Origin: Betaproteobacteria bacterium
GTDB lineage: Bacteria; Pseudomonadota; Gammaproteobacteria; Burkholderiales; SG8-41
Direction of reading: 5' to 3'
DNA: 57,895 nt
Assembly (NCBI GenBank): GCA_003820645.1
Contig: RPOR01000008.1
Coordinates: 1-57,895, forward strand
The notes beneath the pieces were generated by a model, which saw only the letters and a program-made list of their open reading frames with translations, did not search any database and was not told where the DNA came from. Numbering within the stretch: the first letter of the stretch is position 1; each line of letters opens with the position of its first letter. The position numbers and the translations under genes were made by a program. Of this stretch, positions 1-57,895 are shown in pieces.

Positions 1-115
1 TGCAGCCGCTGGCGACATACACCAGATGCGGGCCGGTCTGTTCGATGATCCCGAAACCGGTAACACGCAGCCCGGGATCGATCCCTAGGATACGGAGCGT
101 GTTTGCCGCGCTCAA
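1..115 (-). CDS. ruvC: Crossover junction endodeoxyribonuclease RuvC, N-terminal fragment
   Basis: Only the first 38 codons are inside the window; the gene runs off the left edge. RuvC is the dimeric nuclease that resolves Holliday junctions moved by RuvAB. The visible N-terminus carries the [15 protein letters not shown] signature, whose Asp is the first catalytic metal-binding acidic residue of the RNase H-like fold. No ATG is available. A TTG start at 115 overlaps the yebC stop (TTGA), implying translational coupling in a yebC-ruvC operon, an arrangement common in proteobacteria. Identity is firm from the signature and the neighbour; the start codon is inferred. Confidence 0.88.
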
Positions 116-843
116 GCGGTCTCGTCGAGGACGGCGGTGGTATACACCTCCTGCACGTCGTCGACGGCTTCAAGCGCGTCCAGGAGTTTCTGCATGCGCA
201 CGGCATCGTCGCCGGTCAGCGCGTTTTCCGTAGTCGGCTTCATCGTCACTTCCGCCAGCTCCGGCCTGAATCCGGCTTTGCCGAGTGCCGCACGCACGTT
301 GGAGAATTCAGCGGGGCCGGTAATGACTTCGATGCTGCCGTCTTCCTGCGTCTCCACGTCTTCGGCGCCCGCCTCGATCGCCGCGTCCATCAGCTTGCCC
401 TCGTCAGTGCCGGGCGCAAACACCAGCTGCCCGCAATGCCTGAACAGGAAGGCCACCGAACCGTCGGTGCCGAGATTGCCGCCATATTTGGTGAAGGCAT
501 GGCGCACGTCGGCCACGGTGCGGGTGCGGTTGTCGGTCATGCAGTCGACCATTACCGCGGCGCCGCCGATGCCGTAACCCTCGTAGCGGATTTCCTCGTA
601 GTTCACGCCCTCAAGGTCGCCGGTACCGCGCTTGATGGCGCGCTCGACGTTGTCCTTGGGCATGTTGTTGTCGTAGGCCTTGTCCATCGCCAGCCGCAGC
701 CGCGGGTTACTGCCGGGATCACCCCCGCCCATGCGCGCAGCGACGGTGATTTCCTTGATCAGACGGGTGAAGATCTTGCCGCGCTTGGCGTCCTGCCGGC
801 CCTTGCGGTGCTGGATGTTCGCCCATTTTGAATGTCCGGCCAT
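112..843 (-). CDS. yebC: YebC/PmpR (TACO1) family protein
   Basis: A 243-residue protein of normal family length that begins with the diagnostic [15 protein letters not shown] segment and contains the GGxxGxxGSV-type middle domain. YebC proteins are annotated as DNA-binding regulators, but recent work on the family supports a ribosome-associated role in relieving translation stalls; both are family knowledge, not visible here. It is the upstream partner of ruvC. It diverges from the YjgR-like ATPase gene across 63 bp of AT-richer sequence that must hold both promoters. The ATG at 843 matches the conserved N-terminus exactly. Confidence 0.95.
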
Positions 844-906
844 GAATTTCTGATAACCCGTTAGAATTACTCGAATTTTATCATAGCGAAAATCAGGAAC
901 CCCGCC

Positions 907-2409
907 ATGGTTACACCGCTACTGGTCGCCAAATCTGGCCACGACCTGTACCTGCTTCCGGGCCTCGCCAACCGCCACGGGCTGATTGCTGGCGCCACCG
1001 GCACCGGCAAGACCGTGACTCTGCAACGGATTGCCGAGGGTTTCTCGAAAATCGGCGTGCCGGTGTTCATGGCCGACGTCAAAGGCGATCTCGCCGGTTT
1101 GTCGCAAAAAGGCGAGCCCAGGCCGAAAATCGCGGAACGCATCAAGCAACTTGGCGTCACCGATTTCGTCTATGAGGCGGCCCCGGTGGTGTTCTGGGAT
1201 GCCTTCGGTACCCAGGGCCACCCGGTTCGCGCAACGATCTCCGAGATGGGGCCGCTGCTGCTGGCGCGGCTGCTCAACCTCAACGACACCCAGCAGGGCG
1301 TGCTGACGCTGGTGTTCAAGATTGCCGACGACAACGGGCTGCTGCTGCTGGATCTGAAGGATCTGCGTGCCATGCTGCAGTTCGTCGGCGACAACGCCAA
1401 ACAGTTCACCACGCAGTACGGCAACGTCTCGGCAGCGTCGATCGGTGCCATCCAGCGCGGACTGCTCGAAATCGAGCAGCAGGGCGGCGACAAGTTCTTC
1501 GCCGAACCCGCGCTCAACATCGAGGACCTGATGCAGACCGACGCCAAGGGGCGCGGCATTATCAACATCCTCGCGGCCGACAAGCTGATGAATTCACCGA
1601 AGCTGTACGGCACTTTCCTGCTGTGGATGCTGTCGGAATTGTTCGAGCAATTGCCCGAGGTCGGCGATCCCGAAAAGCCCAAGCTGGTGTTCTTCTTCGA
1701 TGAGGCCCACCTGCTGTTCAGCGACGCGCCGCCGGCGCTGCTCGAAAAAATCGAGCAGGTGGTGCGGCTGATCCGCTCCAAGGGCGTCGGCGTGTTTTTC
1801 GTCACCCAGAACCCGCTCGACATCCCGGAAACCGTGCTCGGCCAGCTCGGCAACCGCGTGCAGCACGCGCTGCGCGCATTCACGCCGCGCGACCAGAAAG
1901 CCGTCAAAAGCGCGGCAACGACGCTGCGCGCCAACCCCAAGCTCGATGTCGAGGCGGCAATCACCGAACTCGGCGTCGGCGAGGCGCTGGTGTCATTCCT
2001 CGACGAAAAGGGCAGGCCAGCCGTCGTCGAGCGTGCACTGGTACTGCCGCCCGGGAGCCGCCTCGGCGCGGTGACCCCCGAGGAACGCGCGGCGATCATC
2101 AAGGCATCCCTGCTCGCCGGGGTTTACGACAAGGTCGTCGACCGGGAATCGGCGCACGAGAAGCTGGCGCAACGCGTGCAGGAACAGGTGGCCGCCCAGC
2201 CTGCCGCGGAGACGCAAGGAGGCACCGGCGGCATGTTCGGCGCGCTGGGCGACCTGCTCGGCGGCTCCACCGGCCCGCGCGGCGGGCGCCGCGACGGCGT
2301 CGTCGAGATGGCGGCCAAGAGTGCGGCGCGCGCGATCGGATCGCAGGTCGGGCGCGAGATCATCCGCGGCGTGCTGGGCTCGATACTGGGCGGCGGGCGC
2401 CGCCGCTAG
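907..2409 (+). CDS. HerA/YjgR-like ATPase (DUF853)
   Basis: A 500-residue P-loop ATPase of the DUF853/YjgR family, related to the HerA-FtsK helicase/translocase group. Walker A is GATGTGKT at residues 29-36. A hydrophobic strand followed by DEAH at about 265-268 is Walker B. The C-terminus is rich in Gly and Arg ([11 protein letters not shown] and the final GGGRRR). The physiological role in bacteria is not settled. A ribosome-binding site (aggaa) precedes the ATG at 907. The stop codon overlaps the GTG start of the transporter gene by one base, so the two are probably cotranscribed. Confidence 0.88.
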
Positions 2410-3323
2410 TGTCGCTGCGGCTCCAGAGCCCGCGCGGCGCCTACATCGGCATCGCCTGTGCGCTGGCGGGCTCCATCGCGTTTTCCGCCAAACCGGTGCT
2501 GGTCAAGGCAGTCTATCAATACGGCGTCGACACCACGACCCTGCTCGCGCTGCGCATGTTGTTTGCGGCACCGCTGTTCGCGCTGATGGCGTGGTGGGCG
2601 GGGCGCCCGGCGGTTGCCTTTACCGGCCGCGAGATCGCCGGTATCACCGCGCTCGGCTTCCTCGGCTATTACCTCGGCAGCTTGCTCGACCTCGCCGGCT
2701 TGCAGCATATCTCGGCGGGATTCGGCCGGCTGATCCTCTACCTGTACCCGACACTGGTACTGTTGATGTCCGCGATGTTCCTGAAACAGCCGCTGCGCGC
2801 ACCGCAACTCGTATCGCTGGGATTGTCGTACGCGGGCATCGCACTGGTGTTCAGCGCAGAGACTCGGTTGGGCGACGATCCCGGAGTCACTGTCTGGGGC
2901 GCGGCGCTGGTGTTCGGCAGTGCCGTCACCTACGCCACTTACCTGGTGGCCGGCAGCCGGCTGGTGCACAAATTCGGCTCGATGCGCTTCTCCGCTTACG
3001 CCTCGCTGATAGCCACCGGCTTCGTCATCGCCCATTTCCTGGCGCTGCGGCCGGTGCATGCACTGGTCGTTGCGGGCGAAGTCTATGCGCTGGTGGCCGT
3101 GCTCGCGGTATTCGCCACGGTACTGCCGCTGTGGCTGATGGCCGAGGGCCTGAAACGCATCGGCGCCAACCAGGTATCGCTGGTCGGCTGCATCGGCCCG
3201 CTGGCGACGCTGGCCTTTGCCTGGGCATTTCTGGGAGAGGCCGTGACGCTGACCCAGCTGGCCGGCGCGACGCTGGTACTCGCCGGCGTGCTGCTCATCA
3301 GCCTGAAACCGCAGGCGGCCTGA
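2409..3323 (+). CDS. EamA/DMT-superfamily transporter
   Basis: A 304-residue integral membrane protein with about ten hydrophobic segments arranged as two EamA repeats, typical of drug/metabolite exporters. The second repeat ends in the usual pattern of conserved Pro-Leu-Ala and Gly-Glu (GPLATLAFAWAFLGEA). The substrate cannot be predicted. The start is a GTG at 2409 that shares one base with the preceding stop codon. It converges on the ankyrin lipoprotein gene with only 15 bp between the stops. Confidence 0.85.
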   Translation: MSLRLQSPRGAYIGIACALAGSIAFSAKPVLVKAVYQYGVDTTTLLALRMLFAAPLFALMAWWAGRPAVAFTGREIAGITALGFLGYYLGSLLDLAGLQHISAGFGRLILYLYPTLVLLMSAMFLKQPLRAPQLVSLGLSYAGIALVFSAETRLGDDPGVTVWGAALVFGSAVTYATYLVAGSRLVHKFGSMRFSAYASLIATGFVIAHFLALRPVHALVVAGEVYALVAVLAVFATVLPLWLMAEGLKRIGANQVSLVGCIGPLATLAFAWAFLGEAVTLTQLAGATLVLAGVLLISLKPQAA

Positions 3324-3338
3324 GCCGCCTGGCACTTT

Positions 3339-4133
3339 CTATTGCGAAGTTGCGACGCTGGGGCCTTCGCAGCGCTGCGCGTAGCGCATGCCCGGCGGCA
3401 CCGCCTCGGCGCAGGCGAGCAGCGGCTCGACATGCGAATGGCGATACTTCAGCGCAAACTCGCGGGCGGTATTGCCGCCGTGCACACGAATCAGCGGGTC
3501 GGCCCCGGCACGCAGCAGCATGCGCACTGCGTCGCGGTGGCCCTGGATCGCCGCCATCATCAGCGGGGTATTGACATACACCGTGCGCCCACTGGCGTCG
3601 GCATCGACCCGCGCGCCGCGCTCGAGCAGATAACGCAGCGCACGCTGCCGGTTTTGGTACGCGGCGTAAGCGAGCGCGGTGTAGTTGTGCTGGACGTTCT
3701 CGAGGCTCGCACCCGCTTCCACCAGCAGGCGCATGGCCGCGTCGTGCCGGTCCGACGAGTTGCTGCCATCGTCGCCGAAATACGCCGCCAGCATCAGCGG
3801 GGTTTCATTGACCGGAGTGCGTGCATTGAGGTCTGCACCGGCAGCGATCAGGTAACGCAGCACTTGCAGCGAACCATCCCGCGCCGCCAGCGCAATCAGC
3901 GGCGCCCCGGCGGAATAGCCCGGCGCCGGCAGCTTTTGATTGACCGTGATGGCACCACGGTTCACCGCGGCCTGAACATGGGATGCGTCATCCTGGGAAA
4001 TGGCGTTGAGCATGCCATCGACATCCACGCCGGCACGATGATCGCCGCCGATCCCTGCGCACCCACCGATGACCAGCACCGCGACCAGGCCGCCCAGCAC
4101 GCGCATTGTCTGCGCCAAAAATCGATTACGCAT
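3339..4133 (-). CDS. Ankyrin-repeat lipoprotein
   Basis: A 264-residue protein with an N-terminal signal sequence ending in a lipobox (IGGC, Cys about residue 25), so it is probably lipidated and anchored in an envelope membrane. The rest consists of about five ankyrin repeats, visible as recurring TPLMLAA- and ALxYLLERGA-like blocks. Ankyrin repeats mediate protein-protein contacts; no partner can be named. The ATG at 4133 has a good Shine-Dalgarno (aggtgagga). The gene stands alone downstream of ychF on the same strand. Confidence 0.85.
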   Translation of the reverse strand: MRNRFLAQTMRVLGGLVAVLVIGGCAGIGGDHRAGVDVDGMLNAISQDDASHVQAAVNRGAITVNQKLPAPGYSAGAPLIALAARDGSLQVLRYLIAAGADLNARTPVNETPLMLAAYFGDDGSNSSDRHDAAMRLLVEAGASLENVQHNYTALAYAAYQNRQRALRYLLERGARVDADASGRTVYVNTPLMMAAIQGHRDAVRMLLRAGADPLIRVHGGNTAREFALKYRHSHVEPLLACAEAVPPGMRYAQRCEGPSVATSQ

Positions 4134-4191
4134 TCCTCACCTCCTTAACCCGCCATCCGATGTCTGGCAGTATAGCCTCCGGCCGCTGCTT

Positions 4192-4216
4192 AAAAAAGTG
4201 GCTGCCGCCGCCGGCA
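4192..4216 (-). terminator. Possible weak intrinsic terminator after ychF
   Basis: On the minus strand a 5-bp hairpin (TGCCG, 4-nt loop, CGGCA) is followed five bases later by six Ts, about 55 bp beyond the ychF stop. The stem is short and the spacing to the T run is not ideal, so this is tentative. Confidence 0.3.
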
Positions 4217-4271
4217 ACTGCCCGATATTGACAATGTGGACCCCGATGCCGGTGCGCCGCCGCACAACGAC

Positions 4272-5366
4272 TCAGACGTTGAAGCGGAAATGCATGACAT
4301 CCCCGTCCTTGACGATGTAATCCTTGCCCTCCAGGCGCATTTTTCCGGCTTCCTTGGCGCCTTGCTCGCCCTTGCAGGCGATGTAGTCATCGTAAGCGAT
4401 CACTTCGGCGCGGATGAAGCCCTTTTCGAAATCGGTGTGGATGGCCCCCGCCGCCTGCGGCGCCGTATCACCTTTGTGGATGGTCCACGCCCGCACCTCT
4501 TTCGGCCCGACGGTAAAGTAGGTTTGCAGTCCGAGCAGGGTGTAGCCCGCGCTGATGACCCGGTTGAGGCCGGGTTCGTGCATGCCCATGTCCTCGAGGA
4601 ACACCGCCTTGTCTTCGTCGCTCATGTCGCCGATCTCGGCTTCGATCGCGGCGCATACCGCCACGACCGGAGCCTTCTCGCGCGCCGCCAGCGCGACCAC
4701 GGCATCCAGGTGCAGATTGCCTTCGAAGCCGCCTTCGCGCACATTCGCGACATACATCGTCGGCTTGGCGGTGATCAGGCACAGGGGCTTCAGCACCGCG
4801 CGTTCCCCGTCGTCCAGGTCGAGGGACCGCACCGGACGCGCCTCGTTGAGTGCTGCCTGGCATTTCTCGAGCACGGCAACCAGACGTGCCGCTTCCTTGT
4901 CGCCGCCGGCCCGGGCCAGCTTGGCGGATTTCGCGAGATGACGTTCCACAGCCGTGAGGTCGGCCAGTGCGAGTTCGGTATTGATGATCTCGATGTCGTC
5001 CAGCGGATCAATCTTGCCGGCGACGTGCACCACGTTGTCATCCTCGAAGCAGCGCACCACGTGCGCGATTGCATCAGTCTCCCGGATGTTGGCCAGGAAC
5101 TGGTTGCCGAGGCCCTCACCCTTGGACGCGCCCGCCACCAGGCCGGCGATATCCACGAACTCGACCGTAGCCGGCAGTACCCGCTCCGGTTTCTGCAGGG
5201 CGGCCAGCGCGGTGAGTCGCGGATCCGGCACTTCGACGATGCCAACATTCGGCTCGATGGTGCAAAACGGGTAATTCTCGGCTGCGATACCGGCCTTGGT
5301 CAGCGCATTGAAAAGAGTGGACTTGCCGACATTGGGCAGCCCGACGATGCCGCATTTCAGTGACAT
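4272..5366 (-). CDS. ychF: Redox-regulated ATPase YchF (OLA1/Obg-related)
   Basis: A 364-residue, full-length member of the YchF/OLA1 family of P-loop NTPases of the Obg class that prefer ATP. The N-terminus [19 protein letters not shown] carries the P-loop. The family Pro-Phe-Cys-Thr-Ile-Glu-Pro segment follows, then the [16 protein letters not shown] switch region. The C-terminal TGS domain ends in [10 protein letters not shown]. It associates with ribosomes and is linked to oxidative stress responses. It lies 82 bp downstream of pth, the usual pth-ychF pairing. Confidence 0.97.
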
Positions 5367-5448
5367 GATTGGTAAACCGTATTAAGTTGAATGTGAACCG
5401 TACAACGAAGCGACAGCCGGGAATGGCACCGGTGACACGCACAGCCGC

Positions 5449-6042
5449 TCAAGTTTCGTCTCCGGCTGTTTTGGTATGCAGGCGGTGCATCGCCGCCTGC
5501 ATGTCATGTGCGGCGATCAGCGGCCAGACATCGTGTGCACGCGCCATCGCGTCCTCGATCGCCCGCTGCTCATCAGCGCGCGGCGCATGCAGCACATAAT
5601 CTACGACTTCCTGCTCGCTCGCCGCCAGTGCACGCGGATGGCCGATGCCGATGCGCAAACGCCAGAATTCCCGGGAGCCCAGACGGGCGACTACGCTGCG
5701 CACCCCGTTGCTGGACGCGCTGCCGCCGAACTTCAGCCTGATCACGCCCGGCGCGAGATCGAGGTCATCGTGCACGATCAGGATGTCAGCCGGCGCGATC
5801 TTGAAAAAATCCGCGAGCGCACCGACGGCACGGCCGGACTCGTTCATGTAGGTCGCCGGTTTCAGCAGCCAGACGTCGCCGGTGGCGCCGGGAATTTTCG
5901 CGACCTCACCATGAAAACGCGCCTCCTGCCGGCACGCTGTCCCGGCTGACCGCGCCAGGCCGTCGACCCACCAGAAGCCCGCGTTATGCCGCGTGGCGGC
6001 GTATTTTTTTCCCGGATTTCCCAATCCGACGACCAGTTTCAT
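5449..6042 (-). CDS. pth: Peptidyl-tRNA hydrolase
   Basis: A 197-residue Pth that recycles peptidyl-tRNA released from stalled ribosomes. The active-site framework is present: Asn9 in GLGNPG, His19 in RHNAGF, Asn67 in YMNES and Asp92 in HDDLDL. The usual GGGHGGHNGL loop is replaced by GGSASSNGV, which is one residue shorter and lacks both histidines, although the Asn (112) is kept. This is an in-frame difference, not a frameshift. The gene sits between rplY and ychF, downstream of a terminator and an AT-rich repeat. Confidence 0.94.
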   Translation of the reverse strand: MKLVVGLGNPGKKYAATRHNAGFWWVDGLARSAGTACRQEARFHGEVAKIPGATGDVWLLKPATYMNESGRAVGALADFFKIAPADILIVHDDLDLAPGVIRLKFGGSASSNGVRSVVARLGSREFWRLRIGIGHPRALAASEQEVVDYVLHAPRADEQRAIEDAMARAHDVWPLIAAHDMQAAMHRLHTKTAGDET

Positions 6043-6088
6043 GATGTCCGCTTTATCTCCGGTTCGGCACCGCTACCCGGATAATACA

Positions 6089-6108
6089 TTAACTCATTGT
6101 TTTTATTG
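6089..6108 (+). repeat. AT-rich boundary repeat, copy 1
   Basis: The sequence TTAACTCATTGTTTTTATTG matches the five-copy motif WTAACTNRTTGTTTTTAWW. It lies between the rplY terminator and the pth start (47 bp from the ATG). The reverse-complement form points toward pth. Confidence 0.6.
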
Positions 6109-6111
6109 CAT

Positions 6112-6155
6112 TTTTAAAAGAAACGCCCGCCAGTCGAGAACCAAACTGGCGGGCG
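6112..6155 (-). terminator. Intrinsic terminator downstream of rplY
   Basis: On the minus strand an 11-bp perfect GC-rich stem (ACTGGCGGGCG arm) with a 10-nt loop is followed by TTTCTTTT. It sits about 55 bp past the rplY stop and before pth, so it should separate rplY transcripts from pth. Confidence 0.85.
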
Positions 6156-6209
6156 GCGCTCGTTCGCGCCAGCCGCAGACGGCCGGCGCAACGCATGACT
6201 GGCCTCACA

Positions 6210-6932
6210 TCATTTCTTCTCGGCGGGTTTCTTCTCGGCAGGCTTCTTGTCCGCTTCCTTCTTGTCCCCGCCTGCTGCCGCGGCAGCGGCAGCCGCAGCC
6301 TCAGGTGCCTGCGCCGTGATCTCGGTGACCGGGGCCGCAGCCACTTCTTCCTCGACTGCCACCACCTTGGGCACCTGCACGGTGACGACCGAGGGATTGT
6401 CGGCCTTCAATTTGGACAGCGGCTCGACACCCGCGGGCAGCGTCAGGTCAGCAACGTGGATGGAATGCCCGAGTTCGAGATCCTTCAGGTCGACTTCGAT
6501 GAACTCCGGCAACGCATCCGGCAGACACTGGATTTCAAGTTCGTTGATGATGTGCTGCACGACGCCCTTGCCTACCTTCACGCCAGGGGCGATGTCCGCG
6601 TTCATGAAGTGCAACGGCACCGCCATATGCACTTTCTTTTTCGGATCGACGCGCTGGAAATCAACGTGCTGGACCTGCTCTTTCCACGGATGCATCTGGA
6701 AGTCGCGCAACAGCACGCGGTCTTTCCCGCCGTCCAGCGTAAGGTCCAGAATCGACGAATGGAAGGCCTCGAGCTTCAGGTGCCGCAGCAGCGCCTTGTG
6801 ATCGAACTCCACACTTTGCGCATCCTTGCCGGCGCCATAAATGACGCCGGGGACGCGCCCGGTCGCACGCAGGCGGCGGCTCGCACCCTTGCCCTCTTTC
6901 GTGCGCGGAAACGCAGTAACTTCGATTTTCAT
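6210..6932 (-). CDS. rplY: 50S ribosomal protein L25/general stress protein Ctc
   Basis: A 240-residue long-form L25 (Ctc type) that binds 5S rRNA. The N-terminal L25 domain includes a KGASRRLRATGRVPGVIYG segment. The C-terminal TL5-like domain follows, and the protein ends in an Ala-rich linker and a Lys/Glu/Pro-rich tail of repeated KKPAEKK units. It lies downstream of prs. The leader contains a hairpin and a T-run (see the terminator at 6983-7011), so expression may be partly independent of prs. Confidence 0.95.
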   Translation of the reverse strand: MKIEVTAFPRTKEGKGASRRLRATGRVPGVIYGAGKDAQSVEFDHKALLRHLKLEAFHSSILDLTLDGGKDRVLLRDFQMHPWKEQVQHVDFQRVDPKKKVHMAVPLHFMNADIAPGVKVGKGVVQHIINELEIQCLPDALPEFIEVDLKDLELGHSIHVADLTLPAGVEPLSKLKADNPSVVTVQVPKVVAVEEEVAAAPVTEITAQAPEAAAAAAAAAGGDKKEADKKPAEKKPAEKK

Positions 6933-6949
6933 TTCACTCTCCAGTAATT

Positions 6950-6979
6950 GCGGGAAGTCCGCGACCAGACGATTCCCGC
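6950..6979 (-). promoter_or_regulatory. Inverted repeat in the rplY leader
   Basis: A perfect 7-bp inverted repeat (GCGGGAA/TTCCCGC) separated by 16 nt lies just upstream of the rplY start on the minus strand, immediately after the putative prs-rplY terminator. It could form a hairpin in the rplY leader RNA. Its function is unknown. Confidence 0.35.
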
Positions 6980-6982
6980 GTT

Positions 6983-7011
6983 AAAAAGAAGCCGAAATGC
7001 TCCCCGACTTC
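6983..7011 (-). terminator. Putative terminator/attenuator between prs and rplY
   Basis: On the minus strand a 7-bp stem (GAAGTCG/CGGCTTC, one G-U pair) with a 10-nt loop is followed by five Ts, only 11 bp after the prs stop. It could end prs transcripts or act as a partial attenuator for rplY. Confidence 0.45.
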
Positions 7012-7021
7012 CGCAAAAAAC

Positions 7022-7975
7022 TCATTCCACGAACAACGAACTCACTGAATCTTCGGCGCTGATGCGGCGCATCGTCTCCGCCACCAGCCCGGATACCGTA
7101 AGCACGCGGATCTTCGCGCACTTGCGCGCCGACTCCGTCAGCGGAATGGTGTCGGTGACGACGATCTCGTCGAGTGCCGATCCGGCGATACGCTCCACCG
7201 CCGATCCTGACAGCACTGCATGCGTGCAATAGGCCAGCACCTTCTCCGCGCCGTGCTTCTTCAGCGCGCTGGCGGCTTCGCACAGCGTGTTGGCGGTATC
7301 CACCATGTCATCGACGATCACGCAGGTCCGTCCCGTGACTTCGCCGATGATATTCATGACCGTGGCCACGTTCGGCCGCGGCCGGCGCTTGTCGATAATT
7401 GCCAGGTCGGCCTCCAGCCGCTTCGCCAACGCCCGCGCCCGCACCACACCACCGACGTCCGGCGATACCACGACCAGCTGCTTGTAATCGTGTTTCCAGA
7501 TGTCGCCGAGCATGATCGGCCCGGAATAAATATTGTCCACCGGGATGTCGAAGAATCCCTGGATCTGCTCCGAGTGCAGATCCATGGTCAGCACCCGGTC
7601 GACGCCGACGCTGGTCATCATGTTGGCCACCACCTTGGCGGTGATCGGCACCCGCGCCGAGTTCGGCCGCCGGTCCTGCCGTGCATAGCCCATGTACGGA
7701 ATCGCCGCGGTGACGCGTCCGGCCGAAGCCCGCTTCAGGGCATCGACCATGACCAGCAGCTCCATCAGCGTGTCGTTGGTCGGCGCACAGATCGACTGCA
7801 GAATGAACACGTCCTTGCCGCGGACATTCTCCAGGATCTCCACCATCACCTCGCCGTCGCTGAAACGTCCGACCTTGGCGCGACCGATGTGGATATCGAG
7901 ATGGCTGACGACAGCCTCCGCGAGCCGCGGATTGGCGTTGCCGGTGAACACCATCAGCCTGTCTAACGCCACCAC
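7022..7975 (-). CDS. prs: Ribose-phosphate pyrophosphokinase
   Basis: A 317-residue class I PRPP synthetase that makes phosphoribosyl pyrophosphate from ribose 5-phosphate and ATP for nucleotide, His, Trp and NAD synthesis. Visible motifs include [13 protein letters not shown] at the N-terminus, the metal-binding [17 protein letters not shown] segment, and the PRPP-binding loop [12 protein letters not shown]. Possible starts are GTG at 7975 or 7972, or ATG at 7954; GTG at 7975 has a purine-rich ribosome site upstream. It lies directly after tRNA-Gln in the ispE operon. Confidence 0.96.
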
Positions 7976-8011
7976 ACACCCCCTGGGTCACGCCCACTGC
8001 GACAACCGAAG

Positions 8012-8088
8012 TGGCTGGGGAGGAAGGATTCGAACCTTCGCATGCCGGAATCAAAATCCGGTGCCTTAACCAGCTTGGCGACTCCCCA
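8012..8088 (-). tRNA. tRNA-Gln (anticodon UUG)
   Basis: A complete 77-nt tRNA gene on the minus strand. The acceptor stem TGGGGAG (8088-8082) pairs with CTCCCCA (8022-8016). The anticodon loop TTTTGAT gives anticodon TTG. The T arm is the canonical GGTTCGAATCC type, and the encoded CCA is at 8014-8012. It lies between ispE and prs, an arrangement typical of beta- and some gammaproteobacteria, so it is probably processed from the operon transcript. Confidence 0.97.
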
Positions 8089-8142
8089 ACCGAACCCTTG
8101 CCCTGCCACCGCCCGATGCCGCATCCGGCACCAGCCAGCTAC

Positions 8143-9006
8143 TTATTCGTCCAGCCAATCCGCGAGCCCGTACAGCGGGTGCATATCCAGCCCGCGCGCC
8201 ACAAACCCACGCATGTCGGACGGGCATGACGCCAGCGCCTGGCGCGCACCCGCCTCATCCGCAAATGCCGCAAACAGGCAGGCACCGGATCCCGTCATCT
8301 GCGCTGCGCCGACCGATTTGAGCCAGGCGAGATGCCTGGCAACCTCCGGGTAAAGTCTGCAAACTAGAGGTTCCAGATCATTCCCTGCCGGGATTGAAAA
8401 GCCGTGCATTTTAATCGGTTCCGAATCCCGTTTCAATTCCGGATGCTGAAAAATCCCGGCCGTGGACACCGCTACCGGCGGCATCAGTACCAAATACCAG
8501 GCCGGCGGCACCGCTAACGGCGCCAAAAGCTCGCCCACCCCGCTGGCTGAGGCCGTCCGGCCAAACACGAACACCGGCACATCGGCGCCCAGCGGCAGCG
8601 CCAGGTCCTGCAAGCGCTTGCGCGCCAGCCCGGTCTGCCACAGGTGGTTCAACGCCAACAGGGTGGTCGCGGCATCCGAACTGCCGCCGCCGAGGCCCCC
8701 GCCGGTCGGCAGGCGCTTGTCGACGGCGATATCCGCCCCGAGCGAGGTGCCGGTCGCCGCCTGCAACGCCCGCGCCGCGCGCACCGTCAGGTCGTCGGCT
8801 TCGGCGATCCCCGGCAGCGGCTGCACGCGTGCGATGATGCCGTCCTGCCGCACCCGCAAGCGCACGGTATCGCCGTAATCAATGAAACGGAAAACCGTCT
8901 GCAGCAGGTGGTAACCATCGGCGCGCCGGCCGACGACGCGCAACATCAGATTGAGTTTTGCCGGCGCGGGAAAGCCGGCCAGCCCGCGCGTCACCGACGC
9001 GCTCAT
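8143..9006 (-). CDS. ispE: 4-diphosphocytidyl-2-C-methyl-D-erythritol kinase
   Basis: A 287-residue GHMP-family kinase of the MEP isoprenoid pathway that phosphorylates CDP-methylerythritol. The PAKLNL segment is at 15-20, and the glycine-rich ATP loop PTGGGLGGGSSDAA is at about 100-113. I chose ATG at 9006 because it overlaps the lolB stop as ATGA; an in-frame ATG at 9027 would add seven residues. It is part of the lolB-ispE-tRNA-prs block. Confidence 0.95.
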   Translation of the reverse strand: MSASVTRGLAGFPAPAKLNLMLRVVGRRADGYHLLQTVFRFIDYGDTVRLRVRQDGIIARVQPLPGIAEADDLTVRAARALQAATGTSLGADIAVDKRLPTGGGLGGGSSDAATTLLALNHLWQTGLARKRLQDLALPLGADVPVFVFGRTASASGVGELLAPLAVPPAWYLVLMPPVAVSTAGIFQHPELKRDSEPIKMHGFSIPAGNDLEPLVCRLYPEVARHLAWLKSVGAAQMTGSGACLFAAFADEAGARQALASCPSDMRGFVARGLDMHPLYGLADWLDE

Positions 9007-9581
9007 GGCAGGGACAGCGGGCGCCATTCATCGATGACCATCAGTATCCGCTGAGCACCCTGTTTCATATCCAGCCGTCGTGGCTGCTGCTTGCCATCCG
9101 GCGGATCGGGGTAGGCATAACGGATGCTCCAGCCGTCCTGCTCCAGCAGCGACAGCCTGCCGTGCGCATCGCGGGCAACGGCGGCGATCACGTCACCCGG
9201 TACAGCCTGGCCATGAATCCAGTGCTGCAACTGAGTCAGCGGCAGCGGCCAGCCCAGAGCCTGCCGCGTCAGGCTCTCGACCGACAGCGCGCGGTATTCC
9301 TGCCGGTCGGCGGCCGTGAGCGTCGCACCCCCGGCATCGGCAGCAATGTGCGCCAGCGTCTGCCCGACAGGGGACATCAGCCAGACCTCGCTGTCTGCGA
9401 CTGCGTAGCGCCAGCGGAAATTGGCGGAGAAGGCGCGGCCGTCATGGCTGGCCAGCACCCGCCCGAGAACGTCGAAGGGCGCCGCCGATGGCGCGCGTTC
9501 ACCTGCCGTAAATGCCGCGCAACCGGCGCATAACAGTGCGACGGCGCCTGTCGCCAGCGCGCGCCAGGCGCGGAAATTCAT
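9003..9581 (-). CDS. lolB: Outer membrane lipoprotein receptor LolB
   Basis: A 192-residue lipoprotein. The signal peptide ends in the lipobox CAGC (Cys about 19). LolB accepts lipoproteins from LolA and inserts them into the inner leaflet of the outer membrane. The body has the LolB-like RWRYAVADSEVWLMSPVGQTLAHI segment, and its position directly before ispE is the standard lolB location. The start at 9581 forms an ATGA overlap with the upstream TPR gene and places the signal peptide correctly; longer in-frame starts would read through unlikely Arg-rich sequence. Confidence 0.88.
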   Translation of the reverse strand: MNFRAWRALATGAVALLCAGCAAFTAGERAPSAAPFDVLGRVLASHDGRAFSANFRWRYAVADSEVWLMSPVGQTLAHIAADAGGATLTAADRQEYRALSVESLTRQALGWPLPLTQLQHWIHGQAVPGDVIAAVARDAHGRLSLLEQDGWSIRYAYPDPPDGKQQPRRLDMKQGAQRILMVIDEWRPLSLP

Positions 9582-11356
9582 TGTGCCGATTGCAGAATGG
9601 CGGGAGCGAGGCGCTTGACGGTGCTCTTCAGCACTTCGTTCCCGGGATGGCTGCGCAGCGCGTCCGCCCACAGCTTCTGTGCGTCGGCCTGCCGCTCGAG
9701 TACCCACAGCACTTCACCCAGGTGGGCGGCGATCTCGCCATCGGGCCGCAACTCATAAGCACGCTGCAGGTAGCCCACGGCTTCCTGATTCTGCCCCAGG
9801 CGGTGCAGCACCCAGCCCAGGCTGTCGAGAATAAACGGATCGGCGGGTGCCAGCTTGTGCGCGGTCTCGATCAGCGTGCGCGCCTCCGGCAGGCGCTGGT
9901 TGCGATCTGCCAATGTATAACCCAGCGCATTGTAGGCATGCGCATGTTTCGGCTGCAGTTCGATCACGCGGCGCAGGTTCGCTTCGAGCACATCGACGCG
10001 ATCGACCTTCTCCGCGGCCATCGCATAGTCGTACAGCAGGTCCGGCACATCGGGCGTGCGCGCCACCGCCTGGCCCAGAAAATCAAATGCTTCCTGATAA
10101 GCGCCGGTCTCGCGCAACAGGCCGGCCTCCGCCAGGATCAGTTGGGTACGCTGCTGCGCATCGCCGGCACTCACGCCCTGCAGGTGCCGGCGCGCCTCCG
10201 GCAACTTGCCCTGCTTCGCGAGTACGCCGGCATAGCGGGCTTGTGCGGGGATGTACTGTGGCCCGTGCGTAATGCTCGCATACCACTTCAGCGCCTCGTC
10301 AGGACGTTTCAGTTCCTCGTTGACCTGTCCCAGATACAGCCGGACCGCGTCGGGATCCTTGGGGCCGAGGTCCAGCGCGCGCCGCAGCTGCGCGTCGGCG
10401 GCCGCGTAATCCTTGGCTTGTATCGACAGCGTCGCCACCGCCATCGCAATCTCGGCGTTGTTCGGCGCTTCGCCGAGCAGTAGTTCAAACTGCTTGCGCG
10501 CCTCCGGATAACGCCGCGCGGTGACCAGCAGCCGTGCGTAGTTCAGCCGCGCGTCCCGGGCCCCCGGATGGGCTTTGACAAAACCGCCGAGAAATCCGAT
10601 GGCGTCATCCAGCGAATCACGCTGCAGCGCCTGCGCCTGGAACAGCGCGGCGAGTTCCCAGTCCGGCTTGAGTTTGAGCGCTTGGCGCGCGGCTTCAAGC
10701 GCGGCCTGCCGGTCATCCGCATTCCACGCCGCCTGCGCCACGGCCAGACTGGCTTCGGGCACTTGTGGATAAGGCACCGCAAGCGAGCGCATCATCCGCA
10801 GCAGCGCCGGCTTGTCCGGGTAACCGGCGACCAGCGACGAGAGTTGCAGGAATTTCTGCCCCGCCTGCTCCGGGGGACTGCTCAACCATTTCTCGAGATG
10901 GGGAATCGCTTCATCGAGCCGCGACTGGTTGACCAGCAACGCGATCACCGTCTGGCGCGCGCGGGTCGATTCCGGATCGGCCTGCAGCCATATCGTTGCC
11001 GCCTCCAGCGCGGCAGGCAGGAAGCGTGCGTTCCACGCGACTTCCGCGGCACGACGTGCAACCCGCGGATCCTTGGTTTCGCGGGCTACTTCAAGAAATG
11101 CGGGCACTGCGACCTGCAACTGGCCACGCTGCACGGCAACTTCTGCCAGCGTAAGCTTGAACATGAGGTCTTCACTCAATTCAAGATTTGGCAAGGGCAC
11201 CACGCGCGCCGGCCGTTCCGCCTGCGTGACGACTTTGGGCAACGGCTTGGCTGCTGCCGGCGCGGGCGCTGCGGCAGGCTCCGGTTTCACCGGCGGCTGC
11301 GCACACGCAGCGAGAACAAGGCTGGCGGTGAACACTGCAGTTCTGGTCAGATTCAT
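9578..11356 (-). CDS. Tetratricopeptide-repeat lipoprotein
   Basis: A 592-residue protein starting with a lipoprotein signal peptide (lipobox LAAC) and a Pro/Ala-rich linker. An array of TPR units follows through most of its length; clear repeats include segments such as HAYNALGYTLADRNQRLPEA and DSLGWVLHRLGQNQEAVGYLQRAYEL. TPRs are protein-interaction scaffolds; a role with lipoprotein sorting is only suggested by coupling to lolB (4-bp overlap). The start at 11356 was chosen for the signal peptide. Confidence 0.85.
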   Translation of the reverse strand: MNLTRTAVFTASLVLAACAQPPVKPEPAAAPAPAAAKPLPKVVTQAERPARVVPLPNLELSEDLMFKLTLAEVAVQRGQLQVAVPAFLEVARETKDPRVARRAAEVAWNARFLPAALEAATIWLQADPESTRARQTVIALLVNQSRLDEAIPHLEKWLSSPPEQAGQKFLQLSSLVAGYPDKPALLRMMRSLAVPYPQVPEASLAVAQAAWNADDRQAALEAARQALKLKPDWELAALFQAQALQRDSLDDAIGFLGGFVKAHPGARDARLNYARLLVTARRYPEARKQFELLLGEAPNNAEIAMAVATLSIQAKDYAAADAQLRRALDLGPKDPDAVRLYLGQVNEELKRPDEALKWYASITHGPQYIPAQARYAGVLAKQGKLPEARRHLQGVSAGDAQQRTQLILAEAGLLRETGAYQEAFDFLGQAVARTPDVPDLLYDYAMAAEKVDRVDVLEANLRRVIELQPKHAHAYNALGYTLADRNQRLPEARTLIETAHKLAPADPFILDSLGWVLHRLGQNQEAVGYLQRAYELRPDGEIAAHLGEVLWVLERQADAQKLWADALRSHPGNEVLKSTVKRLAPAILQSAQ

Positions 11357-11512
11357 CGGATGGGTAGGCAGCGCGTAAGGGATACTGGAGGGGACGGGAG
11401 AGAATTTCCGGCGACGCAACACGCAAACGCCTTCATAATGAGGCACATATTAGGTATATTTGATGCTTACCACAAGGCAACTTGCCCCCAAGCGATACCG
11501 CTTCAGCCGTTG

Positions 11513-12457
11513 ATGAATTCCACCGACCCCGCTCTGACCATCTGCGCCAGGGGTCTCTCCCGCAGCTTTGGTACGCATGTCGCGGTCACCGCACTGGATC
11601 TGGACGTGCGCCGCGGCGAAGTGCTTGGGCTGCTGGGTCCCAACGGCGCGGGCAAAACGACCACCATGCAGATGCTCACCGGCAATCTGGCGCCGAGCGC
11701 AGGGGAAATCCGCATCTGCGGTATTGATTTGCTCGACGCGCCGACGCGGGCCAAGGCGCGCATCGGCTACCTGCCGGAAACCCCGCCACTTTATCGGGAA
11801 TTGAATGTCCGCGAGTATCTGAATCTGGCCGCCAGGCTGCACCGCGTGCCACGGGCGGACCGCGCGCCCGCCGTGGCGAACGCGATGGCCCGCTGCGGCC
11901 TGACGGACGCCGGGCAGAAACTGATCGGCACGCTGTCGAAAGGGTACCAGCAGCGCGTGGGCATCGCGCAGGCCATCGTCCACGAGCCGGATGTGATCAT
12001 TCTCGATGAACCTACCGTGGGGCTCGACCCCAACCAGATTCTCGACATCCGCACCCTGATCCGTGAACTCGGCGACAAGCGCAGTGTGATCCTGTCCACC
12101 CACATTCTGCCGGAGGTCGAAGCGGTCTGCGACCGGGTGCAGATCATGCACCACGGCGAGGTCGTATTCAGCGATACCATCGCCGGCCTGCGCGATTTCC
12201 AGCGCGGGCGCACAGTCACCATCAGCCTGCACCGTCCACCGGGGATCGACATGCTGCGCGCGATCGATGGTGTCGCTGCCGTCGCCGCCATTGGCGAAGG
12301 CCGCTTCCGCATCCAGTTTGCACCGGGCAGCGATCCGTCGGAAGCGCTGGTGCGCGCTGCCGGCACCAACGACTGGGGCCTCTACCAGCTCACACCGGCT
12401 CAAAGCAGCCTTGAGGATGTATTTGTGCATCTGACCAGAGGCGAAGTCACCTCATGA
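11513..12457 (+). CDS. ABC transporter ATP-binding protein (GldA/NosF-like)
   Basis: A 314-residue ATPase subunit. Walker A GPNGAGKT is at 42-49, the signature LSKGYQQR at 141-148 and the Walker B region DEPTVGLD at 165-172. It resembles GldA- and NosF-type subunits that energise ABC-2 membrane exporters. It is the first gene of a four-gene rightward set (ATPase, permease, GldG-like, DUF4340), so these likely form one complex. The start is the ATG at 11513. The substrate is unknown; a link to gliding is not implied by homology alone. Confidence 0.9.
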   Translation: MNSTDPALTICARGLSRSFGTHVAVTALDLDVRRGEVLGLLGPNGAGKTTTMQMLTGNLAPSAGEIRICGIDLLDAPTRAKARIGYLPETPPLYRELNVREYLNLAARLHRVPRADRAPAVANAMARCGLTDAGQKLIGTLSKGYQQRVGIAQAIVHEPDVIILDEPTVGLDPNQILDIRTLIRELGDKRSVILSTHILPEVEAVCDRVQIMHHGEVVFSDTIAGLRDFQRGRTVTISLHRPPGIDMLRAIDGVAAVAAIGEGRFRIQFAPGSDPSEALVRAAGTNDWGLYQLTPAQSSLEDVFVHLTRGEVTS

Positions 12458-12467
12458 AGGCAGCCGA

Positions 12468-13238
12468 ATGATCCTGACCATTGCCGGCAAGGAGTTGCGC
12501 GCATTGTTTGCTTCGCCGCTGGCGTGGCTGGTGCTGACCGTGGTGCAGGTGATCCTCGGCTACGGCTTTCTCAAACGCCTGGATGATTTCCTGCAGATCC
12601 AGTCGCAACTGGCGCAGCTTGCCAGTCCGCCGGGTGTCACCGAACTGGTCGCCGCACCGACCTTCGCTACGGCTGCAGCGGTGCTGCTGTTCGCGGTTCC
12701 TCTGCTCGCGATGCGCATGATCGCCGAAGAACGGCGCAACCAGACGCTGACACTGCTGCTCTCGGCGCCGGTGTCGATGACTGAAATCATCCTCGGCAAG
12801 TTTGTCGGCCTGATGGCGTTCCTGCTGCTCATCGTAGTGCTGGTGCTGGCCATGCCGCTGCTGCTGGTCACCAGCACCAGGCTGGATTTCGGGCTGCTGG
12901 CGGGACTGACCCTGGCATTGCTGCTGCTGGCGGCGGGATTCGCCGCGGTCAGCCTGTATGCCTCCAGCCTCACCGCGCAGCCGATGGCTGCCGCGCTGAT
13001 CGGTTTCGGCCTGATTCTCGCGATGGTATTCATGGGCGAGACTGCCGGCGACAGCCTGCGCGCACGCGGCTGGCAGGTGCCGGCGGCGTTCGCGCAGGTA
13101 TTCTCGCCGCTGAAGAATTTCGAGCCCCTGGGCAGGGGCATGATCGACAGTTACGCCATCGCATGTTCCCTGCTGCTCGCTGCCGGCTTTCTGTTACTGG
13201 CAATCCGCCGCCTCGACGGCCGGCGGCTGCGCGGATAA
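12468..13238 (+). CDS. ABC-2 type permease (GldF-like)
   Basis: A 256-residue membrane protein with about six transmembrane segments of the ABC-2 permease type. It begins in the cytoplasm with a KELRALFASPLAW segment that is standard for this family, and the conserved EERRNQTL motif follows TM2. It lies 10 bp after the ATPase gene and 3 bp before the GldG-like gene. It should form the membrane channel for the ATPase encoded upstream. Confidence 0.9.
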   Translation: MILTIAGKELRALFASPLAWLVLTVVQVILGYGFLKRLDDFLQIQSQLAQLASPPGVTELVAAPTFATAAAVLLFAVPLLAMRMIAEERRNQTLTLLLSAPVSMTEIILGKFVGLMAFLLLIVVLVLAMPLLLVTSTRLDFGLLAGLTLALLLLAAGFAAVSLYASSLTAQPMAAALIGFGLILAMVFMGETAGDSLRARGWQVPAAFAQVFSPLKNFEPLGRGMIDSYAIACSLLLAAGFLLLAIRRLDGRRLRG

Positions 13239-13241
13239 CCC

Positions 13242-14603
13242 ATGCAAGTTACCCGCCGACTGCGCTGGCAGCTGCTCTTCCAGAGCGGAATGTTCGTAGT
13301 GCTGCTCGCGCTGCTCACCGCGCTGCTCGCCTACCTCGGCCACGAATACCGCATCGAGCGCGACATCACGCGCAGCGCGCGCAATACGCTGTCCTCGGCA
13401 ACGCTGGGCGCGCTGCGCCAGATGCAGGGGCCATTGCGGATCACTGCTTACGCGGTGCGCCAGGACGCCAGCGGCGCCAATGTGCACAAGACCATCGAGG
13501 AGCGGGTGCGCGCCTACCAGCGCGCCAAGCGCGATCTCGAATTGCAGTTGATCGATCCCCGCGAACAACCCAAGCTGGCCGCAGAGGCCGGCTTGCGCGC
13601 CCCCAACACGCTGGTCCTCGAATACCAGCGACGCTCGGAACAGATCCCGCTCGGTGATTTCAATGAGCAGAATTTCGCCAACGCGCTGGTGCGCCTGCTG
13701 CGCGGCGCCAACAACCTGGTGCTGTGGCTGGACGGTCATGGCGAACGCAAGCTCGACGGCCTCGCCAACCATGATCTGGGCAGCTTCGGCCACCAGTTGC
13801 GCCAGAAGGGCTTCAGCGTCAGCAGCATCAATCTCGGGCTCGCGCAGGAAGTGCCGGTCAATGCGACGTTGCTGGTGGTGACGCAGCCGCAGGTCGAGCT
13901 GCAGCCCGCCGAGACCGAAAAGCTGCTGGCCTATGTCAATCGCGGCGGCAATCTGCTGTGGCTGATCGACACCGAACCATTGCGCGGCCTGCAGCCGCTT
14001 GCCGAAAAACTCGGCCTGGTGCTGACGCCCGGCACCGTGGTCGACCCTGCACTGGCGCCGCGCAGCGGCCCCCCGGTGTTTGCCGTCGCCGCAAATTACG
14101 CGCGGCATGCAGTCGTCGGCACGCTGCAATACAACACGCTGTTTCCCCACGCACGGCAGATCGGTGCAGATGATACCGTCGGCTGGCGCGTGACGCCGCT
14201 GATCGACGTCGCGCCGCGCGGCTGGGTGGAGACCGGCAAGCTCGACGCCAAACCGACGTTCGACAAGTCGCGTGATTTCCCGGGTCCGGTCAATGTCGCC
14301 AGCGCCTTCGAGCGCACGGTTGACGATCGCGAGCAGCGCGTCATCGTCATCGGCACCGGGCATTTCCTGTCCAACAGTTTTCTCGGCAATGGCGGCAACC
14401 TCGCGCTCGGGCTGAGCGTGCTCAACTGGCTGGCCGGGGATGACGCGCTGGTCAACATCGAGCCGCGACCTGCCGGCGACACACGACTCGACACCAACAG
14501 CATGCATCTGTACCTGATCGCTTTTGTCGTACTGCTGTTGCTGCCTCTCGCGTTTGCCATCACCGGCACGGTCGTCTGGTGGCGCCGGCGCAACGCGGCC
14601 TGA
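13242..14603 (+). CDS. GldG-like ABC transporter auxiliary protein
   Basis: A 453-residue protein with one N-terminal and one C-terminal transmembrane helix flanking a large periplasmic domain, matching the GldG/ABC-type auxiliary family. The domain includes the family-typical LWLDGHGE segment (about residue 160) and the GGNLLWLIDTEPLRGL segment. In Flavobacteria, GldG partners GldA and GldF; in proteobacteria the complex is of unknown function. It is tightly spaced within the operon. Confidence 0.83.
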   Translation: MQVTRRLRWQLLFQSGMFVVLLALLTALLAYLGHEYRIERDITRSARNTLSSATLGALRQMQGPLRITAYAVRQDASGANVHKTIEERVRAYQRAKRDLELQLIDPREQPKLAAEAGLRAPNTLVLEYQRRSEQIPLGDFNEQNFANALVRLLRGANNLVLWLDGHGERKLDGLANHDLGSFGHQLRQKGFSVSSINLGLAQEVPVNATLLVVTQPQVELQPAETEKLLAYVNRGGNLLWLIDTEPLRGLQPLAEKLGLVLTPGTVVDPALAPRSGPPVFAVAANYARHAVVGTLQYNTLFPHARQIGADDTVGWRVTPLIDVAPRGWVETGKLDAKPTFDKSRDFPGPVNVASAFERTVDDREQRVIVIGTGHFLSNSFLGNGGNLALGLSVLNWLAGDDALVNIEPRPAGDTRLDTNSMHLYLIAFVVLLLLPLAFAITGTVVWWRRRNAA

Positions 14604-14609
14604 CGCCGC

Positions 14610-15473
14610 ATGAGGCGCGGCTGGCTGCTGAATCTGGCGCTGCTCGCCGCTGTGGCGGCACTCGCCTGGTTTGCGTGGCGCACGCCTTCCCGCGATGAAG
14701 TCGCCAAACAGACGCTGTCAGCACTGCGGTCCGCCGAGATCCGGCGCATCACGCTGGCCCGGCCCGGGCAACCGGTCATTGAACTGGAGCGCCGGGGCAC
14801 TCAGTGGCTGATCACCGTACCCGTGCGCGCCCGCGCCGACGATTTTCAGGTGTTGCGCATGCTGACGGTGCTCGAAGCACGGCCCACCGCGCAGCTGCCG
14901 GCGACAGATCTGCAGCGTTTCGATCTGCAATCGCCGGCAGCGCAGCTGACCATCGATGGCGTGGACTACGCGTTCGGCGCCGTCAATGCGGTCACCCGGG
15001 AGCAGTACGTGATGCGCGGGGACCGCGTCTACGCCGTCGAGTTGCGCCACGGTGCGGGGTTGCCGGCCGACGCGGGCGCACTGATCCGCCGCGTGCTGCT
15101 CGCCGAGAATGAGCAGCCGGTTGACATCACGCTGCCGCAGTTCAATCTTCGCCAGGCCGGCGGCAAATGGACGATTGCGCCAGCTGCGGGCGATCCGGTT
15201 CAGGATGATCTGCAACGCTATGTCGACCAGTGGCGCCACGCGTCCGCCACCAAAGCCGAACCGTACGATGGTCGACCAGCGCTGACCGAGATCCGCATGA
15301 CGCTGCGCGATGGCGCGGTGGTGGAATTCGGCGTGCTGGAGCACGAACCACAACTGGTGCTGTGGCGCCGTGACAATGGTTTGCAGTACTGGTTTTCCGC
15401 CGCAACCGGCCGCGCGCTGCTGACGGCGCCCGCATCGCCACCGGAGCATATAATAACTAATAAAAACAATTAG
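14610..15473 (+). CDS. DUF4340-domain protein of the Gld-like ABC operon
   Basis: A 287-residue protein with a single N-terminal transmembrane helix and a periplasmic DUF4340 region, the usual fourth member of GldA-F-G-like operons. Function is unknown; context suggests it works with the exporter. The last seven codons (IITNKNN) and the TAG stop lie inside AT-rich repeat copy 2, so the C-terminal tail is repeat-encoded and unlike the GC-rich body. Confidence 0.75.
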
Positions 15474-15477
15474 TTAT
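15453..15477. repeat. AT-rich boundary repeat, copy 2 (perfect inverted repeat)
   Basis: The sequence is ATAACTAAT, a 7-nt AAAAACA spacer, then ATTAGTTAT: a perfect 9-bp inverted repeat. The minus-strand reading fits the motif WTAACTNRTTGTTTTTAWW. It covers the stop codon of the DUF4340 gene and ends 6 bp before the mutM ATG. Confidence 0.65.
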
Positions 15478-15483
15478 AAAACG

Positions 15484-16317
15484 ATGCCGGAACTACCTGA
15501 AGTCGAGACAACCCGCCGCGGCCTGGCACCCAGCGTGGAGCGGCAACGCGTTTTGCGCGCCGTGGTACGCCATCGCGGCCTGCGCCAGCCGGTGCCGCGC
15601 GGCCTCGAGCGCCGTCTCACCGGTGCCCAGGTCAGGACACTGTCGCGCCGCGGCAAGTACCTGCTGTTCGACTGCGTGCTGGAGAACGGTAACGCGGGCA
15701 CACTGCTCGTGCATCTCGGGATGTCCGGCCGGCTGTGGCTGGTCGATGCCAGCACGCCGCCGGAAAAACATGATCACTTCGACCTCGAATTCGACAATGG
15801 CTGCATCGTGCGCCTGCGTGACCCGCGGCGCTTCGGCCTCGTGCTGTGGCAGGCCGGCGATGCCTTCCAGCATCCGCTGCTGGCCGCCATCGGGCCGGAG
15901 CCGCTGACAGCAGCTTTCGACGGCGCGGTGCTGCATCGGGCGACACGCCGGCGCAGCGCGGCGATCAAGCTGGTCATCATGGACAGCCATGTGGTCGCCG
16001 GAGTCGGCAACATCTACGCCAACGAAGCGCTGTTCAGTGCCGGTATCGATCCGCGCACCCCGGCGCAACGCGTCAGCCGCGCCCGCTGTGACGCGCTCGC
16101 GGCGGCGATCAAGCAGACGCTGGAGCGGGCCATCAATGCCGGCGGCAGCACGCTGCGCGACTACGTCGGCAGCGACGGCCGCGCCGGTTATTTCCAGGAC
16201 CAGTTTCTGGTGTACGGGCGCGCGGGGCAACCCTGCACACGCTGCGCCGCGATCATCCGCGAACTGCGCCAAGCGCAGCGGGCAACCTGCTACTGCCCGG
16301 TGTGCCAGCCCCGCTGA
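15484..16317 (+). CDS. mutM: Formamidopyrimidine-DNA glycosylase
   Basis: A 277-residue Fpg/MutM that excises 8-oxoguanine and formamidopyrimidines from DNA with associated AP-lyase activity. The catalytic N-terminus PELPEVET (Pro2, Glu3) is intact, Lys58 is in RRGKYLL, and the H2TH region carries [12 protein letters not shown]. The C-terminal zinc finger has four cysteines as CTRC and CPVC. No Shine-Dalgarno is visible before the ATG; instead AT-rich repeat copy 2 immediately precedes it. It converges on the ferredoxin gene with a 4-bp gap. Confidence 0.97.
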
Positions 16318-16321
16318 CGCG

Positions 16322-17062
<741 letters not shown>

Positions 17063-17073
<11 letters not shown>

Positions 17074-17668
17074 GTTCGACCCGCCTCAACAGTTGGTAGC
17101 TGACCTGTCCTGCGCGCCCGCTCTTGACGGCTTCCCAGCCGCTCAGCGCGGACAGCGCCTGTGCCCGCTCGCAATACACCATTCCGCCTGGGGCCAGATG
17201 CTCCGGCAAAAGCGCCAGCAACTGCGGCCAGTGATCTTCGGCGAAGGGCGGATCGAGAAACACCACATGATACTGATCGCGATGAGTTCTCAGGAATTCT
17301 AGCGCATCGGCGCGCATCACTTCCACCGCTGCCGCTGCCAGCGCCTCGCAGTTGGCCTGCAGCGCCTGCCACGCCGCCGCATCGCGCTCGACCATCACCA
17401 CGCGCCGCGCACCGCGGGATGCCGCCTCGAATCCCAATGCACCGCTGCCGGCGTACAGATCCAGGCAATCCTTCCCGGTCAGATCCTGCCCCAGCCAGTT
17501 GAACAATGTCTCCCGCACGCGGTCAGGGGTCGGGCGCAGGCCGGGCCGGGCGGGAAACCGGATGCGGCGGCTGCGCCACGCACCGCCGATGATGCGGACT
17601 TCCCCGTACTTGCCGATAGTGCGGACTTTGCCGCCGTTCACGCAGGCCGCCGGTGGCTCAGCGTGCAA
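17063..17668 (-). CDS. rsmD: 16S rRNA (guanine(966)-N2)-methyltransferase
   Basis: A 201-residue methyltransferase that modifies G966 of 16S rRNA. It shows the RsmD N-terminus [13 protein letters not shown], the [14 protein letters not shown] segment, the SAM-binding motif [13 protein letters not shown] and the catalytic DPPF motif. The start at 17668 overlaps the preceding M16 gene by 11 bp; a shorter GTG start nearer VRIIGG is possible. It is coupled to coaD downstream. Confidence 0.93.
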
Positions 17669-19013
17669 CCGGGGTGGTCAGCGTCTCGTCCTTGTCGGCG
17701 CCGACCACTACCGTCACCAGCTGATCCGGGTTGACGTGCCGGACAAATGCGGACTTGATATCGGCAACCGTCACGCGCTCAACGTTGCCGACAAAATCCT
17801 CGAGGTAGCTGATCGGCAGGCCGTAGAACCCGATGACGGACAGGTATTCGTGGATTTTGCGGTTGCTGTCGATGCGCATCGGAAAACCGCCGACGATATT
17901 CTGCTTTGCGGCCTGCAGCTCCTCTGCGGTCGGCCCGTTACTGACGAAGTCACGCAGGGTCTTGCGCACCACGGCCAGCGCCTCGTCTGCCTGGTCGCGA
18001 CGCGTCTGCATCCCGATCACAAACGGTCCGCGCGCCTGCAAAGGGGAAAAATAACTGTACGCCGAGTAGGCCAGTCCGCGCTTCTGCCGCACCTCCTCGG
18101 TGATGCGCGACACGAAGCCGCCGCCGCCCAGAATGTAGTTGCCCACAAACAGCGGAAAATAGTCCGGGTCATCGCGGCGGATGCCCGGGGCGCCGATCAG
18201 GATATGGCTTTGCGCCGCCGGATGTGCCACGAGGCGGGTTATCGCACCCTCCAGCGACTCCACCGGCGGCAAGGCCGGTGCGGCACCGGTCGCCCGCTGC
18301 AGACCGCCGGTCACTTGCTCGGCAATCGCCTCGGCCTCGGCCCGCGACACGTCGCCCATGATGGCAATCACCGCGCGATTCGCGACATAGTGCCGCTGAT
18401 AGAACGAAACCAGGTCGGCCCGCGTGATCGCGCCGACCGTATCCACATCGCCCACCGAACGCAGTGCATAGGGATGCTCGCGGTAGAGCAGACGGTAAAA
18501 AGTCCGCCCGGCCTGGGTATCCGGTTTCAGGTCGGCTTCCTTCAGGGCGCCGATCTGCCGGACTTTCTCGCGGTCAAGCACGGTTGCCGGAAATTCCGGG
18601 GCGCGCAGGATGCGCGCGAACAATTCCAGGGCCGGACCGCGGCGTTGCACATCCGACAGCGTGCGCAGCGACAGGCCGGCACGATCGGAGTCAAAACGAC
18701 CGCCCACGACCGCGCCGACATCGGCAAAGCGCCGCGCGATGTCGTCTTCAGCAAGCCCGTCCGCACCCATGCGCAGCAGGCCGTGGGTCATCGCCGCCAC
18801 GCCCGACTTGTCCCTGGTGTCGTACGCAGACCCCGCCGGGAAGTCCACGGAAATATCGAGCATCGGCAAGCTGCGGTTGGCGACGAAATAGACTTTGGCG
18901 CCGGAAGCCGTTTGCCAACTCTCGATCGGCAGAATCGCCCACGCCTGTTGGGCAACACACCACAACGCAGCGGCAATGACCGGCCTGAGGGCTTGCAGCA
19001 GGCTAGTTGCCAT
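17658..19013 (-). CDS. M16 family peptidase-like protein (no HxxEH)
   Basis: A 451-residue secreted M16-family protein with a signal peptide (ending AQQAWA). It has the M16 fold, including the C-terminal ILGGGGFVSRITEEVRQKRGLAYS segment, but no HxxEH zinc motif, so it is likely the non-catalytic partner of the upstream peptidase, as in two-subunit M16B pairs. I chose ATG at 19013 (11-bp overlap with the upstream gene) because it gives a clean signal peptide. Confidence 0.88.
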   Translation of the reverse strand: MATSLLQALRPVIAAALWCVAQQAWAILPIESWQTASGAKVYFVANRSLPMLDISVDFPAGSAYDTRDKSGVAAMTHGLLRMGADGLAEDDIARRFADVGAVVGGRFDSDRAGLSLRTLSDVQRRGPALELFARILRAPEFPATVLDREKVRQIGALKEADLKPDTQAGRTFYRLLYREHPYALRSVGDVDTVGAITRADLVSFYQRHYVANRAVIAIMGDVSRAEAEAIAEQVTGGLQRATGAAPALPPVESLEGAITRLVAHPAAQSHILIGAPGIRRDDPDYFPLFVGNYILGGGGFVSRITEEVRQKRGLAYSAYSYFSPLQARGPFVIGMQTRRDQADEALAVVRKTLRDFVSNGPTAEELQAAKQNIVGGFPMRIDSNRKIHEYLSVIGFYGLPISYLEDFVGNVERVTVADIKSAFVRHVNPDQLVTVVVGADKDETLTTPVAR

Positions 19014-20397
19014 GGCGCACTCCGGCGGGCGGCGCGGCGCGGCGCGGCGCACCCGCCAGCGGTTGCGGATCGAGATAGGCAACGGTCAGCCGGTCGTCGA
19101 CCAGGTACTTTCTCGCCACCTCCTGCACCTGGTCGGCAGTCACCTGCTGCAGCTTCTCGATGAACAGGTCGAGATCGCGATGGGAAAAGCCGATCATCTC
19201 CATCCAGCCGATCTGCCGTGCCTGGAAAAACATCGAATCGCGCTGAAACACCTGCGCTGCGATAACCTGGGCTTTCACCCGGTTCAGTTCCTCCTCGGTG
19301 ACGCCTTCGTCGACGACCCGCTGCACTTCACGACGCAGCCCCTGCTCCAGTTGTGCCGCGCTCTGTCCCGCCACTGGCGACCCGCTGAGATAGAAAAATG
19401 CCGGACCGCGTCCGATGCCATCGTAACTGGCGCCGGCCGACGTTGCCGTGCGCTCCGTTTTGACCAGTGACTGCGGTAGGCGCGCAGCGTCGTTGCCGCT
19501 CAAAATGCTCTCCAGCATGTCGAATGCATACGGTTCCCAGTCTGCGGCCGGTTTTTCCAGGCGCGGCACCCGGTACGCCATCAGCACATACGGCAACTCC
19601 GCGGGAGCCTTGACCGTCAGGCGCTTTAGTCCCAGCGGCGGCGGTTCAACCTGTGGTTTGCGCGGGGGCAAATCCCTGCGCGGTATCGCGCCGAAATGCT
19701 GCTCGGCCAGCGCAAAAACCTCGGCGGGCACCACGTCGCCGACAACAACAACCGTGGCGTTGTTCGGGGCATACCACTGCTCATAATAGGCACGGGTATC
19801 GTCAAGGCGCAGGTGTTCGAGATCACTCATCCAGCCAATGATCGGATTGCGGTAGGGATGCGCGGCAAGTGCGGCCGCCATCAGGCGCTCATAGACCACG
19901 GCATGGGGGCGGTCGTCCGTGCGCCAGCGCCGTTCCTCCATCACAACTTTCAGTTCCTTGGCAAACTCCTCCTGCGACAGCACCAGATTGGCCATGCGGT
20001 CGGCTTCCAGCCGGAACGACAGCGGCAGCGCCGATTTTTGCAGAGTCTGGAAATAACCGGTGTAATCCCGGCTGGTGAACGCATTGTCACGCCCGCCGGC
20101 AGCGGCAATCAGCTTTGAAAATTCACCCGCCGGTACCGTGCGCGTGCCCTTGAACATCATGTGTTCCAGCACGTGGGCAACACCGGTGACGCCGTTTTGC
20201 TCGTCGACGCTGCCGATGCGATACCACACCATGCTGACGGCCACCGGCGCGCGGCGGTCCGGCTTGACTACCACGCGCAGCCCGTTCGCCAGTTCGTGCA
20301 CCGCTACCTCGTCCACCGGCTGCGCGGCAAACGCGCCGCCGGTTAGCAATAGCCACGCTGCAGCCATGGCATTCAGCAATTTCAACAATCGATTCAT
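19003..20397 (-). CDS. M16 family zinc metallopeptidase (catalytic subunit)
   Basis: A 464-residue periplasmic M16 peptidase with a signal peptide (ending GGAFA). The inverted zinc motif HVLEH (HxxEH) and downstream conserved acidic residues are present, so this is the active subunit of the pair. Substrates of bacterial M16B pairs are poorly known. The 3' end contains four tandem GGCGC units encoding the Arg/Ala/Pro-rich C-terminus. It diverges from ftsY across 203 bp. Confidence 0.9.
   Translation of the reverse strand: MNRLLKLLNAMAAAWLLLTGGAFAAQPVDEVAVHELANGLRVVVKPDRRAPVAVSMVWYRIGSVDEQNGVTGVAHVLEHMMFKGTRTVPAGEFSKLIAAAGGRDNAFTSRDYTGYFQTLQKSALPLSFRLEADRMANLVLSQEEFAKELKVVMEERRWRTDDRPHAVVYERLMAAALAAHPYRNPIIGWMSDLEHLRLDDTRAYYEQWYAPNNATVVVVGDVVPAEVFALAEQHFGAIPRRDLPPRKPQVEPPPLGLKRLTVKAPAELPYVLMAYRVPRLEKPAADWEPYAFDMLESILSGNDAARLPQSLVKTERTATSAGASYDGIGRGPAFFYLSGSPVAGQSAAQLEQGLRREVQRVVDEGVTEEELNRVKAQVIAAQVFQRDSMFFQARQIGWMEMIGFSHRDLDLFIEKLQQVTADQVQEVARKYLVDDRLTVAYLDPQPLAGAPRRAAPPAGVRHGN
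19031..19050. repeat. Tandem pentanucleotide (GGCGC)x4
   Basis: Four perfect GGCGC units lie inside the last 15 codons of the catalytic M16 gene, about 20 bp before the start of its partner gene. A gain or loss of one unit would shift the reading frame and move the stop relative to the overlapping partner start. Confidence 0.7.
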
Positions 20398-20523
20398 GGT
20401 GTCCTGTCAGAGGTTCGGGTTCGGGGCAGCAGAATGCATTCGTGGCTTACCGCAACCGGCAAGCGGTGGCATCAGGGAACTGCAGCAGAACCCGGGAAAC
20501 CAGGCTTGAGTATTGCAGTGCCC

Positions 20524-20532
20524 TGTTAGAAT
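20524..20532 (+). promoter_or_regulatory. Possible extended -10 promoter for ftsY
   Basis: TGtTAGAAT is an extended -10-like site about 70 bp before the ftsY ATG. A weak -35 (TTGAGT) stands only 15 bp upstream of it. It is the best sigma-70-like candidate on the plus strand of the 203-bp divergent region 20398-20600, which otherwise holds nothing clear. Confidence 0.3.
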
Positions 20533-20600
20533 TGTAACCAATTCAACCGTCACACTTCGTATCGGCGTCGCGATACCGCCCACTTCAGACCACCGCATTC

Positions 20601-21575
20601 ATGTTTGGTTTCCTTAAGAACCGCGATCCTGCTGCGCCTGCCGCGCCCGCCACAGGCTGGCTCGCCCGTCTGCAGCAGGGGCTCAGCAAGAGCCGCGCCC
20701 AGCTTGGGGAACGCCTGGGCAGCCTGTTCAGCGCCGGTCGCAAGCTGGACGAGGCATTTTACGAGGAACTCGAAACCGTGCTGCTGACCGCTGATGTCGG
20801 CGTGGCTGCGACCAATCGGCTGCTCGATGCGCTGCGCGCGCGCGCGCGCCATGAGCGCTACAGCGAAGCCGCGCAGCTGCGGACGGCCTTGCGCGACACC
20901 CTGCTCGAACTGCTGCAGACGGTGGCCCGGCCGCTGGACACCGGCACCCACCACCCGTTCGTGATCATGCTGGCCGGCGTCAACGGTGCCGGCAAGACCA
21001 CGTCGATCGGCAAGCTGGCGCACTACTATCAGGCACAGGGCAAGTCCGTGCTGCTCGCCGCCGGCGACACGTTTCGCGCCGCTGCGCGCGAACAGCTGGT
21101 CGCCTGGGGTGCGCGGAACAACGTCGCGGTAATCACCCAAGCCTCCGGCGACGCCGCCGCGGTAATATTCGATGCGATCAATGCCGCCAAGGCCCGCGGC
21201 ATCGACATTGTGCTGGCCGACACCGCCGGGCGGCTGCCGACGCAGCTGCACCTGATGGAAGAAATCCGCAAGGTAAAACGCGTGATCGACAAGGCCATGC
21301 CCGGCGCACCGCACGAAGTGATGCTGGTGCTCGACGCCAATACCGGCCAGAACGCGCTGGCGCAGGTTGCCGCGTTCGACGCCGCAGTCGGCGTCACCGG
21401 GCTCACGCTGACCAAACTCGACGGTACGGCCAAAGGCGGCGTCCTCGCGGCCATCGCCCACAGTCGCGCCGGTGGCCGGCCGATACCCGTGCGTTTCATC
21501 GGCGTCGGCGAGGCGCTGGATGACCTGCGTCCGTTCGTCGCCGAAGATTTCGTCGCGGCGCTGCTGGACGCGTGA
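20601..21575 (+). CDS. ftsY: Signal recognition particle receptor FtsY
   Basis: A 324-residue SRP receptor GTPase that docks SRP-ribosome complexes at the inner membrane. The short N-terminal A region is followed by the N domain and the G domain with G1 GVNGAGKT (126-133), DTAGR (G3) and TKLDGTAKGG (G4/G5). The acidic A domain is much shorter than in E. coli, as is common in betaproteobacteria. The gene begins the ftsY-ftsE-ftsX operon. Confidence 0.96.
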   Translation: MFGFLKNRDPAAPAAPATGWLARLQQGLSKSRAQLGERLGSLFSAGRKLDEAFYEELETVLLTADVGVAATNRLLDALRARARHERYSEAAQLRTALRDTLLELLQTVARPLDTGTHHPFVIMLAGVNGAGKTTSIGKLAHYYQAQGKSVLLAAGDTFRAAAREQLVAWGARNNVAVITQASGDAAAVIFDAINAAKARGIDIVLADTAGRLPTQLHLMEEIRKVKRVIDKAMPGAPHEVMLVLDANTGQNALAQVAAFDAAVGVTGLTLTKLDGTAKGGVLAAIAHSRAGGRPIPVRFIGVGEALDDLRPFVAEDFVAALLDA

Positions 21576-22231
21576 CTCATATTGCCCTCAGCAACGTCCA
21601 CAAGCGCTATCCCGGCGGACATCAGGCGCTGGCCGACATCTCGCTGAGCATCGAAACCGGAGAGCTGGTCTTCATTACCGGGCACTCCGGCGCCGGCAAA
21701 AGCACGCTGCTGAAACTGATGGCGGCAATCGAGCGCCCGACTGCCGGAACGGTCATCGTCAACGGCCAGAATGTCGGCACGCTGCGCCCCCGCGGCATCC
21801 CGTTCCTGCGCCGTAATTTCGGACTGGTGTTCCAGGACCACAAATTGCTGTTCGACCGCAACGTGTTTGAAAATGTAATGCTACCGCTGGACATCAGCGG
21901 ATTCAGCCGCCGCGAAGGAGCGCGCCGCGCCAGAGCCGCCCTCGACAAGGTCGGGCTGCTGCACAAGGAAAAAGCGCGCCCGATCACACTGTCCGGCGGC
22001 GAACAGCAGCGGTTGTGTATCGCGCGCGCCATCGTTCACCGGCCAGCGGTACTGCTTGCCGACGAGCCCACTGGCAATCTTGACGCCGGCTACGCCGCCG
22101 AGATCGGCAACCTGTTGCGCGAATTCAACCAGGTCGGGGTAACCGTGGTGCTGGCAACCCACGACATGCAACTCGCTGCACGCCTCAAACCGCGGCTGGT
22201 CGAGATTCGTGGCGGCAGGCTCGCGTCATGA
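21572..22231 (+). CDS. ftsE: Cell division ATP-binding protein FtsE
   Basis: A 219-residue ABC ATPase of the FtsEX complex, which activates septal peptidoglycan amidases through EnvC-type proteins. Walker A GHSGAGKST is at 37-45, the signature LSGGEQQ at 140-146 and DEPTGNLD at 164-171. The start is a GTG overlapping the ftsY stop (GTGA), and the gene end overlaps ftsX. An EnvC-like activator is encoded at 50095-51273. Confidence 0.96.
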   Translation: MTHIALSNVHKRYPGGHQALADISLSIETGELVFITGHSGAGKSTLLKLMAAIERPTAGTVIVNGQNVGTLRPRGIPFLRRNFGLVFQDHKLLFDRNVFENVMLPLDISGFSRREGARRARAALDKVGLLHKEKARPITLSGGEQQRLCIARAIVHRPAVLLADEPTGNLDAGYAAEIGNLLREFNQVGVTVVLATHDMQLAARLKPRLVEIRGGRLAS

Positions 22232-23136
22232 AAAACTGGCTGGCTGCGCACCGCCGTGCGTTCACCGCTACGATCCGCCGGCTCGCCGATGCGCCGCTGG
22301 CGACCCTGTTCAACATCACGGTGATCGGCACCGCACTGGCACTGCCGCTCGGATTCTACGTAATACTCGCCAACCTCCAGTCCCTGGCCCGCGATTTTTC
22401 GCCGCAGCCGCAATTGAGTGTTTTCCTCGCCCAGGATGCAGCGGCCGCAGATGTGGGCAGCATCGAGCGGCGCCTGAAAGCACACAACGGCATCACCAGT
22501 TTCCGCTTCGTACCGCGGGCCGAAGCCCTGGCGACGCTGAAATCGCGTGCAGGCCTTGCCGACGTGATTGCCGGACTCTCCCGCAACCCGCTGCCCGACG
22601 CCTTCGTCATCACGGCAACAGGACGCGACGCCGCAGGACTGGATCTGCTGCGCAGCGAATTTGCAGGCTGGCCCAAAGTGGCCGAGGTGCATGTCGATTC
22701 GGATTGGGCGCGGCGCCTGGATCGCCTGCTCGCGCTCGGCCGTTATGCGGTGCTGATGCTGGCGGCAGCACTGGCACTCGCGCTGGTCGCGATCACCTTC
22801 AATACGATCCGCCTGCAGATTCTCACGCAGCGCGACGAAATCGAGGTGGCCAAACTGATCGGTGCCACCGACGCCTGGATACGGCGCCCGTTTCTGTACT
22901 TCGGCGGCATCATCGGCACCGCCGGCGGTGCCACGGCATGGCTGATGATCTGGGCCGCCCTGCTGGTGTTCAACGGGCAACTGCGCCCGTTGTCGGCACT
23001 CTACGGCATCCCGCTGCAACTGGCCCACCTGACCGGCGCCGACAGCGTGGCGGCACTGCTGTTCGCCGCGGCACTGGGCTGGTTTGGCGCATGGCTGTCC
23101 GTGCGCCGTCACCTGACGGCCCATAATCCAATATAA
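22228..23136 (+). CDS. ftsX: Cell division protein FtsX
   Basis: A 302-residue membrane partner of FtsE with an N-terminal transmembrane helix, a periplasmic loop that in other species binds EnvC/PcsB proteins, and three C-terminal helices, including the FtsX core RLQILTQRDEIEVAKLIGATDAWIRRPF split around residues 190-220. It overlaps ftsE by 4 bp (ATGA). The stop codon (TAA) lies within AT-rich repeat copy 3. Confidence 0.95.
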   Translation: MKNWLAAHRRAFTATIRRLADAPLATLFNITVIGTALALPLGFYVILANLQSLARDFSPQPQLSVFLAQDAAAADVGSIERRLKAHNGITSFRFVPRAEALATLKSRAGLADVIAGLSRNPLPDAFVITATGRDAAGLDLLRSEFAGWPKVAEVHVDSDWARRLDRLLALGRYAVLMLAAALALALVAITFNTIRLQILTQRDEIEVAKLIGATDAWIRRPFLYFGGIIGTAGGATAWLMIWAALLVFNGQLRPLSALYGIPLQLAHLTGADSVAALLFAAALGWFGAWLSVRRHLTAHNPI

Positions 23137-23153
23137 CTTATTGTTTTTATTTG
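23133..23153 (+). repeat. AT-rich boundary repeat, copy 3
   Basis: The sequence ATAACTTATTGTTTTTATTTG matches the shared motif WTAACTNRTTGTTTTTAWW, followed by a further T-rich tail. It overlaps the last codon and stop of ftsX and lies about 40 bp upstream of the CIRCE-like site of rpoH. Confidence 0.6.
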
Positions 23154-23190
23154 TTTTTTATCGATTCATCGGCGGGAACTCCGGCCCTGA

Positions 23191-23217
23191 TTGGCACTCA
23201 TATAGCTGGAGTGCTAG
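23191..23217. promoter_or_regulatory. CIRCE-like HrcA operator upstream of rpoH
   Basis: TTGGCACTC, nine bases, then GAGTGCTAG matches the CIRCE consensus TTAGCACTC-N9-GAGTGCTAA at 16 of 18 arm positions with the exact 9-bp spacer. It ends 22 bp before the chosen rpoH start and overlaps a sigma-70-like promoter, so HrcA binding should block rpoH transcription. Confidence 0.82.
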
Positions 23218-23220
23218 ACT
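23191..23220 (+). promoter_or_regulatory. Putative rpoH promoter overlapping CIRCE
   Basis: TTGGCA (-35, 5 of 6 to consensus), an 18-bp spacer and TAGACT (-10, 4 of 6) preceded by TGC (extended -10). Both hexamers fall in or abut the CIRCE arms. The start point is inferred, not shown. Confidence 0.5.
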
Positions 23221-23239
23221 CCTACGCATGAGGAATACG

Positions 23240-24091
23240 ATGATGACTGCAATCACATTACCGGTGCCTTCGGCTTCAGGCAGTCTGGAGAGCTATATCC
23301 AGACCGTAAACCGTTTTCCGCTGCTGACCCAGGAGCAGGAAACCGAGTATGGCCGCCGCCTCCGCGATAGCGGCGACATTGAAGCCGCCCGCCATCTGGT
23401 GCTGTCGCATCTGCGACTGGTGGTCTCGATCGCGCGCGGCTACGTCGGCTACGGCCTGCCGCAGGCCGACCTGATTCAGGAAGGCAATATCGGCCTGATG
23501 AAGGCGGTCAAACGTTTCGATCCGGAACGCGGCGTGCGGTTGGTATCGTTCGCGATGCACTGGATTCGCGCCGAAATCCATGAATTCGTGCTGCGTAACT
23601 GGCGCCTGGTGAAAATCGCCACCACCAAGGCACAGCGCAAGCTTTTTTTCAACCTGCGAAGCATGAAACAGGGACACGGCACGCTGGACGCGGACCAGGT
23701 GCAGGCCATCGCCCGCGATCTCGGCGTGAAACCCGAGGAAGTCGTCGAAATGGAGACGCGCCTGGGCGGTCAGGATATGGCGCTGGAACCCGCCGGTGAC
23801 GACGAGCACGAACAGTTCGCGCCGATCGCCTATCTGGCGGCGGAACACGCCGAACCGGCCGCTTTGCTGGAGGCCGAGCAGACCGCGCGTTTGCGCGGCG
23901 AAGGCCTCGAAACAGCCCTGGCAACGCTCGATGCGCGCAGCCGCCGCATCATCGAGGCCCGCTGGCTGACGGAGCAGGAACCGTTGACGCTGCACGATCT
24001 GGCCGCAGAATTCGGTGTTTCGGCAGAGCGCATCCGCCAGATTGAAGCCAAGGCGCTGGGCAAAATGAAAGACCTGATCGCAGTCGCCTGA
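23240..24091 (+). CDS. rpoH: RNA polymerase heat-shock sigma factor RpoH (sigma-32)
   Basis: A 283-residue sigma-32, the length of the E. coli protein. Region 2 includes DLIQEGNIGLMKAVKRFDP, followed by the RpoH box QRKLFFNLR that is specific to heat-shock sigmas, and region 4 ends with SAERIRQIEAKALGKM. I chose ATG at 23240 because GAGGA lies 5 bp upstream; ATG at 23228 or 23243 is possible. A CIRCE-like site overlaps the promoter, and a terminator follows. Confidence 0.95.
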   Translation: MMTAITLPVPSASGSLESYIQTVNRFPLLTQEQETEYGRRLRDSGDIEAARHLVLSHLRLVVSIARGYVGYGLPQADLIQEGNIGLMKAVKRFDPERGVRLVSFAMHWIRAEIHEFVLRNWRLVKIATTKAQRKLFFNLRSMKQGHGTLDADQVQAIARDLGVKPEEVVEMETRLGGQDMALEPAGDDEHEQFAPIAYLAAEHAEPAALLEAEQTARLRGEGLETALATLDARSRRIIEARWLTEQEPLTLHDLAAEFGVSAERIRQIEAKALGKMKDLIAVA

Positions 24092-24111
24092 ACGGCGGGG
24101 AAAACTGCATT

Positions 24112-24139
24112 AAAGCCCCGGCGAAATCTGGGGCTTTTT
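24112..24139. terminator. Terminator between rpoH and SCO1
   Basis: An 8-bp stem (AAAGCCCC/GGGGCTTT) with a 10-nt loop is followed by TTTTT on the plus strand, and flanking As give some T-run on the minus strand too. It terminates rpoH; the SCO1 stop begins at its right edge, so it may also serve the convergent gene. Confidence 0.85.
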
Positions 24140-24732
24140 CATTTCAGCAGCAGCCGGATGTCGTGCAGCAACGCCGGCGCACCGACACCGTACTGTGCAA
24201 ACAGCCGCAACCGGCCCTCGCCGTCGAGGATATAGGTGCCGGCGGAATGATCCATGGTGTAGCCGCCACCGGGCAGGTTCTGCCGCTGATAGAAAATCTT
24301 GAATTCCTTGGCGGCGCTCGCGATCTCGGCAGCACTGCCGGTCAAACCGAGAAAATCCGGATGGAATGCCGGCACATAGCGCTTCAAGACATCGGCCGTG
24401 TCGCGCTCGGGATCCACGGTCACGAACAGTACCTGCAAGCGAGCGGCGTCGCTGCCAAGCTCCTTCATGACCACCGCCATTTCCGCCAGCGTCGTCGGGC
24501 AGACGTCGGGGCAATGCGTGAAGCCGAAAAACAGTGTCACGACCTTGCCCCGGAAATCGGCGAGCGTACGCCGCTGGCCATTGTGGTCGGTCAACGCCAA
24601 CGCCCGGCCAAACGAAGCACCGGTGACATCCGTCAGCTTGAACCGCGGGGCATCCGGCGCCTCGGCGCAGCCGGCGGCGGCAAGCAGCAACGCGACCAGG
24701 ACCGGAACGGACAGGCGCTGACAATGAAACAT
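24139..24732 (-). CDS. SCO1/SenC copper chaperone lipoprotein
   Basis: A 197-residue thioredoxin-fold copper-binding protein of the SCO1/PrrC family, which helps build the CuA centre of cytochrome oxidase subunit II. The lipobox AAGC puts the lipidated Cys at 22. The copper ligands are Cys74 and Cys78 in HCPDVCP, with His162 in MDHSAG. It is the last gene of the leftward cytochrome oxidase locus. Confidence 0.93.
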   Translation of the reverse strand: MFHCQRLSVPVLVALLLAAAGCAEAPDAPRFKLTDVTGASFGRALALTDHNGQRRTLADFRGKVVTLFFGFTHCPDVCPTTLAEMAVVMKELGSDAARLQVLFVTVDPERDTADVLKRYVPAFHPDFLGLTGSAAEIASAAKEFKIFYQRQNLPGGGYTMDHSAGTYILDGEGRLRLFAQYGVGAPALLHDIRLLLK

Positions 24733-24742
24733 CAGGTGGCGC

Positions 24743-25642
24743 TCAGAACAGGAGCTGCAGGTAGTGGTCGACCAGCAGCGCGGCGAAAATCAGCGTCAGG
24801 TAGAGAATCGAGTAGCGGAAGGTGCGCCGCGCCAGCGCGTCGCTGTAGTCGGTATAGATCTTGACCGCGTAGAACATGAATACGGTGCCTAACGCCAGGG
24901 CTGCGGTCAGATAGGGCAGCCCGCTGAGGCGGGTCACAAACGGCAGCGTCGAACAGGCCAGCAGAATGATCGTGTACAGCAGCACATGGAGCCGCGTGAA
25001 CTTGTCGCCATGGGTCACCGGCAGCATCGGCACGCCGGCCCTCGCATATTCATGTTTGCGGTACAGCGCCAACGCCCAGAAATGCGGCGGCGTCCATGCA
25101 AAAACAATCAGGAACAGCGTCAGCGCCTGCGGCGTCACGTCACCGGTCACGGCGGCCCAGCCCAGCACCGGCGGCATCGCGCCCGAGGCGCCGCCGATGA
25201 CGATGTTCTGCGGCGTCATCGGCTTGAGGATGACCGTATAGATGATCGCGTAGCCGACGAAGGTCGCCAGCGTCAGCCACATGGTCAGCACATTGACCCA
25301 CTGGTGCAGCAATGCAAGGCCGATGCCGCCAACGACACCGGCAAACACCAGCGTCTCCAGCGGCGTGATCTGGCCGCGCGGCAGCGGGCGTGCCTGCGTG
25401 CGCGTCATCAGTGCATCGATTTTCTGTTCGACCAGGCAGTTCACCGCCGCGGCTGCACCGGCCACCAGCGCAATGCCCAGCGTCGCCGCAAACAGAATGG
25501 GCACCGGAACCATGCCGGGCGTCGCGAGGAACATGCCGATCACCGCGGTAAAGACGATCAACGACACCACGCGCGGCTTGGTCAGCGCGTAGAACTGCTG
25601 GATGCGGGAATACAGCGGTGAGCGGGCTACAGTGGTTGACAT
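24743..25642 (-). CDS. ctaB: Protoheme IX farnesyltransferase (heme O synthase)
   Basis: A 299-residue UbiA-type polytopic membrane enzyme that adds the farnesyl group of farnesyl diphosphate to heme B, giving heme O. The prenyl-diphosphate-binding motif appears in [15 protein letters not shown], and about nine transmembrane segments follow the family pattern. Heme O is the substrate of the neighbouring ctaA product. The ctaA and ctaB genes touch (stop and start share one base), implying coupling. Also called cyoE. Confidence 0.95.
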
Positions 25643-26667
25643 CAGGAGGTACGCCTCGAATGAAGGGCGAAGTTTATCACCACCATGGTCACCAATAAAA
25701 TTGCCGCACCGGCGTTATGCGCGGCAGCGACCAGCAGCGGCAGGCCGCCGAGCACATTGACTATGCCCAGTGCAACCTGCGCCAGCAACACGCCCGCCAG
25801 CAGCACGCCGTAACGCGCGTAACCCGGGCCGCGCGCCAGCATCAGCGCAAAGCCGCCGACATAGAGCAGCGTCACCAGCGCGCCGACCCGGTGCGTCCAG
25901 TGGATTGCGGTGATCGCGTCATAACTCAAATGCGTGCCGGCCGCGGTCATGCCCAGTTCCCGTACCAGCTGGAAGCCGTGGCGGAAATCCATCCTTGGCA
26001 TCCATTCACCATGACAGGTCGGGAAGTCCACGCAGGCGAGCGCAGCATAATTGGTCGATACCCAGCCACCCAGCGCGATCTGTGCAATGACCACCAGCAA
26101 TGCCAGCAGCGCCCACGGTCGCAGGCGCTTGTTTGTTGCCGGCGTCGCCGCGACGGTCGGCGGCTGCTGGCGGAGCGCAAGCCAGGTCAGCAAGGCCAGC
26201 GTTGCCAGTCCGCCCAGCAGGTGCAGCGTGACGATCACCGGTTTGAGCAGCAGGGTCACCGTCCACATGCCCAGCGCCGCCTGCAACATCACCAGCCCCA
26301 GCAATCCGGTCGCCAGCCACGGCGACTGGTTCAGTTCACGGCGCCGTACCCAGGCAATCACGGCAATGGCGAGAATCAGCAGCCCCAGCCCGCCCGCGAT
26401 GTAGCGGTGGAACATTTCCTTCCATGCCTTGCCCAGCGACACCGGGCCATGCGTGCCGCCCTGCTCCGCAACGGCGCGATCAATGTCGTCGCGCGCATGA
26501 TGCGGGGTCAGTTCACCATAACAGCCGGGCCAGTCGGGACAACCCAGCCCGGCATCGGCCAGGCGCACATATGCCCCCACCACGACCACGATGAAGGTGT
26601 ACAGAACCGTAAACCAGACCAGCTTTCGCAGCATGACCAAAATAGACACGACCAGTTGGAAAATCAC
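25642..26667 (-). CDS. ctaA: Heme A synthase (COX15/CtaA)
   Basis: A 341-residue, roughly eight-helix membrane protein that oxidises the heme O methyl group to make heme A. The diagnostic [20 protein letters not shown] segment (paired Cys) is near the N-terminus, and conserved helix histidines include [12 protein letters not shown]. The GTG at 26667 overlaps the upstream stop (GTGA); an ATG at 26634 gives a start at MLRKLVWF and is an equally plausible choice. Confidence 0.93.
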
Positions 26668-27239
26668 CCGATGCGCGACACCTTGAGCAGGCGCTCCAGG
26701 TCCTTGCGCATGCGGCTGGGGTCGGCATCACGCGGATAACGCAGGACCAGATTGCCCAGCGGATCGACCAGATAAATGTGATCGGTGCGCGCCCCCTGAT
26801 ACGGCAGGGCGTCGAGCTGCGCGCTGCCCGCCGCATTGACCATCCATGTGCCGTCATACTCCGTGCGCAAACGCGGCAGCGGCTGGCCGGCATCGGTAAT
26901 CAGCCAGACACGCTCGATGCGCTCGGGATACTTGCCCTGCGTCTTGCGCACCTGGCGGATCTGCCACAGCTTTTTCTCGCAGTAGGCATCGCACGCCGCG
27001 TCATCGACGGTAACAAACAGCCACTTGCCCTGCAGTTGAGAGAACGAAAACGCACCGCCATCGATCAGCTTGAGCGGACCTGCCGGCAGCGGTTTCGGCT
27101 CGAGCAGTTGTCCGTAATTGATGCGCGCGTCGGGCTGGTAGAAATAATAAACGGCGAACGAAGCCACAAAGGGCGCGATGCACACTGCGGCGACCAGCCA
27201 CAGGGCTTTACGGCTGCGCGACGGGACGTCGTTTGACAT
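26664..27239 (-). CDS. SCO-like membrane-anchored cytochrome oxidase assembly protein
   Basis: A 191-residue protein with one N-terminal transmembrane helix and a soluble thioredoxin-like domain. It has a CxxxC pair (Cys83, Cys87 in ACDAYC) and a later His154 in TDHIYLVDPLGN, reproducing the three copper ligands of SCO proteins although overall similarity is low. It lies between SURF1 and ctaA, consistent with cytochrome oxidase assembly. Whether it binds copper or acts as a thiol reductase is unknown. Confidence 0.78.
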   Translation of the reverse strand: MSNDVPSRSRKALWLVAAVCIAPFVASFAVYYFYQPDARINYGQLLEPKPLPAGPLKLIDGGAFSFSQLQGKWLFVTVDDAACDAYCEKKLWQIRQVRKTQGKYPERIERVWLITDAGQPLPRLRTEYDGTWMVNAAGSAQLDALPYQGARTDHIYLVDPLGNLVLRYPRDADPSRMRKDLERLLKVSRIG

Positions 27240-27939
27240 GGGTCACCACGTAATAAATGAGTATGGCCAGGCTCAGGGCATACCACTGGAAGGCGTAAGC
27301 CAGGTGCGTATTGCGGCCGAGGTCGGGACGGCTCCATACGCGCACCAGACCGTCTTCTGCCGCGTTCTCCTGCTGGAGAACGAACGGTTGCAGGTCAAGA
27401 CCGGTCGCTTGCCGGTAACGCTCGAACACCAGATTCTGCCAGACGTTGCCTTCCGCAACTTTGGTCGACAACTCGAGATAGCGTTCGCTGAACGCCGTGG
27501 CCACACCCTGCACGACCTGCTCTCCGGCGGGCGTGCGGATCACCGGCATGCTGCGATCCTGCGGGCTGGCCACCCAGCCGCGGTTGACCAGCACATAGCG
27601 CTGCGATCCGGCAATGCGCAATGGTGTGGCCACATGAAATCCGGGCCGGTGCTGATAGATCCGGTTGTCGACAAACACCGTAAACCTGGGCACATACTCG
27701 CCGCGCACCTCGACGCGGCGGAGCAGGATATCGTCGCCTTCAATCGCCTGGCCGCCGACATTCACCACCGGCTGGCGGCTGAGCGCATCGTAGCGGGCCT
27801 GCAGTCCTTCCTTGTACTGTGCCCGCCCGATCTGCCACTGGCCGAGAGCCAGCGTCAGCACGATGCCGGCAGCCGCGGCGAGGGACATCCCCAGTCGCGG
27901 CTGAAACTCGTAACCTGCAATGCAGAACACTGCCACCAT
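27208..27939 (-). CDS. SURF1 family cytochrome oxidase assembly protein
   Basis: A 243-residue protein with two transmembrane helices, one near each end, around a periplasmic domain, as in SURF1/Shy1. It has the conserved LGxWQxxR-type motif (LALGQWQIGRAQYK) after the first helix and VNRGWV midway. SURF1 assists insertion of heme A into subunit I. It overlaps the next gene by 32 bp and starts 29 bp from the divergent twin-helix protein. Confidence 0.9.
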   Translation of the reverse strand: MVAVFCIAGYEFQPRLGMSLAAAAGIVLTLALGQWQIGRAQYKEGLQARYDALSRQPVVNVGGQAIEGDDILLRRVEVRGEYVPRFTVFVDNRIYQHRPGFHVATPLRIAGSQRYVLVNRGWVASPQDRSMPVIRTPAGEQVVQGVATAFSERYLELSTKVAEGNVWQNLVFERYRQATGLDLQPFVLQQENAAEDGLVRVWSRPDLGRNTHLAYAFQWYALSLAILIYYVVTHVKRRPVAQP

Positions 27940-27968
27940 GGATTCCGTTGGGTTAAACTCGACTGCAC

Positions 27969-28163
27969 ATGCGCATCGTCGTCATACTGTTCATCATCGT
28001 CATTCTGGGCAGCCTGGGCTCGGCCCTGTATTACATGATCAAGGACCGCGGCACCACGGAGCGCACCGCCAAGGCGCTGACCATCCGCATCGTGTTGTCG
28101 ATCGCGCTGTTCCTGCTGCTGATATTGAGTTTCCAGACCGGACTGATCACCACCCGCCTGTAG
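27969..28163 (+). CDS. Small twin-transmembrane protein (DUF2909)
   Basis: A 64-residue protein with two hydrophobic helices (about 2-22 and 38-58) separated by a basic loop (KDRGTTERTAKAL), matching the twin transmembrane protein family that sits beside SURF1 in betaproteobacterial oxidase clusters. It is transcribed opposite to the cluster. Function unknown; association with oxidase assembly is inferred from conserved location. Confidence 0.8.
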   Translation: MRIVVILFIIVILGSLGSALYYMIKDRGTTERTAKALTIRIVLSIALFLLLILSFQTGLITTRL

Positions 28164-28249
28164 CCGGTCCTTACGCAATCCCGAATTGGACCGTCGTCAT
28201 ATACCGCTGTTCCCGCGCTGCGGCAGCGGGCATCATGAAACGACGCCAT

Positions 28250-28277
28250 GAAAAGAAACGCCGCGATTCCCGCGGCG
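28250..28277 (-). terminator. Terminator downstream of ctaE
   Basis: On the minus strand a perfect 7-bp stem (CGCCGCG/CGCGGCG) with a 5-nt loop is followed by TTTCTTTTC, about 95 bp after the ctaE stop. It would end the main oxidase transcript before SURF1. The rest of the 206-bp gap 28164-28369 shows a GGGGA/TCCCC hairpin but nothing else clear. Confidence 0.7.
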
Positions 28278-28369
28278 CCCAGACCCCCGGCAGGGGAGAA
28301 TCCCCTCCCCCATGCGAATCGCGAGTTATCGGGTGATTACCGACTGCACAACCCGCTGCCTCAACCTTG

Positions 28370-29224
28370 TTACAGCCAGTAGACGACCACGAATAGTAAC
28401 AGCCAGACCACGTCGACAAAATGCCAGTACCAGGCGACGCCCTCAAAGCCGAAATGACTGTCCGCCTTGAAATGCCCGGCAACACTGCGGAACAGAATCA
28501 CCCAGAGCATGATGGTGCCGATCGTCACGTGAAACCCGTGGAACCCAGTCAGCATGAAAAATGTCGCGCCATAGGCACCCATCGTCAGCTTGAGGTTCAA
28601 GTCCGAGTAAGCGTGCATATACTCGTAGATCTGAAAACCGAGGAAGATCATCCCCAGCGCAATGGTCAGCACCAAGCCCCAGATCAACTGCATGCGATTG
28701 TTCTTCAGCAACCCCCAGTGTGCCCAGGTAATCGTCGCACCCGACGTCAGCAGCAGTGCGGTATTCAGCGCGGGTATGCCCCAGGCCCCCATCGGAGAGA
28801 ACGTCTCCTTGATACCCGGACCGGTTGCCGGCCAATCGGCCTTGAATCCGGGCCACAGCAGTTCCTGGTGTATCAGGGAGCCGAGATCAGGCACCGATAT
28901 CCCGCGCATATAGAACAATGCGCCGAAGAAGGCGGCGAAAAACATGACTTCCGAAAAAATGAACCAGCCCATGCCCCAGCGAAACGAGACATCGACCTGC
29001 TTGTTGTATTTCCCGGCCTCGGACTCGTGAGCCACAGTGGTGAACCACCCGGCAAACATGAAAAACAGGATCAGGAATCCGATACCGAGCAATGCGTAGC
29101 CCACCGGCATGTGATTCACCGTGAACGACGCGCCGAAGCCCACAAAACCCATGGCGATCGATGCGACGATCGGCCAGTGCGACGGCTGCGGCAGATAGTA
29201 ATTGCCTGATGTTTGACTCGACAT
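28370..29224 (-). CDS. ctaE: Cytochrome c oxidase subunit III
   Basis: A 284-residue seven-helix subunit of aa3-type cytochrome c oxidase, with the conserved EVMFFAAFFGALF segment and the C-terminal HFVDVVWLLLFVVVYWL. Subunit III stabilises the core and the entry of the D proton channel. I chose ATG at 29224 (MSSQTSGNYYLP), the usual beginning in betaproteobacteria; a start at 29251 would add nine residues. Confidence 0.95.
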   Translation of the reverse strand: MSSQTSGNYYLPQPSHWPIVASIAMGFVGFGASFTVNHMPVGYALLGIGFLILFFMFAGWFTTVAHESEAGKYNKQVDVSFRWGMGWFIFSEVMFFAAFFGALFYMRGISVPDLGSLIHQELLWPGFKADWPATGPGIKETFSPMGAWGIPALNTALLLTSGATITWAHWGLLKNNRMQLIWGLVLTIALGMIFLGFQIYEYMHAYSDLNLKLTMGAYGATFFMLTGFHGFHVTIGTIMLWVILFRSVAGHFKADSHFGFEGVAWYWHFVDVVWLLLFVVVYWL

Positions 29225-29277
29225 ATTCGCTGCTCCCCTGAATCCTTGCATTTAATCGTTTGCCTGGGCAGTGAGCC

Positions 29278-29472
29278 TCAGCGGATCACCAGCCGTACCA
29301 CGGATACCACGGTAATCACAAAAATCGCCGCCGCAATGACCCCGACGATGATCACCTGCACCGGCGCCACCTCAATCCTGTCGTGCTCCCTGCGCTGGCG
29401 TACCCCGAGAAATGCCGACAATACCATCCGTATCACCTGCAACAGCGTGGCCTTTTGCGGCTTGTCGGCCAT
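29278..29472 (-). CDS. DUF2970 small membrane protein
   Basis: A 64-residue protein with one C-terminal transmembrane helix and the family's KATLLQVIRMVLSAFLGVR amphipathic segment near the start. DUF2970 proteins lie between ctaG and ctaE in many betaproteobacteria and have no known function. ATG at 29472 has GGAG 6 bp upstream; a GTG at 29487 overlapping the ctaG stop is an alternative. Confidence 0.8.
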   Translation of the reverse strand: MADKPQKATLLQVIRMVLSAFLGVRQRREHDRIEVAPVQVIIVGVIAAAIFVITVVSVVRLVIR

Positions 29473-29483
29473 TACAATCTCCG

Positions 29484-30038
29484 TCACCCCTGCACGCCAC
29501 CTTTTGCCGGCGCTGTTGAGGCGCCCTTCACCTCAAAAAACGTGTACGACAGCGTGATAGTGTTGACGTCCGCCGGCAATGCCCCGTCGAGAACAAACTG
29601 CACCGGCATGCGCTTGCTCTCTCCTGCCTGCAACGGCTGCTGCTTGAAGCAGAAGCATTCCAGTTTTTTTACGAACGGCGCTGCATGCTTGGGCCCGTAA
29701 CTGGGGATCGCCTGCCCGACAACGGCCTTTGCCCCGTTGTTGCGGACATCGTATTCGATCTGGATCATTTCACCCGGATGCACGCGCACGCTGCGCTGTA
29801 CCGGCCTGAACTCCCATTCCAGCCCATGCGCATTGGCATCGAACTCCAACGTGACCCAGCGTGACTTGTCGACCTGCGTGTTCACCACCGCCGCGGCCGG
29901 CTTGATCAGGTTGTTGATGCCGGTGACCTCACAGATCTTCTCGTAGAACGGCACCAGCGCGAAGCCAAAGCCGAACATCGCCACGGCAAAAATTGACAGC
30001 CGCGTCATCATCCGGCGATTGGCACGTTCGCTTTTCAT
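29484..30038 (-). CDS. ctaG: Cytochrome c oxidase assembly protein CtaG/Cox11
   Basis: A 184-residue Cox11-family copper chaperone that delivers copper to CuB of subunit I. It has one N-terminal helix (FAVAMFGFGFALVPFY) followed by a periplasmic immunoglobulin-like domain with the copper motif CFCF (in ECFCFKQQPL). The start at 30038 forms an ATGA overlap with the tiny upstream gene; longer reading upstream is not supported. Confidence 0.94.
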   Translation of the reverse strand: MKSERANRRMMTRLSIFAVAMFGFGFALVPFYEKICEVTGINNLIKPAAAVVNTQVDKSRWVTLEFDANAHGLEWEFRPVQRSVRVHPGEMIQIEYDVRNNGAKAVVGQAIPSYGPKHAAPFVKKLECFCFKQQPLQAGESKRMPVQFVLDGALPADVNTITLSYTFFEVKGASTAPAKGGVQG

Positions 30039-30151
30039 AGGGCGAGCAGGTAATACTTGATCATCACACCGAAGAAAAACGCGGCAACGATCAGCCACAG
30101 CAGTACAGCCGTGCGCCGGTTGCTGTGTTTGACTTCGAACGGTTGTGTCAT
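30035..30151 (-). CDS. Cytochrome oxidase small assembly protein (38 aa)
   Basis: A 38-residue single-helix protein beginning MTQPFEVKHSNRRTAV, followed by a hydrophobic helix and ending MIKYYLLAL. It fills the gap between ctaD and ctaG exactly, overlapping ctaG by 4 bp (ATGA) and starting 4 bp after ctaD. Small one-helix proteins at this place are conserved in betaproteobacterial oxidase operons. Too short for most gene finders; function presumed to be oxidase assembly. Confidence 0.75.
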   Translation of the reverse strand: MTQPFEVKHSNRRTAVLLWLIVAAFFFGVMIKYYLLAL

Positions 30152-30155
30152 GAAC

Positions 30156-31748
30156 TTACTTCACCACCGGCGGTGTTTCAAAACTGTGCCACGGCGCCGG
30201 TGACGGCAGATGTGTCCACTCCAGACTATCCGCGCCCTCCCACTGCCGATCCGCGGCCTTCTCGCCGCTGGTTATGGTCTTGATGACGATGTAGAGGAAC
30301 AGCAACTGCGACAGGCCGAAGCCAAAGGCGCCAATCGACGAAATCGCGTTGAACTCGGCAAACTGCAGCGCATAGTCCGGGATGCGGCGCGGCATGCCGG
30401 CCAACCCGAGAAAATGCTGCACGAAGAAGGTGACGTTGAAGAACACCAGTGACAGCCAGAAGTGCCACTTGCCCAGGGTCTCGTTGTACATCCGGCCGGT
30501 CCATTTCGGCAACCAGAAATAAATGCCGGCAAAAGCAGAGAACAGCGCACCGGCAACCATCACGTAATGGAAATGCGCGACCACGTAATAGGTGTCATGC
30601 AACTGGACGTCGACCGGCACGATGGACAGCACCAGGCCGGTGAAGCCACCGAGCGTGAACAGGAACAGGAACCCCAGCGCGAACAGCATCGGGGTTTCGA
30701 AGGTCAGCGAACCCTTCCACATCGTCGCCACCCAGTTGAACACCTTGACGCCAGTGGGCACCGCGATCAGCACCGTCGCGTACATGAAATAGAGCTGCGC
30801 TTCCACCGGCATGCCGGCTGTGTACATGTGGTGCGCCCACACCATGAACGACAGGATGGCGATCGAAGCCGTGGCGTAGACCATCGAGGCATAGCCGAAC
30901 AGCGGCTTGCGCGAAAACGCCGGGATCACCTGCGAGATCACGCCGAAAGCGGGAATCGCGATGATGTAGACCTCCGGATGGCCGAAGAACCAGAATATGT
31001 GCTGGTAGAGGACCGGATCGCCGCCGCCGGCTGCGTTGAAGAAGTGAGTGCCGAAATGGCGGTCGGTCAGCGTCATCGTCACCGCACCGGCCAGCACCGG
31101 CATCACCGCAACCAGCAGGTAAGCAGTAATCAGCCAGGTCCAGCAGAACATCGGCATTTTCATCATCGTCATGCCCGGCGCGCGCATGTTGAGTATGGTG
31201 GTGATGATGTTGATCGAACCCATGATCGAGGACATGCCGAGAATATGGACGGCGAAGATCGTCAGATCCATTGCCGGCCCGGCCTGCGTCGACAGCGGCG
31301 CATACAGTGTCCAGCCCACGCCCGCACCGCCGCCGGGCATGAATTGGGCGGCAATCAGCAGCAGGGCCGCTGGCGGCAACAGCCAGAACGACAGATTGTT
31401 CATTCGCGGAAACGCCATGTCCGGCGCACCGATCTGCATCGGAATCAGCCAGTTCGCGAACCCGACAAATGCCGGCATGATCGCGCCGAACACCATGATC
31501 AGGCCGTGATACGTGGTCATCGAATTGAAGAACTCGGGCTTGACGATCTGCAGGCCAGGCTGGAACAGCTCGGAGCGGATGATCAGCGCCATGACTCCGC
31601 CAACCAGGAACATCGTGAAGCTGAACCACAGGTACATCGTGCCGATGTCCTTGTGGTTGGTCGACTGGACCCAGCGCATGATGCCGCTGGGCTTGTGCGC
31701 GTGATCGTCGTGGCTGTGGTCGTTGGTGTGTCCGTGTACTGCTTCCAT
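30156..31748 (-). CDS. ctaD: Cytochrome c oxidase subunit I
   Basis: A 530-residue catalytic subunit of an aa3-type heme-copper oxidase with 12 helices. Conserved sequences include the HPEVYI region with the CuB histidine, the WAHHMYT pair, and GTMYLWF near the N-terminus. The first 20 residues are unusually His-rich (HGHTNDHSHDDHAH). It reduces oxygen to water and pumps protons. It follows ctaC by 42 bp. Confidence 0.97.
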   Translation of the reverse strand: MEAVHGHTNDHSHDDHAHKPSGIMRWVQSTNHKDIGTMYLWFSFTMFLVGGVMALIIRSELFQPGLQIVKPEFFNSMTTYHGLIMVFGAIMPAFVGFANWLIPMQIGAPDMAFPRMNNLSFWLLPPAALLLIAAQFMPGGGAGVGWTLYAPLSTQAGPAMDLTIFAVHILGMSSIMGSINIITTILNMRAPGMTMMKMPMFCWTWLITAYLLVAVMPVLAGAVTMTLTDRHFGTHFFNAAGGGDPVLYQHIFWFFGHPEVYIIAIPAFGVISQVIPAFSRKPLFGYASMVYATASIAILSFMVWAHHMYTAGMPVEAQLYFMYATVLIAVPTGVKVFNWVATMWKGSLTFETPMLFALGFLFLFTLGGFTGLVLSIVPVDVQLHDTYYVVAHFHYVMVAGALFSAFAGIYFWLPKWTGRMYNETLGKWHFWLSLVFFNVTFFVQHFLGLAGMPRRIPDYALQFAEFNAISSIGAFGFGLSQLLFLYIVIKTITSGEKAADRQWEGADSLEWTHLPSPAPWHSFETPPVVK

Positions 31749-31790
31749 TGGGGATTCTCCTGAAGCCTGTATTCGTTCCGTAGCGCCTGA

Positions 31791-32927
31791 TTAACGCAGG
31801 GCCTTGATGTCGGCCGGGGCAATTGCCTCACCCGACTTGTTGTTCCAGCTGTTGCGGGTAAATGTAATCACCGCGGCAAGGTCGACATCCGACAATTGCT
31901 TGAATGAATTCATTGCCGTGCCCTGCTTGCCGTTCAACACCAGCTTGATCTGATCGGCTTTCGGCCCATTGACCACCTTGGAGCCGGACAATGCGGGGAA
32001 CGCCCCGGGAACGCCCATGCCGGTGGCCTGGTGGCAGGCAACACAGTTCTGCGTATAAACCTTCTCTCCATGCGCCGTCAGGTCGGCAAGCGTCCAGGTT
32101 TTGTTGGGATCAACCTTGGCTGCAGCCAGCTTCTTCTGCTGCGCGCCGACCCATGCCGTGTACTGTGCGGGCTCCATCACCTCGACAACGATCGGCATGA
32201 AGCCGTGGTCCTTGCCGCAGAGCTCCGCGCACTGCCCGCGGTAGATGCCCGGCTTCTCCGCCTTGAACCAGGTATCGCGGATGAATCCGGGCACTGCATC
32301 CTGCTTTACGGCCAGTGACGGCACGTACCATGCATGAATCACATCCGCCGCGGTGGTCAGGATACGGATCTTCTTGCCGACCGGGACTACCACGTGATTG
32401 TCCGTTTCCAGCAGATAGTTGGGGTTGGCGTTGCGGCCGGCGACATCGGTGCCGTCGATCTGGGCACGCGGCGTGGACAGCGTGCTGTAGAAACTGATGC
32501 CCTCGCCTTCGCCCTTGAGGTAGTCGTAGCCCCATTTCCACTGATAACCCGTCGCCTTGATCGTCAAGTCGGGCTCGGCGGTGTCGCGCATCACGATCAG
32601 CGTACCCGTGGCCGGCACCGCCAGTGCGATCAGGATCACAAATGGAATCAGTGTCCAGGCCACCTCGACCGCCGTGTTCTCATGGAACTGGGCCGCCTTG
32701 TGACCGACCGATTTACGGTGCTTGAACACGGCGTAGAACATGAAGCCGAAGACGCCGACAAAGATCACAAAGCAAATGACCGTGATGATCGTATGCAGGT
32801 CATAAATCTTCTCACCGAGCAGCGTCTGCGGCGTCTGCAGGTTGAGCTTGTAGTCAGCCCATGCCACGACCGACCAGAAAAACAGCGCGCCCGCAGCGGC
32901 CAGCTTCTTGAACCCCTTGTTGCTCAT
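31791..32927 (-). CDS. ctaC: Cytochrome c oxidase subunit II with fused cytochrome c domain
   Basis: A 378-residue subunit: a signal peptide, two helices (about 45-67 and 87-112), then the CuA domain with His198, Cys233, Cys237, His241 and Met244 (CAELCGKDHGFM). A C-terminal class I cytochrome c domain has CVACH at 295-299 and a likely Met ligand at 339. The fusion is the caa3-like arrangement common in betaproteobacteria. I chose ATG at 32927 because of the purine-rich site just upstream. Confidence 0.95.
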   Translation of the reverse strand: MSNKGFKKLAAAGALFFWSVVAWADYKLNLQTPQTLLGEKIYDLHTIITVICFVIFVGVFGFMFYAVFKHRKSVGHKAAQFHENTAVEVAWTLIPFVILIALAVPATGTLIVMRDTAEPDLTIKATGYQWKWGYDYLKGEGEGISFYSTLSTPRAQIDGTDVAGRNANPNYLLETDNHVVVPVGKKIRILTTAADVIHAWYVPSLAVKQDAVPGFIRDTWFKAEKPGIYRGQCAELCGKDHGFMPIVVEVMEPAQYTAWVGAQQKKLAAAKVDPNKTWTLADLTAHGEKVYTQNCVACHQATGMGVPGAFPALSGSKVVNGPKADQIKLVLNGKQGTAMNSFKQLSDVDLAAVITFTRNSWNNKSGEAIAPADIKALR

Positions 32928-32959
32928 TCTTCCCCCGCTCATATAGCCCGATTGATCCG

Positions 32960-33442
32960 CTAAATCCGCTTGCTGCCGAGGCGCCCGCGCAGTTCGCGAA
33001 CCAGCGCCCGTCGACCATCTTCGCCGCAAAAACGCCCGATTTCGACTTCCCTGCCGTGGGAGCGCAACGCAACAGAACCCTTGGCTCCGGTCACCAGTTG
33101 CGCCCAGCCCCGATGAAATTCAAACCGTCGTGCCACGCCCCGCTCCCGGACTTCAACCAGGATACGGTCCCCGCTGAACGCCAAACGCTCAAAATCCCCG
33201 GCGCGCCGCACAATCATGCAAGCTGCCGCGCCCAACGCTGCAATTTCCACACCGGCAAACGGGATGATGAGCCACGCCCCAACCGCCGCAAAACCCGCTG
33301 CAATGATCAGCGAAACCAACGCCAGCGAGCCAAACACGAGCAGCAACAGGCGTAAATCAAGCGAACTGGCATGGCGCCTGAAATACGTAAACCCGGCGAC
33401 TTCCTGTTCCAGCATCAACTCGACCATGCACTGTCCGGTCAC
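32960..33442 (-). CDS. DUF2244 membrane protein
   Basis: A 160-residue protein with two central transmembrane helices (about 30-75) and a soluble C-terminal half that contains the DUF2244-like LVEVRERG and FEFHRGW segments. The family lies next to cytochrome oxidase subunit II genes; its function is unknown. It is the first gene of the leftward oxidase cluster. The 95 bp upstream toward bioD show no clear terminator. Confidence 0.8.
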   Translation of the reverse strand: MTGQCMVELMLEQEVAGFTYFRRHASSLDLRLLLLVFGSLALVSLIIAAGFAAVGAWLIIPFAGVEIAALGAAACMIVRRAGDFERLAFSGDRILVEVRERGVARRFEFHRGWAQLVTGAKGSVALRSHGREVEIGRFCGEDGRRALVRELRGRLGSKRI

Positions 33443-33537
33443 CGGCGCCAGCCCTTACTTTCAATCGCGCGGACTTTAGCATACCGAACGGGCCGGTCGC
33501 AACCAAAATGCCCCATGGAAACAGTCGGTTTTCCCTC

Positions 33538-34260
33538 TTAAATACGCGCATTCAAGCGCCATATATCCAGCTTCCGGGCAATCGTCGCGGGTTGTGGATT
33601 TTTCGCGTGCGGGACCGTCCCGAGCAGGGGGGCTTTGATCCGCGCGTGCAGCGTCTGCAAGTTCTGCGCGGCGTTCGCCATGTCGGGATCGATGCGATTG
33701 GCGATCCACCCGGCGAGACGCAGCCCGCGCGCCTGCAGCGCCTCCACCGTCAGCAATGCATGATTGAGGCAGCCTAGGCGCAAACCGACCACCAGCACCA
33801 CCGCCAAACCCAGCCGCAGCGGTATATCGGCGGCATCGAACGCACGCGCAAGTGGCACCAGCAGCCCGCCCACGCCTTCGACCACGACGATATCGGCATG
33901 CTGCGCGAGGTGCCGGTACGATTTGGCGATTACGGCCATGCGCATCGTCGTCCCTGCCTGCTGCGCAGCAATATGCGGCGCAACCGCCGGCGCAAAACAG
34001 TACGGATTCACCGCTGCCCGCGGTGCATCGACATTGGCCGCGGCCCGCAGCCGTTCGACGTCGTCGTTTTGCCATACGCCCCGCCGGCGTATCGCGCCGG
34101 CCGCCACGGGTTTCATGCCGACGACCCGGAAGCCGCCGGCGGCGAACCCCCGCAGCAGCGCGCAAGCCACCAGCGTCTTGCCGACGCCGGTGTCGGTGCC
34201 GGCAACAAACACGCCGCGCGCGCGCCCCTTGCCGAAATCACCGCGTGGCAATTCAGTCAC
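33538..34260 (-). CDS. bioD: ATP-dependent dethiobiotin synthetase
   Basis: A 240-residue BioD that closes the ureido ring of dethiobiotin from DAPA, CO2 and ATP. P-loop GTDTGVGKT is near residue 20, and the EGVGGLLVPL segment that follows is typical. It is the last gene of the bioB-F-H-C-D operon and overlaps bioC by 8 bp. Confidence 0.95.
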   Translation of the reverse strand: MTELPRGDFGKGRARGVFVAGTDTGVGKTLVACALLRGFAAGGFRVVGMKPVAAGAIRRRGVWQNDDVERLRAAANVDAPRAAVNPYCFAPAVAPHIAAQQAGTTMRMAVIAKSYRHLAQHADIVVVEGVGGLLVPLARAFDAADIPLRLGLAVVLVVGLRLGCLNHALLTVEALQARGLRLAGWIANRIDPDMANAAQNLQTLHARIKAPLLGTVPHAKNPQPATIARKLDIWRLNARI

Positions 34261-35128
34261 GCCCGACCGCCTTGATGTCGATCACCGGCCTGCCACCGGG
34301 ACCGCGCCGCGGCTGCGGACACCACGCGTGGCCGTAGATCACCTCGAATGTGGCCGGCAATTGCCCGTCCCGTCGTAACGGCTCGTAGTTGCGCGTCACC
34401 GCGGCCAGCCAGGACTTTCCCGACAGCGCCGGCGGCCGGTCCTCGGCCGCGTTACGCGCACCGATGGCCTTCAAGTCACGCATCAGCGACGTCACGTCCC
34501 GGTAAGTCAGCGTGAAGGTTTCCATGTCGATCACCGGATCGGCGAACCCGCACTGCACCAGCATGTCGCCGATATCGTGCATGTCGATGAATCCGCTGAC
34601 ATGGGTGCGGCCGTCGGTATCCGCCTGCGCCGCTCGCAACTCCTTCAGCGTATCGGGGCCGAACGTGGTGAACATCAACAGGCCGCCCGGCGCAAGCACG
34701 CGGCGCATTTCGGCAAATGCCCGCGGCAGCGCATTGACCCATTGCAGCGCCAGATTGCTCCACGCGAGATCTATGCTGCCGCCCGCCAGGGGCAGCTGCT
34801 CCAGATCCCCGCATATCGCCGCCGGCAGTTTCCGCAACAACCGTTGATGCCACGGCATCGCGGCGCGCCCCTGCCGCAGCATGCCAGCGGCCAGGTCCAG
34901 CGCGACGATGCGCGCGCCGGGATAACGCGCAGCAAGGCCGTTCCACGCGTTACCGGTGCCGCTGCCGGCATCGAGGATGCGCCGCGGTGCGTGACGAATG
35001 AAGTCGAGGCGCTCGAGGCTGCGGCGGCACACTTCGTGCTGCAGTATCGCTGCCGCATCATAGGTCGCCGCAGCCCGCTCGAACGAGCGGCGCACCGCGC
35101 GTTTGTCGAGAACAGGACTCTTAGTCAT
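34253..35128 (-). CDS. bioC: Malonyl-ACP O-methyltransferase
   Basis: A 291-residue SAM-dependent methyltransferase that masks malonyl-ACP as its methyl ester to start pimelate synthesis. The SAM motif DAGSGTGNAW is at about 52-61, and the family has the FTFGPDTLKEL segment. It overlaps bioH by 8 bp; the BioH esterase removes the methyl ester at the end of the same route. Confidence 0.95.
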   Translation of the reverse strand: MTKSPVLDKRAVRRSFERAAATYDAAAILQHEVCRRSLERLDFIRHAPRRILDAGSGTGNAWNGLAARYPGARIVALDLAAGMLRQGRAAMPWHQRLLRKLPAAICGDLEQLPLAGGSIDLAWSNLALQWVNALPRAFAEMRRVLAPGGLLMFTTFGPDTLKELRAAQADTDGRTHVSGFIDMHDIGDMLVQCGFADPVIDMETFTLTYRDVTSLMRDLKAIGARNAAEDRPPALSGKSWLAAVTRNYEPLRRDGQLPATFEVIYGHAWCPQPRRGPGGRPVIDIKAVGRD

Positions 35129-35882
35129 TGCAGAAATCGGCCATCAGCTGACCCACCGTTTGCGGATTCGAAATGAACGGCGCATGTGCCGCGCCGGCAA
35201 TCCGTTTCAGGCGACCGCACCGCAAATGGGCGGCCAGATAATCGCCGGCGGCACGCGGTGTGATGCGGTCCCGGTCACCGTGCAGGATCAGCGTCGGCTG
35301 CCCGACGGTGTGCAGTTCGTCACGCAGGTCCGTAACCTGCAGCCAGTGCAGCGTCTGCGCCAGCACCGCGGCGTCGGGCAGCGGCCGCGCTGCGAGTGCC
35401 GCATCCAGTCGCCGCGCGACCGCGCGCGACTGCGTATCGCCCCGGGTCTCCAGCAGCAAAAAGCGGCGCAGCGTCGTCGGCGCGTCGCGCGCCAGTGCAG
35501 CGGCAAATTCATCGAGCACGTCGGCCGCCATGCCGTGTGGCCAGTCGGTGGCGCTGACAAAACGGGGCGTTGTCGCAATCAGAATCAGCTTCGCCACTTG
35601 TTGCGGATGGCGCCGCGCCCAGGCCAATGCCAGTTGTCCGCCCAACGACCAGCCGGCAACCACACAATGCCGCGGCACCGCAGAAGCCAACTGATCGACA
35701 ATATGCTCGATGGTGTACGGCGCAAGCGCTGGCACCGCGCCGTGGCCTGGCAGATCCGGTGCAAGGACATGCGCATCGTTCCCCAGCCGCGCGATGAGGT
35801 CATCCCATACGCCGCCATGCGTACCCCAGCCGTGCAGCAACACCAGCGCCGGCCTGTCCTGATTTACGGCCACGGACTTCAT
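35121..35882 (-). CDS. bioH: Pimeloyl-ACP methyl ester carboxylesterase
   Basis: A 253-residue alpha/beta-hydrolase with the oxyanion motif HGWG, nucleophile Ser in GWSLGG (about residue 80), a later Asp in HGDRDR, and His in GAAHAPF. It releases pimeloyl-ACP for BioF. It overlaps bioF by 4 bp and bioC by 8 bp, strongly supporting the BioH assignment over generic hydrolases. Confidence 0.93.
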   Translation of the reverse strand: MKSVAVNQDRPALVLLHGWGTHGGVWDDLIARLGNDAHVLAPDLPGHGAVPALAPYTIEHIVDQLASAVPRHCVVAGWSLGGQLALAWARRHPQQVAKLILIATTPRFVSATDWPHGMAADVLDEFAAALARDAPTTLRRFLLLETRGDTQSRAVARRLDAALAARPLPDAAVLAQTLHWLQVTDLRDELHTVGQPTLILHGDRDRITPRAAGDYLAAHLRCGRLKRIAGAAHAPFISNPQTVGQLMADFCND

Positions 35883-37033
35883 ACCCGGTTCAAGAACGCC
35901 GCGGTCAGCCGCGTCACCTCGGCAAAGCTGTGATCAGCCGACAGCGATATGCGCAACCGTGCCGTCCCCTGCGGGACGGTTGGCGGCCGGATCGCCGGTA
36001 CCAGCAGCCCCTGCGCGGCGAGACGCGCGGACAGCGCCAACGCGTCGGCGTTGCCGCCGACGAGCAGCGGCTGGATCGGCGTCTCCGAAGGCAGCAGACG
36101 CCACGTGCTTCCCGCCAACTGCTGCTTCAGCTGGTCGATGAGCTTGCGCAGCCGATCGCGGCGCCATTCCTCCTCTTCGATCAATACGAGACTTGCGAGC
36201 AGTGTGTGCGCCAGCAATGGCGGTGTTGCCGTCGTGTAAATGTAAGTCCGCGCGTGCTGGATCAACGTGTCAATCAAAGCCGCGCTGCCGGCAACGAAAG
36301 CGCCGGCAACGCCAGCCGCCTTGCCCAGCGTCGCCATGTAAATCACCCGCTCGGAATCAATGCCGAGGTACGCCAGCGTGCCGCGCCCCTGTGCGCCGAG
36401 CACACCGAAGCCGTGCGCATCGTCAATCAGCAGGTGCGCGTCATAGCGCGCGCAGAGCTGCAACAGTCCGGCCACCGGCGCAATGTCGCCGTCCATGCTG
36501 AACACGGCGTCAGTGATCACCAGCCGGCGGCGCGCGGGTGTCACCCTCAGCAACCGCTCCAGCGCTTCGAGGTCGCCATGGGCGTAGCGTTTGAATGCGG
36601 CGCGCGACACCAGTGCTGCGTCATTCAGCGAAGCGTGATTCAGCCGATCGGCAAACACCGCGTCGCCGCGTCCGGTCAGCGCGCTGACCACACCCATGTT
36701 TGCCATGTAGCCCGTCGAAAACAGCAAGGCGCGCGGCTGACGGACAAATGCCGCCAGCGCCGTTTCCAGTTTGTGGTGCGCACTGCTGTGGCCGAGAATC
36801 AGGTGCGATGCGCCGGCGCCGACACCATAGCGGTCGATGCCCGCCTTGGCGGCCTGTGCGAGGCGCGAATCGGCGGCAAGTCCCAGATAATCGTTGGAAC
36901 AGAACGCAATGTAATCGCGACCGTCGACCGTGACCTGCGCCCGCTGCGGCGACTCCAGCAGCCGCCGTGTACGGCGCAGGCCCTGGTCTTCGCGCGCTGC
37001 CAGTTCGGCGGCCAATTCGGCGTGCAGTGACAA
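35879..37033 (-). CDS. bioF: 8-amino-7-oxononanoate synthase
   Basis: A PLP enzyme that condenses pimeloyl-ACP with alanine. Typical motifs are CSNDYLGLA, DDAHGFGVLG, and the PLP-lysine segment TLGKAAG. There is no ATG near the N-terminus: a TTG at 37033 gives 384 residues, the same length as E. coli BioF, beginning at SLHAELAAELA. A TTG at 37087 would add 18 unlikely residues. The start is therefore uncertain; the identity is not. Confidence 0.93.
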   Translation of the reverse strand: MSLHAELAAELAAREDQGLRRTRRLLESPQRAQVTVDGRDYIAFCSNDYLGLAADSRLAQAAKAGIDRYGVGAGASHLILGHSSAHHKLETALAAFVRQPRALLFSTGYMANMGVVSALTGRGDAVFADRLNHASLNDAALVSRAAFKRYAHGDLEALERLLRVTPARRRLVITDAVFSMDGDIAPVAGLLQLCARYDAHLLIDDAHGFGVLGAQGRGTLAYLGIDSERVIYMATLGKAAGVAGAFVAGSAALIDTLIQHARTYIYTTATPPLLAHTLLASLVLIEEEEWRRDRLRKLIDQLKQQLAGSTWRLLPSETPIQPLLVGGNADALALSARLAAQGLLVPAIRPPTVPQGTARLRISLSADHSFAEVTRLTAAFLNRV

Positions 37034-37100
37034 AATGAAGTAAAGGACGGGGGGAGAGCGAGGGGCAGATCGGCAGGCGCCGGCCAAGCCGGCGCAGCCG

Positions 37101-38093
37101 CTACGCGGCAGCCGGACTCATCGGCTGCAAGCCCAGCCGTGCAAACAGCGCCTGGTCGTTGTCGACATCGGGATTGCCGGTGGTCAGCAGTTTCTCGCCA
37201 TAAAAAATCGAATTCGCGCCGGCGAGGAAACACAAGGCCTGCACCGCGTCGCCCATCTGCTGGCGACCCGCGGACAGGCGTACCATAGCCTTGGGCATGG
37301 TAATGCGCGCACAGGCAATGGTGCGCACGAATTCCAGCGGATCGAGCGCTGCGGTACCGTGCAGCGGCGTACCCGGCACCTGCACCAGATTGTTGATCGG
37401 CACCGATTCCGGATACGGTTCCATGTTCGCCAGCTGCGCAATCAGCGTCGCGCGCGCCGCGCGCGTCTCGCCCATGCCGACAATGCCACCGCAGCAGACA
37501 TGCAGTCCGGCTTCGCGCACCTGCGCCAGCGTGTCGATACGATCATCGTAGGTGCGGGTGGTGATCACATTCCTGTAATTGTCCGCCGCGGTATCGATGT
37601 TGTGGTTGTAATAGTCGAGGCCCGCGTCGCGCAGCTGCTCGGCCTGGCCGGGTTTCAGCATGCCCAGCGTCGCACAGGTCTCCATGCCCAGGCCGCGCAC
37701 GGCCCTGACCATGGCCACGACCTGGTCGAGATCGCGCTGTTTCGGTCCGCGCCACGCTGCGCCCATGCAGAACCGGGTCGCACCCTTCTCGCGTGCCTCC
37801 TGCGCTGCAGCAACCACCTCTTCGACCGACAATGTCTCCTGGTTTTCGACGCCGGTGTGATACCGCGCCGCCTGCGGGCAGTAGCCACAGTCTTCCGCGC
37901 ACCCGCCGGTCTTGATCGACAGCAACGTCGACAACTGCACGGCGTTGGGGTCGAAATGCGCGCGATGCACCTGCTGCGCTCGAAATAGCAGATCGTTGAA
38001 CGGCAGCGCGAATAACGCCTCGATGGCAGCAACCGTCCAGCGCGGTGTGTCAGCGGGAGTCGGAGCGCGGTCGTTGATCGTCAATGTATCCAT
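37101..38093 (-). CDS. bioB: Biotin synthase
   Basis: A 330-residue radical SAM enzyme that inserts sulfur into dethiobiotin. The [4Fe-4S] cluster cysteines are Cys65, Cys69 and Cys72 in CAEDCGYC, and conserved residues for the [2Fe-2S] cluster follow. ATG at 38093 is preferred over GTG at 38099. AT-rich repeat copy 4 lies about 30 bp upstream, between it and comF. bioA is not in this operon. Confidence 0.96.
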
Positions 38094-38121
38094 GGCCACA
38101 AATTTCGTTAAAATAAAATAT

Positions 38122-38142
38122 CAATAAAAACAATGAGTTATA
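38122..38142 (-). repeat. AT-rich boundary repeat, copy 4
   Basis: On the minus strand TATAACTCATTGTTTTTATTG fits the motif WTAACTNRTTGTTTTTAWW. It lies in the short divergent gap between bioB and comF, and the annotated ATG of comF (38133) is inside it. Confidence 0.6.
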
Positions 38143-38879
38143 CGACATTATCCTCGCAGATGCGCAGCCTTTTGTCAAATCTGGCGGCGCCGCTACTTAA
38201 CAGCGTTCGCGAATTGCGGCGCAAAGGGCTGGCGGCGCAATGCCTGCTGTGCGGGGCCGCGGCCACCGGCGCCAGCCTTTGCACCGGCTGTCGCGCCGAC
38301 CTGCCCTGGCTCACCGACGCCGCCTGTACCAGCTGCGCGCACCCGCTGCCGGCAGCGGGGCTGTGCGGACAGTGTCTCGCGGAACCGCCGCATTACGACC
38401 GCGTGATCGCGGCATGCCGTTATACGTTTCCGATCGCGGGCCTGATCCAGTCCTTCAAGTATGGCGGGCGGCTGCCGGTGGGAACGGCGCTGGCGGCACT
38501 GCTGGCCAGTCGTGTGCAGCCGTCGCCGGACCTGATCGTGCCGATGCCGCTGTCGGCGCAACGCCTGCGCGAACGCGGTTTCAATCAGGCGCTGGAACTG
38601 GCGCGCCACATCGGGCGCACGCTCCATGTACCGATTGAGGCCAGCCTGTGCGTAAAAACACGGGATACGCCGCCGCAAACCCGCATGCCCTGGAAAGAGC
38701 GCCGCAAAAACATCCGCGCCGCGTTTGTCGTCGCCGGTGATGTCGCAGGTTACCACGTGGCGGTGGTCGATGATGTGCTGACCACCGGCGCCACGCTCAG
38801 CGAACTGGCACGCAACCTGAAACGCGCCGGCGCGGCCACGGTCACCGGCTACGTGATCGCGCGCACCGTCAGCCGATAA
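38133..38879 (+). CDS. ComF family protein (phosphoribosyltransferase-like)
   Basis: A 248-residue ComF-type protein: two zinc-like cysteine pairs near the N-terminus (CLLC and CTGC, then CTSC and CGQC) followed by a PRTase domain with the PRPP loop VAVVDDVLTTGATL. ComF assists natural transformation in some bacteria; other members have uncertain roles. The ATG at 38133 lies inside the AT-rich repeat and has no ribosome site; an ATG at 38160 would give a 239-residue protein. Confidence 0.87.
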   Translation: MSYTTLSSQMRSLLSNLAAPLLNSVRELRRKGLAAQCLLCGAAATGASLCTGCRADLPWLTDAACTSCAHPLPAAGLCGQCLAEPPHYDRVIAACRYTFPIAGLIQSFKYGGRLPVGTALAALLASRVQPSPDLIVPMPLSAQRLRERGFNQALELARHIGRTLHVPIEASLCVKTRDTPPQTRMPWKERRKNIRAAFVVAGDVAGYHVAVVDDVLTTGATLSELARNLKRAGAATVTGYVIARTVSR

Positions 38880-39014
38880 GCAACCGCAACAGCCAGGGCA
38901 GCGACGCAAGTGCCGGTCGGCAAAGGCGGCGGCTCGGGATCGAAGCCGCTGCTGGTGCGGCACCAATCCCTGCACGACTGCCGAGTGCCGCGGATCGCGG
39001 CTCCCTGTGATGAC

Positions 39015-39902
39015 TCAGTAGGTGACGGTCAGGGTGTGCACATTGGTCCCCGCGCAGCTGGCACCGGCACAGGTACCCGCCTGGTTCGCGGGCATGGTAC
39101 CGTTGATGTAATAGGTCTGCGCGGAACCCGTGCCCGGGACGGGCCCGAACGGATGCACGCCGCCGCTGCTGGTCGTGTTCAGCAAGAGGGAATAATTCAG
39201 GCCGCTGACCGCGCCGCTATTGGCATCGAGCGACAGCGTGTACGGTGTCAAATTGGTACACGTCGTACTGAATGTCGTGTTGGCAAGATTCGCACTGCCT
39301 TGAAAGGCGGTGTAAGTGCCGAAATTCACGGTTCCCGGCGGCGTCGAAAACGTGCACCTGGGATTCACATTGATCGTGACATTGAAACTTTGCGGATTTG
39401 TGCCGGTTACGGTGATGGCGCCCGTAGTCACAATCGCGAGGGTCATGCTGACGAGGTCGGTGGAAGATCCCGCCGACGGGAAACCCGGCTGCGCTGCGGG
39501 TACGCAGCCGAAATAATTCAAGGTTTGGGAAATCGTAGCACCGCCTTTGCCGCCGGCAAAGCTGAAGGTACCCGCACCACTCCACGGGATTGTGCAGGAA
39601 CTGTCGGTATAGAGATCGTAGTTTATATTTCCTGCCGCACCCGTGGCCCGATTCTGCGCACCACTCGGATTCAGACCATTGTTGGGAATCACCGTGTAGT
39701 CAAAGGTGAGTCCCCCGCCACCGCCTGACTTGGTGCACGACACCGTTACCGACAGTGCGGTCGAGGAATTGCTCACATCCGAATAGATTTGGGTGTAGTT
39801 GGGCACTGTGCCCAGGCTGCAGGCAAAAGTCGCCGCTTGCGCACTACCGGCCACCAGCAGCAATATCGCGACCTGCAGCAGCCGCGCCCATGTCGATCTC
39901 AT
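39015..39902 (-). CDS. Two-domain spore coat protein U-like pilus tip protein (CsuE-like)
   Basis: A 295-residue secreted protein with a signal peptide (ending GSAQA) and two spore-coat-U (SCPU) domains; each starts with a Cys and the second ends with the C-terminal LTVTY strand that pairs with chaperone. Its size and place at the end of the operon resemble CsuE, the tip adhesin of archaic chaperone-usher pili. The start at 39902 overlaps the usher stop (ATGA). Confidence 0.85.
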   Translation of the reverse strand: MRSTWARLLQVAILLLVAGSAQAATFACSLGTVPNYTQIYSDVSNSSTALSVTVSCTKSGGGGGLTFDYTVIPNNGLNPSGAQNRATGAAGNINYDLYTDSSCTIPWSGAGTFSFAGGKGGATISQTLNYFGCVPAAQPGFPSAGSSTDLVSMTLAIVTTGAITVTGTNPQSFNVTINVNPRCTFSTPPGTVNFGTYTAFQGSANLANTTFSTTCTNLTPYTLSLDANSGAVSGLNYSLLLNTTSSGGVHPFGPVPGTGSAQTYYINGTMPANQAGTCAGASCAGTNVHTLTVTY

Positions 39903-42457
39903 CGTGCCACCCCTGTGCAAAGCAACGGCCCCACCCGCGGGATTTCGTCCGGTGTTGCCGCGGGCAGCCTCACTTCAAATTCGCATTGCTGATTTTTCCA
40001 GTTTAGCAGCACGCGATTGGTGGGCTGCAGTCCGGTGACAAAGGCTTCGCCGCGCCGCGCCACATAAAATTCCTGGTTGTCGCCCTTGATCTTCGCGATT
40101 GCGCCGGCGGGCGCGACATCGCCGTCATCGAATACGATCCTGAGCAGAGCCCCCTGACCCGTGCGCACCGGAAACACGACTTTGACCGCGCTGCGCCACG
40201 GCGGTACCGCAATCTGCTCGATCGAGTCGAGTTCCGCGCTGATCGGCAACTCGTTCGGATCGACGCGCACCGAGTTGTCCTGGTAAGCCATTAACCGCGG
40301 AATCAGCGCGATGCCATCGGCGTCGGTGTGGGTCAGGACCTGGCCGCCCAAACCGATTCCGACCCTGCCATAACCCGCAACTTCGGCCACGGCAAAACTC
40401 TGGTCGAGGCGGCGGGTCGCAAACAGGTGCCGGTCGGCGAACACCAGCCCGCCGGTCGCACCCAGTCGCACCGAGGTCTGATCATGCCCGGCGCTGACCT
40501 CGCCCGAAACCTGGCCGTAGCGTCCGAGGTAAGTCGCGCCGGCCTCCGCACGCTCACGGTCCTGCTGCTGCCCGGCCAGCAGGCGCCAGCCGAAGCCGGC
40601 GTCATTGGCGGGGCTCTCCGACACCGTCGCATACAGATCATTCTGCCCCTCGCGCACTGCCGCGTTGACGCTGGCAATGCGATACCCGCCCATGGGCACG
40701 ATCAGCGTAACCCCGACGAAATTGGCGCTGGCACCGGCGATGGCGCGGGTTGCGTTCAGGATCAGGCTGGCGCGCGCGCCGATGCGTATCGTATGGTTCA
40801 ATGAAGCGGTCGTCACGCGCTCGAAATCATAGCGGTCGATGCTCGCAAAACCCAGGCCGAACGTGCCTACGCCGTCGGTCGTGTACGTCCAGTTGCCCGC
40901 CACTTCCTGGCGGGTCGGCAACACCGTCTCGTCCAGCGCCAGGTTGCGAAAATCGCGCGTCGCCTCCTTGACCTGGACCTGCAGGCTGCTGCGCAAACCG
41001 ATGCGTTCCAGGCCCAGCAACCACGCACCGCCGCTGCCCCGGCGGTCATCCTGGCTCCCGACCCAACCGAATTTGCCCAGAAACTGGCCGGGGAGCGCGG
41101 ATGCCGCGCCCAACCATAATGTTTGCAACTGCGTGCCCGCATCGGCGCGGCCTTCCAGCGTCAACGCATCGTTATAGCCGTGACGCCACGTGCCGCTGAC
41201 AAAGCCGGTGTCGTAATTGCTGCTGTCCGTGCCGAGGTCTCGTCGCACGCCCCCTGCTTCGACGCGCCATTCGTCGAGCCCGGCGGCCAGCAACCGCGCG
41301 CTGGTGAAGAACGGTATGGTTGTCACCGTCTCCCGCCCCAAGACATCGCGCACCACCAGCTGCGCCTGTCCCCCGCCCGTCATCAGTGGAAAGTTGCCGA
41401 CGGTAAACGGCCCGGTCGGCACTCTGGAGCTCTGGCGCAGCACATCGTTGACATACAACTCGACGGTCGACGGCGCCTCGGACAAACCGCGGAAAATGGG
41501 CAGCGGCTGGCTGATGAATCCCGGCGTCAATGCGAAGTTGGTGCCGTACTGGATGCCGCCAAAATAGAAATCGCGCCCCAGCATGCCACCCAGCGAGGTG
41601 GTGTCGCCCAGGCGCAAGGTGTGGTTTTTGTCGGGGAAGTCTTTGGTAAACGTGGTTTCCAGGCGCGTAAAAGTGCGCGGCAGGCCGAGGGTATTGTCGC
41701 CCGTCAGATTACGCCCCACCGCGGTACTGGTCAGGACGCCCCACCCCGTTGAAAACCCCAGTTCGGTGACCAGCCCCAGATCCTGTGTCGAAGGGGCCTC
41801 GCGCAGCGCGGAGGTGGTGTAGCTCAGGTCGTAATTGAAAAATACGCTGGGCAGCACCGGGCTGACCACCGGCCGCTTCAACAGCGGTTGCGTCAGCCGT
41901 GTCGCGGCAAAGGCATCCGGCGAAAACAGCAATTCCACCGCCTGGTTGGCGGCGTCCAGCCTGACACGGTAGCCCGGTACGGCGGATAGCGGCAAATACG
42001 CCTCGCCGCGGAAATTGATCGCAGGCACACCGTCAGGCAGGGTCACCCGCCACTCTGCGAACGCATCGCGTGGCGCGTAGAGTTCGCCCGCGCGCTCCAA
42101 CAGCAGCCAGGTCCCGCTTTTCGCGCCATTGACAATGACTTCCAGCGGAGTCACGCGATCATCACCAGGCCGGGCGATGGCCGGCATCCTGCCCTCTGGC
42201 GGCTTGACTTCCTGAGCGAGGCGCAAATGCAGCGGCGGCTCGGGACTTCGGGCGCGACTGGCCGCTGCCGGGACCGCGGGCATTGCCGCTGTATCCGGTG
42301 TGGCCGACATCAGGGGCGCCGGCGACATGCGCAGACGCAACGGCGATTCAGTTACAGAACGCGGCTCAGCCGGCGAGGCAGGTTGTCCGGTTGCGTGGAC
42401 GATGCACGCAACAGAAGAGAAGGCCAGAAATAATAGGCACCGATGGAATATCAGCAA
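39899..42457 (-). CDS. Fimbrial outer-membrane usher (FimD/PapC family, archaic Csu type)
   Basis: An 852-residue usher with a signal peptide, an N-terminal chaperone-binding domain, a large beta-barrel/plug region and a C-terminal domain. Family segments include FFNYDLSY, GFISQPLPIFRGLSEAPSTVELYVND split over about 330-350, and GPFTVGNFPLMTGGGQAQLVVRD. It secretes and assembles pilins delivered by the chaperone. The start is a TTG at 42457, 1 bp after the chaperone stop, with no better alternative. Confidence 0.9.
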   Translation of the reverse strand: MLIFHRCLLFLAFSSVACIVHATGQPASPAEPRSVTESPLRLRMSPAPLMSATPDTAAMPAVPAAASRARSPEPPLHLRLAQEVKPPEGRMPAIARPGDDRVTPLEVIVNGAKSGTWLLLERAGELYAPRDAFAEWRVTLPDGVPAINFRGEAYLPLSAVPGYRVRLDAANQAVELLFSPDAFAATRLTQPLLKRPVVSPVLPSVFFNYDLSYTTSALREAPSTQDLGLVTELGFSTGWGVLTSTAVGRNLTGDNTLGLPRTFTRLETTFTKDFPDKNHTLRLGDTTSLGGMLGRDFYFGGIQYGTNFALTPGFISQPLPIFRGLSEAPSTVELYVNDVLRQSSRVPTGPFTVGNFPLMTGGGQAQLVVRDVLGRETVTTIPFFTSARLLAAGLDEWRVEAGGVRRDLGTDSSNYDTGFVSGTWRHGYNDALTLEGRADAGTQLQTLWLGAASALPGQFLGKFGWVGSQDDRRGSGGAWLLGLERIGLRSSLQVQVKEATRDFRNLALDETVLPTRQEVAGNWTYTTDGVGTFGLGFASIDRYDFERVTTASLNHTIRIGARASLILNATRAIAGASANFVGVTLIVPMGGYRIASVNAAVREGQNDLYATVSESPANDAGFGWRLLAGQQQDRERAEAGATYLGRYGQVSGEVSAGHDQTSVRLGATGGLVFADRHLFATRRLDQSFAVAEVAGYGRVGIGLGGQVLTHTDADGIALIPRLMAYQDNSVRVDPNELPISAELDSIEQIAVPPWRSAVKVVFPVRTGQGALLRIVFDDGDVAPAGAIAKIKGDNQEFYVARRGEAFVTGLQPTNRVLLNWKNQQCEFEVRLPAATPDEIPRVGPLLCTGVAR

Positions 42458-42458
42458 T

Positions 42459-43250
42459 CTATTGCGCGACGGGCCGCATATCGGGGATGGTCACGTTGTA
42501 GCTTTGCTTGGACCCGTCCACCAATGTCACGGAGAGCTTGGCCTTGCCGCCGGGGATGTTGCCGTCGGCGCGCTTGATTTCAAAATCACGCTTGATGCCA
42601 GGCAAGAGATACGCGCCGGAGTCCCGGTTGGCAACTTCTTGACCATTGTCCGCCACCAACGAAAACGCGATTGGATAGGCGTGGGCATTCCCGCTGTTTT
42701 CACAAACGGTCTTGATCGTGTTGTGCGCCACCCTTTCGACGCCACCACAAACCAGTTGCGCTTTGGCGCGTGGCGGCGTAATAAAAACCGGGATGGAAAA
42801 AGCCAGTGCCAGCTGCACCTGCAAGTTGTCTTTCGCCGGTACCGCTTCAGGTACTTCACGCACGATCATGCGGTAAGTCAGCTGTTCGGTCGGCATCGCC
42901 GTCTTCAGTCGCGCCAGCCGGACCACCTGCCGCGCCCTCGGCGCAAGTTTGATGATCGGGGGCGACAAAAAGATGTCTTCGGTCAGCGTAAGCTCGTCGG
43001 CGCCGCCGGGTTTTTGCTTCCATAAATACAGATCTGCCTGCATGACCAGCGGCTGATCTCCTTCATTGGTCACCGTCACCGCTATCGCGCGGTCCTGCGG
43101 AGTCATGTAGAGGCGTACCGGTGTGACCGAAAACTGGCCCGCCACCGCCGAGGGCAGGGGCAACGTCGCCATTAACAAACACAAAACGCCGCCGTTCAGA
43201 AGACGGCTCGGACCGTTGCTTGCGACTGCGGCCGAGGTTCTCATGATCAT
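42459..43250 (-). CDS. Periplasmic pilus chaperone (archaic CsuC type)
   Basis: A 263-residue chaperone with a signal peptide (ending SAVAG) and the PapD-like N-terminal domain starting FSVTPVRLYMTPQDRAIAVTVTN. The conserved RLARLKT and TYRMIVREVP segments are present. It donates a strand to SCPU-type pilins in the periplasm. The start ATG at 43250 shares its A with the preceding stop (TAATG). Confidence 0.87.
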   Translation of the reverse strand: MIMRTSAAVASNGPSRLLNGGVLCLLMATLPLPSAVAGQFSVTPVRLYMTPQDRAIAVTVTNEGDQPLVMQADLYLWKQKPGGADELTLTEDIFLSPPIIKLAPRARQVVRLARLKTAMPTEQLTYRMIVREVPEAVPAKDNLQVQLALAFSIPVFITPPRAKAQLVCGGVERVAHNTIKTVCENSGNAHAYPIAFSLVADNGQEVANRDSGAYLLPGIKRDFEIKRADGNIPGGKAKLSVTLVDGSKQSYNVTIPDMRPVAQ

Positions 43251-43690
43251 TACCAGGCGACTGTCATTTCGAGGTAATCCCGATTGGCCAGGTGGACCAC
43301 CCGCCACAGGGTCGTGGTGCCGATCCCCGGGCTGACGTCCACAGTTTCAAACCGGTTGCCCGATCGCCAGACCTCGGTCACGAAACGGTAAGCGCCACCG
43401 TGCATCGGCGACAACGGCGCCCCGGCGCGCCCCGGGGCAATATCCACCACCGCACCGGTCGCGCAGACGATGGTGGCCACGGCACCAAAGGCGAGGCCAC
43501 CGGGATCCGTTTGACAGAATGCCGATTCGGGCATTGTTCCGGCCGATTGCAGGGAGACCGTCACATGGAACTGGCCGCTCGTCTGACCGGCATGGCCCAC
43601 CGCGGCTCCCAGCATGAGCACGCTGGCGAGCACTAAACGTAGCGCATGACCCAGCCCGCGTTTACTCACCGGTGCGATGACCGTTTTCAA
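43250..43690 (-). CDS. Spore coat protein U-like minor pilin
   Basis: A 146-residue secreted protein with a signal peptide (ending GHAG) and one SCPU-like domain: early GQFHVTVSLQSAG, a Cys pair (in FCQTDP and VCATG) and the C-terminal strand YLEMTVAW. It is more divergent than the other pilins and resembles minor Csu pilins. The start is TTG at 43690, or GTG at 43669. Confidence 0.65.
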   Translation of the reverse strand: MKTVIAPVSKRGLGHALRLVLASVLMLGAAVGHAGQTSGQFHVTVSLQSAGTMPESAFCQTDPGGLAFGAVATIVCATGAVVDIAPGRAGAPLSPMHGGAYRFVTEVWRSGNRFETVDVSPGIGTTTLWRVVHLANRDYLEMTVAW

Positions 43691-43741
43691 CCGCCGTTAC
43701 TCCGACTGACCCAATAGTCCGGGTCCATGTTCATGCACCGT

Positions 43742-44248
43742 TCAGAAGTTGATGGTCAGCGTGCGCAGTTGTGGTGACGCATTTTGCGCCGGATTACCCG
43801 CTTGATTGGCGGCGATAGTGCCCGTAATCTCGAAAGGGACGGTATCCGCGGTACCAATCGAAGCTGCTGTCGCAGCAGTTCCTGCAACGACCGTCTGTGG
43901 CGTCGCGGTAATGGAATATTGCAGCCCTTGAATCACGCCCGCGCCGACGGCATTGGTGTTCGCGGCCGCGGCAGTGGAATCGGGCGCCGCAGTGTCAAAA
44001 TTTGCCGTAATACCCGTCAATCCGCGCGTGCAGCTGAAATTCGCCGTAACCGGTGTCGCATTAACTGCAGCACCAAAAGCAGTATAGGTGCCAAAAGCCA
44101 GGTCGCCGATTGCGCCCACCGTGCACGCCGAGGTCAATGCGACGGTGACGTTGAAATTACCCGATGCAGTTGCCGCGTGGGCCGCTGGGGTGATGCCGGT
44201 AAACAGCGCAACCGCGATCAAGCCACGCAAATATTTTCGAATGCTCAT
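43742..44248 (-). CDS. Spore coat protein U-like major pilin (CsuA/B-like)
   Basis: A 168-residue pilin with a clear signal peptide (ending AHAATA), then an SCPU domain with the early strand NFNVTVALTSACTVG, the FGTYTAFGAAVNATP motif and the final LRTLTINF donor strand. A paired Cys lies in ACTVG and SCTRG. It is the first gene of the pilus operon and probably the main shaft subunit. AGGAG lies 8 bp before the ATG at 44248. Codon use is more AT-rich than in neighbouring core genes. Confidence 0.87.
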   Translation of the reverse strand: MSIRKYLRGLIAVALFTGITPAAHAATASGNFNVTVALTSACTVGAIGDLAFGTYTAFGAAVNATPVTANFSCTRGLTGITANFDTAAPDSTAAAANTNAVGAGVIQGLQYSITATPQTVVAGTAATAASIGTADTVPFEITGTIAANQAGNPAQNASPQLRTLTINF

Positions 44249-44674
44249 GTGATTACTCCTTCCTCAGCCTAGTTAACAAAAAGAACCTTGATGCCGACTT
44301 GCTAGGCACGATGCGTACCAGATCTCATACAGGATTCGTAATTTTTCCATAAAAATCCTTAAAGATCAATATATTGAGAAATTAGCTTAAAGTGAAGTGT
44401 TGTATTCATCATGTACCCCGCACCGCTCATGGCCGATCGACGATGTGAATTCCGTGACTAAGCACACACGGCTATCGCTCATGCTTCGTCGAAAACTCGA
44501 CAGCGCGGATCGCCGTGACGGGATTTAAACGCTGCGATGGCTGTAGCCCCTGAGCGATTCCCCACGGAGCCCGGATCACGGTGATCGCACACCAGCCACC
44601 CGCTGGCCGAGCGCCTGATCGGTGTCAGCCCGCCGCTCGTGGATAATCGGAGACGCGATAACAGGGAATCCCAC
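44249..44674. other. Intergenic region between the pilus operon and trmL (426 bp)
   Basis: This is the longest gene-free stretch. The part near the pilus operon (about 44330-44400) is distinctly AT-rich, unlike the rest of the window, and probably holds the pilus promoter; it includes the palindrome at 44366-44377. The right part is GC-rich with only short inverted repeats (a GATCAC/GTGATC pair at 44574-44586). No gene is supported. Confidence 0.6.
44366..44377. promoter_or_regulatory. Palindrome in the pilus operon upstream region
   Basis: TCAATATATTGA is a perfect 12-bp palindrome about 120 bp upstream of the major pilin start, within AT-rich sequence. It is a candidate operator or a site for a nucleoid-silencing protein. 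No known consensus fits with certainty. Confidence 0.35.
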
Positions 44675-45139
44675 ATGTTCGACATCGTGTTGTTCGAACC
44701 GGAAATTGCGCCCAACACCGGCAACGTGATGCGCTTGGCCACCAACACCGGCGCCCGGCTGCACCTGGTCAGGCCATTGGGATTTACGCTGCGCGACCGG
44801 ACATTGGCGCGCGCGGGCTTGGACTATCGCGAGCGCGCCGCGCTGACCCTGCACGATGACTGGGCCGCCTGCCATGCGCATTTTGGCGCGCACCGCCTGC
44901 TGGCCATTACCACCCGTGGCGGCGTGCGTTACGACACGCTGCAGTACGCCGCGAATGATGTGCTGGTGTTCGGGCCGGAAACCCGTGGCCTCCCGGCTTA
45001 CGTGCTGGACACCATACCCGCCGCGCACTGGCTGCGTCTGCCGATGCGCGCCGGAAACCGCAGCCTGAATCTGTCGAACACTGTCGCCATCGTCGTCTAC
45101 GAAGCCTGGCGCCAATGCGGCTTCAGCGACGGCAGTTGA
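44675..45139 (+). CDS. trmL: tRNA (cytidine(34)-2'-O)-methyltransferase
   Basis: A 154-residue SPOUT-fold (trefoil-knot) methyltransferase that modifies the wobble base of tRNA-Leu. The three motifs are visible: N-terminal EPEIAPNTGNVMRLA, central LVFGPETRGLP, and the C-terminal LPMRAGNRSLNLSNTVAIVVYEA. ATG at 44675 begins at the conserved MFDIVLFEP. It converges on gpsA with 15 bp between the stops. Confidence 0.96.
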   Translation: MFDIVLFEPEIAPNTGNVMRLATNTGARLHLVRPLGFTLRDRTLARAGLDYRERAALTLHDDWAACHAHFGAHRLLAITTRGGVRYDTLQYAANDVLVFGPETRGLPAYVLDTIPAAHWLRLPMRAGNRSLNLSNTVAIVVYEAWRQCGFSDGS

Positions 45140-45154
45140 GGGTATGCGTCGCTA

Positions 45155-46162
45155 CTAACGGTCGGGGGTCGGCGCTGCATGCTCGGGCTTGGCACCGCGG
45201 GCAAGCATTTCGCGGGCAACCTCGGCAGCGCTCCCGGGTCTTTCCAGGACCCGGCATACCGCATCGGTAATCGGCATGTCGATGCCGCGCTCGTGGGCGC
45301 GGCGCCGCACTTCGCCGGCGGTGAACACCCCTTCGGCGACGTGGCCGAGCCCGGCCTGCACGTTAGCCGCAGCTTCGCCACGCGCGAGCGCCAGGCCAAC
45401 CCGGCGGTTCCGCGACAGGTCACCGGTGCAGGTGAGGATCAGATCACCGACCCCGGCCAGGCCCATGAAGGTTTCCGCGCGACCACCCAGTGCCACTCCG
45501 AAGCGCGTCATTTCCGCGAGTCCGCGCGTCAGCAATGCCGCACGCGCATTAAGACCGAGGCCCAGTCCGTCGCAAACACCTGCAGCGATCGCGATTACAT
45601 TCTTCACCGCGCCGCCGACCTCGACACCAATCACGTCGTCATTCGAATAAACCCTCAGCGTCGGTCCGTGCAACGCCTGCGCTGCGGCTACCGCCAGCGC
45701 ATGGTCAGCCGCCGCCAGCGTCAGCGCAGTCGGCAGGCCGCCAGCGACCTCCTGTGCAAAACTCGGACCCGAGAGCACGGCGCCACTCGCACCGGCGCTC
45801 ATTACCTCGGCAAAAACCTCGTGCGGCAGGCGGGCGTCCGGACGCTCGAAACCCTTGCACAGCCAGATCACCGGCGTATCGCAGCGCAAGTCGCGGATCG
45901 CACGCAGCGTCGCCCGCAAACCCGCAACCGTCACGGCGACAATCACATAGTCGCTGCCGGCAAGCGCGCGACGCAGGTCCGCATCCAGACGCAATGCTGC
46001 GGGGAACGCACAGCCCGGAAGGTAGCGTTCATTGGTGCCGCGACCGCGCATCGCGTCGACCTGCAGCGGGTCACGCGCCCACAGCGTAACCGTGTTCCGG
46101 GCCGCGAGATTGATCGCCAGCGCAGTACCCCAGGCGCCGGCACCGAGTACCGTGATATTCAT
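45155..46162 (-). CDS. gpsA: Glycerol-3-phosphate dehydrogenase [NAD(P)+]
   Basis: A 335-residue GpsA that supplies sn-glycerol 3-phosphate for phospholipids by reducing dihydroxyacetone phosphate. The N-terminal Rossmann motif GAGAWGTALA is intact, the VLSGPSFAQEVAGGLPTA region follows, and the active-site Lys lies in VGGAVKNVIAIAAG. It follows the SH3 protein gene in the secB-grxC-rhodanese block. Confidence 0.96.
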   Translation of the reverse strand: MNITVLGAGAWGTALAINLAARNTVTLWARDPLQVDAMRGRGTNERYLPGCAFPAALRLDADLRRALAGSDYVIVAVTVAGLRATLRAIRDLRCDTPVIWLCKGFERPDARLPHEVFAEVMSAGASGAVLSGPSFAQEVAGGLPTALTLAAADHALAVAAAQALHGPTLRVYSNDDVIGVEVGGAVKNVIAIAAGVCDGLGLGLNARAALLTRGLAEMTRFGVALGGRAETFMGLAGVGDLILTCTGDLSRNRRVGLALARGEAAANVQAGLGHVAEGVFTAGEVRRRAHERGIDMPITDAVCRVLERPGSAAEVAREMLARGAKPEHAAPTPDR

Positions 46163-46235
46163 GATTCAGCGTTGGCGGAAGACAGCGGTTGCGAACAGAC
46201 ACCTGCAGGCACTGCCGTGCCGGAAGCCATTGTGC

Positions 46236-46685
46236 TCAGCCGCCCCAGACATCCACGGCACGCACGTAACCGGCGGTACCGTCGCGGTGTCTGACCTGTA
46301 TCCAGCCGGCATTTGCGCCCTCCACCATCTCCAGCAGCAGGTCGCGCTGGGCTTCGAATGCGACAGGCGCGTCATCGGCAGGTTTCTGCCGCACCGTCGC
46401 CGCCGCCTTCAGCAACACGCTGCGCGCATTGTCCAGCGCTTTGGCCTCGACCCAGGACAAGGCGCCGGCCGCATCGCGGACCTTTAACCACCCTTCGACC
46501 TGGACCACGACTTCCAGCGGATACCCGCGATTGACGATGTACAGCTTGCGCGCCTTCACCGATGGCGCATCGTAGAGGATCACTGCAGCATCGGCGGCGG
46601 AACGGAATTCCGCGGCACCCGCGACCACCACGGTCTGGCCGAAAACCAGAACCGCCGCAGTGATCAGCGCGCGCGTCATGACCAT
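46236..46685 (-). CDS. SH3-domain secreted protein
   Basis: A 149-residue protein with a signal peptide (ending AGAAE) and two SH3b-like domains: residues 30-85 with the YPLEVVVQVEGWLKVRD and SWVEAKAL segments, and a second around 95-145 with the GWIQVRHRDGTAGYVRAVDVWG pattern. Such domains often bind cell wall. The position between gpsA and secB is conserved in related betaproteobacteria; function unknown. Confidence 0.8.
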   Translation of the reverse strand: MVMTRALITAAVLVFGQTVVVAGAAEFRSAADAAVILYDAPSVKARKLYIVNRGYPLEVVVQVEGWLKVRDAAGALSWVEAKALDNARSVLLKAAATVRQKPADDAPVAFEAQRDLLLEMVEGANAGWIQVRHRDGTAGYVRAVDVWGG

Positions 46686-46691
46686 GCGACT

Positions 46692-47159
46692 TCAGCTTGG
46701 CGTGCCGGCCTTCGCCGCCTGCTCCTGCTGCAACTGGCGCATGCGTTCCTGGTAGGCCGCATCGAAATTCATGTGCTGCAGCAGCACCGGGGGGAATCCC
46801 GCACGCGCCATCACGCTCGCCACCGCTTCGCGCGCATAGGGCAACAGCGTGTTCGGACACAATACGCCGAGCACCGCATCGAGTTCCTGCGGCGGCAGGT
46901 GGAGGATCCGGAAAATCCCGGCCTGCCCGACTTCCACCAGAAATACCGTCTTGTCCTTGAGCTTGGCGGTGACGGTGACCGTGAGCACGGCCTCATAAAG
47001 CCCGGCCTGGTCGATGGCGCCGGCGCCGTTGTGGACGCTGATCTCGATCTGCGGGGTCTCGCGCTCGAGGAATACCTGTGGCGCGTTGGGAATTTCCAGC
47101 GACAGGTCCTTCAGATAAATCTTCTCGATACCGAACTGCGGCTGTTGCTGCTCACTCAT
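46692..47159 (-). CDS. secB: Protein-export chaperone SecB
   Basis: A 155-residue SecB homotetramer subunit that keeps preproteins unfolded and passes them to SecA. The family IYLKDLSLEIPNAP segment is near the start, and VEVGQAGIF, LLPYAREAVASVMARAGFPPVLLQHMNFDAAYQER occur in pieces through the second half. It is followed by the SH3 gene with a 6-bp gap. Confidence 0.97.
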   Translation of the reverse strand: MSEQQQPQFGIEKIYLKDLSLEIPNAPQVFLERETPQIEISVHNGAGAIDQAGLYEAVLTVTVTAKLKDKTVFLVEVGQAGIFRILHLPPQELDAVLGVLCPNTLLPYAREAVASVMARAGFPPVLLQHMNFDAAYQERMRQLQQEQAAKAGTPS

Positions 47160-47203
47160 TGCTCGATTTCCTCAGGAATTGCGGTTTGTCGACGAGGAGC
47201 CTG

Positions 47204-47461
47204 TCATGCCGCGAGCAGCGGATCGAGCTTGCCGGCGCGGTCGAGCGCAGACAGATCATCGTAGCCGCCGACATGGGTCTCGCCAATGTAGATCTGCGGC
47301 ACGGTGCGCCGCCCAGTTTTTTCCATCATCTCGCTGCGCTGCGCCGGATCAAGATCCACGCGGATCTTTTCGATCTCGGTCACACCCTTTTCACGCAACA
47401 GCCGTTCGGCCATCTGGCAATAAGGACAGACAGCGGTGGAATACATGCGGACTTTTGCCAT
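47204..47461 (-). CDS. grxC: Glutaredoxin 3
   Basis: An 85-residue glutaredoxin with the dithiol active site CPYC (residues 12-15), the TVPQIYIGETHVGGYDDL segment typical of GrxC, and a cis-Pro. It reduces protein disulfides with glutathione. It lies between secB and the membrane rhodanese, 17 bp from each side of the latter, so it likely shares their transcript. Confidence 0.96.
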   Translation of the reverse strand: MAKVRMYSTAVCPYCQMAERLLREKGVTEIEKIRVDLDPAQRSEMMEKTGRRTVPQIYIGETHVGGYDDLSALDRAGKLDPLLAA

Positions 47462-47478
47462 GACGGTCCTGCCCCGGG

Positions 47479-47925
47479 TTATCTTTTCTCGAGCGGCAGG
47501 CTGGCCTGCTGCCAGCCAGCGATGCCGCCGGTCAGATTGACGGCTTCGTTAAAACCATTGCGGCGCAGCACCTGCACGGCGGCACTGGAACGCATGCCGG
47601 AATGGCACACGACGATGAGCGGCCGGCCCTTGAATTTTTCCATTTCCTTGAGGCGCTCGGCGAGCTGCTTTTCCGGCACATGCCTGGCACCGGCAATATG
47701 CCCGGCCTCGAATTCTCCGGTATCGCGCACGTCGATCACCAGCGCGTCCTTGCGGTTGATCAGTTGCACGGCTTCGACCGCGCTGACTTCGCGGCCGGCA
47801 CGGAACGGTCGCATCACCAATGGCCACAACAGCATCACGCCGGTGGCCACCGCGCCGCCGAACAGCATCATGTTGAACGGGCTTTTTTGCAGAAAAACGA
47901 AGAACGCTTCCATGGAACCAGTCAT
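47479..47925 (-). CDS. Membrane-anchored rhodanese (sulfurtransferase)
   Basis: A 148-residue protein with an N-terminal transmembrane helix (about 18-38) and a single rhodanese domain. The active-site loop is CHSGMRS, keeping the persulfide-forming Cys and the CxxxxR pattern. It likely moves sulfane sulfur in the cytoplasmic-facing or periplasmic membrane surface. The ATG at 47925 overlaps the stop of a small upstream open frame (ATGA); ATG at 47913 is an alternative. The nearby ArsR regulator suggests sulfide-related control. Confidence 0.9.
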   Translation of the reverse strand: MTGSMEAFFVFLQKSPFNMMLFGGAVATGVMLLWPLVMRPFRAGREVSAVEAVQLINRKDALVIDVRDTGEFEAGHIAGARHVPEKQLAERLKEMEKFKGRPLIVVCHSGMRSSAAVQVLRRNGFNEAVNLTGGIAGWQQASLPLEKR

Positions 47926-48146
47926 CTTTGTCCCGGGACGGGAACGGCGGATTCTATCAGAGGACGGCAAGGCTCCGGGTCGCAGCCGGCCAGCCACGCC
48001 AGGTCCCGGTGGAATTCGGCGGCGGCCGCCGGGTATTCGCAGCGGGCCAACCCGCCATGCCTGGGGCTGCTGACACCATCCGGGTTCAACTGCGCCAGCG
48101 CGGCAGCAAACACCCTTTGGCGGAACACGCCGGCAGCGGACAGCAA
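47922..48146 (-). CDS. Short hypothetical open frame between arsR and rhodanese
   Basis: A 74-codon frame, TTG start at 48146 or GTG at 48128, filling nearly all of the 228-bp gap between the ArsR gene and the rhodanese. Its stop overlaps the rhodanese ATG as ATGA. It contains three cysteines (ARCEYP, GCDPEPC) and an LNPDG-RHGGL segment, and the third codon positions are GC-rich in the middle, as in real genes. I do not recognise it; it may be spurious. Confidence 0.35.
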   Translation of the reverse strand: MLSAAGVFRQRVFAAALAQLNPDGVSSPRHGGLARCEYPAAAAEFHRDLAWLAGCDPEPCRPLIESAVPVPGQR

Positions 48147-48153
48147 CGACCCG

Positions 48154-48480
48154 TTACTTGTCCGGCCCGCAAAACATTTCCCGCATCATGCCGATCAGTG
48201 TCAGCGTGCGCTCATCGCTGATGCGGTAGAACACGCGATTGGCGTCCTTGCGCGTGCGCAGCACGCCCTTTTCGCGGAGGATGGCAAGATGCTGGGAAAT
48301 GTTGCTCTGGGACGTGCCAACGCAATCGACGATTTCCTGTACGCTGACTTCTTCGCCGCCGAGCACGCACAGTATCTTCAGACGCAGCGGATGGGCCATT
48401 GCCTTCAACGCGCGGGAAGCCTGGTCTATATGCTCCTGCCGTTCGAGCAACTGTTCGCGCACTGCGACTAAATCGGTCAT
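48154..48480 (-). CDS. ArsR-family regulator, BigR/SqrR-like (persulfide-sensor type)
   Basis: A 108-residue winged-helix regulator with the recognition helix in TSQSNISQHLAIL (about 56-68). Cys38 (ILCVL) and Cys104 (EMFCG) are 66 residues apart, the same spacing as the sulfane-sulfur sensing pair of BigR and SqrR; an extra Cys53 is present. It has no arsenic-type ELCVC motif. It likely represses itself and the genes leftward (rhodanese, grxC). The ligand is inferred from residue spacing and neighbours. Confidence 0.82.
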   Translation of the reverse strand: MTDLVAVREQLLERQEHIDQASRALKAMAHPLRLKILCVLGGEEVSVQEIVDCVGTSQSNISQHLAILREKGVLRTRKDANRVFYRISDERTLTLIGMMREMFCGPDK

Positions 48481-48518
48481 GAGTCTCCCCGTGCAGCCCG
48501 GATCTGGTGAAATGAACT

Positions 48519-48544
48519 AGAATTATACTGTATCATAATATTCT
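48519..48544. promoter_or_regulatory. Putative ArsR operator overlapping the arsR promoter
   Basis: An AT-rich inverted repeat: AGAATTAT, eight bases, ATAATATTCT (GAAT...ATTC outer arms; ATTAT-N8-ATAAT inner arms). It covers a perfect TATAAT (-10, minus strand, 48522-48527) about 40 bp before the regulator's ATG, so repressor binding would shut off its own gene; it also lies in the divergent gpmI upstream region. Confidence 0.5.
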
Positions 48545-48562
48545 TAAATTGCCATTAAAATC

Positions 48563-50098
48563 ATGAACATAACCCCAGCGCTGCTGGTGATCCTCGACGG
48601 CTTCGGTTACCGCGAGGCCTGCGACGACAATGCCATCTGCCAGGCGCGCAAACCGCACTGGAACTTTCTGTGGAAAACCTGCCCGCATACGGTCATCGAT
48701 GCGTCCGAAAAATGGGTCGGACTGCCGGCCCTGCAGATGGGCAATTCCGAAGTCGGCCACATGAACATCGGCGCGGGCCGCGTGGTCTACCAGGACTACA
48801 CGAAAATCGAGCATGCGATCGAAACCGGGGAGTTCGCCGGCAACGCCGTATTCCACGCCGCGATCGACAAGTCCCGCTATGGTGCGTTGCATGTGCTCGG
48901 CCTGCTGTCGCCGGGGGGCGTGCACAGCCATGAATCGCAGATTCACGCGCTGCTCGACCTCGCCGCTCAGAACGGCGCGCAACAGGTCTATGTGCATGCC
49001 TTCCTCGACGGCCGCGATACGCCACCGGAAAGCGCCGCAGCCTCGCTGACGGCGCTGCAGGAGAAATGCGCAGTGCTGGGGCAGACCCGCATTGCCTCGA
49101 TCTGCGGCCGCTATTACGCGATGGACCGCGACCAGCGCTGGGAGCGCCTGCAGACTGCCTATGACCTCATTGTCGATGGCATTGCGCAGTTTTCCGCACC
49201 CGACGGGCTCGCCGGCCTGCAAGCGGCCTACGCGCGCGGCGAAACCGATGAGTTCGTCAAGGCCACCGCCATCGTAGCCGCGGATAGGCCCGCCGTGCGC
49301 ATCAACGACGGCGATGCGGTGGTGTTCATGAATTTCCGCTCCGATCGCGCGCGCCAGCTCACGGCAGCGCTGACCGACCCCGGTTTCTCGGGCTTTGCGC
49401 GCAAACGCACCCCGCGGCTCGGTTATTTCTGCACGCTGACCAGCTATGGCGACGATTTCAGCCACATTCCGGCGGCCTTCGGTCCGCAGCAGATCCGCGA
49501 CGGTTTCGGCGAATATCTGTCCAAACAGGGCCTGCACCAGCTGCGCATCGCCGAAACCGAAAAGTACGCGCATGTCACCTATTTCTTCAATGGCGGCGTG
49601 GAAACGCCATACGCCGGCGAAGACCGTATCCTGGTGCCGTCGCCCAAAGTCGCCACCTACGACCTGCAGCCGGAAATGAGCGCGCGCGAAGTTACGGACA
49701 GGCTGGTGGCCGCGATCAAGTCGCGCCGTTATGACGCCATCGTCTGCAACTATGCCAACGGCGACATGGTCGGGCACACCGGCAACCTGGCTGCAGCGAC
49801 CCGCGCCATCGAGGTGCTCGATGAGTGCATCGGGCGGATCGTCGAAGCCATGCGCGAAATCGGCGGCGAAGTGCTGATCACCGCGGATCACGGCAATGCC
49901 GAAACCATGCGTGATCCGGAGTCCCGCCAGCCGCATACCGCGCACACGCTCAATCTGGTGCCGTTGCTCTATATCGGGCGCAAGGCACGCATCGCCGAAG
50001 GCGGCGCACTGCAGGATGTCGCACCCACGCTGCTGGCAATCATGGGTCTGCCCAAGCCCGCGGCAATGACGGGGCACTCGCTGCTCGAGTTTGCGTGA
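48563..50098 (+). CDS. gpmI: 2,3-bisphosphoglycerate-independent phosphoglycerate mutase
   Basis: A 511-residue manganese-dependent iPGM interconverting 3- and 2-phosphoglycerate in glycolysis and gluconeogenesis. The alkaline phosphatase-like catalytic Ser is in LQMGNSEVGHMNIG, and the metal-binding VLITADHGNAE and MTGHS segments are present. It is divergent from the ArsR gene and overlaps the following envC-like gene (TGA/GTG). Confidence 0.97.
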   Translation: MNITPALLVILDGFGYREACDDNAICQARKPHWNFLWKTCPHTVIDASEKWVGLPALQMGNSEVGHMNIGAGRVVYQDYTKIEHAIETGEFAGNAVFHAAIDKSRYGALHVLGLLSPGGVHSHESQIHALLDLAAQNGAQQVYVHAFLDGRDTPPESAAASLTALQEKCAVLGQTRIASICGRYYAMDRDQRWERLQTAYDLIVDGIAQFSAPDGLAGLQAAYARGETDEFVKATAIVAADRPAVRINDGDAVVFMNFRSDRARQLTAALTDPGFSGFARKRTPRLGYFCTLTSYGDDFSHIPAAFGPQQIRDGFGEYLSKQGLHQLRIAETEKYAHVTYFFNGGVETPYAGEDRILVPSPKVATYDLQPEMSAREVTDRLVAAIKSRRYDAIVCNYANGDMVGHTGNLAAATRAIEVLDECIGRIVEAMREIGGEVLITADHGNAETMRDPESRQPHTAHTLNLVPLLYIGRKARIAEGGALQDVAPTLLAIMGLPKPAAMTGHSLLEFA

Positions 50099-51273
50099 CG
50101 CGCACCGCGCGCCTGCTGCTGGCCCTGCTGGCGCTGGCACCGGCTGCGGCCGGTGCCGCGACCGCCGCACAAACCCAGGAAGAACTGCGCGAACTGCGCG
50201 GACGGATTTCAGCGCTGCAAAAAAAGCTTGCCGCGTCGGAAGAAACCAAGTCCGAGGTTTCGGATGCGCTGCGCGAGTCCGAGCAGGCCATCTCGGAAGC
50301 CAACCGCGAATTACGCCAGCTGGACCGCCAGGCCCGTGACTCCAAGGCCAAGCTCGGCAGATTGCGAAAATCGTCACAGGACACCGCGATGGCATTGCGC
50401 GCCCAGCAGGATCTGCTGGGCCGGATGCTGCGCCAGCAATATCTGCAGGGGCAGCCCGACGCCCTGCGCCTGGTGTTGAGCCGCGAGGATCCCAACACCA
50501 TCGCGCGCCAGCTGCATTATCTCGCGCATATCGCCCGCGCCCGCGCCGCGCTGGTCGACGGCCTGCGCGACAACCTGCGCGAAATCGACCGGTTGCAGGC
50601 GGAGATCGCGGACGAAGCTGCGGCTATCGCACGCATTGCCGCCGGCCAGGCCGCACAGAAAAGCCGCCTGGAGCAGGAAAAGCGCGCGCGTGCCGCGGTA
50701 CTGTCGCGGGTATCGCGCGACATCCGTACCCAGCAGCGCGAAATGCGCGCCCTGCAGGCCAATGAAAACCGGCTGACTCGGCTCGTTGACCAGTTGACCA
50801 GACTGGTGCGCAAGCCGGCAGCGACCGGGCGCCCGCGCAACGACGCGCTGCCATCGAGCCGGAGCGACGGCAGCCCGTTCGCCGCGCTGCGCGGCCAGCT
50901 TGCCTTGCCGGTGCGTGGGGAACTTGGCAACCGGTTTGGCAGTCCACGTGCAGACGGGGGTGTGACCTGGAAGGGGCTGTTCATCGCCGCCAGAACCGGG
51001 GAAGACGTGCGGGCCGTGGCTGACGGGCGGGTGGTGTATGCAGACTGGCTCCGCGGCTTCGGCAACCTGTTGATCGTCGACCACGGTGACAGCTATATGA
51101 CCTTGTATGCCAATGCGGAAGCACTGCTGAAGCAGGTCGGCGATGTCATTCGCAGCGGTGAGGCCGTCGCCACCGTCGGCAACAGCGGCGGCAATCCGGA
51201 ATCGGGTTTATACTTTGAAATGCGTCATGAAGGCAGGCCTTTCGACCCCCTTACCTGGGTCAAGTTACGTTAG
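50095..51273 (+). CDS. envC: EnvC-like murein hydrolase activator (degenerate LytM/M23)
   Basis: A 392-residue secreted protein with a signal peptide (ending GAATAA), a long coiled coil (about 25-240) and a C-terminal LytM/M23 domain. The normal Zn-binding HRGID sequence reads WKGLF, so it is probably catalytically inactive and works as an amidase activator, as EnvC does with the FtsEX complex. GTG at 50095 overlaps the gpmI stop. Confidence 0.88.
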   Translation: MTRTARLLLALLALAPAAAGAATAAQTQEELRELRGRISALQKKLAASEETKSEVSDALRESEQAISEANRELRQLDRQARDSKAKLGRLRKSSQDTAMALRAQQDLLGRMLRQQYLQGQPDALRLVLSREDPNTIARQLHYLAHIARARAALVDGLRDNLREIDRLQAEIADEAAAIARIAAGQAAQKSRLEQEKRARAAVLSRVSRDIRTQQREMRALQANENRLTRLVDQLTRLVRKPAATGRPRNDALPSSRSDGSPFAALRGQLALPVRGELGNRFGSPRADGGVTWKGLFIAARTGEDVRAVADGRVVYADWLRGFGNLLIVDHGDSYMTLYANAEALLKQVGDVIRSGEAVATVGNSGGNPESGLYFEMRHEGRPFDPLTWVKLR

Positions 51274-51310
51274 CGGTCAAACAAGCCGCGATTTGCGGCA
51301 GGAGCATTAA

Positions 51311-52735
51311 ATGCGCAGTAGATTCAACCAGATAGGTCTGATCATCGCCGGCGTGCTGGTCGGCGTCGCGATCAGTCTCAATTACTCGGCGATCGCCCAG
51401 CGCGAGACCGCATCGCTGCCGTTGCCGATCGCGGAATTGCGCGCGTTTACCGAAGTCTTCGGCCGCGTCAAAAGCGACTATGTCGAGCCCGTAGAAGACA
51501 AGAAACTGATCACCGAAGCCATCAACGGCATGCTGACCGGGCTTGATCCGCACTCCGCTTATCTCGACCAGGAAGCCTTCAAGGAAATGCAGGTCGGCAC
51601 CCAGGGCCAGTTCGGCGGCCTCGGCATCGAAGTCGGCATGGAAGACGGTTTTGTCCGCGTGGTGTCGCCGATCGACGATACGCCCGCCTCGCGCGCCGGG
51701 GTCAAGGCCGGCGATCTGATCGTCAAACTGGATGACAGTTCGGTCAAGGGCATGACGCTCAGCGATGCGGTCAAGCGCATGCGCGGCAAACCTGACACCC
51801 CGATCGTGCTCACCATCGTGCGCAAGGGCGAGCCCAAACCCATCGTGCTGACGCTGATCCGCGCGGTGATCAAGATCCAGAGCGTCAAATCCAAGCTGCT
51901 GGAACCCGGCTACGCCTATGTGCGCGTCAGCCAGTTCCAGGAACATACCGGCGACACGCTGGCGCGCGCGATCGAAGGCATGTTCAAGGAAAACCAGGGA
52001 CCGATGAAGGGACTCGTGCTTGATCTGCGCAATGATCCGGGCGGCCTGTTGAATGGCGCGGTGGCGGTATCGGCGGCCTTCCTGCCCAAGGATGCGCTGG
52101 TGGTCTATACCGACGGCCGCACCGAGGACGCAAAAATGAAACTCAACGCCACCCCGGAACACTACTTGCGCGGCCGCAACCAGGACGATTTCCTGAAGCG
52201 CTTGCCGGCGGAAGCGAAGACTGTACCGATGGTGGTACTGGTCAACGGCGGCTCGGCATCCGCCTCCGAAATCGTCGCCGGCGCGCTGCAGGACCATGAG
52301 CGTGCGGTAGTCATGGGCCAGCAGACCTTCGGCAAGGGTTCGGTGCAAACCATCCTGCCGCTGGGCAACAACACGGCCATCAAACTGACCACGGCGCGCT
52401 ACTACACGCCGAAAGGGCGTTCGATACAGGCCAAGGGCATCACGCCCGACATTGTGCTCGACGATGGCGCAACAGGAAGCGCTGCACTCAAGCTGCGCGA
52501 AGCCGACCTGACCAAACACCTGTCCGAGAGCGCGGCCGCGGAGAAACCGGCGGACAAGGCCGAAGCTGCGGCCATGTCCGCGCAGAAATACGGGTTCGTG
52601 CCCGGAGCGCGGCCGCAGGATGTGGATCCGAAAACACTGCGTCCGGAGCCCGGCGAAATCGTCTCGCCGAACGACTACGAACTCAATCAGGCAGTCGCCT
52701 TCCTGAAAAGCAGGCCCGGCACCAAAACCAACTAA
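51311..52735 (+). CDS. ctpA: S41 family carboxyl-terminal processing protease
   Basis: A 474-residue periplasmic/membrane protease with an N-terminal hydrophobic anchor, a PDZ domain (about 95-180) and the S41 catalytic domain. The Ser/Lys dyad is in NGGSASASEIVAGAL and FGKGSVQT. CtpA-type proteases trim envelope proteins such as endopeptidases. It follows the EnvC-like gene by 37 bp and is followed by a strong terminator. Confidence 0.94.
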   Translation: MRSRFNQIGLIIAGVLVGVAISLNYSAIAQRETASLPLPIAELRAFTEVFGRVKSDYVEPVEDKKLITEAINGMLTGLDPHSAYLDQEAFKEMQVGTQGQFGGLGIEVGMEDGFVRVVSPIDDTPASRAGVKAGDLIVKLDDSSVKGMTLSDAVKRMRGKPDTPIVLTIVRKGEPKPIVLTLIRAVIKIQSVKSKLLEPGYAYVRVSQFQEHTGDTLARAIEGMFKENQGPMKGLVLDLRNDPGGLLNGAVAVSAAFLPKDALVVYTDGRTEDAKMKLNATPEHYLRGRNQDDFLKRLPAEAKTVPMVVLVNGGSASASEIVAGALQDHERAVVMGQQTFGKGSVQTILPLGNNTAIKLTTARYYTPKGRSIQAKGITPDIVLDDGATGSAALKLREADLTKHLSESAAAEKPADKAEAAAMSAQKYGFVPGARPQDVDPKTLRPEPGEIVSPNDYELNQAVAFLKSRPGTKTN

Positions 52736-52757
52736 GCGGGGAATCTGTCGTCAATCG

Positions 52758-52786
52758 CGCCCGGCTTTGCCGGGCGTTGTTGTTTT
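52758..52786 (+). terminator. Intrinsic terminator after ctpA
   Basis: A perfect 8-bp stem (CGCCCGGC/GCCGGGCG) with a TTT loop is followed by TTGTTGTTTT, 22 bp after the ctpA stop. It ends the gpmI-envC-ctpA operon before the MoeB gene. Confidence 0.88.
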
Positions 52787-52814
52787 CGGCGGCCGCAAAA
52801 GATAGATTCACTCC

Positions 52815-53567
52815 ATGAACGACGACCAGTTGCTGCGCTACAGCCGGCATATCCTGCTGCCGGAGATCGGCATTGAAGGCCAGCAGAGGCTGCTCGACGC
52901 CCACGCGCTGCTGATCGGCGCAGGCGGCCTCGGTTCACCGGCAGCCCTGTATCTTGCGTCGGCAGGCGTTGGCACGCTGACGATCTGCGACGGCGACAGC
53001 GTCGACCTGACCAACCTGCAGCGCCAGATCGTGCATCGGCATGCGGCGATCGGCATCAACAAGGCCGAGTCGGCGCGCACCACATTGCACGGACTCAATC
53101 CCGGGATCCGGGTGACTGCACTGGCGGAACGCGTCGCGGGCGACCAGCTGCAGCGCCTGGTGGCCGCCGCCGACGTCGTACTCGATGGCAGCGATAATTT
53201 CGCGACCCGGCACGCGGTCAACCGCGCCTGTGTGCAGGCACGCAAACCGCTGGTATCCGGCGCCGGCATCCGCTTTGACGGCCAGTTGGCGGTCTTCGAC
53301 CTGCGCAGCGCGAGTTCCCCGTGTTACGCCTGCCTGTTTCCGGAAGCCGGAGAGACCGAGGACGTGCGCTGCGCGGTGATGGGGGTATTTGCCCCGCTGG
53401 TCGGCATCATCGGGGCGATGCAGGCGGCCGAAGCACTGAAAATCCTGACCGGCGCCGGGGAACCGCTGACCGGCCGGTTGTTGCTGCTCGATGCGCTCGA
53501 CATGGCCGTACGCACCGTCACGCTGCAGCGCGATCCGGCCTGTCCGGTGTGCGCCGCGCGCGGTTAG
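52815..53567 (+). CDS. moeB: HesA/MoeB/ThiF family adenylyltransferase
   Basis: A 250-residue E1-like enzyme that adenylates the C-terminus of a ThiS- or MoaD-type sulfur carrier. The nucleotide motif is GAGGLGSP, the catalytic-type Cys lies in DVRCAVMG, and two zinc CxxC pairs are present (CYAC and CPVC). No C-terminal rhodanese domain. Whether it serves molybdopterin or thiamine synthesis cannot be decided here. Confidence 0.92.
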   Translation: MNDDQLLRYSRHILLPEIGIEGQQRLLDAHALLIGAGGLGSPAALYLASAGVGTLTICDGDSVDLTNLQRQIVHRHAAIGINKAESARTTLHGLNPGIRVTALAERVAGDQLQRLVAAADVVLDGSDNFATRHAVNRACVQARKPLVSGAGIRFDGQLAVFDLRSASSPCYACLFPEAGETEDVRCAVMGVFAPLVGIIGAMQAAEALKILTGAGEPLTGRLLLLDALDMAVRTVTLQRDPACPVCAARG

Positions 53568-53578
53568 CCCACCGGATA

Positions 53579-53920
53579 TCAGTTCTGGGTCATATCCAGT
53601 GACGCGGCGTCGGTGTCCGGGGCGGTCCCTTCGCGGGGCGGCACCGGGCTGATACCGCCGCACAGAGTCTCGAGTTCGTGCGCCACGCGCTCGAGGTCAG
53701 GGGAGTTGCGGCCCAGCATCTGCAGCAGCAGCCGCGACGGAAAATCCGCCAGCGTTTCCGCATGGTTCGAGCGGATCCGCGACGCGGTCTCGAGCGTCGG
53801 CCGGACGTGGGTGAACTTGAACCCGGCCTTCGAATTCTCGATCGAATCGATCAGCGCCAGTTGTGAGCGCGCCACGCCGATCATCAGCTGCGCCATCTGC
53901 TGGGTGGTGATTTCCGCCAT
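53579..53920 (-). CDS. Hypothetical protein downstream of slmA
   Basis: A 113-residue soluble protein starting MAEITTQQMAQLMIGVARSQ with a strong Shine-Dalgarno (GGAGGG) before the ATG at 53920. It is mostly helical in its pattern and ends in a Pro/Ser-rich acidic tail. It has no signal peptide, membrane segment or recognised motif. It lies 36 bp after slmA on the same strand and may share its transcript. I do not recognise the family. Confidence 0.75.
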   Translation of the reverse strand: MAEITTQQMAQLMIGVARSQLALIDSIENSKAGFKFTHVRPTLETASRIRSNHAETLADFPSRLLLQMLGRNSPDLERVAHELETLCGGISPVPPREGTAPDTDAASLDMTQN

Positions 53921-53955
53921 GATTCCCTCCTGGTTTCGATGAAATTCTAGGCTTT

Positions 53956-54540
53956 CTAGGCCAGCACGCCTTCCATCAACTGCTTCCACTGACGCTGCCA
54001 GAATTCTGCCGGATCACGCCGAAAACCGCTTTTGGCGTACTGGTGCCAGCGGCCGGCGACAAAGCTCATCAGCGCATTGGCCTGCGCCGCGAGGTCGACG
54101 TCGGCGGCAATCTCGTTGCGGGTCGCCGCAAAACGCAGCGCCTGCTTCAGCGCGGCTTCGATGCGATCGTGGATCTGGTTGATGCGCACCTGCAGCGCCT
54201 CGTCTTCGCTGACCAGGGCATCGCCGATCAGCACCCGCGTCATGCCACGGTTTTTCTGCGCAAAACCGAGCAACATGGTCATGATGGCCTCGGTCTGGCG
54301 CAGTCCGCTCTGCTCCTCGGTGGTGATCTTGTTGATCAGCGAGAACAGCGTCTGCTCGACGAAGTCGATCAGACCGGCAAACATGTCCGCCTTGCCCTTG
54401 AAGTGCCGGTAGAGGGCGGCTTCCGAAACTTCAATGCGCGCAGCAAGTGCCGCCGTGGTGATGCGTTCTGCCGACGGCCCTTCCAGCATCTGTGCCAGGG
54501 TTTGCAGAATCTGGGTTTTGCGTTCGCCACTGCGTGCCAT
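53956..54540 (-). CDS. slmA: Nucleoid occlusion factor SlmA (TetR family)
   Basis: A 194-residue TetR-like DNA-binding protein. The N-terminal HTH is TTAALAARIEVSEAALYRHFKGK (about 28-50), typical of SlmA, followed by MFAGLIDFVE. SlmA binds specific sites around the chromosome and blocks FtsZ ring assembly over the nucleoid. It follows the nucleotidase and argB, a known order in betaproteobacteria. ATG at 54540 was chosen because it starts at the conserved N-terminus. Confidence 0.92.
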   Translation of the reverse strand: MARSGERKTQILQTLAQMLEGPSAERITTAALAARIEVSEAALYRHFKGKADMFAGLIDFVEQTLFSLINKITTEEQSGLRQTEAIMTMLLGFAQKNRGMTRVLIGDALVSEDEALQVRINQIHDRIEAALKQALRFAATRNEIAADVDLAAQANALMSFVAGRWHQYAKSGFRRDPAEFWQRQWKQLMEGVLA

Positions 54541-54547
54541 GCGATCC

Positions 54548-55228
54548 TCAGTACAAGGTTGCTGCGTAGTTGGACTGCCGCGCGGTGTTGCGCGCCCGCA
54601 GGACAGCGGACAACCGCGTGATCCCGCCGACCCGCACATCGACATAACCCGGGACGCGCTCCGCCTGCGAAATCCAGACCGTCTTCATCCCGAGTTTCTT
54701 TGCGGTGCGCAGGTTCTCGAGCGAATCTTCGACCATGATACAGCGTCGCGGCCGCAGATGATGCGTGCGGCACAGCCGTAGAAAACCGTAGACATCGGGT
54801 TTCGGCCGGAAACGCACGCTTTCGATGGCGAACACCGCATCGAAAAGGTCTGCGATACCGAGCACGCGGAGCACCGCCCGCGCGTAATGCACCGGTGCGT
54901 TGGAAAACACAAATTTCCGCCCCGGGAGGCGACGCAGCGCGTGGCGCAGCAGCGGTTCGCCGACCACCATCCGCCGCAGGTCCGGAAACTGGTGGGTATG
55001 CCAGAGAAAGTGCCGGGGATCGGTGCCGTGGTGGCGCATCAGACCGAGCAGTGTTGCGCCGTAGCGTTGCCAGTAATGGCGCCGCAGTTCGCCGGCCGCC
55101 GCCGCGTCAAGGTGCAGGTGCTGCTGCAGGTAGTCGGTCATCGCGCGGCTGATATGCGGAAAAATATGCGGCGTCGCATTGTGCAGCGTATTGTCGAGAT
55201 CAAAGATCCACGCGAAGCCGGTTGTCAT
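54548..55228 (-). CDS. HAD-family pyrimidine 5'-nucleotidase
   Basis: A 226-residue HAD phosphatase of the SDT1/pyrimidine nucleotidase group. Motif I is FDLDNTLHNA near the N-terminus, motif II includes FVFSNAP, and motif IV lies in MVEDSLENLRTAKKLGMKTVWI. It dephosphorylates pyrimidine or related nucleoside monophosphates. It lies between argB and slmA (gaps 20 and 7 bp), an order recurrent in betaproteobacteria. Confidence 0.9.
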   Translation of the reverse strand: MTTGFAWIFDLDNTLHNATPHIFPHISRAMTDYLQQHLHLDAAAAGELRRHYWQRYGATLLGLMRHHGTDPRHFLWHTHQFPDLRRMVVGEPLLRHALRRLPGRKFVFSNAPVHYARAVLRVLGIADLFDAVFAIESVRFRPKPDVYGFLRLCRTHHLRPRRCIMVEDSLENLRTAKKLGMKTVWISQAERVPGYVDVRVGGITRLSAVLRARNTARQSNYAATLY

Positions 55229-55248
55229 GACAGATGCCGGCCCCGCGG

Positions 55249-56148
<900 letters not shown>

Positions 56149-56249
56149 TTAAGGAGTGGAAATCGGCAGCGAACGAGTCAGGCCGGAATCAGAGAAAAAT
56201 ACTCAGAAAAGTCGGCGTAAATGTGAGGATTCACTTATTCTACCTGACG

Positions 56250-56286
56250 AAAAAAAAAGCGACAGGTCTTTTGACCTGCCGCTTTT
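56250..56286 (-). terminator. Intrinsic terminator after hsp20
   Basis: A 14-bp stem with one mismatch (AAAAGCGGCAGGTC-type arms, loop AAAA on the minus strand) is followed by eight Ts on the minus strand. It lies 42 bp past the hsp20 stop and ends that transcript before argB. It should also weakly work on the plus strand. Confidence 0.88.
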
Positions 56287-56327
56287 CCGTTACCTGTGCA
56301 GCGACCTGCCACCGCTGCGGGATTAAC

Positions 56328-56756
56328 TCAGTTGATCGACAGCCGCTTGGCGTTTGCCACAGCTTTCTTCGGCAACGTCAGTTCCAGCACACCGTCGGCG
56401 TACTTGGCGACAGCTTTCTCATCGTCCACTGCCTGGCCCAGCGTAAATGCGCGATAAACCTTGCCGTAGTAACGCTCGGCGCGCAGCACCCGTTCGCCTT
56501 CCTTCACATCGCGTTCCTTGCGGGTTTCGGCGCTGATCGCAACCTGTTCCCCGTCAATGGTGACATGAATGTCCTCTTTTTTGACTCCGGGAATTTCGGC
56601 ATGCACCGTGTACGAACGCTCGTCTTCAGTAACGTCGACACGGATGGCTTGCGCCGGCTGTGGGGCGCCTTCAAACGCCATCGGACGCACGAAAAAGCCG
56701 CGCAGCAGTTCATCGAATGAATCGTCAAACGGGGTGAAGCGGGTAAGATTGGCCAT
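56328..56756 (-). CDS. Small heat-shock protein Hsp20 (alpha-crystallin family)
   Basis: A 142-residue small heat-shock protein with the alpha-crystallin domain (about 37-130), including the AEIPGVKKEDIHVTIDG, the RAERYYGKVYRAFTL and the DGVLELTLPKK segments. It holds unfolding proteins for refolding. It has a sigma-32-type promoter (56803-56830) and its own terminator, so it is a single-gene heat-shock unit; rpoH is at 23240. Confidence 0.94.
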   Translation of the reverse strand: MANLTRFTPFDDSFDELLRGFFVRPMAFEGAPQPAQAIRVDVTEDERSYTVHAEIPGVKKEDIHVTIDGEQVAISAETRKERDVKEGERVLRAERYYGKVYRAFTLGQAVDDEKAVAKYADGVLELTLPKKAVANAKRLSIN

Positions 56757-56802
56757 GATTGTGCTCCTTGGATAAGTGTGGCGCCTTGCGCCGTTGTAGC
56801 GA

Positions 56803-56830
56803 ATATGGGTGTCCCGGGCACCTTTTCAAG
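56803..56830 (-). promoter_or_regulatory. Sigma-32 promoter of hsp20
   Basis: On the minus strand CTTGAAA (-35), a 13-bp spacer and ACCCATAT (-10) match the sigma-32 consensus CTTGAAA and CCCCATnT closely. It lies about 47 bp upstream of the hsp20 ATG. Confidence 0.82.
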
Positions 56831-56870
56831 AGCCTCCCGCGCGGCGCGGCTCGGCGCCGGCAGAAACTCA

Positions 56871-56890
56871 TTAACTCGTTGTTTTTAAAT
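56871..56890 (+). repeat. AT-rich boundary repeat, copy 5
   Basis: TTAACTCGTTGTTTTTAAAT fits the shared motif WTAACTNRTTGTTTTTAWW with one weak position near the end. It lies 15 bp before the ECF sigma ATG and 40 bp upstream of the hsp20 -35 box. Confidence 0.55.
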
Positions 56891-56905
56891 ATTTTTTAAT
56901 CTTAT

Positions 56906-57481
56906 ATGGAGCCCAAGGCGCCCGGCGCGGACCACGCTGCGATCGAGCGCGAACGCGGCTACCTGTTGCGTTACGCGCGGCTGCAATTGCGCGATCCGGC
57001 GGCCGAAGACGCCGTTCAGGAAACGCTGCTCGCCGCGATCGAAGGGGCCGCACGCTTCTCCGGCAAGTCGTCCCTGCGCACCTGGCTCACCGGCATCCTC
57101 AAACACAAGATCATCGATCATCTGCGCCGCAACAGCCGTGAGCAGCCCCTGAGTAGCGGCGACGACGCCGCAGAGGCCGATGCGGTCGATGCGCTGTTTG
57201 CCGGGGACGGACATTGGCGGGATTTTTCTGCAGATTGGGGCAACCCCGACGCCGCCCTCGAAAACCGCCGCTTCTGGGCGGCACTGGAACTGTGCGTGCA
57301 GCGCCTGCCGGCGCGCACCGCGCGCGTATTCATGATGCGCGAAGTCATGGAGATGCCGAACGAGGAAATCTGTAAGGCGCTGGATATCACCGCGACAAAC
57401 TGCTGGGTTCTGCTGCATCGTGCCCGCCTGACACTGCGCGAATGCCTCGAACTGCAGTGGTTCGGGAAGCCCGAAAAATGA
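56906..57481 (+). CDS. ECF-type RNA polymerase sigma factor
   Basis: A 191-residue extracytoplasmic-function sigma factor. Region 2 spans about 15-75 with DAVQETLLAAIEG and SLRTWLTGILKHKIIDHLRR, and region 4 (about 120-175) carries PARTARVFMMREVMEMPNEEIC. No ribosome site precedes the ATG at 56906; an AT-rich repeat does. It overlaps a zinc anti-sigma gene, so its activity is probably held by that protein; target genes are unknown. Confidence 0.88.
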   Translation: MEPKAPGADHAAIERERGYLLRYARLQLRDPAAEDAVQETLLAAIEGAARFSGKSSLRTWLTGILKHKIIDHLRRNSREQPLSSGDDAAEADAVDALFAGDGHWRDFSADWGNPDAALENRRFWAALELCVQRLPARTARVFMMREVMEMPNEEICKALDITATNCWVLLHRARLTLRECLELQWFGKPEK

Positions 57482-57657
57482 TTCCGACCTGCAAAGAAAC
57501 TTCGGTCCTGCTGTCGCAGGGCCAGGACCGGCGGTTGAAGCCGTCCGAAAGCCTGCGCCTGCGCCTGCATCTGCTGATCTGCCGCCGCTGCCGCAGTTTC
57601 AGTCAACAATTGGAGTTCCTCCGCGCGGCGGTACGCCGCTATCGCGACCACGGCTGA
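57478..57657 (+). CDS. Short zinc-finger anti-sigma factor (zf-HC2 type)
   Basis: A 59-residue cytoplasmic protein with an HxxxCxxC zinc motif (His31, Cys35, Cys38; Cys5 is a possible fourth ligand), the anti-sigma domain fold, and a basic C-terminus without a transmembrane helix. The start overlaps the sigma factor stop (ATGA). It presumably holds the ECF sigma factor in the cytoplasm until a redox or metal signal releases it, a mode inferred from similar ZAS proteins. Confidence 0.82.
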   Translation: MIPTCKETSVLLSQGQDRRLKPSESLRLRLHLLICRRCRSFSQQLEFLRAAVRRYRDHG

Positions 57658-57734
57658 CGCTGCACGGAGCCCGAACCATGCCGCCGTGTCTCCTGCCCTG
57701 TGTGCTGTTGTCGTGGCGCGTCACGGCACGCGGT

Positions 57735-57740
57735 TATAAT
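57735..57740 (+). promoter_or_regulatory. Possible -10 box upstream of the carboxypeptidase gene
   Basis: TATAAT is a perfect -10 hexamer 16 bp before the ATG, but no convincing -35 lies at the proper distance (TTGTCG is 21 bp upstream). It may be an activator- or ECF-dependent promoter, or coincidental. Confidence 0.35.
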
Positions 57741-57756
57741 CAAGCCTTTTCCGCAA

Positions 57757-57895
57757 ATGAAACGTTTAATTCCCGTCGTACTCGGTTGCTTTCTGTCCCT
57801 GCCCGCCTGGGCACAGCTCCCCGCACCGGCCGCCCCGGCAGTGGAAGCCAGGGCGTGGCTGCTGCTCGATGTCAACAGCGGGCAAGTGCTCGCCA
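57757..57895 (+). CDS. D-alanyl-D-alanine carboxypeptidase, N-terminal fragment
   Basis: 46 codons reach the right edge. The sequence begins with a signal peptide (MKRLIPVVLGCFLSLPAWAQ) and continues with the LLLDVNSGQVLA stretch that precedes the SxxK active-site motif in PBP5/6-type enzymes (DacA/DacC). The catalytic part lies outside. The gene follows the ECF sigma/anti-sigma pair by about 100 bp, on the same strand. Confidence 0.8.
   Translation, partial: MKRLIPVVLGCFLSLPAWAQLPAPAAPAVEARAWLLLDVNSGQVLA

Follow-up and report, generated by a model that had tools for sequence, protein, structure and literature searches.

A gene for a small ArsR/SmtB-family regulator lies between gpmI and a rhodanese gene in the window, by which we mean the whole stretch of 57,895 nucleotides that was analysed, and its place at a housekeeping locus raises the question of what the regulator senses and which genes it would control. 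The earlier note on this DNA proposed a persulfide sensor that binds an inverted repeat at its own promoter. We consider it reasonably probable that the protein is a repressor from the group of dithiol ArsRs that sense reactive sulfur, with YgaV, BigR, SqrR and HlyU as representatives, and that it is encoded by the first gene of a yibN-grxC-secB-gpsA unit opposite gpmI-envC. The sensor half of this reading is well supported because the cysteines align with those of known sensors, the pair is invariant and the gene is under purifying selection; its action as a repressor, its site on the DNA and a shared transcript that spans the gap behind arsR are all predicted. On the minus strand arsR is followed by a 0.24-kb gap and then by the rhodanese gene, grxC, secB, a gene for an SH3 protein and gpsA, and opposite arsR lie gpmI, envC and the gene for a CtpA-type protease (Table 1). 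ORFs and profile scores bear out the earlier assignment of the CHSGMRS rhodanese, GrxC, SecB, GpsA and GpmI to these places. The start codon of the rhodanese was picked by likeness to relatives and its membrane anchor was judged by eye.

Table 1. Features of the arsR locus and its divergent promoter region, in window coordinates
Feature	Position	Strand	Basis
GpsA	45155..46162	(-)	NF000940 463.9 bits, cut-off 202
SecB	46692..47159	(-)	TIGR00809 153.7 bits, cut-off 102.8
GrxC (glutaredoxin 3)	47204..47461	(-)	TIGR02181 117.9 bits, cut-off 90
Rhodanese, membrane-anchored, single-domain, CHSGMRS, YibN-like	47479..47913	(-)	PF00581 79.2 bits
O-antigen-ligase-like gene remnant	47946..48047	(-)	34 aa, 56% identity, E = 8e-8, C-terminal part of L003 protein
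ArsR/SmtB-family regulator, 108 aa	48154..48480	(-)	ORF, PF01022 and HTH_metalloreg
Conserved GTATAATTCTAGTTCATTTC segment, divergent gpmI // arsR-yibN promoter	48509..48528	(-)	alignments
Proposed inverted repeat	48520..48543	(.)	unsupported as operator
TATAAT -10 element, arsR (ancestrally yibN) promoter	48522..48527	(-)	sequence
Best match to family-wide motif ATTTTAnTATATT[CT], not significant	48536..48549	(-)	score 8.2, P = 0.17 vs local shuffles
GpmI, divergent neighbour	48563..50098	(+)	TIGR01307 702.7 bits, cut-off 330.65

The winged-helix profile PF01022 (HTH_5) scores 43.5 bits on the window ArsR at a Pfam cut-off of 22, which places the protein in the ArsR/SmtB superfamily. Its only cysteines are residues 38, 53 and 104. 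As the earlier note had observed, Cys38 and Cys104 are exactly 66 residues apart, the spacing of the pair in BigR and SqrR, and the arsenic-sensing C-V/A-C motif of alpha-3 was looked for in the protein sequence and is absent. Among structures in the PDB the best scores belong to BigR (66.6 bits), YgaV (66.4) and 5znx together with two HlyU chains (64 to 64.5), followed by SqrR entries at 58.7 bits (6o8l and others, which we take to be Rhodobacter SqrR), NolR at 57.2, and SrnR at 48.4 with others below. Five alignments, with BigR (3pqj), YgaV (3cuo), the two HlyU chains and 5znx, each set Cys38 and Cys104 on cysteines of the known protein, and the two residues thus form an alpha-2/alpha-5 pair; these helix positions come from the aligned solved proteins and not from a model of the window ArsR itself. 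AlphaFold gave a weak model (pLDDT 69.9), which was set aside. The score ranking among PDB structures is in line with a place beside the known sensors; a tree of the ArsR with reference sequences gave long branches and mixed placement and was too weak to use.

The pair was followed in a wide set made up of the window and its best 80 loci from the genome collection (81 sequences), in which both Cys38 and Cys104 are invariant (81/81). In the same set the recognition-helix stretch 56-69 is invariant save for positions 61 and 67, each with one deviating sequence. A family sample of 60 genomes, the window's own counted, gave both cysteines in all 17 loci L085-L101, four of which (L090, L092, L093 and L100) duplicate the wide-set loci L006, L007, L008 and L081 by an exact 120-nt probe. 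The window ArsR is under purifying selection, as pN/pS against eight relatives is 0.09-0.20. One orthologue, L102 (G048), may be decaying; two in-frame TGA codons are reported for it, and its aligned residues, 2-77, contain none and do not allow position 104 to be judged.

The third cysteine bears on a different sensor, in which the same two cysteines, or Cys53, would form a disulfide or bind a metal or metalloid in place of sensing persulfide. The codon of Cys53 (48322-48324) stands at the start of the HTH, and the residue is kept in 16 of 19 window-family loci, window counted (L085-L098 and L102). A general metalloregulator model, HTH_metalloreg, is also the sole NCBIfam model that exceeds its own cut-off on the window ArsR (86.8 vs 55). 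Both points speak for a redox or metal sensor, whereas C53 occurs in just 7 of the 81 wide-set sequences, the CXC motif is missing, and ArsRs with an alpha-2/alpha-5 dithiol fall in the reactive-sulfur cluster (SSN cluster 4) in the part of PMC10509353 that describes it. We therefore regard a redox or metal sensor as distinctly unlikely. Cys53 is specific to a lineage and might serve to tune the sensor. The window ArsR is most likely a reactive-sulfur-sensing repressor, and sulfur sensing is likely from its homology with the proteins compared below.

Among the closest known systems is YgaV of E. coli, a dithiol ArsR that is 38.5% identical to the window ArsR in a 96-residue alignment in which both cysteines match, and whose gene is directly upstream of the sulfurtransferase gene ygaP in the ygaVP operon. 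YgaV is a sulfide-responsive repressor of its own operon that forms a tetrasulfide bridge, as described in parts of PMC9774250. The two loci differ in that the window rhodanese is YibN-like and not of the YgaP type (it is 41.7% identical to YibN of E. coli across 96 residues and 33% identical to YgaP across 100), that the window locus is the gpmI // yibN-grxC-secB-gpsA unit, and that the SqrR-like site reported for YgaV was not found in the window's intergenic region. Xylella BigR, which heads the PDB ranking, has the same cysteine pair, but the window ArsR reaches only 78 of the 155 bits required by NF040642, the NCBIfam BigR equivalog, and is not assigned to it. The sulfurtransferase/dioxygenase of the BigR operon (Blh, ETHE1-like) is likewise missing from the nine neighbours scanned. 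Rhodobacter SqrR has cysteines at two matching places in the aligned stretch; unlike it, the window has no ATTC-N8-GAAT site between arsR and gpmI (the best candidate has two mismatches, equalled by 42% of shuffles) and no sqr among the scanned neighbours. In Vibrio cholerae HlyU the aligned pair even bears the identical numbering Cys38/Cys104, as given in part of PMC4330345, and tetrasulfide formation is persulfide-specific according to the pertinent part of PMC10509353. HlyU differs in being described as a transcriptional activator, in its locus, and in a 17-bp site for which the best intergenic match in the window has seven mismatches. The same cysteine pair is found in H. denitrificans SoxR and sHdrR and among the dithiol ArsRs surveyed by Li et al. 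(2025). Unlike the SoxR/sHdrR case, the window's genome (92% complete) gave no match above cut-off for SoxB, nor for the bifunctional sulfurtransferase/dioxygenase.

The earlier note had taken the downstream rhodanese and GrxC as consistent with sulfane sulfur handling, and had remarked that ETHE1, SQR and a sulfite exporter are missing nearby. The latter holds for the nine neighbours scanned together with the ArsR (44.6-52.7 kb). The former is right as to the presence of the two genes, but the argument drawn from them is weak because genomes that lack the regulator show this arrangement too. In E. coli K-12 the order is trmL, cysE, gpsA, secB, grxC, yibN // gpmM, envC, with no ArsR in the yibN-gpmM interval, and the rhodanese/grxC/secB order also recurs in many relatives that lack ArsR. 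The neighbours are thus inherited housekeeping synteny and not regulon evidence.

Other genes in the surroundings were also recorded. A ThiF/MoeB-type protein (52815-53567 (+), PF00899) is a further gene of sulfur-transfer type in the neighbourhood, and most of the best 80 relatives with a long enough contig have it at the matching flank of gpmI-envC-CtpA. A chaperone-usher cluster with Usher, PapD_N and spore-coat-U domain proteins occupies 39899-44248 (-). Elsewhere, PF04143 (YeeE/SoxT-like sulfur transport) has matches in G000 at C119:6278-7282 and C16:31297-32574; on C16 there are two matches, both partial, and an in-frame TAG lies in one of them.

The two sides of arsR behave differently among the window and its best 80 loci. 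Upstream, the nearest recognised gene is gpmI in 53 of the 81 and envC in 25, while in the other three nothing was recognised before the contig end; in some of the envC-nearest loci envC is more than 900 nt off, with space for one more gene between. Downstream, the first recognised gene is the rhodanese in 28 of the 81, window counted, commonly no more than about 45 nt from the end of the ArsR match, with tight adjacency in Rhodocyclales. An O-antigen-ligase-like gene comes first in six loci, and none was recognised in seven, some of which end early. RND efflux genes come first downstream in 40 of the 81 (L009, L012 and L017 included) and belong to two different sets, a membrane-fusion/RND pair in 22 and an outer-membrane-factor/fusion/RND set in 18. 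Pfam matches of the downstream genes are HlyD and ACR_tran in L017, OEP, HlyD and ACR_tran in L009, and Wzy_C and Wzy_C_2 in L003.

The ligase-like gene accounts for the gap behind arsR. It stands between arsR and the rhodanese gene in L003-L008, and matches downstream of arsR are present in the genus members L085-L088 and L091. The gene has been lost in the window's lineage and is retained in close relatives, and the 0.24-kb gap is what it left. The rhodanese is probably the next gene after arsR in one transcription unit.

An ArsR orthologue stands beside gpmI in 18 of the 59 other genomes of the family sample, and in 5 of 12 in the genus. Loss of the ArsR seems to recur because three ArsR-less genus members (L114-L116) retain, by eye, the leader down to the apparent former start codon.

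We then considered the DNA that the regulator would bind. The earlier note had placed an autoregulatory operator at the inverted repeat and had rightly seen that it overlaps a perfect TATAAT; the promoter scan called no good -35 for the arsR promoter on the minus strand. No single register pairs both arms as they were written. Pairing is complete for ATTAT-N8-ATAAT, whereas the register of the 24-mer pairs 7 of 12 positions. Within the 60-bp AT-rich block one 5+5 repeat is observed vs a mean of 1.25 after shuffling (P = 0.62), so the symmetry is at chance level. Nine close ArsR sequences, six of the genus and L003-L005, were then compared. Five of them (the window, L086, L087, L003 and L004) have the left arm, GAATATT, and four (L085, L088, L091 and L005) lack it, whereas the right part, TATAATTCTA then CATTTC, is present in all nine.

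This right part is not tied to the regulator. Related forms of the GTATAATTCTAGTTCATTTC segment occur in ArsR-less relatives: ATT[CT]TA with CATTTC is found in five of six readable ArsR-less genus members, the sixth, L124, having ATTTTAATATATTT, and TATAAT itself is not kept in them. Outside the genus, TATAATTCTA itself is found in ArsR-less members of other genera in which the rhodanese gene directly follows (L137, L140, L148 and L161 among others). Twelve genomes have no ArsR match at all, and ATT[CT]TA stands upstream of gpmI, by eye, in nine of the ten that were readable (two were not). Over the family loci ATT[CT]TA occurs in 13/18 with ArsR vs 21/35 without, and TATAATT[CT]TA in 9/18 vs 10/35. 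The plain reading is that the conserved part would be the core promoter of an old divergent unit, used by arsR.

That the repeat is the autoregulatory operator of the ArsR, with secB, gpsA and gpmI as the target set, is in our judgement very unlikely. The overlap with TATAAT, the left arm shared by five of the nine close sequences and a best, non-significant family-motif match that overlaps this arm speak for it, and they are set against the chance-level symmetry, the left arm missing from the other four, a conserved part that in related form is common to ArsR-less genomes, and the lack of both the SqrR and the HlyU site. As an operator the repeat is not supported, in view of its chance-level symmetry, its partly unconserved left arm and the persistence of the overlapped promoter segment without ArsR. 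An AT-rich divergent promoter can look like an operator when the comparison leaves out relatives without the regulator.

Symmetry was no better a guide in the wider set. In only 3 of the 81 loci of the window and its best 80 did the top 18-bp palindrome ahead of ArsR score above locally shuffled sequence (P <= 0.05), and symmetry alone gives no support for an operator. An EM motif search first caught the coding start of gpmI, and the sequences were then trimmed. Trained on 74 distant ArsR loci, with the window and L003-L008 excluded, the search returned ATTtTAttATaTtt with a score of 538 vs 87-101 for shuffles, and a forced-palindrome motif reached 331 vs 55-70. The strength of the motif is conservation among related loci and is partly the promoter itself. 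Of the duplicated loci L006, L007, L008 and L081, only L081 was in the training set, and its repeat L100 was outside the test set.

For the family comparison L100 was dropped from the ArsR set as its gpmI-side promoter match was unreadable, L125 and L164 were dropped as the gpmI start was missing, and 4 of 34 genomes were dropped for want of a gpmI match. The motif reached P <= 0.05 vs shuffles in 10 of 18 ArsR loci and 16 of 35 ArsR-less loci, with median scores of 12.9 and 6.9. Across the family's other genera, the 12 loci with ArsR had higher motif scores than the 29 that lack it (Mann-Whitney P = 5e-4, kinship uncorrected), whereas in the window's genus the two groups of six were close (P = 0.06). 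Eight window sites score at least 8.2, the site in Table 1 counted. A family operator that overlaps the promoter probably exists, yet it is not recognisable in the window.

Copies of these sequences were sought elsewhere in the window's genome. The earlier note had suggested a search for further copies of its operator, and one copy alone was found at up to three mismatches, as was the case for the GTATAATTCTAGTTCATTTC segment. The family motif has five matches with two mismatches vs two for the reversed control, and ORF inspection of the five showed no evident sulfur gene. These results bear on whether a sulfur-sensing ArsR has its targets elsewhere in the genome, its gpmI/yibN position being inherited and without regulatory meaning in the genus. 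The persistence of the neighbours and related promoter forms without ArsR, the family motif that is not recognisable in the window's genus and a downstream neighbour that differs between lineages all fit such an arrangement. We nevertheless hold it to be rather unlikely, if less so than the other alternatives, since neither window sequence has a second genomic copy, the two-mismatch sites lead to no evident sulfur gene, in 78 of 81 loci the first gene recognised on the upstream side is gpmI or envC, and ArsR regulators often act locally, as part of PMC12423496 states for bacterial regulators in general.

A dithiol sensor that acts at its own locus is thus the reading that we prefer. On homology with YgaV and HlyU, which parts of PMC9774250 and PMC10509353 offer as models, the ArsR homodimer, when reduced, would occupy AT-rich DNA in the -10/+1 region of the arsR/yibN core promoter. 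On exposure to persulfides or polysulfides, a polysulfide bridge would join Cys38 in alpha-2 to Cys104 in alpha-5, the DNA would be released, and more of the regulator itself and of the co-transcribed rhodanese would be made. Co-transcription of the rhodanese with arsR is plausible, and the rhodanese is the likeliest co-regulated gene because in many Rhodocyclales loci it comes about 30-45 nt after the end of the arsR match. An effect on gpmI could follow as well, since a mere 82 bp separate the start codons of arsR and gpmI and their promoters point outwards from a shared region; like secB and gpsA, gpmI is a candidate only. A wider control, in which glycolysis (gpmI), envelope maintenance (envC), glutaredoxin, export by SecB and GpsA would stand under reactive-sulfur control through an ArsR at the gpmI // yibN promoter that was repeatedly lost, and in which the slot in sister lineages would have taken up an O-antigen-ligase-like protein and RND pumps of two kinds as further sulfur-responsive cargo, strikes us as quite doubtful.

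Dithiol ArsRs beside rhodaneses and RND pumps have been reported before, and the window ArsR is one more protein of this established type. Rhodanese and RND genes are named as likely targets of dithiol ArsRs in part of the survey by Li et al. (2025, PMC12423496), rhodanese neighbours are also described in part of PMC10509353, and the rhodanese and RND genes of the survey are the two commonest contexts among the window and its best 80 loci. Searches of an open-licence library brought up no paper on an ArsR encoded beside gpmI and yibN, and the gpmI // yibN position goes unmentioned in section 2.1 of PMC12423496. The organisms that carry the ArsR among the best 80 loci include Thiobacillus, Sulfuricella and Sulfurimicrobium, along with others. 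These three genera oxidise sulfur. The variable downstream slot, with its rhodanese, two kinds of RND pump and ligase, offers a natural comparison of the range of control of the sensor. If persulfide is what the protein senses, the reactive-sulfur sensors would gain a branch that is widespread in betaproteobacteria and has its place at a housekeeping locus that is itself conserved.
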